A DNA stretch of 64,000 bases from Chloroflexota bacterium (GTDB taxonomy: Bacteria; Chloroflexota; Limnocylindria; Limnocylindrales; CSP1-4). The notes beneath the pieces are model-generated. The model saw only the letters and a list, made by a program, of their open reading frames with translations, did not search any database and had not been told where the DNA came from. Location of the stretch: contig JADMIG010000001.1 in NCBI GenBank assembly GCA_015478725.1, positions 1-64,000 on the forward strand, read 5' to 3'. A program made the translations under genes and the position numbers. Shown piece after piece: positions 1 to 64,000 of this stretch; position 1 is the stretch's first letter, and every line of letters starts with the position of its first letter.

Positions 1-1
1 A

Positions 2-238
2 CCGAGGGTGATCGAAAACCCCGGAATGGGTGATCGGATTCAGCGGAATACGCACATTGGCCACGTCCGTCGCTACGGCCGCATCACGAACGGCGAAGCG
101 AGGCGCTTGCTGGGAGTCGAGGACATCATGGCGATGCGACACATCCTCCGCCGGATGGTGCGCCACGGGCTGCTGGCCCAGCGCGGGACGAGCAAGCAGA
201 ACACCTACTATGAGTTGGGCCCGGCAGCTGGACGTTGA
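2..238 (+). CDS. C-terminal end of a truncated (window-edge) protein with winged-helix tail
   Basis: The reading frame is open to the window edge, so this is the tail of a longer gene rather than a 76-residue protein. The visible residues form a winged-helix-like module (NGEARRLLGV, then RHILRRMVRHGLL and a short strand ending TYYEL). Such tails end many Schlafen/AlbA_2-type ATP-binding proteins, which commonly sit between hsdS and hsdR in type I restriction loci. The position just upstream of an ATPase and hsdR supports that reading by context only. A GTG at position 8 could be an internal start but has no ribosome-binding site that decides it. Family assignment is inference; no catalytic part is in view. 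Confidence 0.5.
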   Translation, partial: PRVIENPGMGDRIQRNTHIGHVRRYGRITNGEARRLLGVEDIMAMRHILRRMVRHGLLAQRGTSKQNTYYELGPAAGR

Positions 239-267
239 GGGTTGGCGGCTGGGAAATGCGATTCTCG

Positions 268-291
268 TCAGGACAGCACTTCGTGTCCTGA
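268..291 (+). terminator. Perfect 8-bp hairpin after the first gene
   Basis: TCAGGACA and TGTCCTGA form a perfect 8-bp inverted repeat around an 8-nt loop, 30 nt after the preceding stop codon. It is followed by TCTTCGG rather than a T-run, so it is only terminator-like. It separates the partial gene from the ATPase promoter. Confidence 0.4.
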
Positions 292-329
292 TCTTCGGTC
301 ACTGACCGCGCCACGCTCCTCGACACCCT

Positions 330-343
330 GAGTAAGATTACTC
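330..343 (+). promoter_or_regulatory. Palindromic -10 region / putative operator of the AAA ATPase gene
   Basis: GAGTAA-GA-TTACTC is a perfect 6-bp inverted repeat containing a -10-like TAAGAT (333-338) that ends 8 nt before the ATG at 347. A further half-site GAGTAA lies at 352-357, inside the first codons. This would give a leaderless or nearly leaderless mRNA with the promoter inside an operator. No clear -35 box is seen. Both roles are inferred from sequence alone. Confidence 0.4.
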
Positions 344-346
344 ACC

Positions 347-1551
347 ATGTCGAGTAATCCGTCGGGCTCCCGGTTCGAGCGGGCGCCCGCCGCCGTGCTG
401 GAGGCTCGACTGCGGGACCCGCGGCGCTTCATCCAGGTCGTCGCGGGGCCGCGGCAGGTTGGCAAGACGACGCTCGTGCAGCAGGTGCTCGAGCGCATGG
501 ACGTGCCGGTGCGCTACGCGAGCGCGGACGAGCCCACCCTGCGCGGCGCGGACTGGATCGCCCAGCAGTGGGAGGCGGCTCGGCTGGAGGCCGGCGGCGG
601 CCCGGCAATCCTCGCGCTCGACGAGGTCCAGAAGATCCCGCACTGGTCGGAGGCCGTGAAGCGACTGTGGGACGAAGACACGCGGGCGCGGCGTTCACTC
701 GCGGTCGTGCTCCTGGGGTCCGCGCCGCTCCTCATCCAGCGCGGGCTGTCCGAGAGCCTCGCCGGCCGGTTCGAGGTGCTGCGCCTGTCGCACTGGGCGT
801 TCGGCGAAATGCGGGAGGCGTTCGGCTTCTCGCTCGACGAGTACCTGTACTTTGGCGGGTATCCGGGTGCGGCACCGCTCGCGGGCGACCCGGCGCGGTG
901 GAGGCGGTACGTCCTCGACTCCCTCATCGAGACGACGATCTCGCGCGACGTGCTCCTGCTCACGCGCGTGGACAAGCCCGCGCTCCTGCGGCGGATGTTC
1001 GAGCTGGGCTCGAGATACTCCGGGCAAGTGCTCTCGTACACGAAGATGCTCGGGCAGCTCCAGGACGCCGGCAACACCACGACGCTCGCCCACTACCTGG
1101 ACCTCCTCGCCGGCGCCGGCCTGATCCAGGGGCTCCCGAAGTTCGCGGGTCAGGTCGTTCGCCAGCGCGGATCGAGCCCCAAGCTGCAGGTACTCAACAC
1201 CGCACTGCTGACCGCGCCGTCCGGCCTGCCGCCCGAGGCCGCACGCGCGGACCCGGCCTTCTGGGGACGGCTCGTGGAGTCGGCCGTCGGTGCGCACCTG
1301 GCGAATGCGGCGGCATCCGGCGAGTTCGAGCTCTTCCACTGGCGCGAGCGCAATCGGGAGGTGGACTTCGTCGTTCGGTCGGGGAAGCACCTGACGGCCA
1401 TCGAGGTGAAGAGCGGGCGAACGCCCGAGATGCTGCCGGGCCTGTCCGCCTTCGCGGCCGCGTTCCAGCCCGGACGGACGCTCCTCGTGGGCGGGGACGG
1501 CATCGCCGTCGAGGAATTCCTTGCACAGCCGGCGAGCCACTGGGTGCTCGC

Positions 1552-1555
<4 letters not shown>
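347..1555 (+). CDS. AAA ATPase with DUF4143 (archaeal-type ATPase, AAA_14)
   Basis: A 402-residue P-loop ATPase. The Walker A motif GPRQVGKTT lies near residue 31, a Walker B-like LALDEVQKI near 95 and a sensor-like VVLLGSAP near 123. The C-terminal DUF4143 region carries a nuclease-fold-like signature ([10 protein letters not shown], then AIEVKSG), as in this family. These proteins are frequent in prokaryotic mobile and defence loci, with no single established reaction. The gene overlaps the next one (hsdR) by 4 nt (GTGA), so the two are translationally coupled. The ATG at 347 follows a palindromic -10 region closely. It could modulate or tether the restriction subunit, but that is inference. 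Confidence 0.85.
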
Positions 1556-4758
<3,203 letters not shown>

Positions 4759-4852
4759 GCAAGGCGTGGACACGTAACGCGATCGGTTCGGCGCGAGGCG
4801 GACGTGGGCACGGAGACTCGCCCGAGCACCTAGCCGGCGGCGGTGTCGTCCA

Positions 4853-4881
4853 TTGACTCGAACCACACAATAATGTAGGGT
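4853..4881 (+). promoter_or_regulatory. Promoter of the AbiE pair
   Basis: TTGACT (4853-4858), a 17-nt spacer and TAGGGT (4876-4881) form a sigma70-type promoter. A start about 4888 would lie some 14 nt before the TTG at 4902, with AGGTGA between as a ribosome-binding site. An alternative -10, TAATGT (4871-4876), has too short a spacer. Confidence 0.55.
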
Positions 4882-4901
4882 CTGAGCCATCAGGTGACAC
4901 C

Positions 4902-5645
4902 TTGAGTTGCTCCGATCTTCCCGATTGGTACCTGCGCCATCGGCTGGCCGTCGTCGACCTGCGGTCGGCTGCGTGGCGCCATGCCCGGGCCGAGGTCGTA
5001 CCGCCCGGCTACGCGCCGGATGAGTGCATGCGCCGGCTCGCCAGAGCCGGGCGCCTGCGGCGCGTGGGACGCGGCCTCTACGTCGTCGTCGACCCGGTGC
5101 GCGAGACTCCGGCCATCGCGATCGCCAGCGCGCTGTTCGCCGAGGTGCCGCACTACGTGACGACCGACGCTGCGCTTATCTTCCACGGCCTCATCGATCA
5201 GCCGATCCGGACCATCACCGTCGTGCTGTCCGGCACCCGGCGGGCGATCGACATCGGGCGAGCCGTCGTAGGGCCGGTGACCGTCAGCGTGGACCGGCTC
5301 CAAGCCGCCGACGCCTACGCGACGACCGCCGACGGCTTCACCGTCCGGCTGGCGAGTCGCGAGCAGGCGGTCATCGACGCCGTAGCCGAGCCCGCCTGGA
5401 TGATGCATGGCGACCTGCTTGCGGAGGTGTTGGCCGTCTTCGCCGACGATGAGCTGGAGCGAACGGCGGTCGGTGCACTGGCCCGTTCGACCGCCGCCGC
5501 CCAACGCCTCGGGTACCTGCTCGAGGAGGCCGGACGTCAACCGCCGAAGCTGCTCGCGGAACTGCGGCCGCTGCGCGCCGTCCGCCTGCGGCCAAGAGAC
5601 ACGCGTCGCGGTCCGTACTCCACCCGCTGGCGGGTGTATGGCTGA
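4902..5645 (+). CDS. AbiEi-family antitoxin / transcriptional regulator of a type IV TA system
   Basis: A 247-residue AbiEi-like protein. The N-terminal winged helix (DECMRRLARAGRLRRVGRGLY) is typical of the antitoxin family that represses its own operon. The following AbiEi core contains HYVTTDAALIFHGL and the segment SREQAVIDAVAEP. In characterised systems AbiEi represses the operon and neutralises the AbiEii nucleotidyltransferase without direct binding. The TTG start is chosen because it has AGGTGA upstream and agrees with family length. The stop overlaps the next gene by 8 nt. Phage-abortive function is family knowledge and is not shown here. Confidence 0.85.
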   Translation: MSCSDLPDWYLRHRLAVVDLRSAAWRHARAEVVPPGYAPDECMRRLARAGRLRRVGRGLYVVVDPVRETPAIAIASALFAEVPHYVTTDAALIFHGLIDQPIRTITVVLSGTRRAIDIGRAVVGPVTVSVDRLQAADAYATTADGFTVRLASREQAVIDAVAEPAWMMHGDLLAEVLAVFADDELERTAVGALARSTAAAQRLGYLLEEAGRQPPKLLAELRPLRAVRLRPRDTRRGPYSTRWRVYG

Positions 5646-6621
5646 GGCACGCCGGCGCGAATCGATCGCGGCCGACTATCAGGCCGCCCGCGAGGCGAGC
5701 GATGCGGCAGCGATGCGTCGCTTCCAGAACGAGGAGACCTGCCTCGTCCTGCTCGCCATCCTCGAGCGCCTCGCCGTCGAGCCAGCGAGCTTCATCCATC
5801 GCGTTGCGCTCAAGGGCGGCATCCTGATGGCGGGCGAGCTGCGCTCTCCGCGGTCATCGGCGGATATCGACGCGACGACGGGCCGCCAGCGCCGCATCGA
5901 CCCGGAGCGGGTGATCGCCGACCTGCGGCGCGCCGGTCGCGCGTTCAACGTGCGCCTCGACGGCGAGCCCGAGCGCACGCCGGGCGGGCTGATCGTCCAC
6001 TTCCGCTTCGACTCGCTCACCGATGCCGGCACCGCCAGGCTCGAGGTGAGCGTCCGCGAGGATCTCGTCTTCGCGGTGCGTGACGCGCTCTTCGACGTCT
6101 CCGAGCTTGGCATCGCACCGTTCTCGGTGCTCGCCGTGGCCGAGGTGGAGCTGGTCGCCGAAAAGCTCCGCGCCCTCGTGCAGCGCGCCCAACCCCGGGA
6201 CCTCTTCGACCTCCGGCTGTATCTGATCGAGTCGGGCTGGTACCTCGATCCGGCTGATCTGCGCCGTGCGGTCGACGCGAAGCTGGCGCTGACGCGCCAC
6301 CGCAGCTGGCGGTCCGGCCTGTGGCAGCTGAACCTCGAGGCCATCGCGCGGGCCTGGGACGAGACGATGGGGTCGTGGCTGGATCCGTCACGGCTGCCGC
6401 CGTTCACGAACACGATCGAAGACGTCGCCCGGCGCCTGCGCGAGCTGCGCTTGGACTGGACGCATCCAGGCCCGCAGCTCCGGCTCGGCGCGGGATGCTC
6501 GATCGTGCGGTCTTCGCCCAGTCCGCGAACGGCACGGCGGTTTGGCTGGCGAGGAAGGATTCGAACCTTCGATCTCCTGATCCAGAGTCAGGCGCCTTAC
6601 CGCTTGGCCACTCGCCAGTGA
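5638..6621 (+). CDS. AbiEii/AbiGii-family nucleotidyltransferase toxin
   Basis: A 327-residue AbiEii-type toxin of the nucleotidyltransferase superfamily. It shows the family motif around LKGGILMAG followed by RSSADIDATT, which carries the metal-binding acidic pair, and the helix AEKLRALVQRAQPRDLFDL. AbiEii enzymes transfer nucleotides to target RNA (known for relatives, including tRNA 3' ends) to stop growth. The ATG at 5638 lies inside the antitoxin's last codons. The last 26 codons (from about 6543) read antisense through the neighbouring tRNA-Gln gene. The native C-terminus was therefore probably replaced when the island joined the tRNA, or the tail is unimportant. Confidence 0.85.
   Translation: MAEARRRESIAADYQAAREASDAAAMRRFQNEETCLVLLAILERLAVEPASFIHRVALKGGILMAGELRSPRSSADIDATTGRQRRIDPERVIADLRRAGRAFNVRLDGEPERTPGGLIVHFRFDSLTDAGTARLEVSVREDLVFAVRDALFDVSELGIAPFSVLAVAEVELVAEKLRALVQRAQPRDLFDLRLYLIESGWYLDPADLRRAVDAKLALTRHRSWRSGLWQLNLEAIARAWDETMGSWLDPSRLPPFTNTIEDVARRLRELRLDWTHPGPQLRLGAGCSIVRSSPSPRTARRFGWRGRIRTFDLLIQSQAPYRLATRQ
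6543..6617 (-). tRNA. tRNA-Gln (anticodon CUG)
   Basis: Read on the minus strand, a complete cloverleaf is visible. The acceptor TGGCGAG pairs with CTCGCCA, the anticodon stem CCTGA/TCAGG encloses CTCTGGA (anticodon CTG), and the T-arm holds GGTTCGAATCC. The discriminator G is followed by an encoded CCA (6545-6543). The 3' end points at the AbiE/HsdR island, the usual arrangement for tRNA-targeted integrative elements. Confidence 0.95.
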
Positions 6622-6674
6622 CGCCCGCGGATGATACCGCAGGGCCGGCTTCGGCCGGGTCGGCGGGACGACCT

Positions 6675-9420
<2,746 letters not shown>

Positions 9421-9574
9421 CCGCACGGCGGGGCCGCCAGCGCATACACATCGACCAGGAGACGCAGGTGTGAGTCACGTTGGGGCGGATAGTGGGGGAG
9501 TGGCGCGAGTTCGTCAAGTCGCGGTTCGGAGTCGGTCGCGGGGCCGGCGTGCCGCGTCGCCACGCCGTGCCGGG

Positions 9575-9580
9575 TAGGAT
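9575..9580 (+). promoter_or_regulatory. -10 element of the quinone oxidoreductase gene (leaderless)
   Basis: TAGGAT ends 6 nt before the ATG at 9587, so transcription should begin at or next to the start codon. No Shine-Dalgarno sequence is needed or clearly present. Confidence 0.5.
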
Positions 9581-9586
9581 GCGAGG

Positions 9587-10606
9587 ATGACCCCCGAGAC
9601 CGTACGGCCGACCTTCCGCGCCTATGTGGTGGAGCACGCCGGTGAGCGACTCGACGGTCCGGTGACGCGCGGGGTGCGCGAGTTCGCCGCCGCGGACCTG
9701 CCGCCGGGCGAGGTGACGATCCGGGTCGCGTGGTCGAGCGTCAACTACAAGGACGGGCTGGCGGCCACGTCCGCCGGACGGGTCGCCCGGATCAGTCCGC
9801 TCGTCCCTGGCATCGACCTGGCCGGCGCGGTGGTCGCCAGCGACGATCCGGCCATCCACGCCGGCGATGCCGTCGTCGTCCATGGCCACGACCTCGGCGT
9901 CGCGCAGCACGGCGGCTTCGCCGAGTACGCCCGAGTCCCGGCCGCCTGGATCGTTCCGCTGCCGGCCGCGCTCACCGCACGGGACGCGATGGCGATCGGC
10001 ACCGCCGGCTTCACCGCCGCGCTGTCCGTCCAGGCGCTCGAGTCGCGCGGGCTCACGCCGGCCGCCGGCCCCGTTCTCGTCACGGGTGCGACCGGTGGCG
10101 TCGGCAGCACCGCCGTCGCGATCCTCGCCGATCGCGGCTACGAGGTCTGGGCGGTGACGGGCAAGGAGGCGGCCCGGGATTGGCTCGCCGGGCTCGGCGC
10201 CGCAGGCTTCCTGTCGCGGGACGAGGTGGCGGTGGAGGGCCGCCCGCTCGAGCACGAACGGTGGGCGGGGGCCATCGACAGTGTCGGAGCCGCGGCGCTC
10301 CCGTACATCCTCCGGACCCTTCGTCGCGGGGCCGCCGTGGCCGCCTGCGGGAACGCGTCCGGTCCGGCGCTCGCGACCACGGTCCTGCCGTTCATCCTCC
10401 GTGGCGTCGCCCTGCTCGGGATGGATTCGGCCTGGCTGCCGATCCGGGAGCGGCGGGACCTGTGGGAGCGTCTCGCCACGGATCTGCGACCCAGTCGCCT
10501 GGACCAACGTGCGACGGAGGTGGGCCTCGACACGCTCGAGCCGGCCCTGGACGGGATCCTCGCCGGTGCGGCGGAGGGGCGCTGGATCGTCCGGCTCGGG
10601 GAGTAG
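9587..10606 (+). CDS. Zinc-free medium-chain dehydrogenase, acrylyl-CoA reductase/YhdH-AcuI-like quinone oxidoreductase
   Basis: A 339-residue NADPH-dependent reductase of the MDR superfamily. Its N-terminus shows the YhdH/AcuI signature SSVNYKDGLAAT, then VPGIDLAG and GGFAEYARVPAAW. The nucleotide-binding Rossmann motif is VTGATGGVGSTAVAIL near residue 167. No structural zinc cysteines are seen. Relatives reduce acryloyl-CoA or quinones using NADPH; the true substrate is unknown. The gene is monocistronic, transcribed divergently from the met operon, with a leaderless-type promoter. Full length. Confidence 0.85.
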   Translation: MTPETVRPTFRAYVVEHAGERLDGPVTRGVREFAAADLPPGEVTIRVAWSSVNYKDGLAATSAGRVARISPLVPGIDLAGAVVASDDPAIHAGDAVVVHGHDLGVAQHGGFAEYARVPAAWIVPLPAALTARDAMAIGTAGFTAALSVQALESRGLTPAAGPVLVTGATGGVGSTAVAILADRGYEVWAVTGKEAARDWLAGLGAAGFLSRDEVAVEGRPLEHERWAGAIDSVGAAALPYILRTLRRGAAVAACGNASGPALATTVLPFILRGVALLGMDSAWLPIRERRDLWERLATDLRPSRLDQRATEVGLDTLEPALDGILAGAAEGRWIVRLGE

Positions 10607-10635
10607 CGAGCCCGTCAGTACGCCGCGACGTCCCG

Positions 10636-11508
10636 TCAGTACGCCGCGACGATCTCCCCGCGGAGCTGGGCAACGGCGCGCTCGAGTGGCTCCCGGGAGT
10701 CGGCGGATGGGAATGGCGACCGGGCGATCGCTTCGTCGAGGCTCAGCTCATCGCGCCAGATCCGCGTCGCGAGCTCCGTGAGCGTTCGGATGGCGCGAGC
10801 CTGATCGAGGGCGAAGGCCCGCCCCGCGTGGTCGCCGTGGCCGGGCACGACGGTCCCGTCCGCCGGGACGAGGGCGACGAGCCGGTCCGCGGTGTCCGGC
10901 CAGTCCATCGGCCAGCCGTCGCCGAAATACGGTGTCGCCCCGTTCTCGAGGAGGTCGCCGGCGAGGACGACGCCGGCGTCCGGCACCACGATCGCGATGT
11001 CGTTGTCCGTGTGGGCCCGACCGAGATACCGGAAGTCGACCGGTCGACCTCCGACCGCGATGGTGGTCTCGGTGGCGAAGGTCCGGTCCGGCGGATCGAG
11101 CTCGACCTCCGCGAACTCCTCGTCGTACTCCGGCATCTCCTCCCGGATCGACGCCCGCTGGAGCTCGCCGGTCACCTCGATCATCGTCGCGCACCGCTCG
11201 TGGCCCCAGATCGCCGCCGGCCGGAAAGCGCGATTGCCGAACGCGTGATCCCAGTGGCCGTGCGTGTTCACCACGGTCAGGCGGTCGGCCGCGCCCGCCC
11301 GCAGCTCGCGGATGTGGCCGATGAGTTCGGCCGCCTGGCGGGGGCTCGAGCGACTGTCGACGACGAGGGTCTCGCCGTCGCCGAGCACGACGCCGATGTT
11401 CTGGTCGACGAACCGATAGCGGCGGACGAAGACCCGGTCGCCGATCTCCACCCAGCCGCGGAGATGGGCCGGGAGTCGTGCGTCGGCGGCGGCGGCAGGT
11501 TCGGTCAC
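10636..11508 (-). CDS. MBL-fold metallo-hydrolase
   Basis: A 290-residue metallo-beta-lactamase-fold enzyme. Metal ligands are visible as THGHWDH (near residue 84), a His in GRAHTDND (near 168), Asp in VLAGD and His in VPGHGDH. Together these form the usual dinuclear metal site, so the protein is probably active. The substrate is unknown; relatives include thioesterases, lactonases and glyoxalase-like enzymes. The GTG start at 11508 overlaps by 4 nt the stop of a 7-codon upstream ORF that copies its own first residues (MTEPA). Confidence 0.85.
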   Translation of the reverse strand: MTEPAAAADARLPAHLRGWVEIGDRVFVRRYRFVDQNIGVVLGDGETLVVDSRSSPRQAAELIGHIRELRAGAADRLTVVNTHGHWDHAFGNRAFRPAAIWGHERCATMIEVTGELQRASIREEMPEYDEEFAEVELDPPDRTFATETTIAVGGRPVDFRYLGRAHTDNDIAIVVPDAGVVLAGDLLENGATPYFGDGWPMDWPDTADRLVALVPADGTVVPGHGDHAGRAFALDQARAIRTLTELATRIWRDELSLDEAIARSPFPSADSREPLERAVAQLRGEIVAAY

Positions 11509-11528
11509 GGGTTGGCAGGTTCAGTCAC
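11505..11528 (-). CDS. Putative 7-residue leaderless leader peptide upstream of the MBL hydrolase
   Basis: GTG ACT GAA CCT GCC AAC CCG TGA reads M-T-E-P-A-N-P. The -10-like TACCAT on the minus strand ends 7 nt before it, so the GTG should sit at the 5' end of the mRNA. Its stop overlaps the MBL start as GTGA. It is an imperfect tandem duplication of the true start (GTGACCGAACCTGCC). It may act through stop-start coupling or be duplication debris. Confidence 0.3.
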   Translation of the reverse strand: MTEPANP

Positions 11529-11553
11529 GCGTTGGATGGTAGCGGCGCTCGGG

Positions 11554-11561
11554 TATAGACT
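11554..11561 (+). promoter_or_regulatory. -10 region of the TPP-riboswitch transcript
   Basis: TATAGACT lies about 16-23 nt before the riboswitch core and is divergent from the MBL promoter. A convincing -35 box is not seen. Confidence 0.45.
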
Positions 11562-11576
11562 GCCGCCACAACAGAA

Positions 11577-11671
11577 GACCGCCTCCGGGGAGCGCGAACG
11601 CGCTGAGAGTGTGGCTCTCGCCACAGACCCGCCGAACCTGATCTGGCTCGTACCAGCGAAGGAAGCAGGCC
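11577..11671 (+). promoter_or_regulatory. TPP (thiamine pyrophosphate) riboswitch
   Basis: Conserved THI-box elements appear in order: GGGGAGCGC, CGCTGAGAG, a variable hairpin (GTGGCTCTCGCCAC), ACCCGCCGAACCTGATCTGG, then TACCAGCGAAGGAAGC. These are the pyrimidine- and pyrophosphate-sensing helices of the TPP aptamer. It precedes an ABC substrate-binding lipoprotein and a permease and should repress them when TPP is abundant. No clear terminator follows the aptamer; control at translation initiation (GGAGG at 11727-11731) is possible. Confidence 0.95.
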
Positions 11672-11742
11672 CGCCTCGTCATGAGGTCGCCCCATCGTCT
11701 CCCGGGCGGACCGCATCTGGCAGGCTGGAGGTCTCGACCACC

Positions 11743-12918
11743 GTGGCATCGATCATCGACATGCGCCATGCCGTCCGACACGCCGTCCGATCCAGGCTGC
11801 CGGGCCTCCTGGCCGCCCTCGTCGTGGCGGTGGGCGCCTGCACGACGGCCGCGCCGATCGCCTCGACCCCCGGCGCTGGGCCGAGCGGGACCACGTCGTC
11901 CGGGACAGCGGCATCGGTGGCGCCTTCGGCATCGGCGCCGGTGTCTGCTTCCGCGCCGGCCACCGCATCGCCGACCCCGGACGTGGCCCATCCGGACACG
12001 GTCACGCTTGCCCTCGACTGGACGCCGAACACGGATCACACCGGGTTCTATGTCGCCATCGCGAAGGGCTGGTACCACGACGCGGCGATCGACGTGAAGT
12101 TCATCCCGTACGGCACGGCGGCGCCGGAGACGCTCATGGGCAGCGGCCAGGCGGACTGCGGCATCAGCTTCCAGGACTCGCTCACGTTCGCCGTCGCGGC
12201 CGGCGTTCGGGTCAGGAGCGTCATGGCGATCCTCCAACACGACGCCTCGGCGATCGCGGTCCTCGCCAGTTCGGGGATCACCCGGCCTCGCCAGCTCGAC
12301 GGCAAGGTCTACGCCGGATTCGGCTATCCGAGTGAGGTCCCGACACTCAAGGCGGTCATCAAGGCGGACGGCGGGAAGGGCGATTTCAAGGTCGTCACCG
12401 CGGACAGCACGGCGTACCAGGCGCTCTACTCGCATCAGGCGGACTTCACGATCCCGTTCACCGCCTGGGAGGGCGTCGAGGCGAAGGAGAAGGGGATCGC
12501 GCTCCGCTACTTCCAGTTCACCGACTACGGCTTCCCCGACTTCTACCAGGTGGTCCTCGCCTGTTCCGACAGCTGGCTCGCGGCGCACCCGGACGTCGCC
12601 CGCCGGTTCGTGGGGGCGACGGTCCGCGGCTTCCAGTACGCGGCGACGAACCCGGACGACGCAGCGGCGATCCTCATCGCCCAGAACCCCGGCATCTTCG
12701 ACGCGAACAAGCGGCTGCCGCTCGATTCGGCGCGCTACCTCGCCCAGGGCAGGTACTACGTGGACGCAAGCGGGAACGTCGGGACGCAGACGCTCGCCCA
12801 GTGGACGGCGTACTCGAAGTTCCTCTATGACCATGGGCTCCTGACCGACGCGGCGGGCAAGCCGCTGACGTCGCCGCCGGATTACGCGTCGCTGTTCACG
12901 AACGAGTTCCTCCCCTGA
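11743..12918 (+). CDS. thiY: ABC-transporter substrate-binding lipoprotein for a thiamine precursor (NMT1/THI5-like, ThiY-type)
   Basis: A 391-residue lipoprotein. The signal segment LPGLLAALVVAVGAC carries a lipobox cysteine and is followed by an Ala/Ser/Pro-rich tether of about 50 residues. The NMT1/THI5-like domain begins TVTLALDWTPNTDHTGFYVAI and continues with GSGQADCGISF. Relatives bind pyrimidine precursors such as formylaminopyrimidine. The upstream TPP riboswitch fixes the pathway. The start GTG at 11743 has GGAGG 11 nt upstream; an ATG at 11761 is an alternative. It overlaps the permease start by 1 nt (TGATG). Confidence 0.88.
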   Translation: MASIIDMRHAVRHAVRSRLPGLLAALVVAVGACTTAAPIASTPGAGPSGTTSSGTAASVAPSASAPVSASAPATASPTPDVAHPDTVTLALDWTPNTDHTGFYVAIAKGWYHDAAIDVKFIPYGTAAPETLMGSGQADCGISFQDSLTFAVAAGVRVRSVMAILQHDASAIAVLASSGITRPRQLDGKVYAGFGYPSEVPTLKAVIKADGGKGDFKVVTADSTAYQALYSHQADFTIPFTAWEGVEAKEKGIALRYFQFTDYGFPDFYQVVLACSDSWLAAHPDVARRFVGATVRGFQYAATNPDDAAAILIAQNPGIFDANKRLPLDSARYLAQGRYYVDASGNVGTQTLAQWTAYSKFLYDHGLLTDAAGKPLTSPPDYASLFTNEFLP

Positions 12919-13679
12919 TGAGGCGAGTGGTCCCGGTCGCCCTCGCCATCGCGGTCGTGGCGGCCTGGGAGGCGTACGCGCGGTCGCTCGGCGATGCCTC
13001 GTCGTTCGTCATCCTGCCGGCCCCGTCGGCGGTCGTCGGCGCCCTGTGGGATCAGCGTGACGCGGCGATCCAGAACACGATCGTCACCCTGGGGGAGGCG
13101 GTCGTCGGGTTCGGCGCATCGCTCGCCCTCGCGGTCGTTGCCGCTGTGGTCATGGATCTCATCCCGGCCGTGCGTCGCTCGGTCTACCCGTTCCTTGTCG
13201 GCAGCCAGGCCCTGCCGATCCTCGTCGTCGCCCCGATCCTCGTCCTGTGGTTCGGTTTCGGACTGCTGCCGAAGGTCATCGTCATCGTGCTGCTGACGTT
13301 CTTTCCGATCGTCGTGGGACTGCTGGACGGCTTCGCCGGGGTCGCTCCGGAGGCGACCGACCTCCTTCGAACGTACGGCGCGTCCCGGCGCCAGGCCCTC
13401 TGGCTCGCCCGGTGGCCGGCGGCCCTGCCCTCGTTCTTCACGGGGCTCCGGATCGCGGTCACCTACGCGGTCCTCGGCGCGGTCTATGCCGAGTACGTCG
13501 GTTCCTTCGACGGTCTCGGCATCTGGATCCTCACGAGCCAGAAGGCCTTCCGGGTGGACCTCGTGTTCGGTGCCGTGCTCATCGTCCTCGCCGTCTCGGT
13601 CGCGGCGTTCGCGGTGGTCGTCGCGATCGAGCGGCTCGTGGTTCCGTGGGCACCACGCTGGCGGCGCGCGTCGGGGTAG
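12918..13679 (+). CDS. thiX: ABC-transporter permease, ThiX-type
   Basis: A 253-residue inner-membrane permease of the BPD type (SsuC/TauC/ThiX class). It has about six hydrophobic segments, an N-terminal PAPSAVVGALWDQ block and the EAA loop around DLLRTYGASRRQALWLARWP, which contacts the ATPase. It follows the binding protein under the same TPP riboswitch. No ATP-binding subunit gene lies next to it: the operon ends in repeat-rich DNA, so the ATPase must be encoded elsewhere or shared. Confidence 0.88.
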   Translation: MRRVVPVALAIAVVAAWEAYARSLGDASSFVILPAPSAVVGALWDQRDAAIQNTIVTLGEAVVGFGASLALAVVAAVVMDLIPAVRRSVYPFLVGSQALPILVVAPILVLWFGFGLLPKVIVIVLLTFFPIVVGLLDGFAGVAPEATDLLRTYGASRRQALWLARWPAALPSFFTGLRIAVTYAVLGAVYAEYVGSFDGLGIWILTSQKAFRVDLVFGAVLIVLAVSVAAFAVVVAIERLVVPWAPRWRRASG

Positions 13680-13783
13680 GTGGCGGGTCCGGTGATCTGG
13701 CGCGGCGAGCGTGCGAGGGCCGCCGCGTGGGGTGCGGCGCCTGCAACCTCAGCGCCGGGGAGGAGGGCTCGGGCCGCCTCGCG

Positions 13784-13803
13784 TACGCACCAGGTGCGTC
13801 GTA
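13784..13803 (+). repeat. Dispersed palindromic repeat, copy 1
   Basis: TACGCACCAGGTGCGTCGTA: the arms TACGCACC/GGTGCGT are self-complementary. The same element recurs at 29945, 29995, 31142 and 31263, always outside or at the very end of genes. Confidence 0.65.
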
Positions 13804-13870
13804 GGCTCAGCAGCCAGAGCCGGCGAAGGCTCCGGCAGCCGGGATCGAGCGTGATCGGGGTCCCAACGTT

Positions 13871-13970
13871 CGCGGATGGGCTGCCAAGTCGCGCATACCA
13901 CGCACCGCACGCGTAGGTGACGCGGACGGGCTGCCGAGTCGCGCATACCACGCACCGCACGCGTAGGTGA
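13871..13970. repeat. Two tandem 50-bp units carrying the palindromic repeat
   Basis: Units 13871-13920 and 13921-13970 are 48/50 identical and exactly adjacent. Each contains TACCACGCACCGCACGCGTA, an inverted-orientation relative of the dispersed palindrome (compare the copy at 29945, which also continues into GTATGCGC). Confidence 0.75.
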
Positions 13971-14052
13971 CGCCCGCCGCTCCCGCGCCACGGCCCGCCA
14001 CCGCCCCCCCGCCCGCCCAGGCCCGCCACGAGGCCCGCCACGCCGCGCTCGC

Positions 14053-15423
14053 TCAGTACTGGTCGAGGTACGCCTCGATCTCCCAGGGCGTGACCTGGCG
14101 ACGGTAGCGCTCCCATTCCGCGGTCTTCGCCGCGATGAACAGCTCGACGAGGCCGCTCCCGAGCGCGGCGGCGATGACGTCGTCGTCCTCGAGGGCGACG
14201 AGCGCCTCCCCGAGCGAGGTCGGAAGGGCGGGGACGGACTGCTTCGGTCCGCCCTGGAATCCGTGGTCGAGCTCCTCCATCGGCGGGCCGAGCTCGAGCT
14301 CCGACTCGAGTCCGTCGAGGCCGGCGGTGAGCATCGCCGCGAACGCAAGGTACGGATTGCACGACGGATCCGGCAGTCGGAGCTCGAGGCGGGTGCCGGC
14401 GTCGTCGAGCGACGTCGCCGACTCCGGAGCGAGTGTCGGCACCCGGATGAGCGCCGACCGGTTGTGGCGACCCCAGCTCCCCGCCACCGGGGCCTCGTAG
14501 CCCGGGACGAGCCGCTTGTACGAGTTGACGAGCGGGGCGAGGAGCGCCGCCATGCCCGGAGCGTGATGGAGCTGTCCCGCGGCGAACCGCCGCCCGATGG
14601 CGGACAGCCCGTACGCCTCGCCCGGGTCGTGGAACGCGTTCGTGCCGTCGTGGAGGAGGGCGACCTGGTGCGTGTGCATGCCCGAGCCTGCCGCATCGGC
14701 CACCGGCTTCGGCATGAAGCTCGCCCGCAGTCCCGCGGAGGCCGCGATCTCCTTGACCGCCGGCTTGAGCGTCGCGAGCGCGTCGGCGGTCCGCAGGGCG
14801 TCGCGGAACGGCAGGTCCAGCTCGAACTGGCCGGTCGCCACCTCGTGGTGGCTCGACCGGATCCGGATCCCCATCCGTTCGAGGGTCGAGACGATGCGAA
14901 GCTCCACCTGGCGCGATCGGCCGCGGCTGCGCTCGAAGTAGCCGCTCGCCTCGCCGCCCCCCGGGCTCGGCCCCGCGGCATCCGCCGGGAAGAGGAAGAA
15001 CTCGACCTCGGGGGCGACCCAGTAGTCGAGCCCTCCGTCGCGCGCCTGGTCGAGGACGGCCCGCAGCACGCCGCGGCTGTCGCCCGCGTAGCGCTCGCCG
15101 TCCGGGGTCACGACGTCGCAGATGAACCGCGCACAGATCGGGTCCACGGACGACGAGGCGAGGCTGAACGTCGTCAGGTCCGGCCGCAGGTACATGTCCG
15201 ACTCGAGCTCGCGCGTGGCGCCCTCGATCGCCGAGCCGTCGAACCACTCGCCGCCGTCGAGGACCTCGTCGAGCCGGCGGACGGGCACGAAGACGCTCCG
15301 CAGCGCCCCGCTGATGTCGGCGAACTGCAGCTCGGCCTGCTCGGCGCCGGCCTGGGCGGAGCGGCGGAGGAGTTCCTTGACGTCGACCCGCGACGGGCGG
15401 TGCGAGATGGCGCGTCTGGACAC
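14053..15423 (-). CDS. glnA: Glutamine synthetase, type I
   Basis: A 456-residue type I glutamine synthetase making glutamine from glutamate, ammonia and ATP. Family blocks are FDGSAIEGATRELESDMYL, the metal-ligand strand VAPEVEFFLFP, GQFELDLPFRDALRTAD, GSGMHTHQ, VNSYKRLVPGYEAPV, the glutamate-site NRSALIRVP and SCNPYLAFAAML. The NLY(D/E)LP adenylylation loop is replaced, so covalent control by GlnE is unlikely (GSI-alpha-like). The start GTG at 15423 has GGGAG about 10 nt upstream; the frame continues further upstream only as a shadow of the kinase gene. It is followed by a short gap from the kinase gene. Confidence 0.92.
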   Translation of the reverse strand: MSRRAISHRPSRVDVKELLRRSAQAGAEQAELQFADISGALRSVFVPVRRLDEVLDGGEWFDGSAIEGATRELESDMYLRPDLTTFSLASSSVDPICARFICDVVTPDGERYAGDSRGVLRAVLDQARDGGLDYWVAPEVEFFLFPADAAGPSPGGGEASGYFERSRGRSRQVELRIVSTLERMGIRIRSSHHEVATGQFELDLPFRDALRTADALATLKPAVKEIAASAGLRASFMPKPVADAAGSGMHTHQVALLHDGTNAFHDPGEAYGLSAIGRRFAAGQLHHAPGMAALLAPLVNSYKRLVPGYEAPVAGSWGRHNRSALIRVPTLAPESATSLDDAGTRLELRLPDPSCNPYLAFAAMLTAGLDGLESELELGPPMEELDHGFQGGPKQSVPALPTSLGEALVALEDDDVIAAALGSGLVELFIAAKTAEWERYRRQVTPWEIEAYLDQY

Positions 15424-15443
15424 GATGATCGATCTCCCGGCGT

Positions 15444-16433
15444 TCAGCCGATCCGGTGGGTGAGGAGGTAGAACCCGACGACGAGGACGACGCTGGCGGC
15501 GAGGAAGCCGATGCTGATCCCCGCCACGAGGAGCCACAGCCGACCTTTGCTCTCCGGGCGCAGCGGCGCCTCGTCCGCGAAGACGAACCGCGAGATGTCC
15601 AGGTCGTGCCACGTCTCGAGGTCGTGGAGAAGGGCGCCGGCGTCGCGGTATCGCTCGTCCGGATCCTTGCGCAGACACTTCCGGACGATCCCCTCGATCG
15701 GGGCCGGCACGGCCGGGTTGATGGCGTGGAGCGGCGGGACGGCCGCGCTCAGGTGCTGGCTCATGACCGACAGCGGATTGTCGCCCTCCCACGGGACGCT
15801 CCCGGCGAGCATCTCGTAGAGGATGACCCCGATCGCGTAGACGTCCGTGCGGGCGTCCCCGCGCTTGCCCTGGACCTGTTCGGGTGCCATGTAGTCCGGT
15901 GTCCCCACCGTGGACGTGAACCAGCGGTAGGTGAGCCGCCGGGCGCCGGCCATGAGCGCGATCCCGAAGTCGGTGACGACGAGCCGGCCGTCCGGCGTGA
16001 CGAGGAGGTTCTCCGGCTTGAGGTCGCGGTGGTAGACGGATCGGCCGTGGGCGTAGGCCATCGCCGCCGCGAGCTGGCGGGCGAGATCGATGGCCCGATC
16101 GAGCTCCAGTCGTTGCTCGTGGGCGAGCAGCGCCCGCAGGGTCTCGCCCGCCACGTACTCGAGGACGAGATACGGCCGGCTGCGGTCGCCGCCGACATCG
16201 AGCGAGCGCTGGATCCCGGGGTGGTCGAGCGTCCTGGCGATCTGCATCTCGCGGCGGAAGCGGTCGAACGAGTTGACGTCGGCGAGGATCGCCTCGTGCG
16301 GGCACTTCATGACAACGCGCCGGCCGGCCGGATCTGTGGCCAGGAAGACGTCGCTGAAGGCGCCATGGCCGATCGCCTCGACGATCGTGAACCCGTCGAG
16401 GTCCGAACCGGCCGTGAGCTCCTGCGCCGTCAT
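15444..16433 (-). CDS. Membrane-anchored serine/threonine protein kinase
   Basis: A 329-residue Hanks-type kinase: glycine loop IGHGAFSDVF, catalytic lysine in VVMKCP, catalytic loop HRDLKPENLL, DFG segment VTDFGIAL, and GTPDYMAPEQ. A single C-terminal membrane helix (LWLLVAGISIGFLAASVVLVV) ends the protein with almost no outside domain, so it lacks an extracellular PASTA-like sensor. Its ATG overlaps the stop of the phosphatase gene upstream (ATGA). The pair is therefore co-translated and likely forms a kinase/phosphatase switch. Targets are unknown; glutamine synthetase next door is a candidate by context only. Confidence 0.93.
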   Translation of the reverse strand: MTAQELTAGSDLDGFTIVEAIGHGAFSDVFLATDPAGRRVVMKCPHEAILADVNSFDRFRREMQIARTLDHPGIQRSLDVGGDRSRPYLVLEYVAGETLRALLAHEQRLELDRAIDLARQLAAAMAYAHGRSVYHRDLKPENLLVTPDGRLVVTDFGIALMAGARRLTYRWFTSTVGTPDYMAPEQVQGKRGDARTDVYAIGVILYEMLAGSVPWEGDNPLSVMSQHLSAAVPPLHAINPAVPAPIEGIVRKCLRKDPDERYRDAGALLHDLETWHDLDISRFVFADEAPLRPESKGRLWLLVAGISIGFLAASVVLVVGFYLLTHRIG

Positions 16434-17389
16434 GAGGGAAGGAACCGCCGCCAGCCGCGGGGACGGTCCGCCGGGTGGCCGGCGCGCTCCACGCGGACCG
16501 TCACGGCCGTGGCGTTGTCCTCGCCGCCGCGCTCGATGGCCAGCAGGACCAGCCGCTCGCATCCGGACCGCACGTCGCCGCGCAGTGCCTGCCGGATCTC
16601 GCTCGCGTCCACCTTGCTCCACAGACCGTCGGAGCAGAGGAGGAACGTGTCGCCATCCGCGAGCGACTCCATCCTTACGTCCGTGCGGACCGTGATCTCC
16701 GCGCCGAGCGACCGGGTGAGGGCGTGGCGGGCCGGGTGATCGGCCGCCTGGTCCGCTCGGATGAGGCGCATGCGGAGCATCTCCATGACCTGGGTATGGT
16801 CCGTCGTGAGGAGGTCGAGCATATCGCCGCGCGCCCGGTAGATCCGGCTGTCGCCAACGTGGCCGATGTGCGCCTCGCCCGGGACGAGGAGGAGTGCCGT
16901 GAGGGTCGTCTGCATCCGGCGCGCCCCCTCCCCGGACAGGGCCGCATCGAAGACCCGCTGATTCGCCGCGTTGAAGCCGGACCGCAGGAGCGGCGCACCC
17001 CGCGATCCCGCGTCCGTCGATGCGCCGAAGCGGTCGAGCAGTTCGCCGATCGCGATCCGGCTCGCCACGTCGCCCCCGCCATGGCCGCCGAGACCGTCCG
17101 CGACGGCGAAGACGACGCCGGAATCGTCCGCTTCGGCGCTCATCCCGCCGACCGGACCCCAGGCCTCCACCGGACCGTCGACGGCGCTGATCAGCGGGAT
17201 CGGGGCGAGGTCCGTCCGGCTCCCGATGATGACGCCGGACGCCGGCGCCGCAAGGCGGCCCCAGCCGAGATGGTCCTCATTGCGCTCCCGCACGGGCCCC
17301 GTCGTCGACATCGCGCCGTGCACGACGACGAGCGCCGCCTCGACGGCGCTCGTCGGATCGCCTGGCAGGGATCCCGGGATCGGCGTCAC
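16430..17389 (-). CDS. PP2C-family serine/threonine protein phosphatase
   Basis: A 319-residue PPM/PP2C phosphatase. Metal-binding motifs are RNEDHLG near residue 36, VADGLGGHGGG near 96, GHVGDSRIYR, LLCSDGLW and GGEDNATAV. A Gly/Pro-rich insertion of about 40 residues separates the first two motifs. The protein has no membrane segment and should be cytoplasmic. It reverses phosphorylation by the co-translated kinase. The start codon at 17389 lacks a strong ribosome-binding site, so the true start could be somewhat downstream (for example near the second Met). Confidence 0.92.
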   Translation of the reverse strand: MTPIPGSLPGDPTSAVEAALVVVHGAMSTTGPVRERNEDHLGWGRLAAPASGVIIGSRTDLAPIPLISAVDGPVEAWGPVGGMSAEADDSGVVFAVADGLGGHGGGDVASRIAIGELLDRFGASTDAGSRGAPLLRSGFNAANQRVFDAALSGEGARRMQTTLTALLLVPGEAHIGHVGDSRIYRARGDMLDLLTTDHTQVMEMLRMRLIRADQAADHPARHALTRSLGAEITVRTDVRMESLADGDTFLLCSDGLWSKVDASEIRQALRGDVRSGCERLVLLAIERGGEDNATAVTVRVERAGHPADRPRGWRRFLPS

Positions 17390-17450
17390 GGACCCGCCGC
17401 AGGCTCGACCCGGGTTCGGGTCATGGGTCGGGCGGCCCGGCCGCTGCCGA

Positions 17451-18998
17451 TCAGGTGCTCGACTTCGCGGTCACGAGGACGCTCCTTCTTCGAGCCGCCG
17501 ATCCGGCGAAGAGCCAGACGATGCCCGCCACGACCCAGACCACGACGACCCCGAGGGCGATGATGGTGTCGCTCTGGGTGGAGCCGCCCGCCGAGACGCT
17601 CTCGAAGATGACGGCCCCGAGCATCGCGGCGTTCGCCAGTGCCCCGATGACCGGGATGACGATGTGCTTGAGGAGGCTCCGGCCGGGCCGTCCGGCGAAG
17701 GCGACGATGACGATGAGGTTCGTCATCCCGTACACGAGGAACGTTCCGGTATTCGAGGCGAGGGTGATCTGGAGGAGGTTGTCCGCGCTGAGGACGCCGT
17801 AGGCACCGAGGACCGCGGAGAGGATGGCGAGGGCGAGGACGCCGTAATGGGGCGTGGCGTACTTGCCGTGGAGTGCACCGAGGACCCCGGGGACCTCCTT
17901 GTCGCGACCCATGACGTAGGTGATCCGGACGCCGGTGTTGAGGCAGGCGAGGGTCGTCCCGATGAGGGCGACGAGGACGGTCGCGGCCAGGATGAGGGCG
18001 AGGATGGAGCCCGTCCCGCCGAGCATCGTGTCGCCGATGAACCTGATCATGTCGCCGATCGGCGCTCCCGAGGCGGCCGCGGCCGCATAGCCGGACACGG
18101 TGGAGGTGTTGCCGGCGGCGTCGGTGACGGTCGCGGTGACCCCGTTGTTGACGAAGAAGTTCGCCGCCACGTACTCGATGACGTAGGCCACAGCGCCCTG
18201 GATGGCGAGCGACAGGAGGATCGCCCGCCGGACGTCGCGCTTCGGGTTGATCGCCTCGGCCCCGAGCGCCGTCACGGATTCGAAGCCGACGAGAAGGAGG
18301 ATCGCGATCGTTCCCTGGAACAGCACGTTCGTCATGCTGTGCGGCAGGACGACGGAGGTGAGGCCGCTGTGGGCGTACTGCAGCTCCGGGTGGGTAAGCC
18401 GGAAGACGATGGCGAGGATGGAGAAGCCGACGAGGGCGGTGAGCTGGATGACGTTGATCACGATGGCGGTCATCGTCGAGCCCGAGATCCCGCGGAAGGC
18501 GATGTAGCCGGTGGCCGCCGAGAAGATGACGACCGCCCCGATCTCGAGCGGGGTGCTGAGGGTCACGCCCACGATGCCGAGGATGTAGACGGCGAGCGTC
18601 CCGGTGAACGCGACCATGATCCCGGGATAGATCCAGTAGTAGAGGTGCGACACCCAGCCGACGATGAACTTCGCGAGCCGCGCGAACTGGTAGTGGGCCT
18701 GTTTCTCCCGGTCGAGGAAGGCGGCCTCGGCGAAGTAGTACGACGATCCGGCGCCGGCGTCCGGATAGAGGTTCGCCAGCTCGGCGTACGAGTACGCCGT
18801 GAGAAAGGCGAGGATGAGGACGAAGAGGAGGCCCGGGACCATGTCGTTGGCGGTGGTGGAACCGCCGTTCGTCTGGACGACCTGCGCCTGGAACGTCGTC
18901 CACAGGAACGCGCCGGGCGCGATGAGCGCCATCGCGTTGATCGTCAGTCCGGTCAGCGAGAGGGTCTTCTTCATCTCGCCGGAAGTGGCGGCCGTCAT
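17451..18998 (-). CDS. APC-superfamily amino acid permease
   Basis: A 515-residue integral membrane protein of the amino acid-polyamine-organocation superfamily with 12 or more hydrophobic segments. The first one has the typical IAPGAFLWT break. The loop ALGAEAINPKRDVRRAILLS is a family hallmark near the middle. An extracellular insertion around NNGVTATVTDAAGNTSTVSG is unusual for the family. The start ATG at 18998 has GGAGGATCC just upstream. The substrate is unknown; divergence from an aldehyde dehydrogenase suggests an amine or amino acid used as carbon source. Confidence 0.88.
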   Translation of the reverse strand: MTAATSGEMKKTLSLTGLTINAMALIAPGAFLWTTFQAQVVQTNGGSTTANDMVPGLLFVLILAFLTAYSYAELANLYPDAGAGSSYYFAEAAFLDREKQAHYQFARLAKFIVGWVSHLYYWIYPGIMVAFTGTLAVYILGIVGVTLSTPLEIGAVVIFSAATGYIAFRGISGSTMTAIVINVIQLTALVGFSILAIVFRLTHPELQYAHSGLTSVVLPHSMTNVLFQGTIAILLLVGFESVTALGAEAINPKRDVRRAILLSLAIQGAVAYVIEYVAANFFVNNGVTATVTDAAGNTSTVSGYAAAAASGAPIGDMIRFIGDTMLGGTGSILALILAATVLVALIGTTLACLNTGVRITYVMGRDKEVPGVLGALHGKYATPHYGVLALAILSAVLGAYGVLSADNLLQITLASNTGTFLVYGMTNLIVIVAFAGRPGRSLLKHIVIPVIGALANAAMLGAVIFESVSAGGSTQSDTIIALGVVVVWVVAGIVWLFAGSAARRRSVLVTAKSST

Positions 18999-19300
18999 CG
19001 GGGATCCTCCTCCACTGTGCACCGCAGCCGGTGCCGGTCGTCAGCGGGCCCATGCTCGCCGACCGGGGGCGGGAGTACGGACGTCGCCCCGGAGTCATCT
19101 CGGACGCACGAAGGTTGCGATCGACAAGGGCGGATCGATGCGATCGGGCCGGCGGTGGTGCGAAGCCGCGAGGCGCAGCGTGAGACTCGCTGGACGTCCC
19201 GATGCACAATGGAGGCCTTCCCGACGCTCCATCAGATCGGGACGACGCCGCTGCCGGACCGCCGCACCGCGACGCCGTCCGAGAACCACCGGAGGGCCCC
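18999..19300. other. Intergenic between divergent permease and aldehyde dehydrogenase genes
   Basis: 300 bases without a supported gene. A shared control region for the two divergent genes is expected here. I see no clear operator, only the ribosome-binding sites GGAGGA for the permease and GGAGGG for the dehydrogenase. Confidence 0.5.
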
Positions 19301-20746
19301 GTGACCGAGACGCTCGAGCGGATCAGGACGTACCAGCAGTTCATCGACGGCGGATGGGTGGACAGTGCGGGCGGCGAGACGCTGGCCGTCGAGAACCCGG
19401 CCGACGGCCAGGTCATCGCGAGGGTCCCGGCCTCCGGGTCGGAGGACGTCGATCGCGCGGCCACGGCCGCGGCGAAGGCGTTCGAGACCTGGCAGCACAC
19501 GACCCCGCAGGAGCGGAGCCTCGCCCTGCTCAAGCTCGCGGACGGCATCGAGGCGCGAGCGGACGAGCTCGGCCGGCTCGAGTCCAGGAACGCCGGCAAG
19601 CCGGTCGGCGCGGCGATCGAAGAGATCCCCGTCGTCGTCGACAACCTGCGCTTCTTCGCCGGTGCGGCGCGGGTCATGGAGGGCAAGGCGGCCAACGAGT
19701 ACATGGCCGGCCACACCTCGATGATCCGCCGCGAGCCGGTCGGCGTCGTCGCCTCCATCGCACCGTGGAACTACCCGCTCATGATGGCCGGCTGGAAGAT
19801 CGGGCCCGCCCTCGCGGCCGGCAACACGGTCGTCCTCAAGCCGTCCGCCCGGACCCCGCTCACGGCCCTCGTCCTCGCCGAGATCGCTGCGGAGGTCCTC
19901 CCGCCCGGCGTCCTCAACGTCATCACCGGCACCGGCGCCGCCATCGGCGACGCGCTCGTCGGCCACCCGAAGGTCGGCATGATCTCGGTCACCGGGGACA
20001 CGGACACCGGCAAGCACATCGCGCGGGTGGCGGCGGAGCGGGTGAAGCGGCTCCATCTCGAGCTCGGCGGCAAGGCGCCGGTCATCGTCTTCGACGACGC
20101 GGATCTCGACGCCGTCACCGAGGCCATCAAGCTGTGGGGCTACTGGAACAGCGGCCAGGACTGCACGGCTGCCTGCCGCATCATCGCCGGGCCGAAGATC
20201 TACGAGCGCTTCGTCGCCGACCTCGCCAGCCAGGTGAAGGCGATCAGGTGGGGCGACCCCGCGGAGGGCGACGAGATCGAGATGGGCTCGCTCATCGCGC
20301 CCGCCCAGGCGGACAAGGTGTCGGGGATGGTCGAGCGGGCGCAGGCCTCGGCGGAGATCGTCACCGGCGGCCATCGACCGGAGCGCGCGGGCTCGTTCTA
20401 TGAGCCGACGGTCATCGCCGGTCCGGATCAGCGCAGCGAGATCGTCCAGGACGAGGTCTTCGGGCCAGTCGTCACGGTCCAGCGCTTCAAGGACGAGGAC
20501 CAGGCGATCGCCTGGGCGAACGACGTCCGCTTCGGTCTCGCCGCCTCGGTCTGGTCTGGCGATGTCGGCAAGGCGATGCGGGTGGCGAAGGCGATCCAGT
20601 TTGGGACCGTCTGGATCAACGACCACTTCATGCTCGTCTCGGAGATGCCGCACGGCGGCTTCCGGGAGTCCGGCTACGGCAAGGACCAGAGCATGTACGC
20701 GATCGAGGACTACACGGTCGTCAAGCACGTCATGGTCAAGCTCTGA
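19301..20746 (+). CDS. NAD(P)-dependent aldehyde dehydrogenase, aminobutyraldehyde/betaine-aldehyde type
   Basis: A 481-residue ALDH oxidising an aldehyde to an acid. It has the cofactor block APWNYPLMMAGWKIGPALA, the glutamate in LELGGKAP, catalytic cysteine in NSGQDCTAA (near residue 288) and the C-terminal PHGGFRESGYGKD. The overall pattern is closest to gamma-aminobutyraldehyde or betaine aldehyde dehydrogenases. The start GTG at 19301 has GGAGGG 5 nt upstream; an open frame back to 19202 adds only low-complexity codons. With the divergent permease it may form an amine or polyamine utilisation unit, but no transaminase is adjacent. Confidence 0.88.
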   Translation: MTETLERIRTYQQFIDGGWVDSAGGETLAVENPADGQVIARVPASGSEDVDRAATAAAKAFETWQHTTPQERSLALLKLADGIEARADELGRLESRNAGKPVGAAIEEIPVVVDNLRFFAGAARVMEGKAANEYMAGHTSMIRREPVGVVASIAPWNYPLMMAGWKIGPALAAGNTVVLKPSARTPLTALVLAEIAAEVLPPGVLNVITGTGAAIGDALVGHPKVGMISVTGDTDTGKHIARVAAERVKRLHLELGGKAPVIVFDDADLDAVTEAIKLWGYWNSGQDCTAACRIIAGPKIYERFVADLASQVKAIRWGDPAEGDEIEMGSLIAPAQADKVSGMVERAQASAEIVTGGHRPERAGSFYEPTVIAGPDQRSEIVQDEVFGPVVTVQRFKDEDQAIAWANDVRFGLAASVWSGDVGKAMRVAKAIQFGTVWINDHFMLVSEMPHGGFRESGYGKDQSMYAIEDYTVVKHVMVKL

Positions 20747-20815
20747 GCCCGACGGGAGTGGCGGGACTGCCGGGAGTGCCGGGACTGGCCCGAGCGCCGC
20801 TGCGGCGCGGTCGCC

Positions 20816-21994
20816 TCAGGAGAAGGCGTCGAGGCCGGTGAGCGCCTTGCCGAGGACGAGCTGGTGGATCTCGGACGTGCCCTCGTACGTGAGCACGGAT
20901 TCGAGGTTCGCGGCGTGGCGGAGGATCGGGTACTCGAGGGTGATGCCGTTGGCGCCGAGGATCGTGCGGGCCTCGCGGGCGATCGCCAGCGCTTCGCGGA
21001 CGTTGTTGAGCTTGCCGAGGCTCACCTGGTCGGGGCGGATCCGCCCCTCGTCCTTGAGGCGCCCGAGGTGGAGCGCGAGAAGCGTTCCCTTCTCGAGCTC
21101 CAGGAGCATGTCGGCGAGCTTGCGCTGCGTGAGCTGGAAGCCGCCGATCGGCCGGCCGAACTGGACCCGCGTCCGCGAGTAGTGGACGGCCGCCTCGAAG
21201 CACGCTCGGGCGGCCCCCATGGCGCCCCAGACGATCCCATAGCGGGCCTCCGTGAGGCAGCTCAGCGGACCCTTGAGCCCGCGCACGCCGGGCAGGACCG
21301 CGCTCGCCGGAAGGCGGCACTCGTCGAACAGGAGCTCGGACGTGACAGACGCCCGGAGGGAGAGCTTTCGGTGCATGTCGCGAGTGTCGAAGCCGGACGT
21401 GCCGCGCGGCACGACGAAGCCGCGGATGTCGTCCTCCGTCCGGGCCCAGACCACCGCGACGTCCGCGATCCCGCCGTTCGTGATCCACATCTTCGCGCCG
21501 GACAGGATCCAGTCGGCATGGTCGCCCGGGCCGTCGCGGCGGGCCGTCGTCCGCATGGATCCGGGATCGGAGCCGAAGTCCGGCTCGGTGAGCCCGAAGC
21601 AGCCGATCGCCTCGCCCCGTGCCATCCGCGGCAGCCACTCGTCCTTCTGTGCGTCCGAGCCGTAGCGCCAGATCGGGAACATCGAGAGCGATCCCTGGAC
21701 GCTCACCGCGCTGCGGAAGCCGGAGTCACCGGCTTCGAGCTCGAGGCAGGCGAGACCGTACGAGACGGCGCTCGCGCCCGCGCAGCCGTAGCCACTGAGA
21801 TGCATTCCGAGGAGACCGAGCTCACCGAGCGCGGGGAACAGCTCGCGAGGGAACTCGCCGCGCTCGTACCAGTCCTCGATGCGAGGGCTCACGTTGTCCG
21901 CGACCCAGCTCCGCACGGTGTCGCGGATGAGGCGTTCCTCGCCGCTCAGGAGCCGGTCGATGTCGAGGAAGTCGGTCGGGTCGGGGAGCGTCAT
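20816..21994 (-). CDS. Acyl-CoA dehydrogenase, glutaryl-CoA dehydrogenase-like
   Basis: A 392-residue flavoenzyme. FAD and substrate blocks are CFGLTEPDFGSDPGSM, WITNGGIADV, RVQFGRPIGGFQLTQRKLADM and LGKLNNVREALAIAREART. The catalytic Glu lies in TYEGTSEIHQLVLG. The LNNVREAL and TYEGTSEIH combination is typical of glutaryl-CoA dehydrogenase, which oxidises and decarboxylates glutaryl-CoA in lysine and tryptophan breakdown. On the minus strand TAGCAT lies 9 nt before the ATG, giving a very short or absent leader. Only 9 bp separate this start from the divergent mutY start. Confidence 0.85.
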   Translation of the reverse strand: MTLPDPTDFLDIDRLLSGEERLIRDTVRSWVADNVSPRIEDWYERGEFPRELFPALGELGLLGMHLSGYGCAGASAVSYGLACLELEAGDSGFRSAVSVQGSLSMFPIWRYGSDAQKDEWLPRMARGEAIGCFGLTEPDFGSDPGSMRTTARRDGPGDHADWILSGAKMWITNGGIADVAVVWARTEDDIRGFVVPRGTSGFDTRDMHRKLSLRASVTSELLFDECRLPASAVLPGVRGLKGPLSCLTEARYGIVWGAMGAARACFEAAVHYSRTRVQFGRPIGGFQLTQRKLADMLLELEKGTLLALHLGRLKDEGRIRPDQVSLGKLNNVREALAIAREARTILGANGITLEYPILRHAANLESVLTYEGTSEIHQLVLGKALTGLDAFS

Positions 21995-22003
21995 CGTCCA
22001 CGG

Positions 22004-22915
22004 ATGCTAGCGGACCGCGCGGCACTCCGACGGTTCGCCGGGGACCTCGGCGACTGGTATCGCCGGGAGGGACGGACCCTCGAGGTGCGCGCGACGGCCG
22101 ATCCGTGGGCGGTCCTCGTCGCGGAGACGATGTCGCAGCAGACGCAGATCGCCCGGGTCGGTCCGTTCTGGCGGCGATTCATCGATCGCTGGCCGACGCC
22201 GGCCGCCCTCGCCGCCGCCTCGACGCCGGATCTCCTCGCGGCGTGGGCCGGCCTCGGCTACAACCGCCGCGCGCTCGCGCTCCGTGACGCCGCGCGACGG
22301 ATCGTGGCAGAGCACGGTGGGGTCGTGCCGTCCGACATCGGAGCGCTCCAGGCCCTGCCGGGCGTGGGGCCGTACACCGCCCGGGCCGTCGCCGCGAGCG
22401 CCTTCGGCATGCCCGTCGCGCCGGTCGACGTCAACGTGCGCCGGGTCGTAAGCCGGTTCACCGGCCTGAGCGGTGCGCGTGCGGTCCAGGACGCGGCGGA
22501 CCGGCTCATCGGCACGTCTGCGTCCGGTCCTGCCGTCTGGGTCCACGCGGTGATGGACCTGGCGGCCACGATCTGCGTCCGGCGCCATCCGGCGTGCGAT
22601 CGGTGTCCGGTGGCGGCAGGATGCGTCTCGCGCGGGACGATGGGCGACGAACCGTCGCGTCGTCCGGTCGGCGGCGCGGATGGCTCCGCGACGCGCTCCT
22701 CGGCGCGATCCGCGGCGGTCCCGTTCCGGCGGACCAACCGCTGGCTCCGCGGCCGGCTCGTCGCCCGTGCCCGGGAGGCGGCACCCGGATCGTGGGTGGT
22801 GTTCGACGGTCCGATCGGCGATCACGACAGCGCCGCGGTGATTCGCGCCCTCGCCGGGCTCGCCGCCGAAGGATTCATCGAGGTCGACGGCGACCTGTTT
22901 CGCCTGCGCGCCTGA
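22004..22915 (+). CDS. mutY: A/G-specific adenine DNA glycosylase (MutY)
   Basis: A 303-residue HhH-GPD glycosylase removing adenine opposite 8-oxoguanine. The catalytic Glu lies in VAETMSQQTQ near residue 39. The hairpin LPGVGPYTARAVAA is followed by the catalytic Asp in APVDVNVRR. The 4Fe-4S loop CVRRHPACDRCPVAAGC has the canonical C-x6-C-x2-C-x5-C spacing. The C-terminal NUDIX-like domain is short (about 80 residues), as in some actinobacterial MutY proteins. ATG 22004 is the first good start. Leaderless expression is likely, because the divergent gene begins 9 bp away. Confidence 0.92.
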   Translation: MLADRAALRRFAGDLGDWYRREGRTLEVRATADPWAVLVAETMSQQTQIARVGPFWRRFIDRWPTPAALAAASTPDLLAAWAGLGYNRRALALRDAARRIVAEHGGVVPSDIGALQALPGVGPYTARAVAASAFGMPVAPVDVNVRRVVSRFTGLSGARAVQDAADRLIGTSASGPAVWVHAVMDLAATICVRRHPACDRCPVAAGCVSRGTMGDEPSRRPVGGADGSATRSSARSAAVPFRRTNRWLRGRLVARAREAAPGSWVVFDGPIGDHDSAAVIRALAGLAAEGFIEVDGDLFRLRA

Positions 22916-22975
22916 CGGTCGCTCGGTTGCTCGGCTCGTCGGTTCCTCGGCTCGTTCGGCCAGTCGGCTTCTCGG
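22916..22975. repeat. Degenerate GCTCGG/TCGG-rich repeats between mutY and nnrE
   Basis: A 60-nt run of imperfect GCTCGGTT/GTCGGTTCC-type units, with no gene. It looks like simple-sequence expansion. Confidence 0.4.
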
Positions 22976-23011
22976 TGCGTGCTGCACCCGGAAACGGCTA
23001 CGCTTGCGGGC

Positions 23012-23878
23012 GTGCCTCGCGCGACGACCCCCCGCCGCCCGATCCGCGTCGCCGAACCGATCGTCGAGCGTGCGTCGTCCGTTCGCCCTCCCACCGTGGA
23101 CCGTGCGCTGCCCCTGCCGGGCGATGATCCGACGCTCTTCGAACTCGACCTCCCGGGACTCGCTGCCCGCTGGACGGAGGCGATGCACCGGTCACCGATG
23201 AGCGCCGAGGCGATGACCGGCGCCGACCGTCGGGCGCAGGCGCTCGGCATGCCCGGGTCCACCCTCATGGAGCACGCGGGCACGGCCGTCGCGGCGGTCA
23301 CCCGCGCCTTCGCCGAGCGGACCGAACGCTGGGGCAGCGGCCCCATCCTCGTCCTCTGCGGGCCCGGCAACAACGGCGGCGACGGGTTCGTCGCATCGCG
23401 CCGGCTCGGCCGCCTCGGTGCGCGTGTCGTCGTGGTCTTCGTGGCCTCGGAGGGACGTCCAGCCGGCCGCGCGAGCGGCCCGAACTGGGATCGCCTCGCC
23501 GGCGAGCCGAACGTCGAGCGGATCCACGCGCCGGTCGCGCGCGATCTCGCGATCCTCGGTCAGGGTATCGAGAACGTGGCGATCGTCGTCGATGCACTGC
23601 TCGGGACCGGGGTCCGCGGCGCTCTTCGCGAACCGATCCGCTCGGGCGTCGAGCTCATCCGACGGGCCCGCGAGGCAGGCGTGCCCGTCGTGGCCGTCGA
23701 TACGCCGACGGCGATCGATCTGACGAGCGGCGAGATCTCCGACCCGGTCGTCCGCGCCGATGTCACGGTGACCTTCCACCGCCCGAAGGTCGGACTCCGG
23801 ACGCGCCGGGGTGCGACGTTCGCCGGCCGGGTGCTGGTCGCCCCGATCGGCATCCCGGCCGAGGCGGATCGTGGTTGA
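23012..23878 (+). CDS. nnrE: NAD(P)H-hydrate epimerase (YjeF_N domain)
   Basis: A 288-residue YjeF_N protein repairing damaged NAD(P)HX by epimerisation. After an unusual N-terminal extension of about 60 residues comes MSAEAMTGADRRAQALG, then the hallmark CGPGNNGGDGFVASR, VVDALLGTGVRG with its catalytic Asp, and AVDTPTAIDLTSGE. The C-terminal dehydratase half (NnrD) found in fused forms is absent. The start GTG at 23012 has TACGCT 7 nt upstream (leaderless type); a GTG at 22979 is less likely. The last 8 nt overlap the next gene. Confidence 0.88.
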   Translation: MPRATTPRRPIRVAEPIVERASSVRPPTVDRALPLPGDDPTLFELDLPGLAARWTEAMHRSPMSAEAMTGADRRAQALGMPGSTLMEHAGTAVAAVTRAFAERTERWGSGPILVLCGPGNNGGDGFVASRRLGRLGARVVVVFVASEGRPAGRASGPNWDRLAGEPNVERIHAPVARDLAILGQGIENVAIVVDALLGTGVRGALREPIRSGVELIRRAREAGVPVVAVDTPTAIDLTSGEISDPVVRADVTVTFHRPKVGLRTRRGATFAGRVLVAPIGIPAEADRG

Positions 23879-24131
23879 ACCGCGCCCGGACGGCGGTCCC
23901 GCGGCGGCGGACCCGGTTGGCACCGGCGTGGGTCGAACGCCCGGCTGGCGCGAGGTGCTCACCGTCGCCGGGCTCGTCGTGGCGGTCGTGCTCGGAGCGG
24001 CCTTCCTCACCGGCATCCTGCCGACGGCCGGCCAGGATGTCGTGTTCAGAACGCCGCTGGCGATCGTCGTGATCGTCGTCGGGACGGTGGGCCTGCTCGT
24101 TCGACTCGCCCGCCGCCCGCCGGTGGCCTGA
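23871..24131 (+). CDS. Small membrane protein, unknown
   Basis: An 86-residue protein with two hydrophobic helices (EVLTVAGLVVAVVLGAAFL and PLAIVVIVVGTVGLLV) after a charged Pro/Gly-rich N-terminus. The GTG start lies within the last codons of the NAD(P)HX epimerase (GTGGTTGA overlap), so it is translationally coupled. I do not recognise a family. Coupling suggests co-expression rather than a shared function. Confidence 0.6.
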   Translation: MVEPRPDGGPAAADPVGTGVGRTPGWREVLTVAGLVVAVVLGAAFLTGILPTAGQDVVFRTPLAIVVIVVGTVGLLVRLARRPPVA

Positions 24132-24175
24132 GCGCCGTTCGCTGCCGAGGCGTCGCGTTCGGTCGGCGGAGACGG

Positions 24176-24802
24176 TCACCCGCCGCTGAGGGGTGCCGCC
24201 GCCACCGCGTGGGCCATCTGCGTATCCCAGAGGACGACCGTGTGGTATCGCATGGCGTCCGCCGACATCGCCGCGGGGACCGCGTAGTCCTGCATCCCCG
24301 TCGTGCCGATGAGCGGACCGAGATCGATGGCGGACGTCGGGACGACGTCGGCGTCCCGGGTGACGTCCCTGGCCGTGACGAGCAGGACGTGGATGTTCGC
24401 GGCACTCCCGGTCGAGAGGTCCTCGAAGACCACCGTGAAGCTGCCGTCGGCCAGGTGGCGGAGGATGACGTTCCCCGTCGCATCGGCGTCGACTCGATGG
24501 AACGAGCCGCTCGCCACCGACGTGGAGCCCGCGGGCGCGCCGGGGGCGACGGCCTCGGGACTGCCGGATCCCATCGCCTCGGGACTGCCGGATCCCATCG
24601 CCTCGTGGCTGGCCATCGCCTCGTGGCTTGCCATCGGTTCGTGGCTGGCCATCGCCTCATGGCTGGCCATCGCATCCGGACTGCCCGATGGAGGGGCGGA
24701 GGCGGATGGACTGGCGGCGCTCGTGCAGGAGCCGACGATAAGGACCGCTGCGAGGGCGGCTGCAACGGCTCCGGATCGCGGGGAACGGATGGTGGCTGTC
24801 AT
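24176..24802 (-). CDS. DM13-domain lipoprotein with Met/His-rich repeats
   Basis: A 208-residue exported lipoprotein. The signal peptide ends at a lipobox (LIVGSC). A tether follows with about five M-A-S-H-E-(A/P) repeats and two M-G-S-G-S-P-E-A repeats (about residues 45-90). A DM13 domain comes next: ASGSFHRVDADATGNVIL, then DGSFTVVFEDLSTG and the LGPLIGTTGMQDY block. DM13 domains are proposed electron-transfer modules. The Met/His repeats could bind copper, but this is inference. The stop is convergent with the small membrane protein gene. Confidence 0.82.
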   Translation of the reverse strand: MTATIRSPRSGAVAAALAAVLIVGSCTSAASPSASAPPSGSPDAMASHEAMASHEPMASHEAMASHEAMGSGSPEAMGSGSPEAVAPGAPAGSTSVASGSFHRVDADATGNVILRHLADGSFTVVFEDLSTGSAANIHVLLVTARDVTRDADVVPTSAIDLGPLIGTTGMQDYAVPAAMSADAMRYHTVVLWDTQMAHAVAAAPLSGG

Positions 24803-25020
24803 CGGGTCGACCTCGCTGCTGCTTCCTGAGGCGCCCGACCCTACCGGCGCCCCATGACGAGGCGGTGACGACTGTGTGACACCATGGACGAGGCGACGGG
24901 GTCGCCGTCGCGTCGGCGACCCCGTCGCACAGCCGGCGCGCCGTTCGGACCTCGGGTCCAGTCGGGAGGCGGACGGCGTCACCGATCGGTCGGAACGGTC
25001 CGATTCACGGACCAACGACG

Positions 25021-25056
25021 GGCCCCCTGTACAGCGCTTGACAGGGGGCCTATAGT
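25021..25056 (+). promoter_or_regulatory. Promoter of the zinc-ribbon gene, set in a perfect inverted repeat
   Basis: GGCCCCCTGT (25021-25030) and ACAGGGGGCC (25041-25050) form a perfect 10-bp inverted repeat with a 10-nt spacer. TATAGT (-10, 25051-25056) abuts it. TGTACA (25028-25033) lies 17 nt upstream of the -10 and is the best -35, so the repeat covers the core promoter and could be a repressor site. A CCACGG/CCGTGG hairpin follows at 25071-25086, just after the expected start. Confidence 0.6.
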
Positions 25057-25118
25057 CCCGCGAGTAAACGCCACGGGGAGCCGTGGCAGACATAACGTAG
25101 CTTGACCGACCGACTCGG

Positions 25119-25174
25119 ACTCCTCTCGGCTGACGCGGGATCACGACGGATCGCGCGGGCTACCCGAGAGGAGT
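25119..25174 (+). promoter_or_regulatory. RNA hairpin sequestering the zinc-ribbon gene's ribosome-binding site
   Basis: ACTCCTCTCGG (25119-25129) is perfectly complementary to CCGAGAGGAGT (25164-25174). The latter contains the Shine-Dalgarno GAGAGGAG, 10 nt before the GTG at 25184. The intervening 34 nt can fold further (GATC/GATC with CGCG/CGCG). Translation should need this stem to open, by temperature, a protein, a ligand or an upstream ribosome. Confidence 0.65.
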
Positions 25175-25183
25175 TTCGATTCC

Positions 25184-25561
25184 GTGTACAACGACAAGAC
25201 CCTGGCCTGCGCAGATTGCGGTCAGCAGTTCGTGTTCACCGCGAGTGAGCAGGACTTCTACGCACAGCGCGGGTTCACCGAGCCTCGCCGCTGTCCGAGC
25301 TGTCGAGCGAGCCGCAAGGCTTCGCGCGGTACCACCACGGGCGGCGGTAGTGGGTACAGCAGCGGTGGTGGGTACAGCAGCGGTAGTGGGTACAGCAGCA
25401 GCGGCGGCGGCGGTGGTGGCGGCGGATACGACCGCGGCCCCCGCGAGATGTTCGCCGCGACCTGCAGCAACTGCGGCCGCGAGGCCCAGGTGCCGTTCCG
25501 CCCCACGAGCGGCAAGCCCGTGTATTGCAGCGACTGCTTCCGGAGCATGCGCGGCAACTAG
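25184..25561 (+). CDS. Zinc-ribbon protein (CxxC-x17-CxxC type) with Gly/Ser/Tyr linker
   Basis: A 125-residue protein with two zinc-knuckle halves: CADCGQQF and CPSC in the first 45 residues, then CSNCGREAQVPF and CSDC near the C-terminus. They are joined by a low-complexity GGGSGYSSGGGY-type linker of about 35 residues ending in DRGPRE. The family (zinc-ribbon domain proteins common in Chloroflexi and actinobacteria) has no assigned reaction; nucleic-acid binding is likely. Its own promoter lies in an inverted repeat, and a hairpin hides its ribosome-binding site. A GTG start with GAGGAG upstream is clear. Confidence 0.82.
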   Translation: MYNDKTLACADCGQQFVFTASEQDFYAQRGFTEPRRCPSCRASRKASRGTTTGGGSGYSSGGGYSSGSGYSSSGGGGGGGGYDRGPREMFAATCSNCGREAQVPFRPTSGKPVYCSDCFRSMRGN

Positions 25562-25578
25562 TCCAGACTCCTCTCTCC

Positions 25579-25600
25579 GGACCGGCAAACCTGCCGGTCC
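25579..25600 (+). terminator. Hairpin after the zinc-ribbon gene
   Basis: GGACCGGCA and TGCCGGTCC form a perfect 9-bp stem with a 4-nt loop, 18 nt after the stop. There is no T-run, so terminator function is likely but not classic. Confidence 0.5.
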
Positions 25601-25613
25601 GCCCTCGCGAACC

Positions 25614-25646
25614 AACGACCCGGGTCAGTCAGCCGCCCGGGTCGTT
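25614..25646 (+). terminator. Second hairpin after the zinc-ribbon gene
   Basis: AACGACCCGGG and CCCGGGTCGTT form an 11-bp perfect stem with an 11-nt loop, followed by CGATTCC. With the preceding stem it forms a double terminator-like structure. Confidence 0.5.
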
Positions 25647-26165
25647 CGATTCCATGACCGGTCGCGCGTTGCACCGCACCGCACCGCGTCGCGCCCGGCA
25701 GAGGCGTCGCGCCCGGCACCCGGCACCGCGTTCTGCCCCGGCACCGCGTTCCGCCCGGCATCCCTGACAGATTTTCCCCAGGCGGGCGTTGGTCACGGCG
25801 GCCTCCGTGCATTCGGTCGCGATCTGCCGTTTTTGGCCGCATTCGCGGACATCTGTCCCCCTGGTGGTACAGATGGCCACACGGGAACGGCTGGCGAGGC
25901 TCGGTGCCGCCGGGGTTCGTGACCAGTGCCCTCCTGAAGAGCAGATGACCGGATCTCAGGGCGTCGACGCTGATCGACGTCGCCGATCCTGGCCCCGCCG
26001 CACCCCGCAGCTCGCCCCGCAGCCCCCGTCCGCGGATTAACTCCGCGGATCCACACGGACCAGCCCGCGACGGACCGCCCGCGCCCTCCCAGCACCGGGC
26101 CGCCCCGATGGACCGCTCTTCCTCGGACGGCAGTTGCGCGGTTGCGCCGTTCTCGGCGCCACGCG
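25647..26165. other. Intergenic region with short direct repeats
   Basis: About 520 bases without a supported gene. A run at 25676-25765 repeats CGCGTTC(T/C)GCCC and CCCGGCACC-type units several times. Short open frames here lack ribosome-binding sites and family features. Nothing else is recognised before the lpdA promoter at 26166. Confidence 0.5.
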
Positions 26166-26171
26166 TACCAT
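26166..26171 (+). promoter_or_regulatory. -10 element before lpdA and its leader ORF
   Basis: TACCAT ends 7 nt before an ATG (26179) that opens a 21-codon ORF. Transcription would begin at that ATG. Confidence 0.45.
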
Positions 26172-26178
26172 CGGTTCG

Positions 26179-26244
26179 ATGATCCACGCTCGAGTCGGCA
26201 CGGCGGATCGAATCACCGCCTCCGCGACTGTTCGGCCCGCCTGA
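26179..26244 (+). CDS. Putative 21-residue leader peptide upstream of lpdA
   Basis: ATG at 26179 sits where the mRNA should begin. Its frame (MIHARVGTADRITASATVRP plus A) ends in TGA just 3 nt before the lpdA ATG. No run of regulatory codons stands out. The lpdA start has no good Shine-Dalgarno sequence, so ribosomes finishing this ORF could supply initiation. The coding call is inference from position. Confidence 0.35.
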   Translation: MIHARVGTADRITASATVRPA

Positions 26245-26247
26245 CCC

Positions 26248-27690
26248 ATGGCCGTCGGTTCGTCGAACTCGTTCGATCTCGTCGTCCTCGGGGCGGGTAC
26301 GGGCGGCTACACCGCGGCGTTCCGGGCGGCCCAGCTCGGACTCCGGGTCGCCCTCGTCGACGAGGACAAGATCGGCGGCACGTGCCTGCATCGCGGTTGC
26401 ATCCCGACGAAGGCGCTCCTCGAATCGGCCGAGATGGTGAACCGCGCCCGACATCTCAAGGACTATGGCGTCGTGTTGCCCGGCGAGCCCGCCGTGGACT
26501 ATGCGCAGATGGCGGCCCGCCGCGACCAGGTCGTCAAGCGGATGTGGACCGGGCTCAAGAGCCTCGTCGTCAAGAACCAGGTGACCTGGATCGACGGTCG
26601 CGGCCGCCTCGACGGCCCGGGCCGGGTCCGGATCCGCCAGCCGGGCGACGACGGCACTCCGGGCGCGGGCGGCGAGCGCCTTCTCGAGGCGACGGACATC
26701 ATCCTCGCGACGGGTTCGCGCGTGAAGAGCCTGCCCGGCCTTGAGCTGGACGGAGCGCGGATCATCACGAGCGACGATGTCCTCCGCCGCGCGGATGCGC
26801 CGAAGAGCATCGTCATCGTCGGTGGCGGAGCGGTCGGGGTCGAGTTCGCGAGCTTCTTCCACGATATCGGAACCTCGGTCACGCTCCTCGAGTATCTGCC
26901 CGCGATCGTCCCCCTCGAGGACCGCGAGGTGAGCCAACTCCTCGAGCGGAGCTTCACGAAGCGCGGCATCCGGGTCATGACGAAGGCGCGGTTCGACGCG
27001 ACGAGGGTGGAGACCACGGCGGACGGGATCTGCGTCGATGTCGGACCGGAGGGTGGCTCGAGCGAGGAGATCCGGGCCGACGTCATGCTCGTGGCGACCG
27101 GCCGGGCCGCGAACATCGAGGAGATCGGCCTCGAGACCACGAAGGTGGAGACGGACCGCGGGATCGTCAGGGTGAATGGCCGGATGCGGACGAAGGAGCC
27201 GCACATCTATGCCATCGGCGACATCGTCGGCGGTCTATGGCTCGCCCATGTCGCCGCTCATGAGGGAATCGTCGCGGCGCACACGATCGCCGGCGAGAAC
27301 GACGTCCACGAGATCGACTATCTCCAGCAGCCGCGGGCGACGTACTGCCGACCGGAGATCGCCTCGATCGGACTGACCGAGCAGCAGTGCGCGGAGCGGG
27401 GCCTGCCGGTCAAGATCGGGAAGGTCCCGTTCCAGGCCATCGCGAAGGCGCTCATCGGCGGCGAGTACGAGGGCTTCGCCAAGGTCATCGGTCACGCCGA
27501 GACGAACGACACGCTCGGGGTCCACATCGTCGGCCCGCACGCCACGGATCTCATCGCCGAGGCGTCCCTGGCGTTCAGCCTCGATGCGACACCATGGGAG
27601 ATCGGCGGAGCGACGCACGCCCACCCGACCCTGTCCGAGATCATCGGCGAAGCCGCGCTGGCTGCCGACGGGCGATCGATCAACTTCTGA
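26248..27690 (+). CDS. lpdA: Dihydrolipoyl dehydrogenase (E3)
   Basis: A 480-residue FAD-disulfide oxidoreductase regenerating lipoamide with NAD+. The FAD motif is VVLGAGTGGYTAAF. The redox disulfide is Cys46-Cys51 in GGTCLHRGCIPTKALL. The NAD motif is IVVGGGAVGVEFAS. The C-terminal interface carries the catalytic His-Glu pair in HAHPTLSEIIGEA. It is the first gene of the 2-oxoacid dehydrogenase cluster (E3, E1alpha, E1beta, then E2 and LipA after an inserted gene). The start ATG lies 3 nt after the stop of a putative leader ORF. Confidence 0.95.
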   Translation: MAVGSSNSFDLVVLGAGTGGYTAAFRAAQLGLRVALVDEDKIGGTCLHRGCIPTKALLESAEMVNRARHLKDYGVVLPGEPAVDYAQMAARRDQVVKRMWTGLKSLVVKNQVTWIDGRGRLDGPGRVRIRQPGDDGTPGAGGERLLEATDIILATGSRVKSLPGLELDGARIITSDDVLRRADAPKSIVIVGGGAVGVEFASFFHDIGTSVTLLEYLPAIVPLEDREVSQLLERSFTKRGIRVMTKARFDATRVETTADGICVDVGPEGGSSEEIRADVMLVATGRAANIEEIGLETTKVETDRGIVRVNGRMRTKEPHIYAIGDIVGGLWLAHVAAHEGIVAAHTIAGENDVHEIDYLQQPRATYCRPEIASIGLTEQQCAERGLPVKIGKVPFQAIAKALIGGEYEGFAKVIGHAETNDTLGVHIVGPHATDLIAEASLAFSLDATPWEIGGATHAHPTLSEIIGEAALAADGRSINF

Positions 27691-27717
27691 CCAGGCGCGA
27701 GGGAGGCCCACGGGCCG

Positions 27718-28824
27718 ATGGCCGCGACACCGCGAACCCGCGAGGAGCAGCCCCCGGTAGATGGCGGCGACCCTTCGGTCAACGTCGGGAAGCCAGGGGC
27801 CGAACACGGGAAGTCCGCTGCCCGCCTCGGAGCGGACCTCGGCCTGGACGACGACGCGCTCGTAGGCATGTACCGCATGGTCGCCCTCGCGCGAGCCATC
27901 GACGAGCGGATGTGGATCCTCAACCGGTCCGGCCGGATCCCATTCGTGATCAGCGGCCAGGGCCATGAGGGTGCCCAGGTGGGCATCACCTGGGCGCTCC
28001 GTCGGGCGCACGACTGGATCGCCCCGTTCTACCGCTCCATCGCGACGTGCCTCACGTTCGGGATGACGGCTCGCGACATGATGACCGCTCAGTACGCGAC
28101 GGCGAACGACCCGTCCTCCGGCGGCCGCCAGATGCCCGGGCATTACGGCCACCCGTCCCACAACATCGTGAGCGTCAGTTCGCCGGTCGCGACCCAGATC
28201 CTCCACGCTGTCGGGATCGCCCTCGCCGCTCGGATCCGCGGCACGGACCAGGTCGCCATGACGTTCATGGGGGAGGGGAGCTCGAACCAGGGCGATGTGC
28301 ACGAAGGGCTGAACTTCGCGGCGATCCATCATCTACCGTTCGTCCTCGTCGTCGAGAACAACGGATACGCGATCAGCGTGCCGGCGACGAAGGAACTCGC
28401 GCTGCCGGACGTGGCGGCGAGGGCGAGCGGCTACGGGATCCCGGGCGTCGTGGTCGACGGCGCTGACGTGCTAGCGTGCTATCGCGCTAGCAAGATAGCG
28501 GTCGAGCGGGCGCGGCGCGGTGAGGGTCCGACCCTCATCGAGGCGAAGGTCACCCGGCTCACCGGTCATTCCTCGGACGATCAGCAGACGAAGTACCGCG
28601 CAGCGGAGGAGCTCACTGCCGAGCGGGCGCGCGATGCCCTCCCGCACTTCCGCGAGCAGCTCCGGGCGGTCGGCATCCTCGACGATGCGACCGTGGCGCG
28701 GATCGACGCCGAAAATCGGGTGATCGTCGACGACGCGACGACGTACGCGGAGGCGCAGCCCGACCCGGATCCGGCGACCGCACTCGACCACGTCTATGCC
28801 GAAGGCGTCGAGGGGACGTTCTGA
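27718..28824 (+). CDS. 2-oxoacid dehydrogenase E1 alpha subunit (branched-chain/acetoin/pyruvate type)
   Basis: A 368-residue thiamine-diphosphate enzyme subunit. It has the TPP motif MGEGSSNQGDVHEGLNFAA, then VENNGYAIS, and the loop TRLTGHSSDDQQTKYR. RQMPGHYGHPSHN matches branched-chain 2-oxoacid E1alpha. The first 45 residues are a charged extension. It decarboxylates the oxoacid with E1beta. The stop overlaps an ATG (TGATG) of a 45-residue small ORF instead of running directly into E1beta. Pyruvate versus branched-chain specificity is not resolved. Confidence 0.9.
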   Translation: MAATPRTREEQPPVDGGDPSVNVGKPGAEHGKSAARLGADLGLDDDALVGMYRMVALARAIDERMWILNRSGRIPFVISGQGHEGAQVGITWALRRAHDWIAPFYRSIATCLTFGMTARDMMTAQYATANDPSSGGRQMPGHYGHPSHNIVSVSSPVATQILHAVGIALAARIRGTDQVAMTFMGEGSSNQGDVHEGLNFAAIHHLPFVLVVENNGYAISVPATKELALPDVAARASGYGIPGVVVDGADVLACYRASKIAVERARRGEGPTLIEAKVTRLTGHSSDDQQTKYRAAEELTAERARDALPHFREQLRAVGILDDATVARIDAENRVIVDDATTYAEAQPDPDPATALDHVYAEGVEGTF

Positions 28825-28961
28825 TGGCGGAGTATCCGATGCCGCCGGCCGCGGGTCCCCCGATGGGGGCGCATCCGACGCGGGCAGCCGCGGGGCCATC
28901 GGTCCTGGGTCCCGTCGCTCGTCCCTCCGAGGGCCGTCCCTCCGAGGGCCGTCCCGACTGA
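28824..28961 (+). CDS. Small Pro/Gly-rich ORF coupled between E1 alpha and E1 beta
   Basis: 45 codons, ATG overlapping the E1alpha stop (TGATG) and TGA overlapping the E1beta ATG (TGATG). The peptide is rich in Pro, Ala, Gly and Arg and ends with two copies of PSEGR encoded by a 15-nt direct repeat. It may be a translated spacer that carries ribosomes from E1alpha to E1beta, or a vestige. No family is recognised. Confidence 0.35.
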   Translation: MAEYPMPPAAGPPMGAHPTRAAAGPSVLGPVARPSEGRPSEGRPD

Positions 28962-29944
28962 TGCCCGTCAAGACATTCATCGAGGCGATCCGCGAGGGGC
29001 TCGCGGAGGAGATGCGCCGCGACCCCACGACGATCGTTCTTGGCGAGGACGTCGGCCTCAAGGGCGGAGTCTTCCTCGCGACCGACGGATTGCACGGCGA
29101 ATTCGGTGATGACCGCGTCATCGACACGCCGCTCACCGAATCGATGATCGTCGGTGCGTCGATCGGGGCGGCGGTCAACGGCCTCAGGCCGATCGCCGAG
29201 ATCCAGTTCGCCGACTTCATCTTTCCGGCCTTCAACCAGATCCTCTCCGAGGCGGCTCGGATGCGATACCGGAGCAACAACGCCCTCGGGGTGCCGATGA
29301 CGATCCGCGCGCCATATGGAGGCGGCGTCCACGGGGCGCTCTATCACAGCCAATCCGTCGAGGCGTTCTTCACCCACATCCCGGGATTGAAGGTTGTCAT
29401 CCCATCGACCCCGTACGACGCCAAGGGGTTGCTGCGGTCGTCGATCCGGAACGACGACCCGGTCCTGTTCTTCGAGCACAAGAAGATGTACCGGTCCGTC
29501 CGCGGCGAGGTGCCCGACGGTGAGTACACCGTGCCGCTCGGACGGGCGCAGGTCACGCGCGTCGGGTCGCGAGTGACAGTCGTGGCGTACGGATTGATGG
29601 CCCACTACGCGCTCGAGGCCGCTGACCGGGCGGCGGAGGACGGGATCAGCGTCGAGGTGGTCGACGTTCGGACGCTTCGGCCGCTCGATCGCGAGACGCT
29701 CCTCTCGAGCGTCCGCAAGACTGGCAAGTGCCTGGTGGTGTACGAGGACAACAAGTTCGGCGGATACGGCGCGGAGATCGCCGCCATCGTCGCCGAGGAG
29801 GCCTTCGAGTTCCTCGACGGGCCGGTGACACGGGTGGCCGGTCCGGATGTACCCGGCGTCCCGTACAACCACGTGCTCGAGGACTGGTTCATGGTGAACC
29901 CGGACAAGATCCTCGCGGCGATCCGGACGCTCGCTGCGTACTGA
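28961..29944 (+). CDS. 2-oxoacid dehydrogenase E1 beta subunit
   Basis: A 327-residue transketolase-like beta subunit. Blocks are TTIVLGEDVGLKGGVF, DTPLTESMIVGASIGAAVNG, EIQFADFIFPAFNQI, HSQSVEAFFTHIPGLKVV and VYEDNKFGGYGAEIAA. It pairs with E1alpha to form the TPP active site. The ATG at 28961 is fixed by coupling and alignment to the family; the frame is also open upstream. It is followed by repeats rather than by the E2 gene, which resumes 1.5 kb later. Confidence 0.92.
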   Translation: MPVKTFIEAIREGLAEEMRRDPTTIVLGEDVGLKGGVFLATDGLHGEFGDDRVIDTPLTESMIVGASIGAAVNGLRPIAEIQFADFIFPAFNQILSEAARMRYRSNNALGVPMTIRAPYGGGVHGALYHSQSVEAFFTHIPGLKVVIPSTPYDAKGLLRSSIRNDDPVLFFEHKKMYRSVRGEVPDGEYTVPLGRAQVTRVGSRVTVVAYGLMAHYALEAADRAAEDGISVEVVDVRTLRPLDRETLLSSVRKTGKCLVVYEDNKFGGYGAEIAAIVAEEAFEFLDGPVTRVAGPDVPGVPYNHVLEDWFMVNPDKILAAIRTLAAY

Positions 29945-29969
29945 CACGCGCCGGGTGCGTCGTATGCGC
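29945..29969 (+). repeat. Dispersed palindromic repeat, copy 2
   Basis: CACGCGCCGGGTGCGTCGTA followed by TGCGC, beginning at the E1beta stop codon. Same family as copies 1, 3, 4 and 5. Confidence 0.65.
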
Positions 29970-29994
29970 AAACGGGACGTCGGTCCCTCGCTTT

Positions 29995-30017
29995 TACGCG
30001 CCAGGTGCGTCGTACGC
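29995..30017 (+). repeat. Dispersed palindromic repeat, copy 3
   Basis: TACGCGCCAGGTGCGTCGTA followed by CGC, 50 nt after the copy at 29945 and in the same orientation. The 50-nt period equals that of the tandem units at 13871-13970. Confidence 0.7.
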
Positions 30018-30450
30018 AGGATCGCGGCTGCGACCGACCCGCGATCCCACCTGCCGCACGCGTGCGGGTTCGGATGCGGCGACTCGGGTGATGCTTCTCC
30101 GGCGATGGTTCCTCTCTTGCACTGATCCGATGCGTAAACGAGGTGATCCCGACCAGCGTGGGAAGGTCCGACCGGCGCGGGCTGCGGGATCGCGGGTACG
30201 ACGGGGCACGCACCGCACGCACGGAATCGTCGGCGGGTAGGGTCGTCGACGCGCGCGTGGCGATGTCCGGGGCGGCGGTATCGCTGCGTACCGCGCTTGT
30301 CGGTCGCCACTGTCGATGAGTGGCGGATGAGCGCCCACGCATAGGCTCCTCATCGTCTGACGTCCGTGCTCCCGAGCCTCACGAACAGCTCAGTGAACGG
30401 CCGACCGAGAGCCGCGCCCCCGTTCCGCCAACCGAGAAGCGAGTCCATGG
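30018..30450. other. Intergenic region upstream of the HTH-nuclease gene
   Basis: About 430 bases without a supported gene. It includes a short GC-rich cluster at 30195-30230 (ACGGGGCACGCACCGCACGC) that resembles a decayed palindromic repeat. No RNA gene was seen. Confidence 0.45.
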
Positions 30451-30492
30451 CCCGATGAGCCACGCCCGATGAGTCACGTCCGATGAGCCACC
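30451..30492 (+). repeat. Three 14-nt tandem units at the HTH-nuclease start
   Basis: CCCGATGAGCCACG, CCCGATGAGTCACG and TCCGATGAGCCACC follow directly. Each contains ATGA. Only the third ATG (30483) opens the long frame; the earlier two are in other frames. Confidence 0.65.
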
Positions 30493-31283
30493 ACCGCGTC
30501 GGGCGTGCCATTCGTGCCCTGCGCCATCGGCTCTCGTGGCGCCAGCAGGATCTCGCCGACAGGGCGCGGCTCAGCCAGGACGCCGTCTCGAGGGTCGAGC
30601 GCGGGCTGATCGATGGGATGACGGTCGACAAGCTCCAGCGGATCGTCGACGCGGTCGACGGCGAGCTTGTCCTCCTGGTGCGCTGGCGGGGCGGTGAACT
30701 CGATCGCCTGCTCGACGCCGGACACGCGCACCTCGTCGCCTGGACGGCGTCCCTTCTGACACGGCTCGGGTGGCAGCCGGAACTCGAGGTCTCGTTCTCG
30801 GTCTTCGGGGAACGTGGGTCGATCGATGTGCTCGCCTGGCACCCGCCATCGCGAACGCTGCTCGTGGTCGAGGTCAAGACGGAGCTCGTTTCGGTCGAGG
30901 AGACGCTCCGTCGCCACGACGTGAAGACCAGGCTCGGCGCCCAGATCTCCGAAGCGCGCTTCGAGTGGCGGCCGACCGTGGTCGGGCGTGTCCTCGTGCT
31001 GCCCGGAACAGCGACCGCGCGGCGGCGGGTGAACCATCAGGGGGTGGTCTTCGAGCGGGCATACCCGGTCCGGAGCTGGGAGCTCCGATCATGGCTGCGT
31101 CGGCCCACCGAACCGGTCCGCGGCCTGCTGTTCGTACCCCCTACGCACCTCACGCGTGGTAAGCGCGGTCCGACGGGCAGTCTGGCGCGGCGGCGGATCC
31201 GCCACGCTCGAACGTTCGATGTGCCGCCTCGGATCCGCCCGGATCCTGGCGACGGCGCTCTCTACGACGCACCGGGTGCGTAA
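30483..31283 (+). CDS. XRE-type HTH protein with PD-(D/E)xK nuclease-like domain
   Basis: A 266-residue protein. The N-terminal helix-turn-helix (DLADRARLSQDAVSRVERG, about residues 22-42) binds DNA. The C-terminal half resembles a PD-(D/E)xK nuclease: FGERGSIDVLAWH, then LLVVEVKTEL, giving D and E-x-K positions. Function is unknown. The gene breaks the otherwise conserved E1beta-E2 order and has palindromic repeats on both sides. Its last codons (YDAPGA) are encoded by one of them. The triple ATGA repeat at the start makes the initiation codon uncertain. Confidence 0.72.
   Translation: MSHHRVGRAIRALRHRLSWRQQDLADRARLSQDAVSRVERGLIDGMTVDKLQRIVDAVDGELVLLVRWRGGELDRLLDAGHAHLVAWTASLLTRLGWQPELEVSFSVFGERGSIDVLAWHPPSRTLLVVEVKTELVSVEETLRRHDVKTRLGAQISEARFEWRPTVVGRVLVLPGTATARRRVNHQGVVFERAYPVRSWELRSWLRRPTEPVRGLLFVPPTHLTRGKRGPTGSLARRRIRHARTFDVPPRIRPDPGDGALYDAPGA
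31142..31166 (+). repeat. Dispersed palindromic repeat, divergent copy 4 (inside the HTH-nuclease 3' region)
   Basis: TACGCACCTCACGCGTGGTA followed by AGCGC. It is related to the 50-bp units at 13871 and lies within the gene's 3' coding region. Confidence 0.5.
31263..31282 (-). repeat. Dispersed palindromic repeat, copy 5 (inverted)
   Basis: TACGACGCACCGGGTGCGTA, in reverse orientation to copies 2 and 3. It encodes the final YDAPGA of the HTH-nuclease and supplies its stop codon. Confidence 0.7.
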
Positions 31284-31428
31284 CCGACGCGACCCCGCCC
31301 GCGGCCAACCCCGCCCCCAGCCGGCTCCGTCCACCTGCCTGCGCACCCGGCGGCCGGATGCGCGACACTAGCGGCCGGCCGACTCCACCGACTCGACCGA
31401 TCCGACCCTCGGCAGGAGGACACGATCA

Positions 31429-32922
31429 GTGGCCAGAGTGACGATGCCCCAGCTCGGCGAGAGCGTGGCGGAGGGGACGATCGGCAAGTGGCTCAAGCAG
31501 CCCGGCGATCACGTCGCGAAGTATGAGCCGCTGCTCGAAGTCATCACGGACAAGGTCAACGCGGAGGTGCCGTCGCCCTTCGAGGGAACGCTCGTGGAGA
31601 TTCTCGTCGAGGAAGGGGCGACCGTCCCGAACAACGCCGAGATCGCGGTGATCGCCGAAACCGGATCGACCGACGCGACCGCCGAAACCGGATCGACCGA
31701 CGCGACCGCCGGCGCCCACGGCCCGGCCGGTTCCGACGAACGGCCGGGGCACCGCGAACCGGCGAACGGCCACACCGAACCAGGCGCAGCGCCCACGTCC
31801 ACCTCCGCGTCGACGGCAGCGCCAAGGGCCACATCCGCGCCGGCCACATCCGCGCCGGCCACATCCGCGCCGGCCGCATCCGCCAGGACCGCCCTGGCCG
31901 GCGACCCGGACGCGAGGATGACGCCGGCGGTCCGTCGCCTCCTCCGTGAGCACGGGCTTACCGCGGCGCAGATCGCCGGCACCGGGGGTGGCGGTCGCAT
32001 CACCCGTGACGACGTCCTGGCGATCGTCGAGGCGATCCGGACGGGTCACGTCTCGCCTGCGGCGGCCGCAGCGACAACGCCGTCATCGACGAGCTCGTCC
32101 GCGGCGGCCAGCCCAGCGGCGGCCAAGCCATCGTCGCCCAGCCCAGCGGCGCCCGGTCCGGCCACCGCGCCCCCGTCCGCCCAGGTCGCGTCCACGGTGG
32201 TCTTCCCGCCCGGGGCGGACGAGCTCCTTCTCCCGATGACCCAGATGCGCAAGGGGATCGCCGCGCAGATGACCCGGGCGCTCGCCGTGCCGCACGCCTA
32301 CGTCCATGTCGAGGTCGACCTCGCGAATCTCGTCCGCCTGCGCGAATCGGCGAAGGGCGACTACCAGGCGCGCGAGGGGATCGGCCTCAGCTACGTGCCG
32401 TTCGTCGTCAAGGCGTGCGTCGAAGCGCTCCGCCGCCGCCCCACGCTCAACGCCCACTGGACGGACGCCGGTCTGCTCGCGAAACGGCGGATCAACGTCG
32501 GCGTCGCGGTCGCGGTCGACGATGGGCTCATCGTCCCGGTCATCCGCGATGTCGACCAGCTGTCGATCAACGGCCTCAACCACGCGATCGCGGACGTCGC
32601 GACGCGCGCCCGAGCGAACAAGCTCCGGCTCGACGACGTCGGCGGCGGCACCTTCACCGTCGACAACACGGGCTGGCTCGGCTCGAACCTCACGATGCCG
32701 ATCATCAACGTGCCGGAGGTGGCGATCCTCACGATGGAGGCGATCACGAAGCGGCCGATCGTCGTGGAGTCCGCCGCGGGCGACATGATCGCGATCCGGC
32801 CGATCATGAACATGGTCCTCGGGATCGATCATCGCGCGAACGACGGCGCGGGCGCGACCGCGTTCCTCCGCGACGTCAAGGCCTCCCTCGAGGCGATCGG
32901 ACCTGAGACGGCGATCAACTGA
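31429..32922 (+). CDS. Dihydrolipoamide acyltransferase (E2) of the 2-oxoacid dehydrogenase complex
   Basis: A 497-residue E2 core protein. The lipoyl domain carries Lys42 in EVITDKVNAEV. Long Ala/Pro/Ser/Thr linkers include repeated ATSAP and ETGSTDAT units. The E3/E1-binding domain is RMTPAVRRLLREHGL, then GRITRDDVLA. The catalytic domain ends with DHRANDGAGATAFL, containing the HRxxDG active-site motif. The start GTG at 31429 is preceded by GGAGG. It overlaps lipA by 1 nt (TGATG), so lipoylation is made with the substrate protein. Confidence 0.94.
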   Translation: MARVTMPQLGESVAEGTIGKWLKQPGDHVAKYEPLLEVITDKVNAEVPSPFEGTLVEILVEEGATVPNNAEIAVIAETGSTDATAETGSTDATAGAHGPAGSDERPGHREPANGHTEPGAAPTSTSASTAAPRATSAPATSAPATSAPAASARTALAGDPDARMTPAVRRLLREHGLTAAQIAGTGGGGRITRDDVLAIVEAIRTGHVSPAAAAATTPSSTSSSAAASPAAAKPSSPSPAAPGPATAPPSAQVASTVVFPPGADELLLPMTQMRKGIAAQMTRALAVPHAYVHVEVDLANLVRLRESAKGDYQAREGIGLSYVPFVVKACVEALRRRPTLNAHWTDAGLLAKRRINVGVAVAVDDGLIVPVIRDVDQLSINGLNHAIADVATRARANKLRLDDVGGGTFTVDNTGWLGSNLTMPIINVPEVAILTMEAITKRPIVVESAAGDMIAIRPIMNMVLGIDHRANDGAGATAFLRDVKASLEAIGPETAIN

Positions 32923-33971
32923 TGGGCCGCGAGCTGCCGATCCTCGACTCGCCCGGCGGTCACGGCCACCGCGAGCCGTTGACGCTGGCGCTCGGCGGTG
33001 GCGGCTCGTTCGCGACCTCCGCCGAGGACGGCTCGGTCCCGTTCCGCCGGCACCCCGACTGGATCAGGGCGCGGATGCCGTCCGGCGAGAACTACCACGA
33101 GCTCAAGCGGCTGCTCCGCGGTCTCGAGCTCAACACCGTCTGCGAGGAAGCACGCTGCCCGAACATCGGCGAGTGCTGGGACCAGCGGACCGCGACGATC
33201 ATGATCCTCGGCGACACCTGCACGCGAGCCTGCGGTTTCTGTGCGATCAAGACCGGCCGACCCACCTGGAATGACGAGGACGAGCCTCGGCGCGTCGCGG
33301 AGGCGGTCGCGGCGCTCGGCCTCGAGCACGTCGTCGTCACGAGCGTCGCGCGCGACGATCTCCCGGACGGCGGTGCCCACGTCTTCGCCGAGACGATCCG
33401 CCGGCTCAAGGCAGCATCGCCGCTCATGGGCGTCGAAGTCCTCATCCCGGACTTCAACGGGCAGGCGGAACCGCTCCGTCAGGTCATGGAGGCCCGCCCG
33501 GACATCCTCAACCACAACCTCGAGACGGTCGAGCGGCTCCAGAAGCCGGTCCGCAGGCGGGCTCGCTGGGATCGCTCGCTCGGCGTCCTCGCCCGGGCCA
33601 AGTCAGACGCGGCCGAGATCGGCCAGCCGGTCCACACGAAGAGCTCGCTCATGGTCGGTCTCGGCGAATACCGCGCCGAGCTCACGGCAGCGTTCCACGC
33701 CCTTCGAGAGGTCGACTGCGACATCCTCACGATCGGCCAGTACCTGCGCCCGACCTCGAACCACCTGCCACTCATCCGCTACTACCATCCGGACGAATTC
33801 GCGGATATGAAGACCGAAGCTCTCTCCTTCGGTTTCCGACACGTCGAATCCGGCCCGCTCGTCCGGTCGAGCTACCACGCCCGCGATCAGGTCCCGGGCG
33901 CCGAGCTTCGGCGCCTCCGCCGCGAGGCGACCCTCGACGCGGAAGGCCGAGTCGTCCCCGTCGCGAGCTGA
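32922..33971 (+). CDS. lipA: Lipoyl synthase (radical SAM)
   Basis: A 349-residue enzyme inserting sulfur into octanoyl chains on E2. The auxiliary cluster motif is CEEARCPNIGEC; the radical SAM motif is CTRACGFC, with VVVTSVARDDLPDGGA and YLRPTSNHLP following. The SSYHARDQ tail holds the serine ligand expected for the auxiliary cluster. The N-terminal extension of about 45 residues is unusual. No lipB is seen in the window; octanoyl transfer must be encoded elsewhere. Confidence 0.95.
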   Translation: MGRELPILDSPGGHGHREPLTLALGGGGSFATSAEDGSVPFRRHPDWIRARMPSGENYHELKRLLRGLELNTVCEEARCPNIGECWDQRTATIMILGDTCTRACGFCAIKTGRPTWNDEDEPRRVAEAVAALGLEHVVVTSVARDDLPDGGAHVFAETIRRLKAASPLMGVEVLIPDFNGQAEPLRQVMEARPDILNHNLETVERLQKPVRRRARWDRSLGVLARAKSDAAEIGQPVHTKSSLMVGLGEYRAELTAAFHALREVDCDILTIGQYLRPTSNHLPLIRYYHPDEFADMKTEALSFGFRHVESGPLVRSSYHARDQVPGAELRRLRREATLDAEGRVVPVAS

Positions 33972-33986
33972 CCGACGGCGCCGACG

Positions 33987-34772
33987 GTGCCCGCCGACGA
34001 CACCCGACGCGACGTCCCGGCTGACGCTCGCCCCGACCGGCCGATCGAGTTCACGGCGAGCCGTGTCGGTGGCGCGCCGCCGAGGGCGCTCTCCGTGGCC
34101 GTCGGGTGCCTCATCGTCACCCTGGTCGCCCTGGCGATCGTGAAGCCGTGGGTCGGCGAGCCGGCCCCGGATGGCGCGTCGGCCGCGATCGCCGTGGCGT
34201 CCGTGGCGCCACCACCGACGCTCCCGACACCATCGTCGCCGTCCCGCCCGGTCGGCGAGGTCGGCCCGTCCCTCACGGTCGGCGGTGTCGTCGCTGTTCC
34301 GCCCGCCTTGCCGGCGACCGTCGCCGCCGTGCAGCGACTCCTGGCCCGGCGGACGGGATCATGGGGCGTCGGCGACGGCGGATCCGGACCGAGACTCATC
34401 CGCGACGATCCATGGTGGGATTGGGCGGCCGTGGCACCGGTCAGCGCCGCGACCTTTCCGAGTTCGCTCATCCGCTGGGCGGATACGAGTCTGTGCTCGG
34501 GCGCGCCCACCCTGCTCGATCGTCCGTCCGTCGTCGCCGTGACGTCGCCGCTCGCAGTCGGCCTCGCCTGGACCCACGCAGGCTGGTGGTCCGACGGCGT
34601 CCTCATCACGGGGATCGCCGATGAGCTGCGGATCCTCTCCGTCCCGAGCTCCCCGCCGCTCCTGTCCCTCGAACGGCGTGACGGCCAGCCGTGGCCCGAC
34701 GGTCGCTACGAGCTCCATCTCCGGGCGGGTGGCGACGCGCTCGCGGTCTCGTTCTGCATCGGTCATGGATGA
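33987..34772 (+). CDS. Single-pass membrane protein, unknown
   Basis: A 261-residue protein with one helix near residues 34-52 (SVAVGCLIVTLVALAIV) after a charged cytoplasmic segment. A Pro/Ser-rich stalk and an outside domain containing DDPWWDWAAVAPVSAATFP and a Trp-rich HAGWWSDG follow. No family is recognised. GTG start, 15 nt after lipA. The deaminase gene starts 24 nt after the stop, where a separate -10 (TATCCT) indicates its own promoter. Confidence 0.6.
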   Translation: MPADDTRRDVPADARPDRPIEFTASRVGGAPPRALSVAVGCLIVTLVALAIVKPWVGEPAPDGASAAIAVASVAPPPTLPTPSSPSRPVGEVGPSLTVGGVVAVPPALPATVAAVQRLLARRTGSWGVGDGGSGPRLIRDDPWWDWAAVAPVSAATFPSSLIRWADTSLCSGAPTLLDRPSVVAVTSPLAVGLAWTHAGWWSDGVLITGIADELRILSVPSSPPLLSLERRDGQPWPDGRYELHLRAGGDALAVSFCIGHG

Positions 34773-34784
34773 CGGGGCAGGGGG

Positions 34785-34790
34785 TATCCT
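34785..34790 (+). promoter_or_regulatory. -10 element of the nucleoside deaminase gene (leaderless)
   Basis: TATCCT ends 6 nt before the GTG start at 34797, another instance of the short promoter-start spacing seen across the window. Confidence 0.45.
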
Positions 34791-34796
34791 CAGCGG

Positions 34797-35849
34797 GTGA
34801 CCCGTCAGCTGGCCCGCCGCATCCCGCTCGCGGAGCTCCACTGTCACCTCGGGGGCGCCGTGACGCCGGCGATCATGTGGGGCATCGCCCATTCCCAGGG
34901 GATCCGGCTCCCGACCAAGGACTACTGGGAGTTCCGGGACATGATCACCGTGTCGCGCCGCTCCCACAGCTTCGATGGCTACCTCCAGCTCTTTCACTGG
35001 ACCGAGCTCATCCAGTCGAGCCCGCTCGCGGTAGAGCGGGCGGTATACGAGGTCGTCGGCGGCGCGTACCGGAAGAACAACGTCACGACGATGGAGCTCC
35101 GCTTCAACCCGATGAAGCGGAACCGGGGTGGCGAGCAGGATCTCGACCACATCATCGCCGCCGCCGTTCGCGGCATGGACAAGGCCACCCTGGAGTATCC
35201 GGTCAAGCCCGGGCTCATCTTCTGCATGGACCGCGCATTCCCGTTCGAGCTCAACGAGATCATCTGCGAGAAGGCCATCGCGTGGCGGGACCGAGGCGTC
35301 GTCGGCATCGACATCGCCGGTCCCGAGTCCGCCACCTTCCGGCTCGCGGACTATCGGCGGCTCTATCGGCGGGCGCGACAGTTCGGTCTCGGGCTCACCG
35401 TCCACACGGGGGAATCCGGCCCCGTCGACGAGATCGCCCGGGCGGTCGAGCTTCTCGAGCCCGATCGGCTCGGCCACGGCGTGAAGGCCGCCTACGACCC
35501 TCGGGCGATGGCGATGATCCGCGAACGCGGCATCGTCCTCGAGCTGTGCCCCACATCGAACCTCAACACCCGCGTCGTCTCCGGGTGGGAGGAGTTCCGC
35601 TGGATCTTCGACACGTTCCGCCGCAACGGCATCCGCTTCACGATCAACACGGACGGTCCGGAGATGCTCAAGACGTACATCCGCGACGAGCTCGCCACGC
35701 TCGGCCGGCTCGGGATCCTCGCGGTGGAGGACCAGGAGCAGGTGGCCGCGACTTCGCTCGCCGCCTCGTTCGTGCCGAACGTCTCCGACGTGCCGACGCT
35801 CGCAGTCGCGCCGCCGCCTCGCGAGGTCGTCGAGCGCGAGGAGGCGTGA
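34797..35849 (+). CDS. Adenosine deaminase-family nucleoside deaminase
   Basis: A 350-residue TIM-barrel amidohydrolase. Metal ligands are in LHCHLGGAV, HTGESGP and TINTDGPEM; the RLGHGV and CPTSN motifs are also present. This is the pattern of adenosine, adenine or aminofutalosine deaminases. Note NTDGP in place of the usual NTDDP: the first metal-binding Asp is kept and the second position is Gly. The reaction is hydrolytic removal of an amino group from a purine nucleoside; the exact substrate is unclear. The C-terminal 30 residues are low-complexity. Confidence 0.85.
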   Translation: MTRQLARRIPLAELHCHLGGAVTPAIMWGIAHSQGIRLPTKDYWEFRDMITVSRRSHSFDGYLQLFHWTELIQSSPLAVERAVYEVVGGAYRKNNVTTMELRFNPMKRNRGGEQDLDHIIAAAVRGMDKATLEYPVKPGLIFCMDRAFPFELNEIICEKAIAWRDRGVVGIDIAGPESATFRLADYRRLYRRARQFGLGLTVHTGESGPVDEIARAVELLEPDRLGHGVKAAYDPRAMAMIRERGIVLELCPTSNLNTRVVSGWEEFRWIFDTFRRNGIRFTINTDGPEMLKTYIRDELATLGRLGILAVEDQEQVAATSLAASFVPNVSDVPTLAVAPPPREVVEREEA

Positions 35850-35862
35850 GGGTCAGCGCGGG

Positions 35863-36618
35863 TCATCGCGGCGAGGTGTTCACCCGATAGCTGCAGCACC
35901 GATCGCCGGCGAGGATGTGCGACTCGCGGACGACCTCCGCGCCGAGCACATCGCGGAACAGGTCGAGCTCGGCGGCACAGGCCGCGGGCGAGCCCTGGGC
36001 CGCATGGAGGATCGCGCAGTTGTGCTCGCGAAGGCCGATCGTGCCGTCGACCGCGACGAACGGTTCGCTCAGGTATCCCTGCTCGTCCTGGATCACGGCC
36101 AGCTCGCGGACGCGGTCCGCGAGGGGCGCGTCCGAACCGAGCCGGGCGGCCATCGTGGCCCGGACGCGATCGCCGAGCTGGCGTCGTCGGGCGCGGAATA
36201 CGTCGTCGAGGAGCTCCTCGCCACCGATCGATCCGATGGCCCTGAGGAGGCTCACCGCGAGACCGTCGTAGTTGGCAGGGAAGAGCCCCTGGGCGTCCGC
36301 GGTGACATCGTAGCGATGGCGAGGTCGGCCGACGCCGTGCCGTTCTGGAGTCCGATCGACCAGGCCCGCCGCCTCGAGGGCACGGAGGTGCTGGAGGATG
36401 GACCCACGGCTCGCCTCGAGGGCCCGGATCAGACCGTCGAGCGTTGCCGGGCCGTGGCGGCGGAGTTCGACGAGGATCGCCTGCCGGGCGGCCGCAGTCC
36501 TACGGGCCACCGTCTGACGGGCCCCCGTGCCGCTGTCCACCGGTCGTTCGTCCACCGGTCGCCGGACGGCCGCGGGACCGACGGGTGCGGCGGCGTCCGT
36601 TGGCTCGATGCCGGGCAT
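35863..36618 (-). CDS. SufR-like iron-sulfur HTH regulator
   Basis: A 251-residue regulator. A winged-helix domain (ILVELRRHGPATLDGLIRAL, then SILQHLRALEAAGLVDRT) is followed by the C-terminal cysteine set EHNCAILHAAQGSPAACAAE and GDRCCSYRVN. This cysteine layout matches SufR-type repressors that hold a 4Fe-4S cluster and control iron-sulfur assembly. No suf operon is in the window, so targets are unknown. The first 40 residues are Pro/Ala-rich and the true start may be internal. Convergent with the deaminase gene. Confidence 0.75.
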   Translation of the reverse strand: MPGIEPTDAAAPVGPAAVRRPVDERPVDSGTGARQTVARRTAAARQAILVELRRHGPATLDGLIRALEASRGSILQHLRALEAAGLVDRTPERHGVGRPRHRYDVTADAQGLFPANYDGLAVSLLRAIGSIGGEELLDDVFRARRRQLGDRVRATMAARLGSDAPLADRVRELAVIQDEQGYLSEPFVAVDGTIGLREHNCAILHAAQGSPAACAAELDLFRDVLGAEVVRESHILAGDRCCSYRVNTSPR

Positions 36619-37199
36619 CGCCGAAGGCTAGCACCGAGCGCGGATCGGCGCTGCTGCCCGCGTCCGCCGTCGCGACCCTTCGGACGCTGTTGCCCGCGTC
36701 AGCCGGCCGTCCACGGATTTCCCGCATATCGACTCCTCCAGACCGCTACGTGATATCGGGACCGCGGCGCACCCGATCCGGCCGCCTGCGAGTCGCCTGC
36801 GATCTCAGGCCGCGAGAATCGTTCCCACAGAGCGAGATGGCGGACGGTTCGAGCGGCCGATCAGGGCCCGCAGGGCGGTCGCCGGTCGCGTAATCGTCTG
36901 CACGAAGCGATCAGCGCCGATTCCCGATTGGCGGAACGTTGGGAGGGGTGCGTAATTCCCGATGGGTCGAGCCGGGACGGCGACCGACACCCCCGACGCG
37001 CCGAACCCGGAGTTCCGCCGGACCCGGAGTTCCGCCGAACCCCGGAGGCGCGCCGATGCCGGATGCGACGAGGTCCGGAGCCGGGTCGGCGCCCGATGCG
37101 GCGAACGGGCCGAATGCGCCGACCACCGGCGCGTCACCGCCCCGCCGCTGCGACCCTGCGGGCCACCGGCTCCACGCCGAGTGCTACGCTCGCCCGACG
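36619..37199. other. Intergenic region with short tandem repeats
   Basis: 580 bases without a supported gene. Around 37008-37050 two tandem copies of CCGGAGTTCCGCCGGACC/AACC-type units occur. A -10-like TACGCT (about 37185-37190) ends 9 nt before the next gene's ATG and should be its promoter. Nothing else is recognised. Confidence 0.5.
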
Positions 37200-38366
37200 A
37201 TGGATCTCGATCTCTCCGCCGAGCACGTCCTCCTCCGCGACACGATCCGGGAGTTCATGGCGGCCGAGGTCGCCCCCGTCGTCGAAGAGCACGAACGGGC
37301 GCGGCGCTTCCCGCGCGAGATCGTCGATCGCATCGGTGCGCTCGGCTGGCTCGGCATCCCGATCCCGGAGGACGAGGGTGGCGCGGGTCTCGACACGCTC
37401 GCCTACGCGATCGCGGTCGAGGAGATCGGCCGCGTCTGGGGCAGCCTCGGCCTCATCGTCGCCGCCCACACGAGCCTCGGCTGCGCGCCACTCCACCTGG
37501 CCGGAACGGCCGCGCAGAAGGAGCGCTATCTCGTCCCCCTGGCGTCGGGGCGGGTCATCGGTGCCTACGGCCTGACAGAGCCCGGTGCGGGATCCGACTC
37601 CGGCGGCACGCGGACCACGGCTCGCCACGAGGAGGGGCCGGACGGCGGGACGTGGGTCATTGACGGCGGCAAGCGATTCATCACCAACGCCGGGCAGGCC
37701 GGGACGTACATCGTGACCGCCCGCAGCGGCACTCGCGACGACGGCGGCGCCGAGATCAGCGCGTTCATCGTGTCCGGCGAGGCGCCGGGGTTCTCGATCG
37801 GTCGTCTCGAGGAGAAGCTCGGACTCCACGCGTCCGCGACGGGCGAGCTCCGGTTCGAGGGGGTCCGCGTCCCGGCCGCCGACATGCTCGGCTCCCGCGG
37901 CGACGGATTCCGGATGTTCCTCGCGGTCCTCGACGGCGGCCGCATCAGCATCGCGGCCCTCGCCGTGGGAATCGCCCAGGCAGCCCTCGACGCGTCGATC
38001 CCGTACGTGCGCGAGCGTGAGCAGTTCGGCCGCCCGATCGGGACCTTCGAGGGTGTCGCGTTCCGGATCGCCGACATGGCCACCGAGCTCGAGGCCGCCC
38101 GGGCGATGGTCTGGCGCGCCGCGTGGCTCAAGGATCGCGGTCGCGACTTCGGCCTGGCGGCGGCCCAAGCGAAGCTCTACGCGTCGGAGGTCAGCTCACG
38201 GGTGACCAACGCGGCGATCCAGGTCCACGGCGGTTACGGCTACATCGCCGAGTATCGGGTCGAGCGGTTCTTCCGTGACGCCAAGCTGACCGAGATCGGC
38301 GAGGGGACGAGCGAGATCCAGCGGCTCGTCATCGCCCGGAAGGTCCTCGGCCTCAGGGTGGTCTGA
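37200..38366 (+). CDS. Acyl-CoA dehydrogenase (short/medium-chain type)
   Basis: A 388-residue FAD enzyme for fatty acyl-CoA beta-oxidation. Blocks are AYGLTEPGAGSDSGGTRT (FAD/substrate), FITNAGQAGTYIV, REREQFGRPIGTFEGV, QVHGGYGYIAEYRVERFFRDAK and the catalytic Glu in EIGEGTSEIQRLVIAR. The GYGY plus IGEGTSEIQ pattern is butyryl/short-chain-like. It starts at ATG 37200 after TACGCT (9 nt). The frame is open well upstream, but only through repeat-like DNA. Confidence 0.92.
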   Translation: MDLDLSAEHVLLRDTIREFMAAEVAPVVEEHERARRFPREIVDRIGALGWLGIPIPEDEGGAGLDTLAYAIAVEEIGRVWGSLGLIVAAHTSLGCAPLHLAGTAAQKERYLVPLASGRVIGAYGLTEPGAGSDSGGTRTTARHEEGPDGGTWVIDGGKRFITNAGQAGTYIVTARSGTRDDGGAEISAFIVSGEAPGFSIGRLEEKLGLHASATGELRFEGVRVPAADMLGSRGDGFRMFLAVLDGGRISIAALAVGIAQAALDASIPYVREREQFGRPIGTFEGVAFRIADMATELEAARAMVWRAAWLKDRGRDFGLAAAQAKLYASEVSSRVTNAAIQVHGGYGYIAEYRVERFFRDAKLTEIGEGTSEIQRLVIARKVLGLRVV

Positions 38367-38377
38367 GGGTCCTGGAT

Positions 38378-38866
38378 CTACGGGTAGCCACCGCCGGACG
38401 ACGTCCCGCCGTCACCCGCCGCGACCGCGAGGCCGGCCTGGAGCTGCGCCTTGAACGCGGGTGCCCACGGACCCTGGCCGCTCAGGACGTACGGCGAGAT
38501 CGCGAGCGACTCGTAGGTCTGCGGGTCCGTCACGTACGACTGGGCGCACGAGCCGACGTCCGTCGAGCGGCGGACGAATGCAGCGTGGTCGTTGAAGACG
38601 TAGAGGTACATCGGGACGGCGGTCGCCTGGTCGAGGCCGCTTGCGGTGAAGGCGATCGCCGTCCTGGCGAGGTCCGGGTTCACGCATCCGGCATCGCCGG
38701 AGACCACGTTCAGGATCGTGAGGCCCCGGGCCTGGAGCACCTGGGACAGGCCACCGAAATCCGCCGGCGTGGGCATGGGTGGGACGCTCGACGTGGTGCA
38801 ACCGGCGACGAGGCCGGCGACGAGGACGAGGCGCGCCACGCCGAGCGCGCGGATGGATCCGATCAC
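38378..38866 (-). CDS. Small lipoprotein, unknown
   Basis: A 162-residue exported lipoprotein: LVLVAGLVAGC lipobox, then a small globular domain with Cys in SGDAGCVNP and VGSCAQSYV, which may form a disulfide. No family is recognised. On the minus strand TAGCCT lies 6 nt before the GTG start, another leaderless-type promoter. The stop faces the acyl-CoA dehydrogenase stop. Confidence 0.6.
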   Translation of the reverse strand: MIGSIRALGVARLVLVAGLVAGCTTSSVPPMPTPADFGGLSQVLQARGLTILNVVSGDAGCVNPDLARTAIAFTASGLDQATAVPMYLYVFNDHAAFVRRSTDVGSCAQSYVTDPQTYESLAISPYVLSGQGPWAPAFKAQLQAGLAVAAGDGGTSSGGGYP

Positions 38867-38926
38867 CGCGCGAGGCTACCATCGGCGCTACGATGGCGCC
38901 CCGAACGGAGGCGCCCAGGCGCGACG

Positions 38927-39430
38927 ATGGACCACCTCGACCGGACGCCGGAGCTCGCCCTCGACGAGCTCACCGCCGCGCTCCCGACGCTCGGTCCTGC
39001 CGAGTGCGCCCGGCTCCATGCCTTCTGGGCGGGTTCCGACCCGGTGCGACGGGCGACCGCCCATGCGAGAGCCCAGACGGCCGCGACGGCCGCGCCCGAT
39101 CGGCGCGCCGCCATCCGCGATGTGCAGGACGCGATCGTGCGCTGGGGCGACGAGCCACAGACGCATGGCACGACCGGCTGGGGCGAGCAGTGGGTCGACC
39201 CCGATCCGGTGGAGACGGCAGGCGGCTCGGCTCGTTCGGCGGCCGTGCCGGCGATCGTCGACGCAGCGCTCGCGCTCGCCCTCCGGGACCTCCTCGATCC
39301 GGCCGATTTCGAGGCCCTCGTGGACCCCTGGCGCGATGCGATCGGCGACGAGGCCCTCGTCGACGGCGGCGCGCCGGATCCGGGCTCAGGCGAGGTGGAG
39401 GCGGACCCGGCCGTCCCTCCGACTACCTGA
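38927..39430 (+). CDS. Hypothetical protein, Asp/Ala-rich
   Basis: A 167-residue soluble protein with helical character (LDELTAALPTLGPAECARLH, ALALALRDLLDPADFEALVD). No family is recognised. ATG 38927 is preceded by GGAGG about 16 nt upstream and by TACGAT (-10) at 38889-38894. Its last 8 nt overlap the convergent secreted-protein gene. Confidence 0.55.
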   Translation: MDHLDRTPELALDELTAALPTLGPAECARLHAFWAGSDPVRRATAHARAQTAATAAPDRRAAIRDVQDAIVRWGDEPQTHGTTGWGEQWVDPDPVETAGGSARSAAVPAIVDAALALALRDLLDPADFEALVDPWRDAIGDEALVDGGAPDPGSGEVEADPAVPPTT

Positions 39431-41771
39431 GGACGACGAAGCCGTCGATGTCGACCCGCGGATGGCGGGCCGTGCCGATCGTGACGACCTGCAGCCGGTG
39501 GGTGCCCGCGGACGGCCAGGCGGTGGCGTAGACGAGCTGGCGATTGCGCGCCGCGGCGAGGTAGAGGCTCCGCGTCCCCACGTACCGTCCGTCGACGTAC
39601 AGGCGGACGCTCCCGCTCGTGGGGCCCATCGCGGAGAGGAAGGCGACCGCCGAGCCGACGAACGTGAACGTCGCCGTGGCTCCTGCCGCGGTCGCCATCC
39701 TCGTGCTGCCACCACTGGCCCGCGCGCTCGTGGCCGACTTCCACGTGCCGCTGTACGCAACGTGCGTGGTCTCCTCGTAGAGGATCGGCGTCACCGGCGT
39801 CACCGCCGCGTTCGGGCCGACGTTGCCCGCCGCGTCCACGGCACGGACCTGGAACCGGTAGGTGTGGCCGAGGAGAATCGTGTGGGTCAGCCCGAGAGCG
39901 GTCACCTGGCCGATCGTGAAGAACCCGGTCCCGTCGATATCCTCGTCGACCTGGTACGTCGCGACGCCGCTGGTCGGGTCGGCCGCCGGGCCCCACGTGA
40001 GTCGCACGGCGAGCGAGCTCGAGGCCGCGGACGTGTCCGTCGCGAGCGTTGCCGGAGCGACGATCGTCGCGACGATCGGTCGGCTGGGGACGGGCGGCGC
40101 GGTCGCGTCGGCAGTCAGTCGGGCGATGTCCGTCACCCACGTTCCGTCGGCGGCGACGACCTCACCGACCATCCAGGCCGCCCCGGTGCCCACCACGTCC
40201 GCGGCGATCCCGGCGTAGTCGCCCCAGCGTTCGCCCGCATAGGGCGCCGCGCTCCGGTCGAGGACCTGCGGCACGCTCAGGCCACCGGCCGCCGTCCACG
40301 TCGCGAACTCGATGTCCGGGTTCAGCGTGGGCGAGGAGGTGCTGAACGAGGCGAACAGCGTGCCATCGGCGGATAGCGTGAGGCCCGGTGTGTAGACGTC
40401 CACCCCGGGCGCGGTGACGATGAAGTCCGCCGGCGCGGTCGGGACCGCCGTCGACGTGTCGAGCTGGGTGTACCTGGCCGCGTCCGCCGGCCCGCTCGTC
40501 GTGGCGGTCGCCGCAGTCGCCACGAACCAGAGGATGCCGTTCCGCCACACCGCGTCGAGCGGACGTTCGTCGACCGCGAGCGAGATCGTGTCGCCGCCTG
40601 CCTGCCGGGGGGCCGGAGGGATGCTGAACGCGGCGACTGCGGCGGGCCCGGTGGTGAGGTCGATGAAGCCGCTCGTGGTCGCGGCCGTCGCCGGCCCGCT
40701 GAGGACCTTGTACATGACATCGGGGGTGGCGCCGATCGCATCCTCCGCGATGAGGTGAATGTCCGGACTCGGGCTGAGGACCTGGGCCGGCCTGATCGAG
40801 AAGAGGCTGCTGTCCGCGTCCGTCCAGACGAACGAGAGGGGACCGCCGGCGATCACGGTGGCCCAGTCGATCGCGAGGATGGCCGCCCCGAGGAACGCTC
40901 CGGCGCCGCGGAAATCGTTGGCCGTGATGACGATCTTGTCCGTCGAGCTCGCGATCGTCGGCTGATCCGGGAGGATGCCGCCGCTCGGGAACGCGAAACG
41001 GTCCCAGGCCCCGAGCGGATCGGCCGTCTCGGACACGACGAGGTAGATGAAGTTCGCGCTGAAGTCCGGGTTCTTGCTGACGATGCTCCCCACCCACCGA
41101 CCGTGCCAGGCGTCCCAGAGGATCCGTGGATCCGATTCCTCCTGACCGACCGGGACGCCGAAGAACGCCCACGTCGGCGTCGTCTGGAGCGGATCGCCGA
41201 CTCGATCGTAGATCCGGACGGCCCCGTTCACCGACGCGACGACCGATGTGGCGTTGACGGCGACCCATCCATCCGGCGGCTCCGCCCCGCTCTCCGCCTG
41301 GGTCAGCCCCCCGAACGCGAACGCGACCGTGGCGGCGACCGAGGAACCTGGCGCGATGGGGGTGGGTATCGTTCGGCCACCGAGCGAAACCGCGACGTGC
41401 TGCCCGGGCTGCGTTCCCCCAGGCTGCGTGCCGGCACCGGGCGGCGTCGCGCCCGGCGACAGCCGCGGGGCTCGCGACGCGGTGCCGATCGGGCGCGGTG
41501 CCCATCCCGACCCGGCGGGCCGCGGTGCGGCGATCGATGCGGTCCGGGCGGCGATCGCGGGCGTGATGGCGCCCAGCTCCATGACGTGGACGCGGGCACC
41601 GTGCTGCGGTGCGACGACTCCGGATCCCGTCGTGGCCATCGTCCCCGCCGCCGACGCACCACCGGCCGTGACCCCGAACAGGTACGCCGCGGCGATCCCG
41701 GCGGTCACCAGGCGGAGGTACCGGGACACGCCGACTCGCGTCGTGGCCGAGTGGTGTGGCAGCGCGGACAT
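39423..41771 (-). CDS. Large secreted protein with FN3-like and C-terminal beta-sandwich domains
   Basis: A 782-residue exported protein. The N-terminal signal helix is LVTAGIAAAYLFGVTAGGASA. A Pro/Gly-rich stalk leads to a repetitive beta-rich region of about 400 residues (WDAWHGRWVGSIVSKNP, DQPTIASSTDKIVITANDF), propeller-like in feel. Next comes a fibronectin III-like domain (VRLTWGPAADPTSGVATYQV ... YRFQVRAVDAAGN), and a C-terminal jelly-roll-like module ending DIDGFVVLR. It is probably cell-surface or secreted, perhaps carbohydrate-related, with no catalytic motif. ATG 41771 follows GGGAGG. Confidence 0.75.
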   Translation of the reverse strand: MSALPHHSATTRVGVSRYLRLVTAGIAAAYLFGVTAGGASAAGTMATTGSGVVAPQHGARVHVMELGAITPAIAARTASIAAPRPAGSGWAPRPIGTASRAPRLSPGATPPGAGTQPGGTQPGQHVAVSLGGRTIPTPIAPGSSVAATVAFAFGGLTQAESGAEPPDGWVAVNATSVVASVNGAVRIYDRVGDPLQTTPTWAFFGVPVGQEESDPRILWDAWHGRWVGSIVSKNPDFSANFIYLVVSETADPLGAWDRFAFPSGGILPDQPTIASSTDKIVITANDFRGAGAFLGAAILAIDWATVIAGGPLSFVWTDADSSLFSIRPAQVLSPSPDIHLIAEDAIGATPDVMYKVLSGPATAATTSGFIDLTTGPAAVAAFSIPPAPRQAGGDTISLAVDERPLDAVWRNGILWFVATAATATTSGPADAARYTQLDTSTAVPTAPADFIVTAPGVDVYTPGLTLSADGTLFASFSTSSPTLNPDIEFATWTAAGGLSVPQVLDRSAAPYAGERWGDYAGIAADVVGTGAAWMVGEVVAADGTWVTDIARLTADATAPPVPSRPIVATIVAPATLATDTSAASSSLAVRLTWGPAADPTSGVATYQVDEDIDGTGFFTIGQVTALGLTHTILLGHTYRFQVRAVDAAGNVGPNAAVTPVTPILYEETTHVAYSGTWKSATSARASGGSTRMATAAGATATFTFVGSAVAFLSAMGPTSGSVRLYVDGRYVGTRSLYLAAARNRQLVYATAWPSAGTHRLQVVTIGTARHPRVDIDGFVVLR

Positions 41772-41918
41772 GCCCGGCCTCCCGTCTCCAGGTCTCGTGA
41801 CGCCGCGACCACGCCTCGGCGGGGTCGATTGTGGCACGCCTGTCGTACGATGGCGGCGAACCCGAAACCCGTCGTCCGGCGATCGTCGTCGGCCCGGTCG
41901 CCGCTGCCCGAGGAGCCT

Positions 41919-43271
41919 GTGCCCGAGATCAAACCCTTCCGCGCGCTTCGATACGAGGTGGAGGTGGTCGGCGACCTCGGGCTCGTCACGAGCCCGCCGT
42001 ACGACGTGGTCGATCCCGCCGGGCAGGCCGAGCTCCTCGCCCGCCACCCGAGGAACGTCATCCGGCTGGACCTGCCGGCCGCGGAGCTCGGCGACGAAGC
42101 CGACGACCGCTACCGGCGCGCCGCCCGGACGTTCGCCGCCTGGAGATCGGACGGGACGTTCCACAAGGATCCGCGACCGTCGCTCTACGTCTACGAGCAG
42201 ACCTACGCTGTGCCCGGGACGGCAGTCGAGCACACCCAGCGCGGATTCTTCGCGCGCCTCAGGCTCGAGCCGTTCGAGGCCGGCACGATCCTCCCCCACG
42301 AGCGGACGCTCACGGCGCCGAAGGAGGATCGATACAAGCTCCTCCGGGCGACCGGCGCGAACATGAGCCCCGTCGTCGCGCTGTTCGACGATCCGGATCG
42401 CCGCGCAGCCGCGGTTCTCGCGCGCGTCGCGAACGGGGAAGCGGGGCGTCTCGTCGCCGACGTCACCGATGGCGACGGCGTGCGCCATCGGATGTGGATC
42501 CTGCCGGCGGCGGCCGCCGGGGACGACGCCCCGGTCGATCCGTCGCCCGCGACCCTGACCGCCGTGGCCGGTGCGCGGCCGATCACGATCGCTGACGGGC
42601 ATCATCGCTACGAGACGGCGCTCCGCTACCGCGACGAACGGCGCATGAGCCGGTCCTGCGAAGAGGATCCCGCCTTCGACTACATCCTCACCCTCTTCCT
42701 CGCCACGAGCGAACCGCTCACCGTCCTGCCGACCCATCGGATCGCGCTCGGACTCGGCGACGACGGCACGGCCGCCCTCCTCGCCTCGATCGGCGATTGG
42801 TTCGAGGTGTCGCCGGTGGAGGGGCCGTCCGCCCTCCTCGACGCCTTCGGTCCGGCGGCGCAGGCGGCGGATCCACGGGCGGGCGGTCGCGGCAGATTCG
42901 GCCTGTGGACCCGGTCCGGCGGAGCGATCCTCAGCGCCAGGCCACGAGCGTTCGAGGCGGCGCTGCCCCCGGGTGGGAGCGCGGTCCGTGGCCTCGATGT
43001 CGTCCGCCTGCAGGTCGTCCTCGAGCGACTCGCCGGCATGGACGGCGCGTCGATCGCGGGCGGACGCGTTCGCTACACCAAATCGGCGTCGGAGGCGATC
43101 GAGGACGTCGAACGGGCCGTCGACGGAGCGGACGCGGCGTTCCTTCTCGAGGGCACCCCCGTCGCGGACATCGTGGCGGTTGCCGCGGCCGGCGACGTCA
43201 TGCCCCAGAAGTCGACGTACTTCTTCCCCAAGGCTCTCAGCGGCCTGCTCATCAACCCTCACGAATGGTGA
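41919..43271 (+). CDS. DUF1015-family protein
   Basis: A 450-residue DUF1015 protein: PEIKPFRALRY at the start, TSPPYDVVDPAGQAELLA, YVYEQTY, then the conserved ITIADGHHRYETALRYRDE and QKSTYFFPKALSGLLI near the end. The family is widespread and its reaction is unknown; HbF-like kinase roles have been proposed. I place the start at GTG 41919, preceded by AGGAG, because family members begin there. An ATG at 41850 overlaps a -10-like TACGAT and is less likely. Upstream is divergent from the secreted-protein gene. Confidence 0.8.
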   Translation: MPEIKPFRALRYEVEVVGDLGLVTSPPYDVVDPAGQAELLARHPRNVIRLDLPAAELGDEADDRYRRAARTFAAWRSDGTFHKDPRPSLYVYEQTYAVPGTAVEHTQRGFFARLRLEPFEAGTILPHERTLTAPKEDRYKLLRATGANMSPVVALFDDPDRRAAAVLARVANGEAGRLVADVTDGDGVRHRMWILPAAAAGDDAPVDPSPATLTAVAGARPITIADGHHRYETALRYRDERRMSRSCEEDPAFDYILTLFLATSEPLTVLPTHRIALGLGDDGTAALLASIGDWFEVSPVEGPSALLDAFGPAAQAADPRAGGRGRFGLWTRSGGAILSARPRAFEAALPPGGSAVRGLDVVRLQVVLERLAGMDGASIAGGRVRYTKSASEAIEDVERAVDGADAAFLLEGTPVADIVAVAAAGDVMPQKSTYFFPKALSGLLINPHEW

Positions 43272-43299
43272 GATCAGCGCGAACGAGGACGACCGCACG

Positions 43300-44172
43300 A
43301 TGACCGACCCAGCGCACGGAGCCGCCACCCTCGCGAGCCAGGCCCTCGGCGCCCGACCGATCCGCAAGGACGAGATCGAGCTGTTCGATCGGGGCGTGTA
43401 CATCGAGAGCTGGCTGCCGGAGCGCCGCTCGCGGCGGCGGCCGCTCCTGTTCGTCCATGGCGAACTCGGCGGGTCGTGGGTCTGGGAGCGCTATCTCGGT
43501 CACTTCGCGTCGCGCGGCTGGGAGGGGCACGCGGTCAATCTCCGCAACCACTACTGGTCGCAGACGGCGGACCCCACGACCCTGACCGTCGAGTCGTACG
43601 TCCTCGACGTCCTCGCGGCCCTCGATCATCTCGGCGACGGGACCGTCCTCGTGGGTCACGGCCTCGGTGGACTCCTCGCGCTCAAGGCCGCCGAGCGGCA
43701 TCCGGTCGGCGGGCTCGTCCTCCTCAGTCCGGAGCTGCCGCGCGACCTTCGCGTGCCCGCCCGCCTGCACGAGCTCCGTGAGCTCGGCGACGTGTACGGC
43801 AAGGATCGGATCGGCTGGGAGACCCTGTCCGAGCGGATCCAGCGCGACAACAGCGACCTGACCCTGGACGACGTCCGGCGCATCCAGCACCTCCTCGGCC
43901 AGAAGCCCCACGAATCCGGCGTGTCGCGACGTGAGGTCCTCAGCGGCGTGGGCGTGGACCGGGATCGCCTGGTCGGCGTCCCGATCCTCGTCGTCGGGGC
44001 CGGCCTCGACCGGATGGTCCCGGAGCCCGGGTCCGAACGACTCGCGGACTGGCTCGGGGCGGCCTACGAGCCGTTCGGCGCCCATTCGCACTTCGGCCTC
44101 GTCGCCGGCGAGCACAGCCATGTCCAGGTGGCCGAGGCCGTCCGGGCATTCCTCGAGACGAACCGGCTCTGA
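43300..44172 (+). CDS. Alpha/beta-hydrolase fold protein with missing nucleophilic serine
   Basis: A 290-residue alpha/beta-hydrolase. Fold signatures are LLFVHGELGGSW (oxyanion loop), VLVGHGLGGLLALKAAERHP, VVGAGLDRMVP and GAHSHFGLV. At the nucleophile elbow the expected G-x-S-x-G reads G-H-G-L-G, with Gly at the Ser position. Acid and His candidates remain. A cofactor-free or binding role, or another nucleophile, is possible. The start ATG at 43300 lies 28 nt after the DUF1015 stop. It is the last gene before tRNA-Glu. Confidence 0.8.
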   Translation: MTDPAHGAATLASQALGARPIRKDEIELFDRGVYIESWLPERRSRRRPLLFVHGELGGSWVWERYLGHFASRGWEGHAVNLRNHYWSQTADPTTLTVESYVLDVLAALDHLGDGTVLVGHGLGGLLALKAAERHPVGGLVLLSPELPRDLRVPARLHELRELGDVYGKDRIGWETLSERIQRDNSDLTLDDVRRIQHLLGQKPHESGVSRREVLSGVGVDRDRLVGVPILVVGAGLDRMVPEPGSERLADWLGAAYEPFGAHSHFGLVAGEHSHVQVAEAVRAFLETNRL

Positions 44173-44271
44173 GCCGCGCCGGGTGCCTGCCCGGCGCCGA
44201 CCGGATGGCGTCGATTCGCGGTCGGCTGGTATCATGCCGGCCGGTCCGACGGAGTGCCGCCGAGCCGCCGC

Positions 44272-44348
44272 GCCGCATTCGTCTAGAGGCCCAGGACACC
44301 GCCCTCTCAAGGCGGAGACCACCGGTTCGAATCCGGTATGCGGTACCA
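44272..44348 (+). tRNA. tRNA-Glu (anticodon CUC)
   Basis: Acceptor GCCGCAT pairs with ATGCGGT (G-U at the end). The anticodon stem CCGCC/GGCGG encloses CTCTCAA, anticodon CTC. The T-arm is CCGGTTCGAATCCGG, and ACCA is encoded at the 3' end (44345-44348). A -10 TATCAT lies at 44230-44235. The MNT/HEPN, CBASS and helicase island begins immediately downstream. Confidence 0.96.
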
Positions 44349-44421
44349 AATTCGCCATTTCTGGCACGATCCACGTTCGGATCGGGCCTTTCGTTGGCCT
44401 CGTCCGGGGCCGGGCCAGCCG

Positions 44422-44459
44422 GTGGACAGATGTGCGCCTCGGGGTGTACATATGTCCAC
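44422..44459 (+). promoter_or_regulatory. Inverted-repeat operator just before the MNT/HEPN pair
   Basis: GTGGACAGATGT (44422-44433) and ACATATGTCCAC (44448-44459) are 11/12 complementary with a 14-nt spacer. The right arm ends directly before the GTG start at 44460. This placement suits autorepression by the winged-helix part of the nucleotidyltransferase. Confidence 0.6.
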
Positions 44460-45038
44460 GTGCAGGCTGACATCGCGCTATTTGGCGAGTCCAAGGTCCG
44501 GCGCCAGATCCTCGAGCGGTTCTTCTCGCGGCCGGGGGTTGTTCGCCATGTCCGCGAGCTCGCCCGGGAGCTCGACCGCTCGCCGACGATCGTCGGGGCC
44601 GAGCTCGACCGGCTCGAGCGGACCGGCGTCCTGACTTCCGAACGGATCGGCCGGGCGCGTCGCTACCGGGTCGACGACGCTTCGCCGATCGCGGCCGAGA
44701 TCCGCTCGCTCGTACGCAAGACGATCGGCATCGAGGCCCGCCTACGCGCGGCGCTCGCGGATCTCGATGGCGTCGAGGAGGGATTCCTGTACGGCTCGTA
44801 CGCGCGGGGCGACGAGCGGGCGACGAGCGACCTTGACCTGTTCGTCATCGGAGCGGTCGACCAGGTGGCGCTGACCGAACGACTCGCCGAGCTCGAGCGC
44901 GAGCTCGATCGCGACGTCAACGTCACGACCCACGAGCGCGCAGAGCTGGAGCGGCTGCGCGCCGCAGGCGACCGGTTCATCGAGACCGTCCTCGCCGGGC
45001 CGCGCATCCAGCTTGTCCCGACCACGGTGGGTGGCTGA
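44460..45038 (+). CDS. MNT-type nucleotidyltransferase antitoxin with N-terminal winged helix
   Basis: A 192-residue protein. An N-terminal winged-helix region (RRQILERFFSRPGVVRHVRE, TIVGAELDRLERTGVL) is followed by a minimal nucleotidyltransferase: FLYGSYARGDERATSDLDLF, with the G-S and D-x-D motif, and DVNVTTHE. In MNT/HEPN systems this enzyme blocks the HEPN toxin, often by adenylylating it. GTG 44460 is the probable start because the operator ends there; an ATG at 44430 lies inside the operator. It is followed 3 nt later by the HEPN gene. Confidence 0.85.
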   Translation: MQADIALFGESKVRRQILERFFSRPGVVRHVRELARELDRSPTIVGAELDRLERTGVLTSERIGRARRYRVDDASPIAAEIRSLVRKTIGIEARLRAALADLDGVEEGFLYGSYARGDERATSDLDLFVIGAVDQVALTERLAELERELDRDVNVTTHERAELERLRAAGDRFIETVLAGPRIQLVPTTVGG

Positions 45039-45041
45039 CCG

Positions 45042-45500
45042 ATGCCAGCGCCTACCCTCGCAGAACTCGTCCGAGCGGGCCTGCTCCAGCGCAAGCCGCC
45101 CGACACCGGCCGCGTCGCGGGCTGGCTGGACCGCTCGCGCAAGGATCTCGCGCTCGCCAAAGATGTGCTTGCGGGTGTCGATCGCGATCGCGCGATGGCC
45201 GTCGCCTACGAGGCCGGATACCGCTGCTGCGCAGGCCTCCTCGACTTGGCCGGCTACCGCGTGACCAGCCAGCCTGGTCACCACCGGGCGGCGATCGACG
45301 CGACCACCGAACTCGTCGGCGACGCCGAGCGGGCACGCCTGCGCCGCCTCGATCGGGCGCGCCGCTTCCGCAACGACGCGCTCTACGGCGACGTCGCGAC
45401 GGCCGGCGCAGGTGAGTTTGCTCAGCTGCTCCGCGATGTCGCCTGGCTGCTCGAGCGACTCGCGACCGAGCACGAACGCGCCGCGCCCCCGGGACGGTAG
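45042..45500 (+). CDS. HEPN-domain toxin of the MNT/HEPN pair
   Basis: A 152-residue all-helical HEPN protein. The N-terminal helix GWLDRSRKDLALAKDVLAG and AVAYEAGYRCCAGLLDLAGY match HEPN partners of MNT enzymes. The usual catalytic R-x4-H motif appears as RRFRNDALYGD: Arg is present but the His position is Tyr. The RNA-cleaving activity may therefore be altered. Some family members show this Tyr, and it may be the adenylylated residue. The pair lies at the tRNA-Glu end of the defence island. Confidence 0.8.
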   Translation: MPAPTLAELVRAGLLQRKPPDTGRVAGWLDRSRKDLALAKDVLAGVDRDRAMAVAYEAGYRCCAGLLDLAGYRVTSQPGHHRAAIDATTELVGDAERARLRRLDRARRFRNDALYGDVATAGAGEFAQLLRDVAWLLERLATEHERAAPPGR

Positions 45501-45586
45501 GTAGCCGTCGAGCCGGAGCCGAGGATCAAACAAATAGGTATGGCGCGGCTGACTCCTGTCGGGCGCGCCAGTACAGATGTTCTATT

Positions 45587-45625
45587 ACGATGCGAGCGCC
45601 CTCGACCGGGTGACGCTCGCATCGT
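45587..45625. terminator. 12-bp hairpin between the HEPN gene and the convergent CBASS operon
   Basis: ACGATGCGAGCG and CGCTCGCATCGT pair perfectly over 12 bp around a 15-nt loop. It lies between two converging genes, so a bidirectional terminator is the likely role. A second, weaker repeat (TGTGACA/TGTCACA) follows at 45630-45657. Confidence 0.5.
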
Positions 45626-45706
45626 CGTCTGTGACAAGTGTTACAGCCCGTGTCACAAACCCTCTCGGGAGCACTCGAGGCTCGGCTTCGTCCAGCGGAC
45701 CACTCG

Positions 45707-46207
45707 TCAAGCGGCGCGATCGAGAGGCGCGCGCTGCTCGATCTTCGGGACGTCCCGATGCACTTCCTCGCCGAGCCACTCGCCTGTCTCCCGGAAGTAG
45801 AGCTCCTTGAAGAGGTGCGCCACCGCTGTGTCGACGAGCTTGAGCACACCATCTGCTCGGTTCCACTGGCGGTTCGGTGGGTCCTTCGGGTACCACATGC
45901 AGAGTCGGTTGGCGCCGAAGGTGTGCCGCATCGGTCCGTGCCAGCCCTCGGCGGTCACCTGCACGGCGCGTCGCTCGTCAAGCTCGATCCGCAGGACGTG
46001 TCGCTCGTCGTAGGCCGGCACGGAGACCGGGACCAGCCAGATGTACGCCTGGAGTCGGAAGTTGGTCGAGACCCGCTCGAACGCGTAGTGATCGCCCAGC
46101 CCTCCCTCGAGGCGCGCGAGGCGATGAACGCGCTCGGCGAGCGCGACTGGCTTGCGCGGACCCAGCGGCCCGCGGCGGCGATCCGAGGGCCTACTCGTGG
46201 TCGGCAC
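45707..46207 (-). CDS. Putative CBASS E2-like (ubiquitin-conjugating-fold) accessory protein
   Basis: A 166-residue protein ending the CBASS operon. Central blocks WHGPMRHTFGANRLCMWYP and NRQWNRADGVLKLVDTAVAH, then ETGEWLGEEVHRD, resemble the standalone E2-like proteins of short type II CBASS. The Cys in RLCM is the candidate conjugation cysteine. The GTG start at 46207 lies inside the last codons of the CD-NTase gene (17-nt overlap). The frame is open upstream only as antisense shadow. Family assignment is from motif memory and context; a profile search is needed. Confidence 0.6.
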   Translation of the reverse strand: MPTTSRPSDRRRGPLGPRKPVALAERVHRLARLEGGLGDHYAFERVSTNFRLQAYIWLVPVSVPAYDERHVLRIELDERRAVQVTAEGWHGPMRHTFGANRLCMWYPKDPPNRQWNRADGVLKLVDTAVAHLFKELYFRETGEWLGEEVHRDVPKIEQRAPLDRAA

Positions 46208-47354
46208 CGAACGATCGGCCCGGGACGATCGGGCGCCCGCCGCCCGAGACGATCGCGCCGCCCGTGATGCCGGCCGGGCCCCTGCGAAGTGCCGCGGCGA
46301 CCGACTCCTTGAACTCGTCCCTCGGCGGCTTCGGGAACTCCTCGCCAAACAGGTCGTGCCACAGCTGGACGCTGGTGGCGTTGGCTTCGGCGTTCAGCGC
46401 CTCGCGTGCGGCACCCGCCGCCGTCGCGACCAGCCGCCAGAACCTCGCGAACTGCTCGGGCGTGATCTTCTTGAAGACGTCGTGCTCAGGCACGCCGCGG
46501 TCGGGCAGGATCGGCTTCTGTTCGGTCTGGACGTCGATCCGGTAGTTGTCGCGGATCGCCTCGAGCGCCAGCGTCACGCCCTCGGCTACCGACCCGACTC
46601 CGTCGGGGCAGGTGTCGCCGACCAGGTGCTCCAGCGGATAGCCCTTCGGGTACTTCCCATCGGGGTTCTCCTTCCGCCACCACTTGATGGCGCGGACGAC
46701 GTTGATGTAGTGGCCGTCCATGTTGTCGTTCTTCTCATGGGTCCAACGGATCTGCTCGAGCGGGTGGGTCCGCTCCCAGCGGCCGAGGTCGCGCGACGGG
46801 ATCAGGAGCGGATCGCGCTGCCACTCCTCGAGCCGGGCGCTCTTGGCGATGCGGTCGAAGGCCTCCCGGAAGTTCAGGGGCTCCGGCGCGGGCAGGCCGG
46901 TGCGGGCGGCCTTGAACGTCGGGTCGACCGACTCAAAGAACTCCTGTTGGACCTTCGACGGCGCCGCGGTGACGACGAGGTCGAGGGTGACGTCCTTGCC
47001 GGCCGGCGTGATCTTGATCGCGCGGTCCTGGCGCTCCCACTGGCCCGGGTAGTACTTCTCGAGGAACGGCGTGAAGCGGGCAACGACGAGGTCCGGCGTG
47101 TAGCGGATCGGGTCAAGCGTCGTGACCACGACGACATCGACGTCGGCGTGCGGGTCCTCGCCGTTGGGCTTGGTGCCGGTGTCCCGGCGATAGCTGCCCT
47201 GGAGGAAGGTCGAGACGATGATGTCGCGGAGATCCGCGTCGGCCAGCAACAGGCCGCGCAGGCGCAGGTGCTCGTCCCGGCACTGGTTGGCGAGCTCCTC
47301 CGGCAGACGGACGTTCTTCAGAAAGCGCTCGAATGCGGGTGTCGCGGTGGTCAC
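46191..47354 (-). CDS. CBASS CD-NTase (cyclic oligonucleotide synthase)
   Basis: A 387-residue cGAS/DncV-like nucleotidyltransferase. The catalytic G-S is at 53-54 (FLQGSYRRD), the D-x-D pair at Asp71/Asp73 (HADVDVVVV) and the third Asp at 125 (DVTLDLVV). NMDGHYINVVRAIKWWRKE is the helical SMODS region. On phage infection it would make a cyclic oligonucleotide that activates the Cap4 effector. It starts 15 nt after cap4. The tail GGRPIVPGRSFG, then ADHE, is a possible site for conjugation by the E2-like protein (inference). Confidence 0.88.
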   Translation of the reverse strand: MTTATPAFERFLKNVRLPEELANQCRDEHLRLRGLLLADADLRDIIVSTFLQGSYRRDTGTKPNGEDPHADVDVVVVTTLDPIRYTPDLVVARFTPFLEKYYPGQWERQDRAIKITPAGKDVTLDLVVTAAPSKVQQEFFESVDPTFKAARTGLPAPEPLNFREAFDRIAKSARLEEWQRDPLLIPSRDLGRWERTHPLEQIRWTHEKNDNMDGHYINVVRAIKWWRKENPDGKYPKGYPLEHLVGDTCPDGVGSVAEGVTLALEAIRDNYRIDVQTEQKPILPDRGVPEHDVFKKITPEQFARFWRLVATAAGAAREALNAEANATSVQLWHDLFGEEFPKPPRDEFKESVAAALRRGPAGITGGAIVSGGGRPIVPGRSFGADHE

Positions 47355-47369
47355 GGGTTCAGTCCTCCC

Positions 47370-48875
47370 TTAGGCACTCAGCGGCAGATGGAACGCCGGC
47401 GTGTAGCCGCCGGGCGTGCGGTTGTCGAAGTCGAACTCGTAGGTGGTCGAGCGGCCGAAGGCTCGGCCCTCGTGCCCGATCAGGTACGCGAGCGCCACCG
47501 GGACCGAGGCGAAGACGTGGATCGGGGCAGCCCGCTCCTCCGTCGTCCGGCGCGCCTCGACGATCTGGCCGAGGTCACGCGCGAGGGCCCAGGCGTGATC
47601 GCCGTCACGCACCGAGGTGGGTCCGGTGCCGCCCGCGATGGTCAGCACCAGCATCCGTCCGATCCCTTGGGAGTGCTTGTCGGCGTAGAGCCGGACGTCC
47701 TCGGCCGTCGGGCGGGTTACCTCGATTGCGATCGCCAGACCAGGGCCGTCGCCGAGCTGCTCCTCGTGAACCGTCCACAGCTCGCCCGCAACAACCGCGC
47801 CCGTCGGGCGCCAGACCACCCGACCATCGCTCTGGACGGGCGCCACGGTGTCGTTCTTCCCGAGTAGGTGGCCTGCCAGGTAGGCGATCGAGAGGTGGGC
47901 GTCGAGGTACAGGTTGTACATACGGTTCCCGCTGATCCGTTCGTCGAGGAACGAGCGGATACGAGGAGCGAGGTCGCGATCCCAGTCGACCTCCGCGGCC
48001 TTGTACCGGCCGTGGAAGTCCGGGACGAGGTCGAGCGTCGCGGCGTGGTCCTCGAGGTTGATCGCGCCCCGCGAGAAGCTCTTGATCGCGATGTCGCGCG
48101 GATCCGACTCAGCCCGGAGCGGCCGGCCCCGCCACAGCTTCGCCTTCTCCAGGAATGGCCGCAGGGACGTCGCCCGGTGCTCTCGTGGGCCGCCCTGGAT
48201 GAAGCGCCGGACCATCGAGATGTGCGGGTTGTCCAGCTCCCCATCGGACGGCGGAGCGATGCCGGCAAGGGCGAGAGCGTAGCCGAGGTCCTGCTTCATG
48301 CGGTGCATCGGCACGTTGTCCCGGATCCGGAGGTGGCGCAGCACGCGCTCTAGGTGCTCATCGCTGACGCCGCCGAGATCGGCCCGCCACTGCTCCCGGA
48401 CCTTCCCCGTCTCCGACTTCGGCCCGTCGACGAACAGCTTGTTCGTGATGATCTCGCCGTCGTTGTTGCTGACCAGCGTCCGCAGGATGTCGTCCGGGTC
48501 GAAGCGCCAGGCCGTAACAAGGGTCAGGCGCTTGGCGATGTCGCCGCCCTTCGTGGCCGCGTACGCCTTGTCCAGGAGGGAGTGCGTGGTCGCGCCGATG
48601 AACGACGGCGTCGACAGATCGAGCGCCCGGATTGTCTCTCGGCCGTCGACGTGGTACTTGAGCTGGTAATGGTCGACCTCGATGAGTCGGTTGTCGTGGC
48701 TGTACAGCGGGACGCGGTTGACCGCCACGACATCGTCGAACGCCTGGATTATCGGGTGCTCGACGTAGACAACCTCGGCCGGGTCGTCCTCCATGAAGAG
48801 GCGGGCGGCCTGGATCCAGAAGTAGAGGTGCTGGTAATCCTCGCCGAGAAGGATCGGGACGACGCTCGGAGTCAT
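47370..48875 (-). CDS. cap4: CBASS effector: Cap4-like nuclease fused to SAVED domain
   Basis: A 501-residue effector. The N-terminal DUF4297-type nuclease has GEDYQHLYFW, acidic residues in AFDDVV (47-48) and a Q-L-K (71-73) motif, as in Cap4 DNA endonucleases. The C-terminal third is a SAVED ligand-binding domain (GPGLAIAIEVTRPTAEDV, MLVLTIAGGTG, VALAYLIGHEGRAF, YEFDFDNR). Binding of a cyclic oligonucleotide should trigger DNA degradation and cell death. It is the first gene of the operon. Its ATG lies at the predicted transcription start, so it is leaderless. Confidence 0.85.
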   Translation of the reverse strand: MTPSVVPILLGEDYQHLYFWIQAARLFMEDDPAEVVYVEHPIIQAFDDVVAVNRVPLYSHDNRLIEVDHYQLKYHVDGRETIRALDLSTPSFIGATTHSLLDKAYAATKGGDIAKRLTLVTAWRFDPDDILRTLVSNNDGEIITNKLFVDGPKSETGKVREQWRADLGGVSDEHLERVLRHLRIRDNVPMHRMKQDLGYALALAGIAPPSDGELDNPHISMVRRFIQGGPREHRATSLRPFLEKAKLWRGRPLRAESDPRDIAIKSFSRGAINLEDHAATLDLVPDFHGRYKAAEVDWDRDLAPRIRSFLDERISGNRMYNLYLDAHLSIAYLAGHLLGKNDTVAPVQSDGRVVWRPTGAVVAGELWTVHEEQLGDGPGLAIAIEVTRPTAEDVRLYADKHSQGIGRMLVLTIAGGTGPTSVRDGDHAWALARDLGQIVEARRTTEERAAPIHVFASVPVALAYLIGHEGRAFGRSTTYEFDFDNRTPGGYTPAFHLPLSA

Positions 48876-48881
48876 AGCCTC

Positions 48882-48922
48882 ATACTATTCAACTTGACGG
48901 ACATCGTCAAATCGACTAGTCT
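48882..48922. promoter_or_regulatory. Back-to-back promoter pair sharing one palindromic operator (CBASS / HTH-ImmA)
   Basis: A palindrome TTGACG-GACAT-CGTCAA lies at 48894-48910. On the plus strand TTGACG, a 17-nt spacer and TAGTCT (48917-48922) form a promoter toward the HTH-ImmA gene. On the minus strand the other arm reads TTGACG, a 17-nt spacer, then TAGTAT (48887-48882), a promoter toward cap4. One site therefore covers both -35 boxes. The minus start falls at or next to the cap4 ATG. Confidence 0.8.
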
Positions 48923-48951
48923 AGCAGCGTATTCATCAGGGAGACGGACTC

Positions 48952-50097
48952 ATGGCAATTTCGCCGACCGCGGACATCGGGGCGAATCTTCAGCGGCTGC
49001 GGGGGATGCGCGGCTTCACCCAGGAGGCAGCGGCAGAAGCAGCCGGCTTGTCCCGAGCCGCGTACCGGAACCTGGAAACTGGGCTGAGCGAGCCTAGGGC
49101 CTCGACTCTCGTCGCGCTGGCCAAGGCGCTCGGTGTGTCACCAGCCGACCTGCTGCTCCCGGCACCGCCGCCGCCACGGGCGCGCTTTCGGTCGAAGCTC
49201 AGGCTGAAGGACCGGCCTCGGATCCTTCACGATGTCGGGCGCGAGCTCGACGACTACGCGTCTCTCGAACGGCTTGTCGACGAAGCGCGGCCCTATCTCT
49301 TCCGGAACTTCAGCCCCCCCGAGGGACGAGATCGCGCCCGGAAGGCGGCCGAACTCGTCCGGGAAGGGCTGCAGCTCGGCGACGACCCGATCTTCGACAT
49401 CAGCGGACTCCTCGAAGACAAGGTCGGGATCAAAGTCCTCTGGCTTGAGATCGCCTCGGACGGGTTCTTTGGCCTGTCCGTCGCCGAGGATGGCTCAGGG
49501 CCTGCGATCGTCGTAAATAGCTGGGATCGCATCAGTGTGGAGCGACAGATCTTCACCGCGGCTCATGAGCTGGGCCATCTGCTCCTCCACCGAGACGAGT
49601 TCAACCCAGACGAGGTCGCCGAGGACATCGACGCGGAACGCGAGGCGGATGTCTTTGCGGCGTATCTCCTGATGCCCGAGCCACGCTTCACCAAGGAGTG
49701 GCAGGAGGTACGAGGGCTTTCGCTGTTCGACGCCGTGATGAAGATCAAGCGGATCTTCCGGGTGAGCTACAGGAGCGTGCTGCACCGCCTCGATGAGCAC
49801 GGACTCAAGGATGTCTGGCCACGCTTCATGGCACAGGCGAAGGGGCGTCTGGGCCGGGCGCTGACTCGGATCGACGAGCCCGATCCCTTGTCCCCGGCAG
49901 CGCGCGGAACTGCGGCCCCGGAACCCCTTCGCGGTCGCGAACCGTTTGAGCTTGCCCCGAGCGACTTCGATCCCGACCGCCGGATGCGCCTCATCCGGAG
50001 GGCGCTCGATGAACGGCGGATGTCACTCAGTCGCGCGGCCGAGATCCTCGGTCTCGACCTCCGGAAGATGCGCGATCTTCACCAATCCTGGGCGTAG
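48952..50097 (+). CDS. XRE-HTH / ImmA-IrrE metallopeptidase regulator, divergent from CBASS
   Basis: A 381-residue protein. The XRE helix-turn-helix is at about residues 8-65 (LQRLRGMRGFTQEAAAEAAG, YRNLETG). The zinc peptidase core is FTAAHELGHLLLHRDEF with HELGH, followed by the third ligand region EREADVFAAYLLMP. Such fused HTH-peptidase proteins resemble CapH and CapP, which repress and derepress CBASS. A separate known pairing is ImmA/IrrE with a PIN toxin, also seen here. The ATG follows GGGAG. The C-terminus holds another small helix (SLSRAAEILGLDLRKMRDLH). Confidence 0.85.
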   Translation: MAISPTADIGANLQRLRGMRGFTQEAAAEAAGLSRAAYRNLETGLSEPRASTLVALAKALGVSPADLLLPAPPPPRARFRSKLRLKDRPRILHDVGRELDDYASLERLVDEARPYLFRNFSPPEGRDRARKAAELVREGLQLGDDPIFDISGLLEDKVGIKVLWLEIASDGFFGLSVAEDGSGPAIVVNSWDRISVERQIFTAAHELGHLLLHRDEFNPDEVAEDIDAEREADVFAAYLLMPEPRFTKEWQEVRGLSLFDAVMKIKRIFRVSYRSVLHRLDEHGLKDVWPRFMAQAKGRLGRALTRIDEPDPLSPAARGTAAPEPLRGREPFELAPSDFDPDRRMRLIRRALDERRMSLSRAAEILGLDLRKMRDLHQSWA

Positions 50098-50100
50098 CCG

Positions 50101-50625
50101 GTGGAGGGGACGCCTCGGTCCACGCTCGTCGGTGACGCCAGTGTGCTCATCGACATCGCGGATGCAAACGAGGCCGTCCTAGGGCTCATCGCTCAGCACC
50201 TGGCACGGGTCATCATCCCCACGCCTGTTCTCGCTGAGGTCGACGGCCTTGACGAGCTGAAGTGCGCGGCACTCGGCCTGGAGGTCGTCGAGCCCACGCT
50301 GGACCAGCTCCGAGAAGCTGCGATTCCCCACCCTGCGCTCTCGTTCGCGGACAAGGTCTGCATAATCGTTGCGCGCGATGCCGGGGGAATCGCCTGGACC
50401 AACGACGGCCCGCTCGGCGATGAGTGCGACGCCCATGGTGTGCCGAGGATGCGTGGCCTTCGGCCGCTCATCGCCCTCGTTGAAGCCGGCGCTCTTGCGA
50501 TCGATGTCGCTGTTGGGACGGTCGACCTGATCAGCGCCAACAACCCGTACATCACGCCGCCGATCGTCGCCGAGTTCCGCCGGCTCGCAGGCGATGCCGA
50601 TCGGAGGCGCCAGGGCGAAGAGTAG
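50101..50625 (+). CDS. PIN-domain nuclease
   Basis: A 174-residue PIN-fold protein. Acidic residues are at LVGDASVLIDIA, VLAEVDG, SFADKVCIIVARD and WTNDGPLGDECD, a complete four-acid set. PIN proteins cleave RNA and are common toxins. It starts at a GTG 3 nt after the HTH-ImmA gene, so the two form a unit; the C-terminus (ISANNPYITPPIVAEF) is typical of this partner. Whether it is toxic, or an RNA-processing partner of CBASS control, is unknown. Confidence 0.82.
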   Translation: MEGTPRSTLVGDASVLIDIADANEAVLGLIAQHLARVIIPTPVLAEVDGLDELKCAALGLEVVEPTLDQLREAAIPHPALSFADKVCIIVARDAGGIAWTNDGPLGDECDAHGVPRMRGLRPLIALVEAGALAIDVAVGTVDLISANNPYITPPIVAEFRRLAGDADRRRQGEE

Positions 50626-50984
50626 GGGCGGTCGAGCCCATCGAGTCAGTCGCGTCCTTCCCGACCCACCGTCGGGGCACCCGCGTACGGGATCCAACGG
50701 GGCGCAGGAGGGATCTACGCAGCCTCGACATCAGGGACGTCTGCTCCATCGATCGGGATTCGGATACTTCTGGCATCCGCGTGCCCAACTCGTGTACTCG
50801 GTACACGAGCACATCGGGATCATCGTCATCCCGAGGACGAAGGCCATCGCACTGGCCGCCATCGTCAACGCAGCAGAGGGTGCTCGGCGGAGACGGGGCC
50901 CTCGCGTGGGCAACTCAAGCTGTCACTCGGGCCGGTACATTGGGTGGCGTAACCCGAGCTTCGGGATCGGAAGGGCAGGGGGCA
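50626..50984. other. Intergenic region with palindromes upstream of the helicase
   Basis: About 360 bases without a supported gene. CTCGTGTAC-TCG-GTACACGAG (50789-50809) is a perfect 9-bp palindrome with a 3-nt centre. TCGGGAT/ATCCCGA follows near 50814-50834. They may be a terminator and an operator for the next gene. No clear promoter hexamers were found. Confidence 0.5.
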
Positions 50985-53900
50985 TTGACAAGCCCAGATC
51001 AGGCTGAACTGAGCCGCCGCGCGAGGAACCTCGTCGAGTTCCTCCGGCGGCTCACGCAGATGAGGACCGTACCCGTCCGCGACGTGGGCGAGTACGAGGA
51101 GGTCGTCTGGTTCGCCTCCGTGCCAGACATGTCCGGAAGCCATTGCGTCACGCACGAAGGACATACCGCCGACGCCGATTGGATCGCGATCGAGCGTCCA
51201 CGGATCCCGCAACGGCCTCAGGCCCCGGCAACGCTGTGGGGCTGGCTCGTTGACGACGCGGAGAGCACCGCCGAGCCCGCCCTGCGCGACCTCGACGAAG
51301 GCGAGGACCTGCCTGACGACGTCGTCGCGGCATACGACGAGTATCTCGACGCCTGGCGCGACTGGACCGCCAGGTATGGCCCCCGAGTTCCCCTCCTGGC
51401 GCTCTACGAGCGCCTGTTCCGGATCAAGCAGCAGGCCGATCAACTCGGTGAGCGATTCGAGACCGTGGTCGCCGCGGGCCTGGCGCTGGTTCCGGGAGGA
51501 GAGCGTGGTCGAATTCGCCGCCACCTCGTGACGATGCGGGCGGAGGTCCACTACGAGCCGCAGACGGGGCGGATCACGGTGCGGCCGGCGCCGGACGGCA
51601 TCGACGTCCAGTTCGAGGACGACATGCTGGACCCGGCGCTCGTCCCGCGTAAGGAGCTCCGCGAGCCGGCGCATGCAGCCCTGGTCGCGGCCGGCACGGA
51701 GATCTGGGCGGGCACGACCCTCGTTGACGCCCTCACGACGTGGACGCAGGCGATGCGCCACGACGCGGTCTTTGACGCTGGGATCGACGCCCCGGCAATG
51801 CCGTCGGAGGGCGTGCTCGTCGCGCTCGCGCCGGCGCTCATCCTTCGCAAGCGAACGACGCGATCGCTCCTCGCGTTCTACCGGAAGGTGGACGAGCAGC
51901 TCGAAGCCGGGACGCTGGACCCGGGCCTCGTCGCGGGACTCGTGGCCGAGCCCGATGGATCGTCATCGACCGGCGCCGGGGCAGCGGCTGTCGCCGACAC
52001 GGACGAGCTGTACTTCCCGAAGCCGTACAACGCCGAGCAGCTCGATGTCCTCCGCAGGCTCACGACCTCCGATGGGGTGGTGGTGGTCGGGCCGCCCGGT
52101 ACCGGGAAGTCGCACACGATCGCCAACCTCGTCTCGCATCTGCTCGCGACGGGCCAACGCGTGCTGGTCACGAGCCACACGAGTCGCGCGCTCGAGGTCC
52201 TGCTGGACAAGCTGCCCGATGAGATCCGCTCGCTCTCCGTCAGCCTCGTCGGCGACGGACGGGCGGGGATGCGCGAGCTTCAGCGCTCGGTCAGCGCGCT
52301 CGTCAACCGCTCTACGGACCCCGAGTGGGAGACGCCGAAGATCGACCACCGGATCGCCCGGTTCCGGCAGCTGCGGGAGCGAGCGCACGAGGAGCGCCGG
52401 CGCCACCTCGCGGCGATCCGAGAGGTCCGTGAGGGGGACGCGAAGGTCCACGACCCCGGCCTGGGCGGCTACCGGGGCACCCTGTCGCAGATCGCCGCGG
52501 AGATCGCGGAGCAGCGCGACGCCCTGGGTTGGGCGACCGGCATGGCCGGCGATGCGCCTACCCTCACCAATGCCGAGGCGACGGAGCTGGCAGCCTTCGC
52601 CACCTCGATCTCCCAGGAGATCGAGGCCCGCTGCCGCGTGCCGCTCCCCGATCTGCCCACGGTCGAGACATTCACCGAGCTGTGCTCGCGGATCGCCGAC
52701 CTCGAGGTAGCGGTCGCAGGTGCGGCCGAGAGCCGCCAGCTACCGTCGGCGGCGGCGTTGACCGCCGCGACCCACGCCGACCGGATGACCCTCGCCGCGG
52801 CGATCGATCGCCTGCTGCAGGCGCGGGCAACGGTGGCCGTCGCCGAGCCCTGGGAGCTGCCCGCGTTCGAGGCCGCTCTCGGCGGACCGGTCGCGAGGTG
52901 GCGGGAGCGCAAGTCCCGCACCGTCGAGTGGATCGCGACGCTGCGGGAGACGGCGGCGACCGCGGACGGCGTACTCGTCACCGGGGCATTGGCCGTTGAG
53001 CCCATCGCGGCGCGCGCCGCGATCGATGCGCTGCTGGCTCACCTGCAAGAGGGCCGCGGGCTGGGATTCGGCCCGTTCAAGCCGAGGGTCGTGAAGGACG
53101 CGCGACTGGCGCTGGGGACGGTGCGCATCGACGGTCTGGAGCCCGTCTCCGTGCCAGCGCTGCAGCGGCTCCGCACCTGGATCGACGCCCGTGTCGCCGC
53201 GGATCGAGCCCGCGCGGCCTGGTCCCAGGAGCGCCGCCTGACGGACGACTCTGCGTACAGCGTGCTGGCCAACCTCGAAGAGCTCCTGCCGGCGCTCGAT
53301 CGCGTAGTGGCTGCCGAGGGATGCCGGGCCGACGTGGTGGCGGTGGCGGCGAGAATGCCGGGCCTGCCGTTGCCCCCATGGGCCGATACAGAGGGCTGGG
53401 TGGCGCTTGGTCGGGCGGCACGGGCCGTCGATGCCGGGGCGGCACTCGAGGCCGCCGTCGGAGAGCTCGCAGGCCACAGAGATCGGGTCGAGGGATCGGT
53501 GACCGACGAGCCTGGCGATCTGGTCCCGATCGTCCTCGTGGCCATCGATGCCCGCGACGCCAAGGCCTTCGCGACAGCCCGGGCCGCCGTCGAGGAGCGC
53601 TGGCAGGAAGCGGGCCGCGTGCGGCGGCGCGATGAGCTCATGGACCGGCTCATGTCGCAGACGCCGGAGCCCACGCTCGCGCAATTGGCCACGGACGGGT
53701 CGTGGACTGAGCGCCTTGCCCGCTACGAGGCCGCGTTCTGGTGGGCGAAGGCCGAGGCGTGGCTCCACGACATGCTGGACGCGTCGTCGGGTGGCGCCGT
53801 CAGTCGCGTGGCGATCCTGAACGATGAGATCCGCGGCCTAACGGGCTCGATCGGGGAGCACCTCGCATGGCGGAACTGCCTCACAGCGCTGACCCTCGGC

Positions 53901-56612
53901 CAGCGCATGCACTTGACGCTCTACCAGAAGGCCATGAAGAAGTATGGCCAGGGCAAGGGCAAGTACGCGCCGACCTATCTGGCCGATGCCCAGCGGGAGC
54001 TCGAGCAGTGCCGAGCTGCCGTGCCGGCCTGGATCATGCCGACCTACCGAGTCGCCGAGTCGCTCTCGCCGGATCGAGATGCGTTCGACGTGGTCATCGT
54101 CGACGAGGCGAGCCAGTCCGGGGTCGATGCCCTGTTCCTGTGGTGGCTGGGCAAGAAGGTCGTGATCGTCGGGGACGATGAGCAGATCAGTCCGGACGCG
54201 GTAGGCCTCGAGCTCGCGCCAGTGCTGGCGATCAAGAAGGAGCTGCTCGGCGATCAGCCCATCGGGAGCGTGATCGCGCCCACCACCAGCCTGTTCGACC
54301 TCGGCGACATCGCGTTCACCGGCAACCGCACGTACCTGCGCGAGCACTTCCGGTGCATGCCGGAGATCATCGCCTTCTCGAACCGCATCTCCTATGCCGA
54401 CTCGCCCCTGGAGCCCCTGCGCCAGTTCGGAGCCGACCGCCTCCCGCCCCTCCGCTCGAGCCACGTCGCCGGCGCCACCCGGTCGGTCGGGGTGCGCGGC
54501 AACCTCAACCGCGACGAGGCGCACGAGATGGCGGAGGCGATCGTCGCCTGCATCGCCGATCCCGCGTACGCGGACCGGTCGATGGGCGTCATCAGCCTCA
54601 CCGGCGAGCATCAGGCCAGGTACGTGGAGCGCCTGCTCCTGGAGCGGATCGGGCCTGATGAGATGCTCAGCCGCCGGATCAAGTGCGGCGACGCGTCCGC
54701 CTTCCAGGGCGATGAGCGCGACGTCATGTTCCTGGGAATGGTGGCGGCACCGACGGACAAGGGAAACCGGCTTCCAGCGCAGACGAGTGACGTGATCCGC
54801 CGCCGGTTCAATGTCTCCGCGAGTCGCGCACGGGACCAGATGTGGCTATTCCACTCCGTGACGCAGGCGGACCTGAACCCGGACTGCCTGCGGTGGAAGC
54901 TGCTGGAGCACTTCCTCCATCCGGAGATGCCTGATCCGGACCCGGACCTCGGGATCGTCACGGAGCGGGATCGACATCAGGCCTTCGACAGCCTGTTCGA
55001 GCAGCGTGTCTATCTGCGGATCAAGAACCGCGGCTATCGGGTCCGCCCACAGGTACCCGCGTATGGCTACCGGATCGACCTCGTCGTCACAGGCGGCGAG
55101 AACCGGCTCGCGGTGGAGTGCGACGGCGACGAGTGGCACGGCGCCGAGCAGTTCGAGAAGGACCTCGCGCGCCAGCAGGACCTCGAGCGCGTCGGCTGGC
55201 GGTTCGTGCGGATCCGCGAGAGCGAGTTCTACCTGGACCCGGAGGCCGCGCTCCGCTCGCTGTGGCTGAAGCTCGGCGAGGTCGGGATTCGGCCATTCGG
55301 AGAGCTCGGGGTGGCCGCCCTGGAGCCGGGTGCCGTTGCGGTCGACAGCAGCGACCTGGAGGCGGTCGTTGAGGCGCTGCTGGATCCGTTCGAGGAGCCG
55401 GCCGAGGGAGCAGGTCCGCCCGAGCAGCCGACGCCGCCGCTCCCGCCTGAGCCCCTTCCGGTACCGGCTCCCGCGCCGGCGCCAACCCCGCAGCCCGTCG
55501 CTCCCATCGCCCCCGCCGTGCTCGGCAAGGTGCCCGCCTATCGAGCCTGGGCGGGCTCGGACGTCTCGGACCCCCGGTATGCGAGGCAGGGTGACCTCGT
55601 GGCCATCCTGCTCGACGTGGTCGCCGCCGAAGGTCCGGTGCTCGCCCGGCGCGCCTATCGCCTGATCCTGCAGGCGGCCGGGTTCCATCGGCTGGTCCAC
55701 ACCGTCGTCTCGCCGCTGAACAAGGCGGCGGTTCGAGCCGAGCGCGAAGGGCGGCTGATCGCGGTGCCCTCGGGGATCGGCAGCTCGCTCGCCGAGCGCG
55801 TGCTGCGCCTGCCCGATCAGCCGCAGGTCGTCGTTCGGAAGCGCGGCGCCCGGGACCTCGAGGAGATCCCGCCGTCCGAGGTCCAGGCGGTTGCTCGCCA
55901 GCTCCGTGGCTCGACGGTCATGCCGTCGGATCGCGAGCTGCAGCGGGCGATCCTCGCGTTCTACGACCGCACCTCGCTCACGGCTGCGGCGAGCACCTAC
56001 ATCGAGAAATGCCTGCGGGTCACTGTCGCGCTGGGGCCTGAGCCGGTCCAGCAGCGGCCGATCTGGGACAAGCCCACGGCAACCGCGGCAGGGACGACTC
56101 CACCGGCGCGCCCCACAGAGCCTCCGACGAGGCCTGTCGCGGCACCGGTGCGACCGGCCGGTCCGGAGTTCAAGAAGGTCCTCGCCGACACGATCGCCCG
56201 GGCCCAGGTGCTCTCCACTGGCGCCAGGCATCGCCTTGCGACCGAGTGGCTGGACGAGGAGAACGAGCCGTCTCGTGCCAAGGTGACCAGCGCCGCCGGC
56301 GCGGCTGGCGCTCCGCGCGATTGGAGCACCGTCGCGCGGATTGTCTCGAGCACCCTCGCCGATTGGCCCGCCTCCGCGCGTGGGGCTGTCGTGGATGCCG
56401 CCTTCGCGTTGACCGCGAGCAGCGCCCCAGAGGGGGCGGCCGAGCTGCTCGTGCCGTGGCGAGCCGCACTCCGCCCGGGGAACACGGCCACCCCCGCGCC
56501 TCGAGATGAACCCGGCGGCACGCTGTGTCCGCACGGACATGTAATGGGCACCTGCCCCCTCATCGTCTGCAAGGGCCACCCCCTCGGGGGCATGGCCTTC
56601 GACGAGAACTGA
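50985..56612 (+). CDS. Very large SF1 helicase with Vsr-like nuclease and DUF3320-like region (Hhe-like defence protein)
   Basis: A 1,875-residue protein. SF1 motor: Walker A VVGPPGTGKSHTIANL (near residue 368), IVDEASQSGVDALF (near 1040), VVIVGDDEQISPD, REHFRCMPEII and NVSASRARDQMW. A Vsr-like PD-(D/E)xK nuclease follows (about 1330-1430: GYRIDLVVTG, AVECDGDEWHG, GWRFVRIRESEFY). A DUF3320-like region lies after a Pro-rich linker (VLARRAYRLILQAAGF). The C-terminus has CPHGHVMGTCPLIVCKGH. Helicase-Vsr proteins of this layout include the anti-phage Hhe type. TTG 50985 has AGGGGG upstream; an upstream GTG is possible. Confidence 0.82.
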   Translation: MTSPDQAELSRRARNLVEFLRRLTQMRTVPVRDVGEYEEVVWFASVPDMSGSHCVTHEGHTADADWIAIERPRIPQRPQAPATLWGWLVDDAESTAEPALRDLDEGEDLPDDVVAAYDEYLDAWRDWTARYGPRVPLLALYERLFRIKQQADQLGERFETVVAAGLALVPGGERGRIRRHLVTMRAEVHYEPQTGRITVRPAPDGIDVQFEDDMLDPALVPRKELREPAHAALVAAGTEIWAGTTLVDALTTWTQAMRHDAVFDAGIDAPAMPSEGVLVALAPALILRKRTTRSLLAFYRKVDEQLEAGTLDPGLVAGLVAEPDGSSSTGAGAAAVADTDELYFPKPYNAEQLDVLRRLTTSDGVVVVGPPGTGKSHTIANLVSHLLATGQRVLVTSHTSRALEVLLDKLPDEIRSLSVSLVGDGRAGMRELQRSVSALVNRSTDPEWETPKIDHRIARFRQLRERAHEERRRHLAAIREVREGDAKVHDPGLGGYRGTLSQIAAEIAEQRDALGWATGMAGDAPTLTNAEATELAAFATSISQEIEARCRVPLPDLPTVETFTELCSRIADLEVAVAGAAESRQLPSAAALTAATHADRMTLAAAIDRLLQARATVAVAEPWELPAFEAALGGPVARWRERKSRTVEWIATLRETAATADGVLVTGALAVEPIAARAAIDALLAHLQEGRGLGFGPFKPRVVKDARLALGTVRIDGLEPVSVPALQRLRTWIDARVAADRARAAWSQERRLTDDSAYSVLANLEELLPALDRVVAAEGCRADVVAVAARMPGLPLPPWADTEGWVALGRAARAVDAGAALEAAVGELAGHRDRVEGSVTDEPGDLVPIVLVAIDARDAKAFATARAAVEERWQEAGRVRRRDELMDRLMSQTPEPTLAQLATDGSWTERLARYEAAFWWAKAEAWLHDMLDASSGGAVSRVAILNDEIRGLTGSIGEHLAWRNCLTALTLGQRMHLTLYQKAMKKYGQGKGKYAPTYLADAQRELEQCRAAVPAWIMPTYRVAESLSPDRDAFDVVIVDEASQSGVDALFLWWLGKKVVIVGDDEQISPDAVGLELAPVLAIKKELLGDQPIGSVIAPTTSLFDLGDIAFTGNRTYLREHFRCMPEIIAFSNRISYADSPLEPLRQFGADRLPPLRSSHVAGATRSVGVRGNLNRDEAHEMAEAIVACIADPAYADRSMGVISLTGEHQARYVERLLLERIGPDEMLSRRIKCGDASAFQGDERDVMFLGMVAAPTDKGNRLPAQTSDVIRRRFNVSASRARDQMWLFHSVTQADLNPDCLRWKLLEHFLHPEMPDPDPDLGIVTERDRHQAFDSLFEQRVYLRIKNRGYRVRPQVPAYGYRIDLVVTGGENRLAVECDGDEWHGAEQFEKDLARQQDLERVGWRFVRIRESEFYLDPEAALRSLWLKLGEVGIRPFGELGVAALEPGAVAVDSSDLEAVVEALLDPFEEPAEGAGPPEQPTPPLPPEPLPVPAPAPAPTPQPVAPIAPAVLGKVPAYRAWAGSDVSDPRYARQGDLVAILLDVVAAEGPVLARRAYRLILQAAGFHRLVHTVVSPLNKAAVRAEREGRLIAVPSGIGSSLAERVLRLPDQPQVVVRKRGARDLEEIPPSEVQAVARQLRGSTVMPSDRELQRAILAFYDRTSLTAAASTYIEKCLRVTVALGPEPVQQRPIWDKPTATAAGTTPPARPTEPPTRPVAAPVRPAGPEFKKVLADTIARAQVLSTGARHRLATEWLDEENEPSRAKVTSAAGAAGAPRDWSTVARIVSSTLADWPASARGAVVDAAFALTASSAPEGAAELLVPWRAALRPGNTATPAPRDEPGGTLCPHGHVMGTCPLIVCKGHPLGGMAFDEN

Positions 56613-56695
56613 GCCCATGCCCACGTTGAGGGTGCGCGACCAGTCGACCTTCGGGCCCTGGGCGCCAACCCGGGGCCCTTCCACGTTCGGTCGCG

Positions 56696-57049
56696 TCACA
56701 GACGGGAGGCGCGGTCTGCCGGCAGGCTCGACGGCCTATGGGCTACCCTGCCCCCGTCCGCCGATGCGCCCTTCGTCGAGTTGTAGGACCGGCACAGCAC
56801 CGCGCAGTTGGCGACGTCGAACGAGGCATCGCCAATGGCAAGCGGGACGACATGGTCGACGGTGAGATCGCTCGCCGGATGGTCGGGGCGCTGGTAGCCG
56901 GAGCACCAGTTCCCACGCAGTCCACGCCATGCGCGGGAGCACCCGCTCGCTGAGGCGCGCCAGGCCCGCGTGTTGTACAGGGCGTACCCCCGGACCGCGC
57001 CCCGGGGGCGTCTCTCGTGGTGGCCCGGGGCGCGACGTGGCCGGGGCAC
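56696..57049 (-). CDS. HNH endonuclease-like protein with altered zinc ligands
   Basis: A 117-residue protein with the HNH core LTVDHVVPLAIGD, then NCAVLCRSYNSTKG. HNH enzymes of this type usually carry two C-x-x-C zinc pairs; here both appear as C-x-x-Y (CSGY and CRSY). The core His, Asn and His-like positions are kept. It may be a decayed copy, or an HNH protein without the structural zinc. The GTG start at 57049 is provisional. Overlapping minus frames continue upstream as shadows of the next gene. Confidence 0.55.
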   Translation of the reverse strand: MPRPRRAPGHHERRPRGAVRGYALYNTRAWRASASGCSRAWRGLRGNWCSGYQRPDHPASDLTVDHVVPLAIGDASFDVANCAVLCRSYNSTKGASADGGRVAHRPSSLPADRASRL

Positions 57050-57112
57050 CGTATGCTCCCGGTGCTCGGGGGTCAGGACCGGTTCCGGGGGCTGAAGTCG
57101 GGAGGCGCACGC

Positions 57113-58216
57113 GTGGCATCGTCGGGCTCGGGTCGGCGGATCGTCATCCTTGCCGAGGGGCAGTTCGGATTCCATCACGGCAAGACGGCGATGGGGGTGA
57201 TCCGCTACGGCCCCGACCCGGTCGTGGCGGTCATCGACTCGACGAATGCCGGTCGATCCGTCCACGAATGGCTCGGCGAAGGATCGCGGTACGACATCCC
57301 GGTGGTCGCCTCGCTCGCGGAGGCGCTCGCCACCGGTGAGGCCGCGGGTTCGCCGGCGACAGCCCTCCTCATCGGCATCGCGCCGACCGGAGGGCGGCTC
57401 CCGGAGGATTGGCGGGTGACGATCCTCGGGGCCATCGGGGCCGGCCTCGACATCCTGTCCGGCCTTCACACGTTCATCGGAGACGACCCGGACTTTGCCG
57501 CCGCGGCGGCGGAGCGGGGCGTCGAGGTCATCGACTACCGCCGACCGCCCGCGCGGATGGAGACCGCCCTCGGCCGGCTCCACGGTCCGGGCAAGCGGGT
57601 GATCCTCACCGTCGGCACGGACTGCGCGATCGGCAAGATGAGTGTCGCCCTCGAGCTGACTCGCGCCGCGACGGAGGCGGGCCTGCGGGCCGCATTCGTC
57701 CCCACCGGCCAGACGGGGATGATGATCGCCGGCTGGGGTGTCGCGGTCGACCGCGTGATCAGCGACTTCAGCAACGGGACCTGCGAGTGGCTCGTCGAGC
57801 AGGGCGAGCAGCGCGGCGACTGGATCGTCGTCGAGGGCCAGGGCTCGCTCGACCATCCGGCGTACAGCGCCGTCACCCTCGGCCTCATCCACGGGTGCAC
57901 GCCCCAGGCGATGGTCATGGTCCACAAGGCGGGCATGGAGGACCACGAGTTGGATCACGCCGACGGTCGCCGCTTCCCGATCCACCCGCTGCCCGATTTC
58001 ATCCGGATCCACGAGGAGGTCGCGGGACTCGTCGCGCCCTCGAAGGTGGTCGGCGTCGCCCTCAACACGTCGCTCATCGCGGATCCCGACGAGGCGCGAC
58101 GCGTCATCACGGCGACGGCCGAGCTCACCGGTCTCCCGACGGACGACCCGTTCCGCTTCGGCCCGGGCCCGCTCTGGGCCGCCATCCAGCCGGCCGTGGA
58201 CGCCCTCGTCCGATGA
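57113..58216 (+). CDS. dgcN: DUF1611 protein, DgcN-like (D-glutamate metabolism)
   Basis: A 367-residue DUF1611 protein. An N-terminal Rossmann-like domain (RIVILAEGQFGFHHGKTAMG) precedes a P-loop-like domain with VGTDCAIGKMSVALELTRA. HTFIGDDPDFA and GTCEWLVEQGEQ are family blocks. The pair DUF1611-enolase-superfamily is known as DgcN/DgcA, which together convert D-glutamate through an N-acetyl intermediate. GTG 57113 has GGAGG 7 nt upstream. The stop overlaps the dgcA start (ATGA). Confidence 0.8.
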   Translation: MASSGSGRRIVILAEGQFGFHHGKTAMGVIRYGPDPVVAVIDSTNAGRSVHEWLGEGSRYDIPVVASLAEALATGEAAGSPATALLIGIAPTGGRLPEDWRVTILGAIGAGLDILSGLHTFIGDDPDFAAAAAERGVEVIDYRRPPARMETALGRLHGPGKRVILTVGTDCAIGKMSVALELTRAATEAGLRAAFVPTGQTGMMIAGWGVAVDRVISDFSNGTCEWLVEQGEQRGDWIVVEGQGSLDHPAYSAVTLGLIHGCTPQAMVMVHKAGMEDHELDHADGRRFPIHPLPDFIRIHEEVAGLVAPSKVVGVALNTSLIADPDEARRVITATAELTGLPTDDPFRFGPGPLWAAIQPAVDALVR

Positions 58217-59292
58217 GGTTCTCGGCAGCAGCCGGACCGCTCCGGATCGAGGCGCGCTCGATCTTCGTTGCGTACCGCGACCCGTTCCGGATCGCCCGCT
58301 CCCACGGCGGCGACGGGATGACGAGCGTCATCGTCGAACTTCGCCACGCCGACTGGCCCGGCCTCGTCGGGTATGGCGAGGGCTACCCGGACGCGTACTA
58401 CGGCGAGACGCTCGAGACGATCGCGGCTGTCACGCCCATCCTTCTCGCCGCGATCGACGCCGATCGCCTCGGGGCGACGGCGGACGCCGCCGAGGCGTCA
58501 CTCGCCGCGATCAGCAGTGCGTTCGACGAGCGGATCGCCCACCACGGGGCCGCGAAATGCGGCCTCGACATCGCCCTCCACGATCTCGTGGGCAAGCATC
58601 TCGGCATGCCCGTCCACCGCCTGCTCGGCCTGTCCGCGACGATCCCGCCGACGGACTTCACGATCGGCATCGACGAGCCTGACGTCGTCGCCACCAGGGC
58701 GGCCCGGGCGAGCCACTTCCCGGCCCTCAAGATCAAGGTCGGCGGCCCGCACGATCTCGAGACGCTCGAGGCGGTCCGGCGCGTCTTCACGGGCCCCATC
58801 CGGGTGGACGCGAACACGGGCTGGCAGCCGGACGACGGGGCCCGCCTGGTGCCGCATCTCGTGAGGCTCGGCGTCGAGCTCATCGAGCAGCCGTTCCCGC
58901 GCCACCGGCTGGACCAGCTCGCCTGGCTCCAGGAACGCTCGGAGCTGCCGATCGTCGCGGACGAGAGCGCCGTCACGATCGACGACCTCGATGGTCTCGT
59001 CGGGGTCGTGCGAGGCGTGAACGTCAAGCTCGCCAAGTGCGGCGGCGTCGGGCCCGCGAAGCGGATGCTGACCCGAGCGGCCGAGCTCGGCTTCCAGCGC
59101 TTCGAGGGCTGTATGGAGGAGACGAGCGTCGGGATCGCGGCCTCGGCGGCGGTCGCCTCGCTCGCCGACTGGGTCGACCTGGACGGATGCCTCCTCCTCG
59201 CCGAGGACCCGTTCACCGGGCTCGAGCTCGGACCGGACCATCGCTGGCGGCTCACCGCCACGCCCGGCCTCGGGGTCCGGCCGGCCGCCTGA
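58213..59292 (+). CDS. dgcA: Enolase-superfamily racemase/epimerase, DgcA-like
   Basis: A 359-residue mandelate racemase/muconate-lactonising-type enzyme. The catalytic lysine motif is ALKIKVGG. Metal ligands are in RVDANTGW, EQPFPRH and VADESAV, and the second catalytic Lys is in VNVKLAKCGG. The N-terminal capping domain is complete. Members include dipeptide epimerases and N-acetyl-D-glutamate racemase (DgcA); context with the DgcN-like gene favours the latter. Start ATG is coupled to the upstream stop. Confidence 0.85.
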   Translation: MRFSAAAGPLRIEARSIFVAYRDPFRIARSHGGDGMTSVIVELRHADWPGLVGYGEGYPDAYYGETLETIAAVTPILLAAIDADRLGATADAAEASLAAISSAFDERIAHHGAAKCGLDIALHDLVGKHLGMPVHRLLGLSATIPPTDFTIGIDEPDVVATRAARASHFPALKIKVGGPHDLETLEAVRRVFTGPIRVDANTGWQPDDGARLVPHLVRLGVELIEQPFPRHRLDQLAWLQERSELPIVADESAVTIDDLDGLVGVVRGVNVKLAKCGGVGPAKRMLTRAAELGFQRFEGCMEETSVGIAASAAVASLADWVDLDGCLLLAEDPFTGLELGPDHRWRLTATPGLGVRPAA

Positions 59293-59318
59293 CCTCGCGG
59301 CCGCGAACGCCCGTTCGT

Positions 59319-59354
59319 GTGGACGACATTGTGGACGAGAACGTGGACAAACCC
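59319..59354 (+). repeat. Three 12-bp GTGGAC repeats (DnaA-box-like)
   Basis: GTGGAC starts at 59319, 59331 and 59343, an exact 12-bp period: GTGGACGACATT, GTGGACGAGAAC, GTGGACAAACCC. TGTGGAC(G/A)A resembles the high-GC DnaA box TTGTCCACA read on the other strand. No replication genes are near; it may be a binding site for a regulator of the following gene. Confidence 0.55.
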
Positions 59355-59515
59355 CCTTCCGGTCCCCACTGCCGCCGCCTACGATGACCTCCCCGTCCGA
59401 CGCGACGCACCGAGGAGGCGTCGTGGATGGGGAGTCGAGGGCCCGCTCCGATCGCCATCCCGCGGTCACGCGCGCCCTCCGTCGAGCGAGCGTGAGGAAG
59501 GGAGGAAGCCCATCG

Positions 59516-59893
59516 ATGGAGTCGAAGAGGCCGGACGAGGCCGCGCCGACGAACGAGATCGCCGCATTCGTCCGCTTCTGTCACCGCCGCCGTCGAGTCG
59601 GCTGGCCGGAGCTCTATGACGAGATGTGCGCGGTCGCGAGCCGTCGGCTCTACAACGGTTGGGGGTTCGCCGAGCTTGCCGACCACGGCATCGGGTTCAG
59701 CCTGTTCCAGACCCCGGCCCTGGCCGCCATCGCGCGCGAGATCGTCCGCGAGGAGGCCGACCGACGACCGCCGGGCCTCGGGCGGATGAGGGCGGACCGG
59801 GGGCCGGTCGGGGAGTCCGCCGCCGACCCTGACGGCGACGCCGAGACCGATGCGCGGCGGATCCTTCGACTGTCCATCGCAGCCACCGGATAG
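59516..59893 (+). CDS. Hypothetical protein
   Basis: A 125-residue protein with helical segments (EIAAFVRFCHRRRRVGWPEL, LAAIAREIVREEADR) and a polar Asp/Arg-rich tail. ATG 59516 has GGAGGAAG 9 nt upstream. An upstream open frame adds only low-complexity residues. No family is recognised. The three GTGGAC repeats lie about 160 nt upstream. Confidence 0.6.
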   Translation: MESKRPDEAAPTNEIAAFVRFCHRRRRVGWPELYDEMCAVASRRLYNGWGFAELADHGIGFSLFQTPALAAIAREIVREEADRRPPGLGRMRADRGPVGESAADPDGDAETDARRILRLSIAATG

Positions 59894-59921
59894 GTCGCTG
59901 CCGGACGAGCCGGCGCGCGGG

Positions 59922-60149
59922 TCAGGCGCGGATCCGTCGACGGGCCATCTCGCCCTCGACCTGGCGCTCGGCCTCCACGTAGGTATCGATCTGCTCGCGC
60001 AGCTGGTTCGCCTCCGGGGTGTAGAGGTGGACCTGCTGCTGGAGGATGTAGCTGAGGCGGCGGCTCGTCATCCGGACGTGATCGAGGTTCTTCATGAGGA
60101 CGAGCGGATCCATCGCGGCGAGGTCGGACGGCGCGTACATCTGCTTCAT
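59922..60149 (-). CDS. Small helical hypothetical protein
   Basis: 75 residues, mainly amphipathic helix (DPLVLMKNLDHVRMTSRRLS, QLREQIDTYVEAERQVEGEM), probably a coiled coil. No family is recognised. On the minus strand TACCAT lies 6 nt before the ATG, a leaderless-type promoter, which supports it as a real gene. Confidence 0.65.
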   Translation of the reverse strand: MKQMYAPSDLAAMDPLVLMKNLDHVRMTSRRLSYILQQQVHLYTPEANQLREQIDTYVEAERQVEGEMARRRIRA

Positions 60150-60233
60150 GGCGCCATGGTAGCGGTGCCTCGATCGCGCCGACCGCTCGGTGCGGCACTC
60201 GGCGACGGCGGCGCGGCTCGCGCCGCCGTCGCG

Positions 60234-61628
60234 TCAGATCGCGCGCAGCCCGCGCGGTGGCCAGTCCCAGCCGATCGGGACCGTCGCTCCGGCGAGCGCC
60301 CGCCGCCGTCCCGACTCGCCGGCGCCGAGGACGAGGATCCGGTCGGTCTTCGTCGCGCGCCCGGCCTCGTCGCCCCAGAGCTTGGTCATCTTGCGGTCGG
60401 CCGCGACCGGGTCGATGACGATGCCCGCGAGGGTATAGCCCTCCGGCGCCGCAGCGGCATCCCAGACCCGCTCGGCGAGACCGAACCCGTCGGCGATCGC
60501 CCGACCGCGGTCGAGTTCGACGTCGCCGATGACGAGCGCGACGATGGCATCATCCGCCAGGACGGGCCGAAGACCGGCCAGCACCTCGCGGATGAAGGCG
60601 AGATATGGCTCCCGATGGTGCGCATCGTCGAGCGTCGCGTCGATGGCGCGGGCGTCCTCGCCGAGGAACCAGGTGCGGAGCCAGTTGTAGTAGCCGTACT
60701 TCACCACCCGCAGATACGGCGGCGAGGTGACGACGAGGCGGATGCGATCCGGCAGCCCCCGGGCGCGGAGCGCGTCGCGCGCCCGAATACCGGCATCGCG
60801 GGCGTCGCCGAGGAGGGCGATCCCCGTCGTAGCGGGGGGCGGATCGCGGAAGAGGCGATCGAGCTTCGCCTCGAGACCCGCGAACACGTCGCGCTCCGGC
60901 GATGCGAATCCCGTCCGGGCGGCGAACTCCCGGACATACCGGGGGGCCATGCTGAAGGTGTTCGGCATGATCTCCGAGAGGTAACTCCGGCTCTTGCCGT
61001 GGAGGATGCCGGTGATCGCCGCGCCGAGGAAGCGGTCCGTCCGGTCGTCGAGACGGAGCGATGTCCGGACGAAGAGAAGCTCGGCGAGGGTGCGGGGATG
61101 GAATGCGAGGGCGACCTCGGCGGGAACCGACTCGAGACCGGCGTCTGGACCGGTCCGCGACCCGGCCGCCGGCACCCACGCCGATGGGTGATCCGATCGG
61201 CCGACGATCCGTTCGGCGAGGGCGAGCCAGCCCGGCGATGCGGCGGCCCAGCCGAGCCGGAGCGCGGCGACCCGGGTCCTGGCCTCGGCCGGTGTCGGCG
61301 GTTCCACCTTCGCGGCCGTAAGCACATGGGCGAACGGGTTGAGGTCGTTGCCGACGCCGATCCTTCCCTCCGCGCATGCCTGGAGCGGCGTCGTCCCGCG
61401 TCCGCTGAAGGGATCGAGGACGACGTCGCCGGGCCGCGACCAGCGGGCCACGAACGCGTGGGCGAGACCGGCCGGAAAGCTCGCCAGGTACGAGCACATC
61501 GGATGAAAGCTGTGGCCCCACAGGCGAGGCTGGTCCTTCCACTCCGGCGCGATCGACAGGTCGGGCAGCCCGAACGGCAGCTCGAGGGCGAGCTGGGCCG
61601 TCTCCACCGTTCTACCCGTTCGAGCCAC
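60234..61628 (-). CDS. Site-specific DNA methyltransferase (N4/N6 amino type)
   Basis: A 464-residue DNA methyltransferase. The SAM-binding motif is LDPFSGRGTTPLQA (near residue 70) and the catalytic motif is VVTSPPYLRVVKYGYYNWL (near 300). Motif order (SAM-binding before catalytic) differs from the beta class. GTG 61628 has GGAGG about 9 nt upstream. No restriction endonuclease is adjacent, so it looks like an orphan methyltransferase beside tRNA-Arg. Target sequence is unknown. Confidence 0.82.
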   Translation of the reverse strand: MARTGRTVETAQLALELPFGLPDLSIAPEWKDQPRLWGHSFHPMCSYLASFPAGLAHAFVARWSRPGDVVLDPFSGRGTTPLQACAEGRIGVGNDLNPFAHVLTAAKVEPPTPAEARTRVAALRLGWAAASPGWLALAERIVGRSDHPSAWVPAAGSRTGPDAGLESVPAEVALAFHPRTLAELLFVRTSLRLDDRTDRFLGAAITGILHGKSRSYLSEIMPNTFSMAPRYVREFAARTGFASPERDVFAGLEAKLDRLFRDPPPATTGIALLGDARDAGIRARDALRARGLPDRIRLVVTSPPYLRVVKYGYYNWLRTWFLGEDARAIDATLDDAHHREPYLAFIREVLAGLRPVLADDAIVALVIGDVELDRGRAIADGFGLAERVWDAAAAPEGYTLAGIVIDPVAADRKMTKLWGDEAGRATKTDRILVLGAGESGRRRALAGATVPIGWDWPPRGLRAI

Positions 61629-61952
61629 GCCGCCGCACCTCCACGCTCCGTCCACCGGTCCCGGCCGGCGGGCCGCGGAGCATAGCACGCGGGCAGTGCC
61701 CGATCGGACGGGTGAGCGGAGGCACTGGCCGCGACGCGCTGGTGAGCGTACCCTAGGGCCGAGCTCGAGGCTGTCGCGCGGAACCGTTCGACGCCCGGGC
61801 GTCCGATGGCGGCCGTCGCGCCCTCGTCGGGCTCCGGGCGCCGTTTCGGGCCCGTCCCCACCGTCCGGTGCAATCACCGGCGAAGAGGCCACCCGAGCTC
61901 CAGGTGGGCCGCCGCGACGTCCAACGGGCGCGGCGGCCCGCTTCGGTCCCAC
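61629..61952. other. Intergenic region upstream of tRNA-Arg
   Basis: About 320 bases between the divergent methyltransferase and tRNA-Arg. No gene or RNA recognised. No clear -10/-35 for the tRNA was identified. Confidence 0.4.
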
Positions 61953-62028
61953 GTCCCCGTAGCTCAGTGGACAGAGCAACCGCCTTCTAAGCGGTAGGCC
62001 GCAGGTTCGAACCCTGCCGGGGACGCCA
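61953..62028 (+). tRNA. tRNA-Arg (anticodon UCU)
   Basis: Acceptor GTCCCCG pairs with CGGGGAC. The anticodon stem ACCGC/GCGGT encloses CTTCTAA, anticodon TCT. The T-arm is GCAGGTTCGAACCCTGC. Discriminator G and encoded CCA complete it at 62025-62028. The DUF429 fusion and a glycosylase remnant lie just downstream. Confidence 0.96.
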
Positions 62029-62165
62029 CGTCACGCACGCGCTGCGCATCGCCACGCACGACGGACACGCGAGCGTGTCCGTCAGGAATTCCCTCGATCC
62101 TCGTGCGAAACGAGAGACCGGCCGTTGGTGGGCAGCCGGGACGTCGGGACGCCCATGGGTCGGCC

Positions 62166-63464
62166 TCAGTAGTGGATGACGCCGCCGAGGGCGGCGTCCT
62201 GCGGCGGCGGGCTCGGCAGCGTTCCCGAGTGGCCCGTCGCGATCCGCAGCGCGGACCACGCCGCCGCCGCGGCGTCGACGACATCGTCGGGCGCGACCCG
62301 GCCGCCGTCGGGCAAGTCCTCCGGGAGGCGGATGCCCATCGCCGCGAGGAGCGCCCGTCGCTCCGCAATGCCGCTCCAGCTGCGCTTCGAGTAGCGGAGC
62401 GGCGTCCCTTGCATCGCCCGGAAGCTCACCTCCGGGTGGACCTCGACGATCCGCTGGTCGCTCTCTGCAGCGGGGGCCACCTCGAGGATGTACTTCCGCA
62501 GCGCGTACGCCTGCTGGCTCGGGGCGCGGCTCACGAGGCGGCGAGCCAGTTCGACCGCCGTCTCGTATGAGGGAGCCTCGAGCACCTCGCGGGGGAACGT
62601 CTCGAAGACGGACGACGCACGGGCGGGCCCGACGAACGTGCGGGCCGCATCATCGGCCGGTCGCGTTCCTCCGACCGGAAGTCCGATCGGGATGTCGATC
62701 GCGACAACCCCGACGTCGGGATGGCGCTCGAGCAGGGCGGCGAGCGACGGCTGAAGGTCCGCTCCGACGAAGGCGCCGTCGACGAGCAGCACAGCGAGCC
62801 ACTTACCGGCGGCTGCGTCGACCCCCATGACCTTCGAGATCATCGGGCGCACGTCCGAAGTCGGCGCGGCGGTGCTTTGAGCCGGTGTCAGGCCGACGTC
62901 CGGGGTCGGCTCGACGAGGCCCGCGTCGCCCGAGAGGGCCTGCCGTTCCTTCGCGTACTGCCAGAGCGCCCGATCGAGCGTCCGCATCCACACCCCGGCT
63001 TCGGCTGCCAGCAACCGACACGCCTGCGTGTACGCCGACCAGAACCCGAACGAGTAGTAGGAGGGCGGGGCCTCGACACGGAGGCTCCACAGCGCCCGGT
63101 AGGCGATGATCGGATAGAGCTCACGATGACCAAGGTGAAGGAGCACCGATGCCGTCGGGAGCTGGACCCCATGGAGCCGGGTCAGGGCCTTGATCCGGAG
63201 ACGCTCGTCGGGAGTCGAGAGGGCGAGCCGGGTTGTGGCCTCGACGGAAGCTTCGTCGTTCTTCTCGCAGCGGCTCCTGGTCCGCTGTGTCTTCCAGCGG
63301 GTGACGACGAGGAACTCGTCTCGGGTGTACCAGCCCCGGCGACGGGCTGCCTTCCCGATCGCCTCGACAGCCGAGTCGTCGGCGGAGCTGTAGCGAGCCG
63401 CCCAGAAGGGGACCTCGGCGAGCGGGAACCGCAGCTGGAACGTGGGGACGTTTGGCACACTCAT
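62166..63464 (-). CDS. HhH-like domain fused to DUF429 (RNase H-fold) protein
   Basis: A 432-residue fusion. The N-terminal half is helical with a base-excision-like feel (LSTPDERLRIKALTRLHGVQ, then PTASVLLHLGH), reminiscent of HhH-GPD. The C-terminal half starts MGVDAAAGKWLAVLLVD, the DUF429 signature, and continues with VVAIDIPIGLPVGG and VEVHPEVSFRAM. DUF429 proteins are of unknown function with an RNase H-like fold. ATG 63464 is preferred; a GTG at 63491 is possible. DUF429 is normally free-standing, so the fusion is notable. Confidence 0.7.
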   Translation of the reverse strand: MSVPNVPTFQLRFPLAEVPFWAARYSSADDSAVEAIGKAARRRGWYTRDEFLVVTRWKTQRTRSRCEKNDEASVEATTRLALSTPDERLRIKALTRLHGVQLPTASVLLHLGHRELYPIIAYRALWSLRVEAPPSYYSFGFWSAYTQACRLLAAEAGVWMRTLDRALWQYAKERQALSGDAGLVEPTPDVGLTPAQSTAAPTSDVRPMISKVMGVDAAAGKWLAVLLVDGAFVGADLQPSLAALLERHPDVGVVAIDIPIGLPVGGTRPADDAARTFVGPARASSVFETFPREVLEAPSYETAVELARRLVSRAPSQQAYALRKYILEVAPAAESDQRIVEVHPEVSFRAMQGTPLRYSKRSWSGIAERRALLAAMGIRLPEDLPDGGRVAPDDVVDAAAAAWSALRIATGHSGTLPSPPPQDAALGGVIHY

Positions 63465-63474
63465 CCTGACCAGC

Positions 63475-63784
63475 TCATGGACCGAGGGCACGACGCCACG
63501 CGTGCTTGAGGTCCGCGACGAGCATCTGGTACTCCCAGCCCATCCAGCCCTCGACGGCGAACGAAGGCGGGGTGAAGTGTCGGCACGACCCCTCCCCAGT
63601 CGCTCGGGAGTTCCGTGCCAGGCTCTTTCCTGGTCACCGGGAACGCCCGTTGACCGGTCACGGCCTGAACGGCCGTCACGCCAAGGGCGACGACGACGGT
63701 GCGGCTCGCGGGATCACCCCGGGGGCCGATCGCGGGATCGTACTCGCGGCATGGGCAGCCGGGACAGTGTCGGACCGTCTTCAT
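63475..63784 (-). pseudogene. Frameshifted uracil-DNA glycosylase-like remnant
   Basis: Starting at ATG 63784 (TATAGG upstream), the frame reads CPGCPCREYDP, VVVALGVTAVQAVTG and WGGVVPTLHPAFVR, the C-terminal part of a family 4/5-like uracil-DNA glycosylase. After HPAFV the original frame degenerates. A shifted frame continues family-like as AVEGWMGWEYQML, VADLKHAW and RRALGP before a stop at 63475-63477. So a 1- or 2-nt indel near 63560 breaks the gene, or it is a sequence error. The N-terminal catalytic half is missing. Confidence 0.55.
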
Positions 63785-64000
63785 GAGCCCAGCCTATACC
63801 GTCGGCCGGGCCGTCAACGGGGACGCGAACAAGCCGCCCGGTGGGTCGACGATCTGCGAGTCGATCCCCATGATGCGGCCACGCTGGCCGAGTTACATGC
63901 GGGTACTCGCAGGCAAGGCGTCTCGAGCAGGTGCCCGGGATGGCACGCGACGCCATCGCTGCGTTCCTGGGAATCGCGTCGAGTTCAGTCGAGGTTGAGG
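63785..64000. other. Window end, no gene recognised
   Basis: The last 216 bases contain only short open frames without family features, apart from the -10-like TATAGG of the glycosylase remnant. A gene may continue beyond the window. Confidence 0.35.

Follow-up and report, generated by a model that had tools for sequence, protein, structure and literature searches.

We identified a putative 41-bp bidirectional promoter between a CBASS operon and a divergent gene pair that encodes an HTH-ImmA protein and a PIN-fold nuclease. Comparison of related loci suggests that its central palindrome is probably the operator of a portable cassette, made up of the bidirectional promoter, the HTH-ImmA gene and the PIN gene, which would repress both its own operon and the immune operon to its left. 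The features of the window, that is, the whole 64-kb stretch of DNA that was analysed, are listed in Table 1 together with those of related loci (L numbers). The leftward operon encodes both a CD-NTase cyclase and a ligand-sensing SAVED effector, which identifies it as a CBASS. The Cap4, CD-NTase and E2 genes all diverge from the HTH-ImmA gene, so that the regulator adjoins and faces the CBASS.

Table 1. Positions of the promoter element, the neighbouring genes and the accessory features of related loci.
Feature	Position	Strand	Remarks
Putative bidirectional promoter/operator, 41 bp	48882..48922	.	two overlapping opposed sigma70-type promoters with one common palindrome
Left arm, rightward -35 box TTGACG	48894..48899	+	read directly; conserved in six loci
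Core GACAT, 5 nt	48900..48904	.	length fixed, letters free (six-locus identity)
Right arm, leftward -35 box TTGACG (CGTCAA on +)	48905..48910	-	read directly; conserved in six loci
Rightward -10 box TAGTCT	48917..48922	+	TA[G/C]T[C/G]T in 6/6 loci
Leftward -10 box TAGTAT, where the homologous unit begins on the left	48882..48887	-	TAG[T/G]AT in 6/6 loci
HTH-ImmA/IrrE fusion, 381 aa	48952..50097	+	PADLOC RmrA 2.5e-32, capP 6.7e-21, capH 2.6e-11
PIN-fold nuclease, putative toxin, 174 aa	50101..50625	+	invariant D12, E46, D84, D102; 3ix7 sequence match
Cap4-type CBASS effector (nuclease + SAVED)	47370..48875	-	SAVED_PDDEXK 2.3e-118; start codon at expected leftward +1
CD-NTase, CBASS oligonucleotide cyclase	46191..47354	-	5.9e-122
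E2-like CBASS accessory protein	45707..46190	-	E2 1.3e-19; exact start uncertain
Small-protein genes	L039:4374-4538, L042:6957-7124, L044:3655-3840, L047:8333-8518, L045:349-513, L069:3001-3177, L070:3001-3165		
Copies of the 120-133 nt element	L039:4587-4706, L042:6789-6908, L043:2300-2419, L044:3908-4035, L047:8144-8271, L045:572-704		

The palindrome TTGACG-GACAT-CGTCAA occupies positions 48894-48910, and each of its arms lies 17 nt from the corresponding -10 box. The preliminary description of this DNA had reported the same palindrome, boxes, spacings, coordinates and letters, and all of these agree with our direct reading. The element thus has -35 and -10 hexamers about 17 nt apart on both strands that are constrained in relatives, as is characteristic of a bidirectional sigma70-type promoter. 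Within the window this exact palindrome is unique, and the 3.45-Mb genome has two copies of it; the second (C26:19257) has no HTH gene nearby and no fitting -10 boxes by eye, and was set aside. To quantify the arrangement, we compared 41 nt with TTGACA/TATAAT on both strands (maximum score 24). Positions 48882-48922 score 17/24, the runner-up in the window scores 13, and a score of 16 was not attained in any of 500 Markov shuffles of the intergenic sequence. This score was defined after the feature had been seen, which makes the genome comparison the real, independent test. Palindrome statistics with two mismatches allowed were at chance within the window alone, and comparison between genomes was therefore used instead. 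The end of the leftward -10 box is 7 nt from the A of the cap4 ATG (48875), so that the predicted leftward transcript is leaderless or nearly so; the rightward transcript, predicted to start near 48929, would have a leader of ~23 nt.

Relatives of the HTH-ImmA protein were drawn from genomes of the same family, and the six close loci, which are not independent lineages, encode proteins of 79-100% identity. Their alignment is free of gaps through the element. Pairwise identity among the six is 0.94 for each arm, 0.94 for the leftward -10 box and 0.89 for the rightward one, compared to 0.28 for the 5-nt core and 0.51 for four-fold sites in the HTH-ImmA gene (0.33 when the genome studied here, G000, is compared with the most distant locus). 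Since the arms and both -10 boxes are conserved above the core and the four-fold sites, these data suggest that both promoters are constrained and that the core matters by its length only. The preliminary description had proposed a comparison of the intergenic spacer in related genomes as a check, and its outcome supports the element in all six. Beyond these loci, G006, with an HTH-ImmA protein that is 53% identical, has the arms TTGACA / TTGTCG and again a geometry score of 17. No such palindrome or geometry was found near the start of the G050 gene (~55% identical).

The HTH-ImmA protein consists of an N-terminal Cro/C1 HTH, an M78 metallopeptidase domain with the motif HELGH and, in the predicted model, a C-terminal three-helix domain. 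The linker after the HTH carries an invariant ARFRS (residues 77-81), and residues 312-341 are flexible or disordered in the model. HELGH and the downstream glutamate region are invariant in all eight HTH-ImmA sequences, indicating an intact HExxH peptidase site. The HTH fold matches CapH (7t5u) with 44% identity over 61 residues. A fold search with the full model returned nothing at E 0.001, the best matches being the IrrE, ComR, DdrO and C-protein folds, and the NCBIfam spr1629 antitoxin match (5.3e-23) is below its curated cut-off. The PIN gene begins 3 nt past the HTH-ImmA stop and is directly downstream in 8/8 loci; its product was modelled with a pLDDT of 94.5, and the structural matches are PIN/VapC folds. 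By sequence family, the two proteins would form a toxin-antitoxin-like pair of the RosmerTA/Xre-COG2856 type with a putatively toxic PIN partner, which the C-terminal three-helix domain could hold. The HTH-ImmA regulator gene described previously is the first of two genes in a toxin-antitoxin-like cassette whose PIN partner had gone unmentioned. The accompanying proposal that a peptidase cleaves the repressor does not hold in that form: the locus has no separate repressor but a single polypeptide that contains both HTH and protease, so that release would have to occur by self-cleavage, by cleavage in trans between copies, or allosterically.

Next, we considered whose promoter the element is. 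CBASS lies on the left in only three of the eight loci (G000, contig 47 of G096, and G093). In G009, whose HTH-ImmA protein is 95% identical to that of G000, Cap4 is absent and the leftward genes encode a small protein, a multi-ubiquitin protein and a DUF6791-ThiF protein. Contig 149 of G096 resembles G009, and genome G096 thus carries both arrangements; the leftward operons of G009 and of this contig gave Multi_ubiq, DUF6791-ThiF and ThiF matches, with a JAB match below cut-off. In G073 the leftward side has only a weakly ubiquitin-like protein (weak YukD match), and in G006 it holds the same small protein as in G009 together with a DUF1883-like protein. All close loci with sequence on that side have a leftward operon of defence type. 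To the left of the leftward -10 box, G000 and G009 are identical at 9/40 positions, which is chance level, despite their 95% identical HTH-ImmA proteins. As homology ends at this box, we take it as the start of the homologous unit and assign the two-way promoter to the HTH-ImmA/PIN cassette; the immune operon appears to be exchangeable cargo. In G093, the CBASS operon starts ~150 nt to the left of the element, beyond a sequence that is unrelated, so that the leftward promoter need not be the sole CBASS promoter in that genome.

The two G096 cassettes, on contigs 47 and 149 (L040 and L042), have near-identical operators and stand beside the CBASS and the multi-ubiquitin operon, respectively, which makes cross-regulation between them possible. 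The CBASS of G093 (L041:1600-3425) encodes a full E1-E2 protein of the Cap2 type, and those of G000 and G096 have a short E2-like protein only.

The indirect evidence says that the cassette does regulate CBASS transcription. The cap4 start codon falls at the expected +1 in G000 and in G096 contig 47, and the leftward -10 box is as constrained as the arms, with letters of its own. Among 177 genomes of the class, all four Cap4 relatives are faced by an HTH/ImmA regulator: in three this is the cassette, and in the fourth, G072 (L067:2999-5543), a CBASS consisting of a 40% identical Cap4, a CD-NTase and Cap2 is faced by a 123-aa HTH gene and a separate ImmA-type peptidase gene, the canonical CapH + CapP pair. 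Control of CBASS by CapH + CapP is known (PMC13373217). The preliminary description had the palindrome controlling the promoters of CBASS and its regulator. The divergent position of the HTH-ImmA gene does match that of CapH/CapP, but the element is not specific to CBASS and persists with HTH-ImmA and PIN where CBASS is absent.

That persistence, together with the ~150-nt distance of CBASS in G093, would also fit a palindrome that serves only as the autoregulatory operator of the HTH-ImmA/PIN pair. In that case CBASS would be next to it by chance, within a defence island, and the symmetry of the operator would have produced the leftward -10 box. Both outer boxes have TAGT in common and could be the outer half-sites of a longer operator. 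We nevertheless regard this explanation as unlikely: the leftward box equals the arms in identity and reads TAGnAT, as opposed to the rightward TAnTnT; further points against it are the exact placement of the cap4 ATG at the expected +1 in two genomes, the defence-type operons on the left of the close loci and the CapH + CapP genes in the equivalent position in G072. Less probable again is that the cassette acts as an addiction guard, in which the PIN toxin is set free when the immune operon is lost or fails, or when a phage inhibits the regulator, and control of CBASS transcription is secondary. CreTA, which guards CRISPR-Cas, is a conceptual precedent (PMC10097628), the RosmerTA/Xre-COG2856 toxin-antitoxin architecture is known (PMC10440598, PMC2701414), the PIN partner is constant, and the cassette closely adjoins alternative immune operons. 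However, nothing in the sequences indicates that the PIN protein is repressed or neutralised by any product of CBASS or of the ubiquitin-like operons, and a common promoter alone does not create such a dependence.

Adjacency of the HTH gene is no proof of binding, and the palindrome might be bound by another regulator or be an unbound coincidence of two promoters. Evidence from distant relatives makes this very improbable. On a plasmid of Methylomagnum ishizawai, the gene of a 46% identical HTH-ImmA protein precedes one for a PIN protein (Pfam PIN 1.1e-4, slightly below cut-off), and just upstream of the HTH-ImmA gene stands ATTTCGACA-AAAAC-TGTCGAAAT, with identical 5-nt spacing and related arms. 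The recognition helices are near-identical (SRGAYRNLEQG in Methylomagnum, SRAAYRNLETG in the window protein). The motif is absent from relatives with different recognition helices (cyanobacterial plasmids, G097 and G043). The arm letters thus appear to track the recognition helix across relatives, which favours the HTH-ImmA protein as the binder; a Cro/C1-type HTH protein would be a natural one for such a palindrome. Moreover, the genome's only other exact palindrome lies away from HTH genes, which argues for a local, dedicated regulator.

On our preferred reading, that of a cassette operator acting in both directions, the most likely binder of TTGACG-N5-CGTCAA is an HTH-ImmA dimer, which would cover both -35 boxes and thereby repress the regulator + PIN operon and the leftward immune operon simultaneously. 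In this genome the leftward target would be CBASS, and in relatives it would be a ubiquitin-like or other operon. CapP and PprI are both activated by ssDNA (PMC10904395), and by analogy a stress signal such as ssDNA from damage or phage attack may activate the metallopeptidase domain, which would then inactivate the HTH part or detach it from DNA. Loss or release of the HTH part would switch on both directions together, possibly releasing the PIN nuclease. Self-processing of the HTH-ImmA protein, its cleavage site and its binding of PIN are hypothetical parts of this mechanism. A broader reading, which we put forward tentatively, is that a toxin-antitoxin module has become a portable self-regulated cassette whose two-way promoter docks interchangeable abortive immune operons, such that one proteolytic event induces both the operon and PIN. 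Immune systems whose action kills the cell that carries them must be tightly controlled. The known controllers CapH/CapP, CapW and CapK/CapS are dedicated repressors; the present locus suggests that this role can also be taken by a complete toxin-antitoxin pair with a common promoter, which can be swapped between unrelated immune operons. The prediction is that the 41-bp element alone confers HTH-ImmA control on any gene to its left.

The closest known counterparts are the CapH + CapP regulators of CBASS (Lau et al. 2022), as described in PMC13373217 and PMC10233336; according to the former, CapH + CapP and CapW control CBASS and also accompany Bub operons. The cassette resembles CapH + CapP in its CapH-type HTH, its CapP-type M78/ImmA peptidase, its divergent position beside CBASS and its link with ubiquitin-like operons. 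Unlike this two-gene system, it is a 381-aa fusion in 8/8 loci, with an extra C-terminal domain and PIN downstream; it has no separate cleavable repressor, and a single palindrome gives both -35 boxes. No separate CapH gene, and hence no two-gene CapH/CapP arrangement, was found beside this CBASS.

HTH-ImmA fusions beside PIN toxins were predicted to be toxin-antitoxin systems in 2009 (PMC2701414), and such pairs are placed within the RosmerTA region of the toxin-antitoxin network (PMC10440598). The cassette has in common with RosmerTA/Xre-COG2856 an HTH-ImmA fusion as antitoxin/repressor and a PIN-fold nuclease gene immediately after it. Those are self-contained toxin-antitoxin or phage-defence pairs, whereas a two-way promoter with CBASS or ubiquitin-like operons is not described in PMC10440598 or PMC2701414. 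CapK + CapS and VapKSC (PMC13373217) are likewise DNA-damage regulators beside exchangeable immune operons, and the toxin-antitoxin relative uses PIN (VapC). They employ kinase/STAS chemistry in place of the HTH-metallopeptidase, and have either a regulator (CapKS) or a toxin (VapKSC), where the present cassette has both. In ImmR/ImmA (ICEBs1) and DdrO/PprI(IrrE) (Deinococcus), a Cro-type repressor is likewise freed by an M78 metallopeptidase upon DNA damage, but these are two proteins that control element excision or DNA repair and have no PIN partner. A fused HTH-ImmA/PIN cassette with one palindromic two-way promoter common with interchangeable immune operons appears to be new, as far as the literature examined shows.

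The cassette was found in 7 of 107 genomes of the family, one of which has two copies, and elsewhere only as distant plasmid relatives. A profile of the HTH-ImmA protein matched 2/400 genomes sampled across the phylum at E 1e-30, which suggests that the close group is restricted to a single family. Chloroflexi metagenome assemblies are the source of the loci whose HTH-ImmA proteins are 80-95% identical, and viral contigs yielded only distant relatives of the protein (24-31% identical).

Two further features accompany the cassette in relatives. The first leftward gene can be that of a widespread small protein of ~55-62 aa (MATNxNRHDGHREGAV-GRSQF...DVK-D--FKGVRRE), which is unnamed in Pfam. Its gene opens a CBASS operon opposite a WYL (CapW-type) regulator on a plasmid of Burkholderia pyrrocinia, and it again faces a WYL gene on a plasmid of Alteromonas. 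The other feature is an element of 120-133 nt with a long, sequence-variable hairpin and conserved flanks, located ~100-230 nt upstream of HTH-ImmA genes in the stretch that separates the promoter from the first leftward gene. A model search found no further copies in the 107 family genomes, and the element is absent from the window. It had no Rfam match at gathering level, and an Rfam search of the related loci gave tRNAs only. An RNA structure was considered for this element and set aside, as the consensus fold of the transcribed strand has almost no covariation support.

The window contains further defence-related genes around the locus. At 44205-45500, a nucleotidyltransferase gene and a small HEPN-like gene (PADLOC PDC-M05A/B) form a pair of the MNT-HEPN type that ends near the CBASS. 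Downstream of the PIN gene, positions 50781-56612 encode a 1943-aa protein with AAA helicase and MTES_1575 nuclease domains (PADLOC PDC-S37/Hhe), a candidate defence gene.
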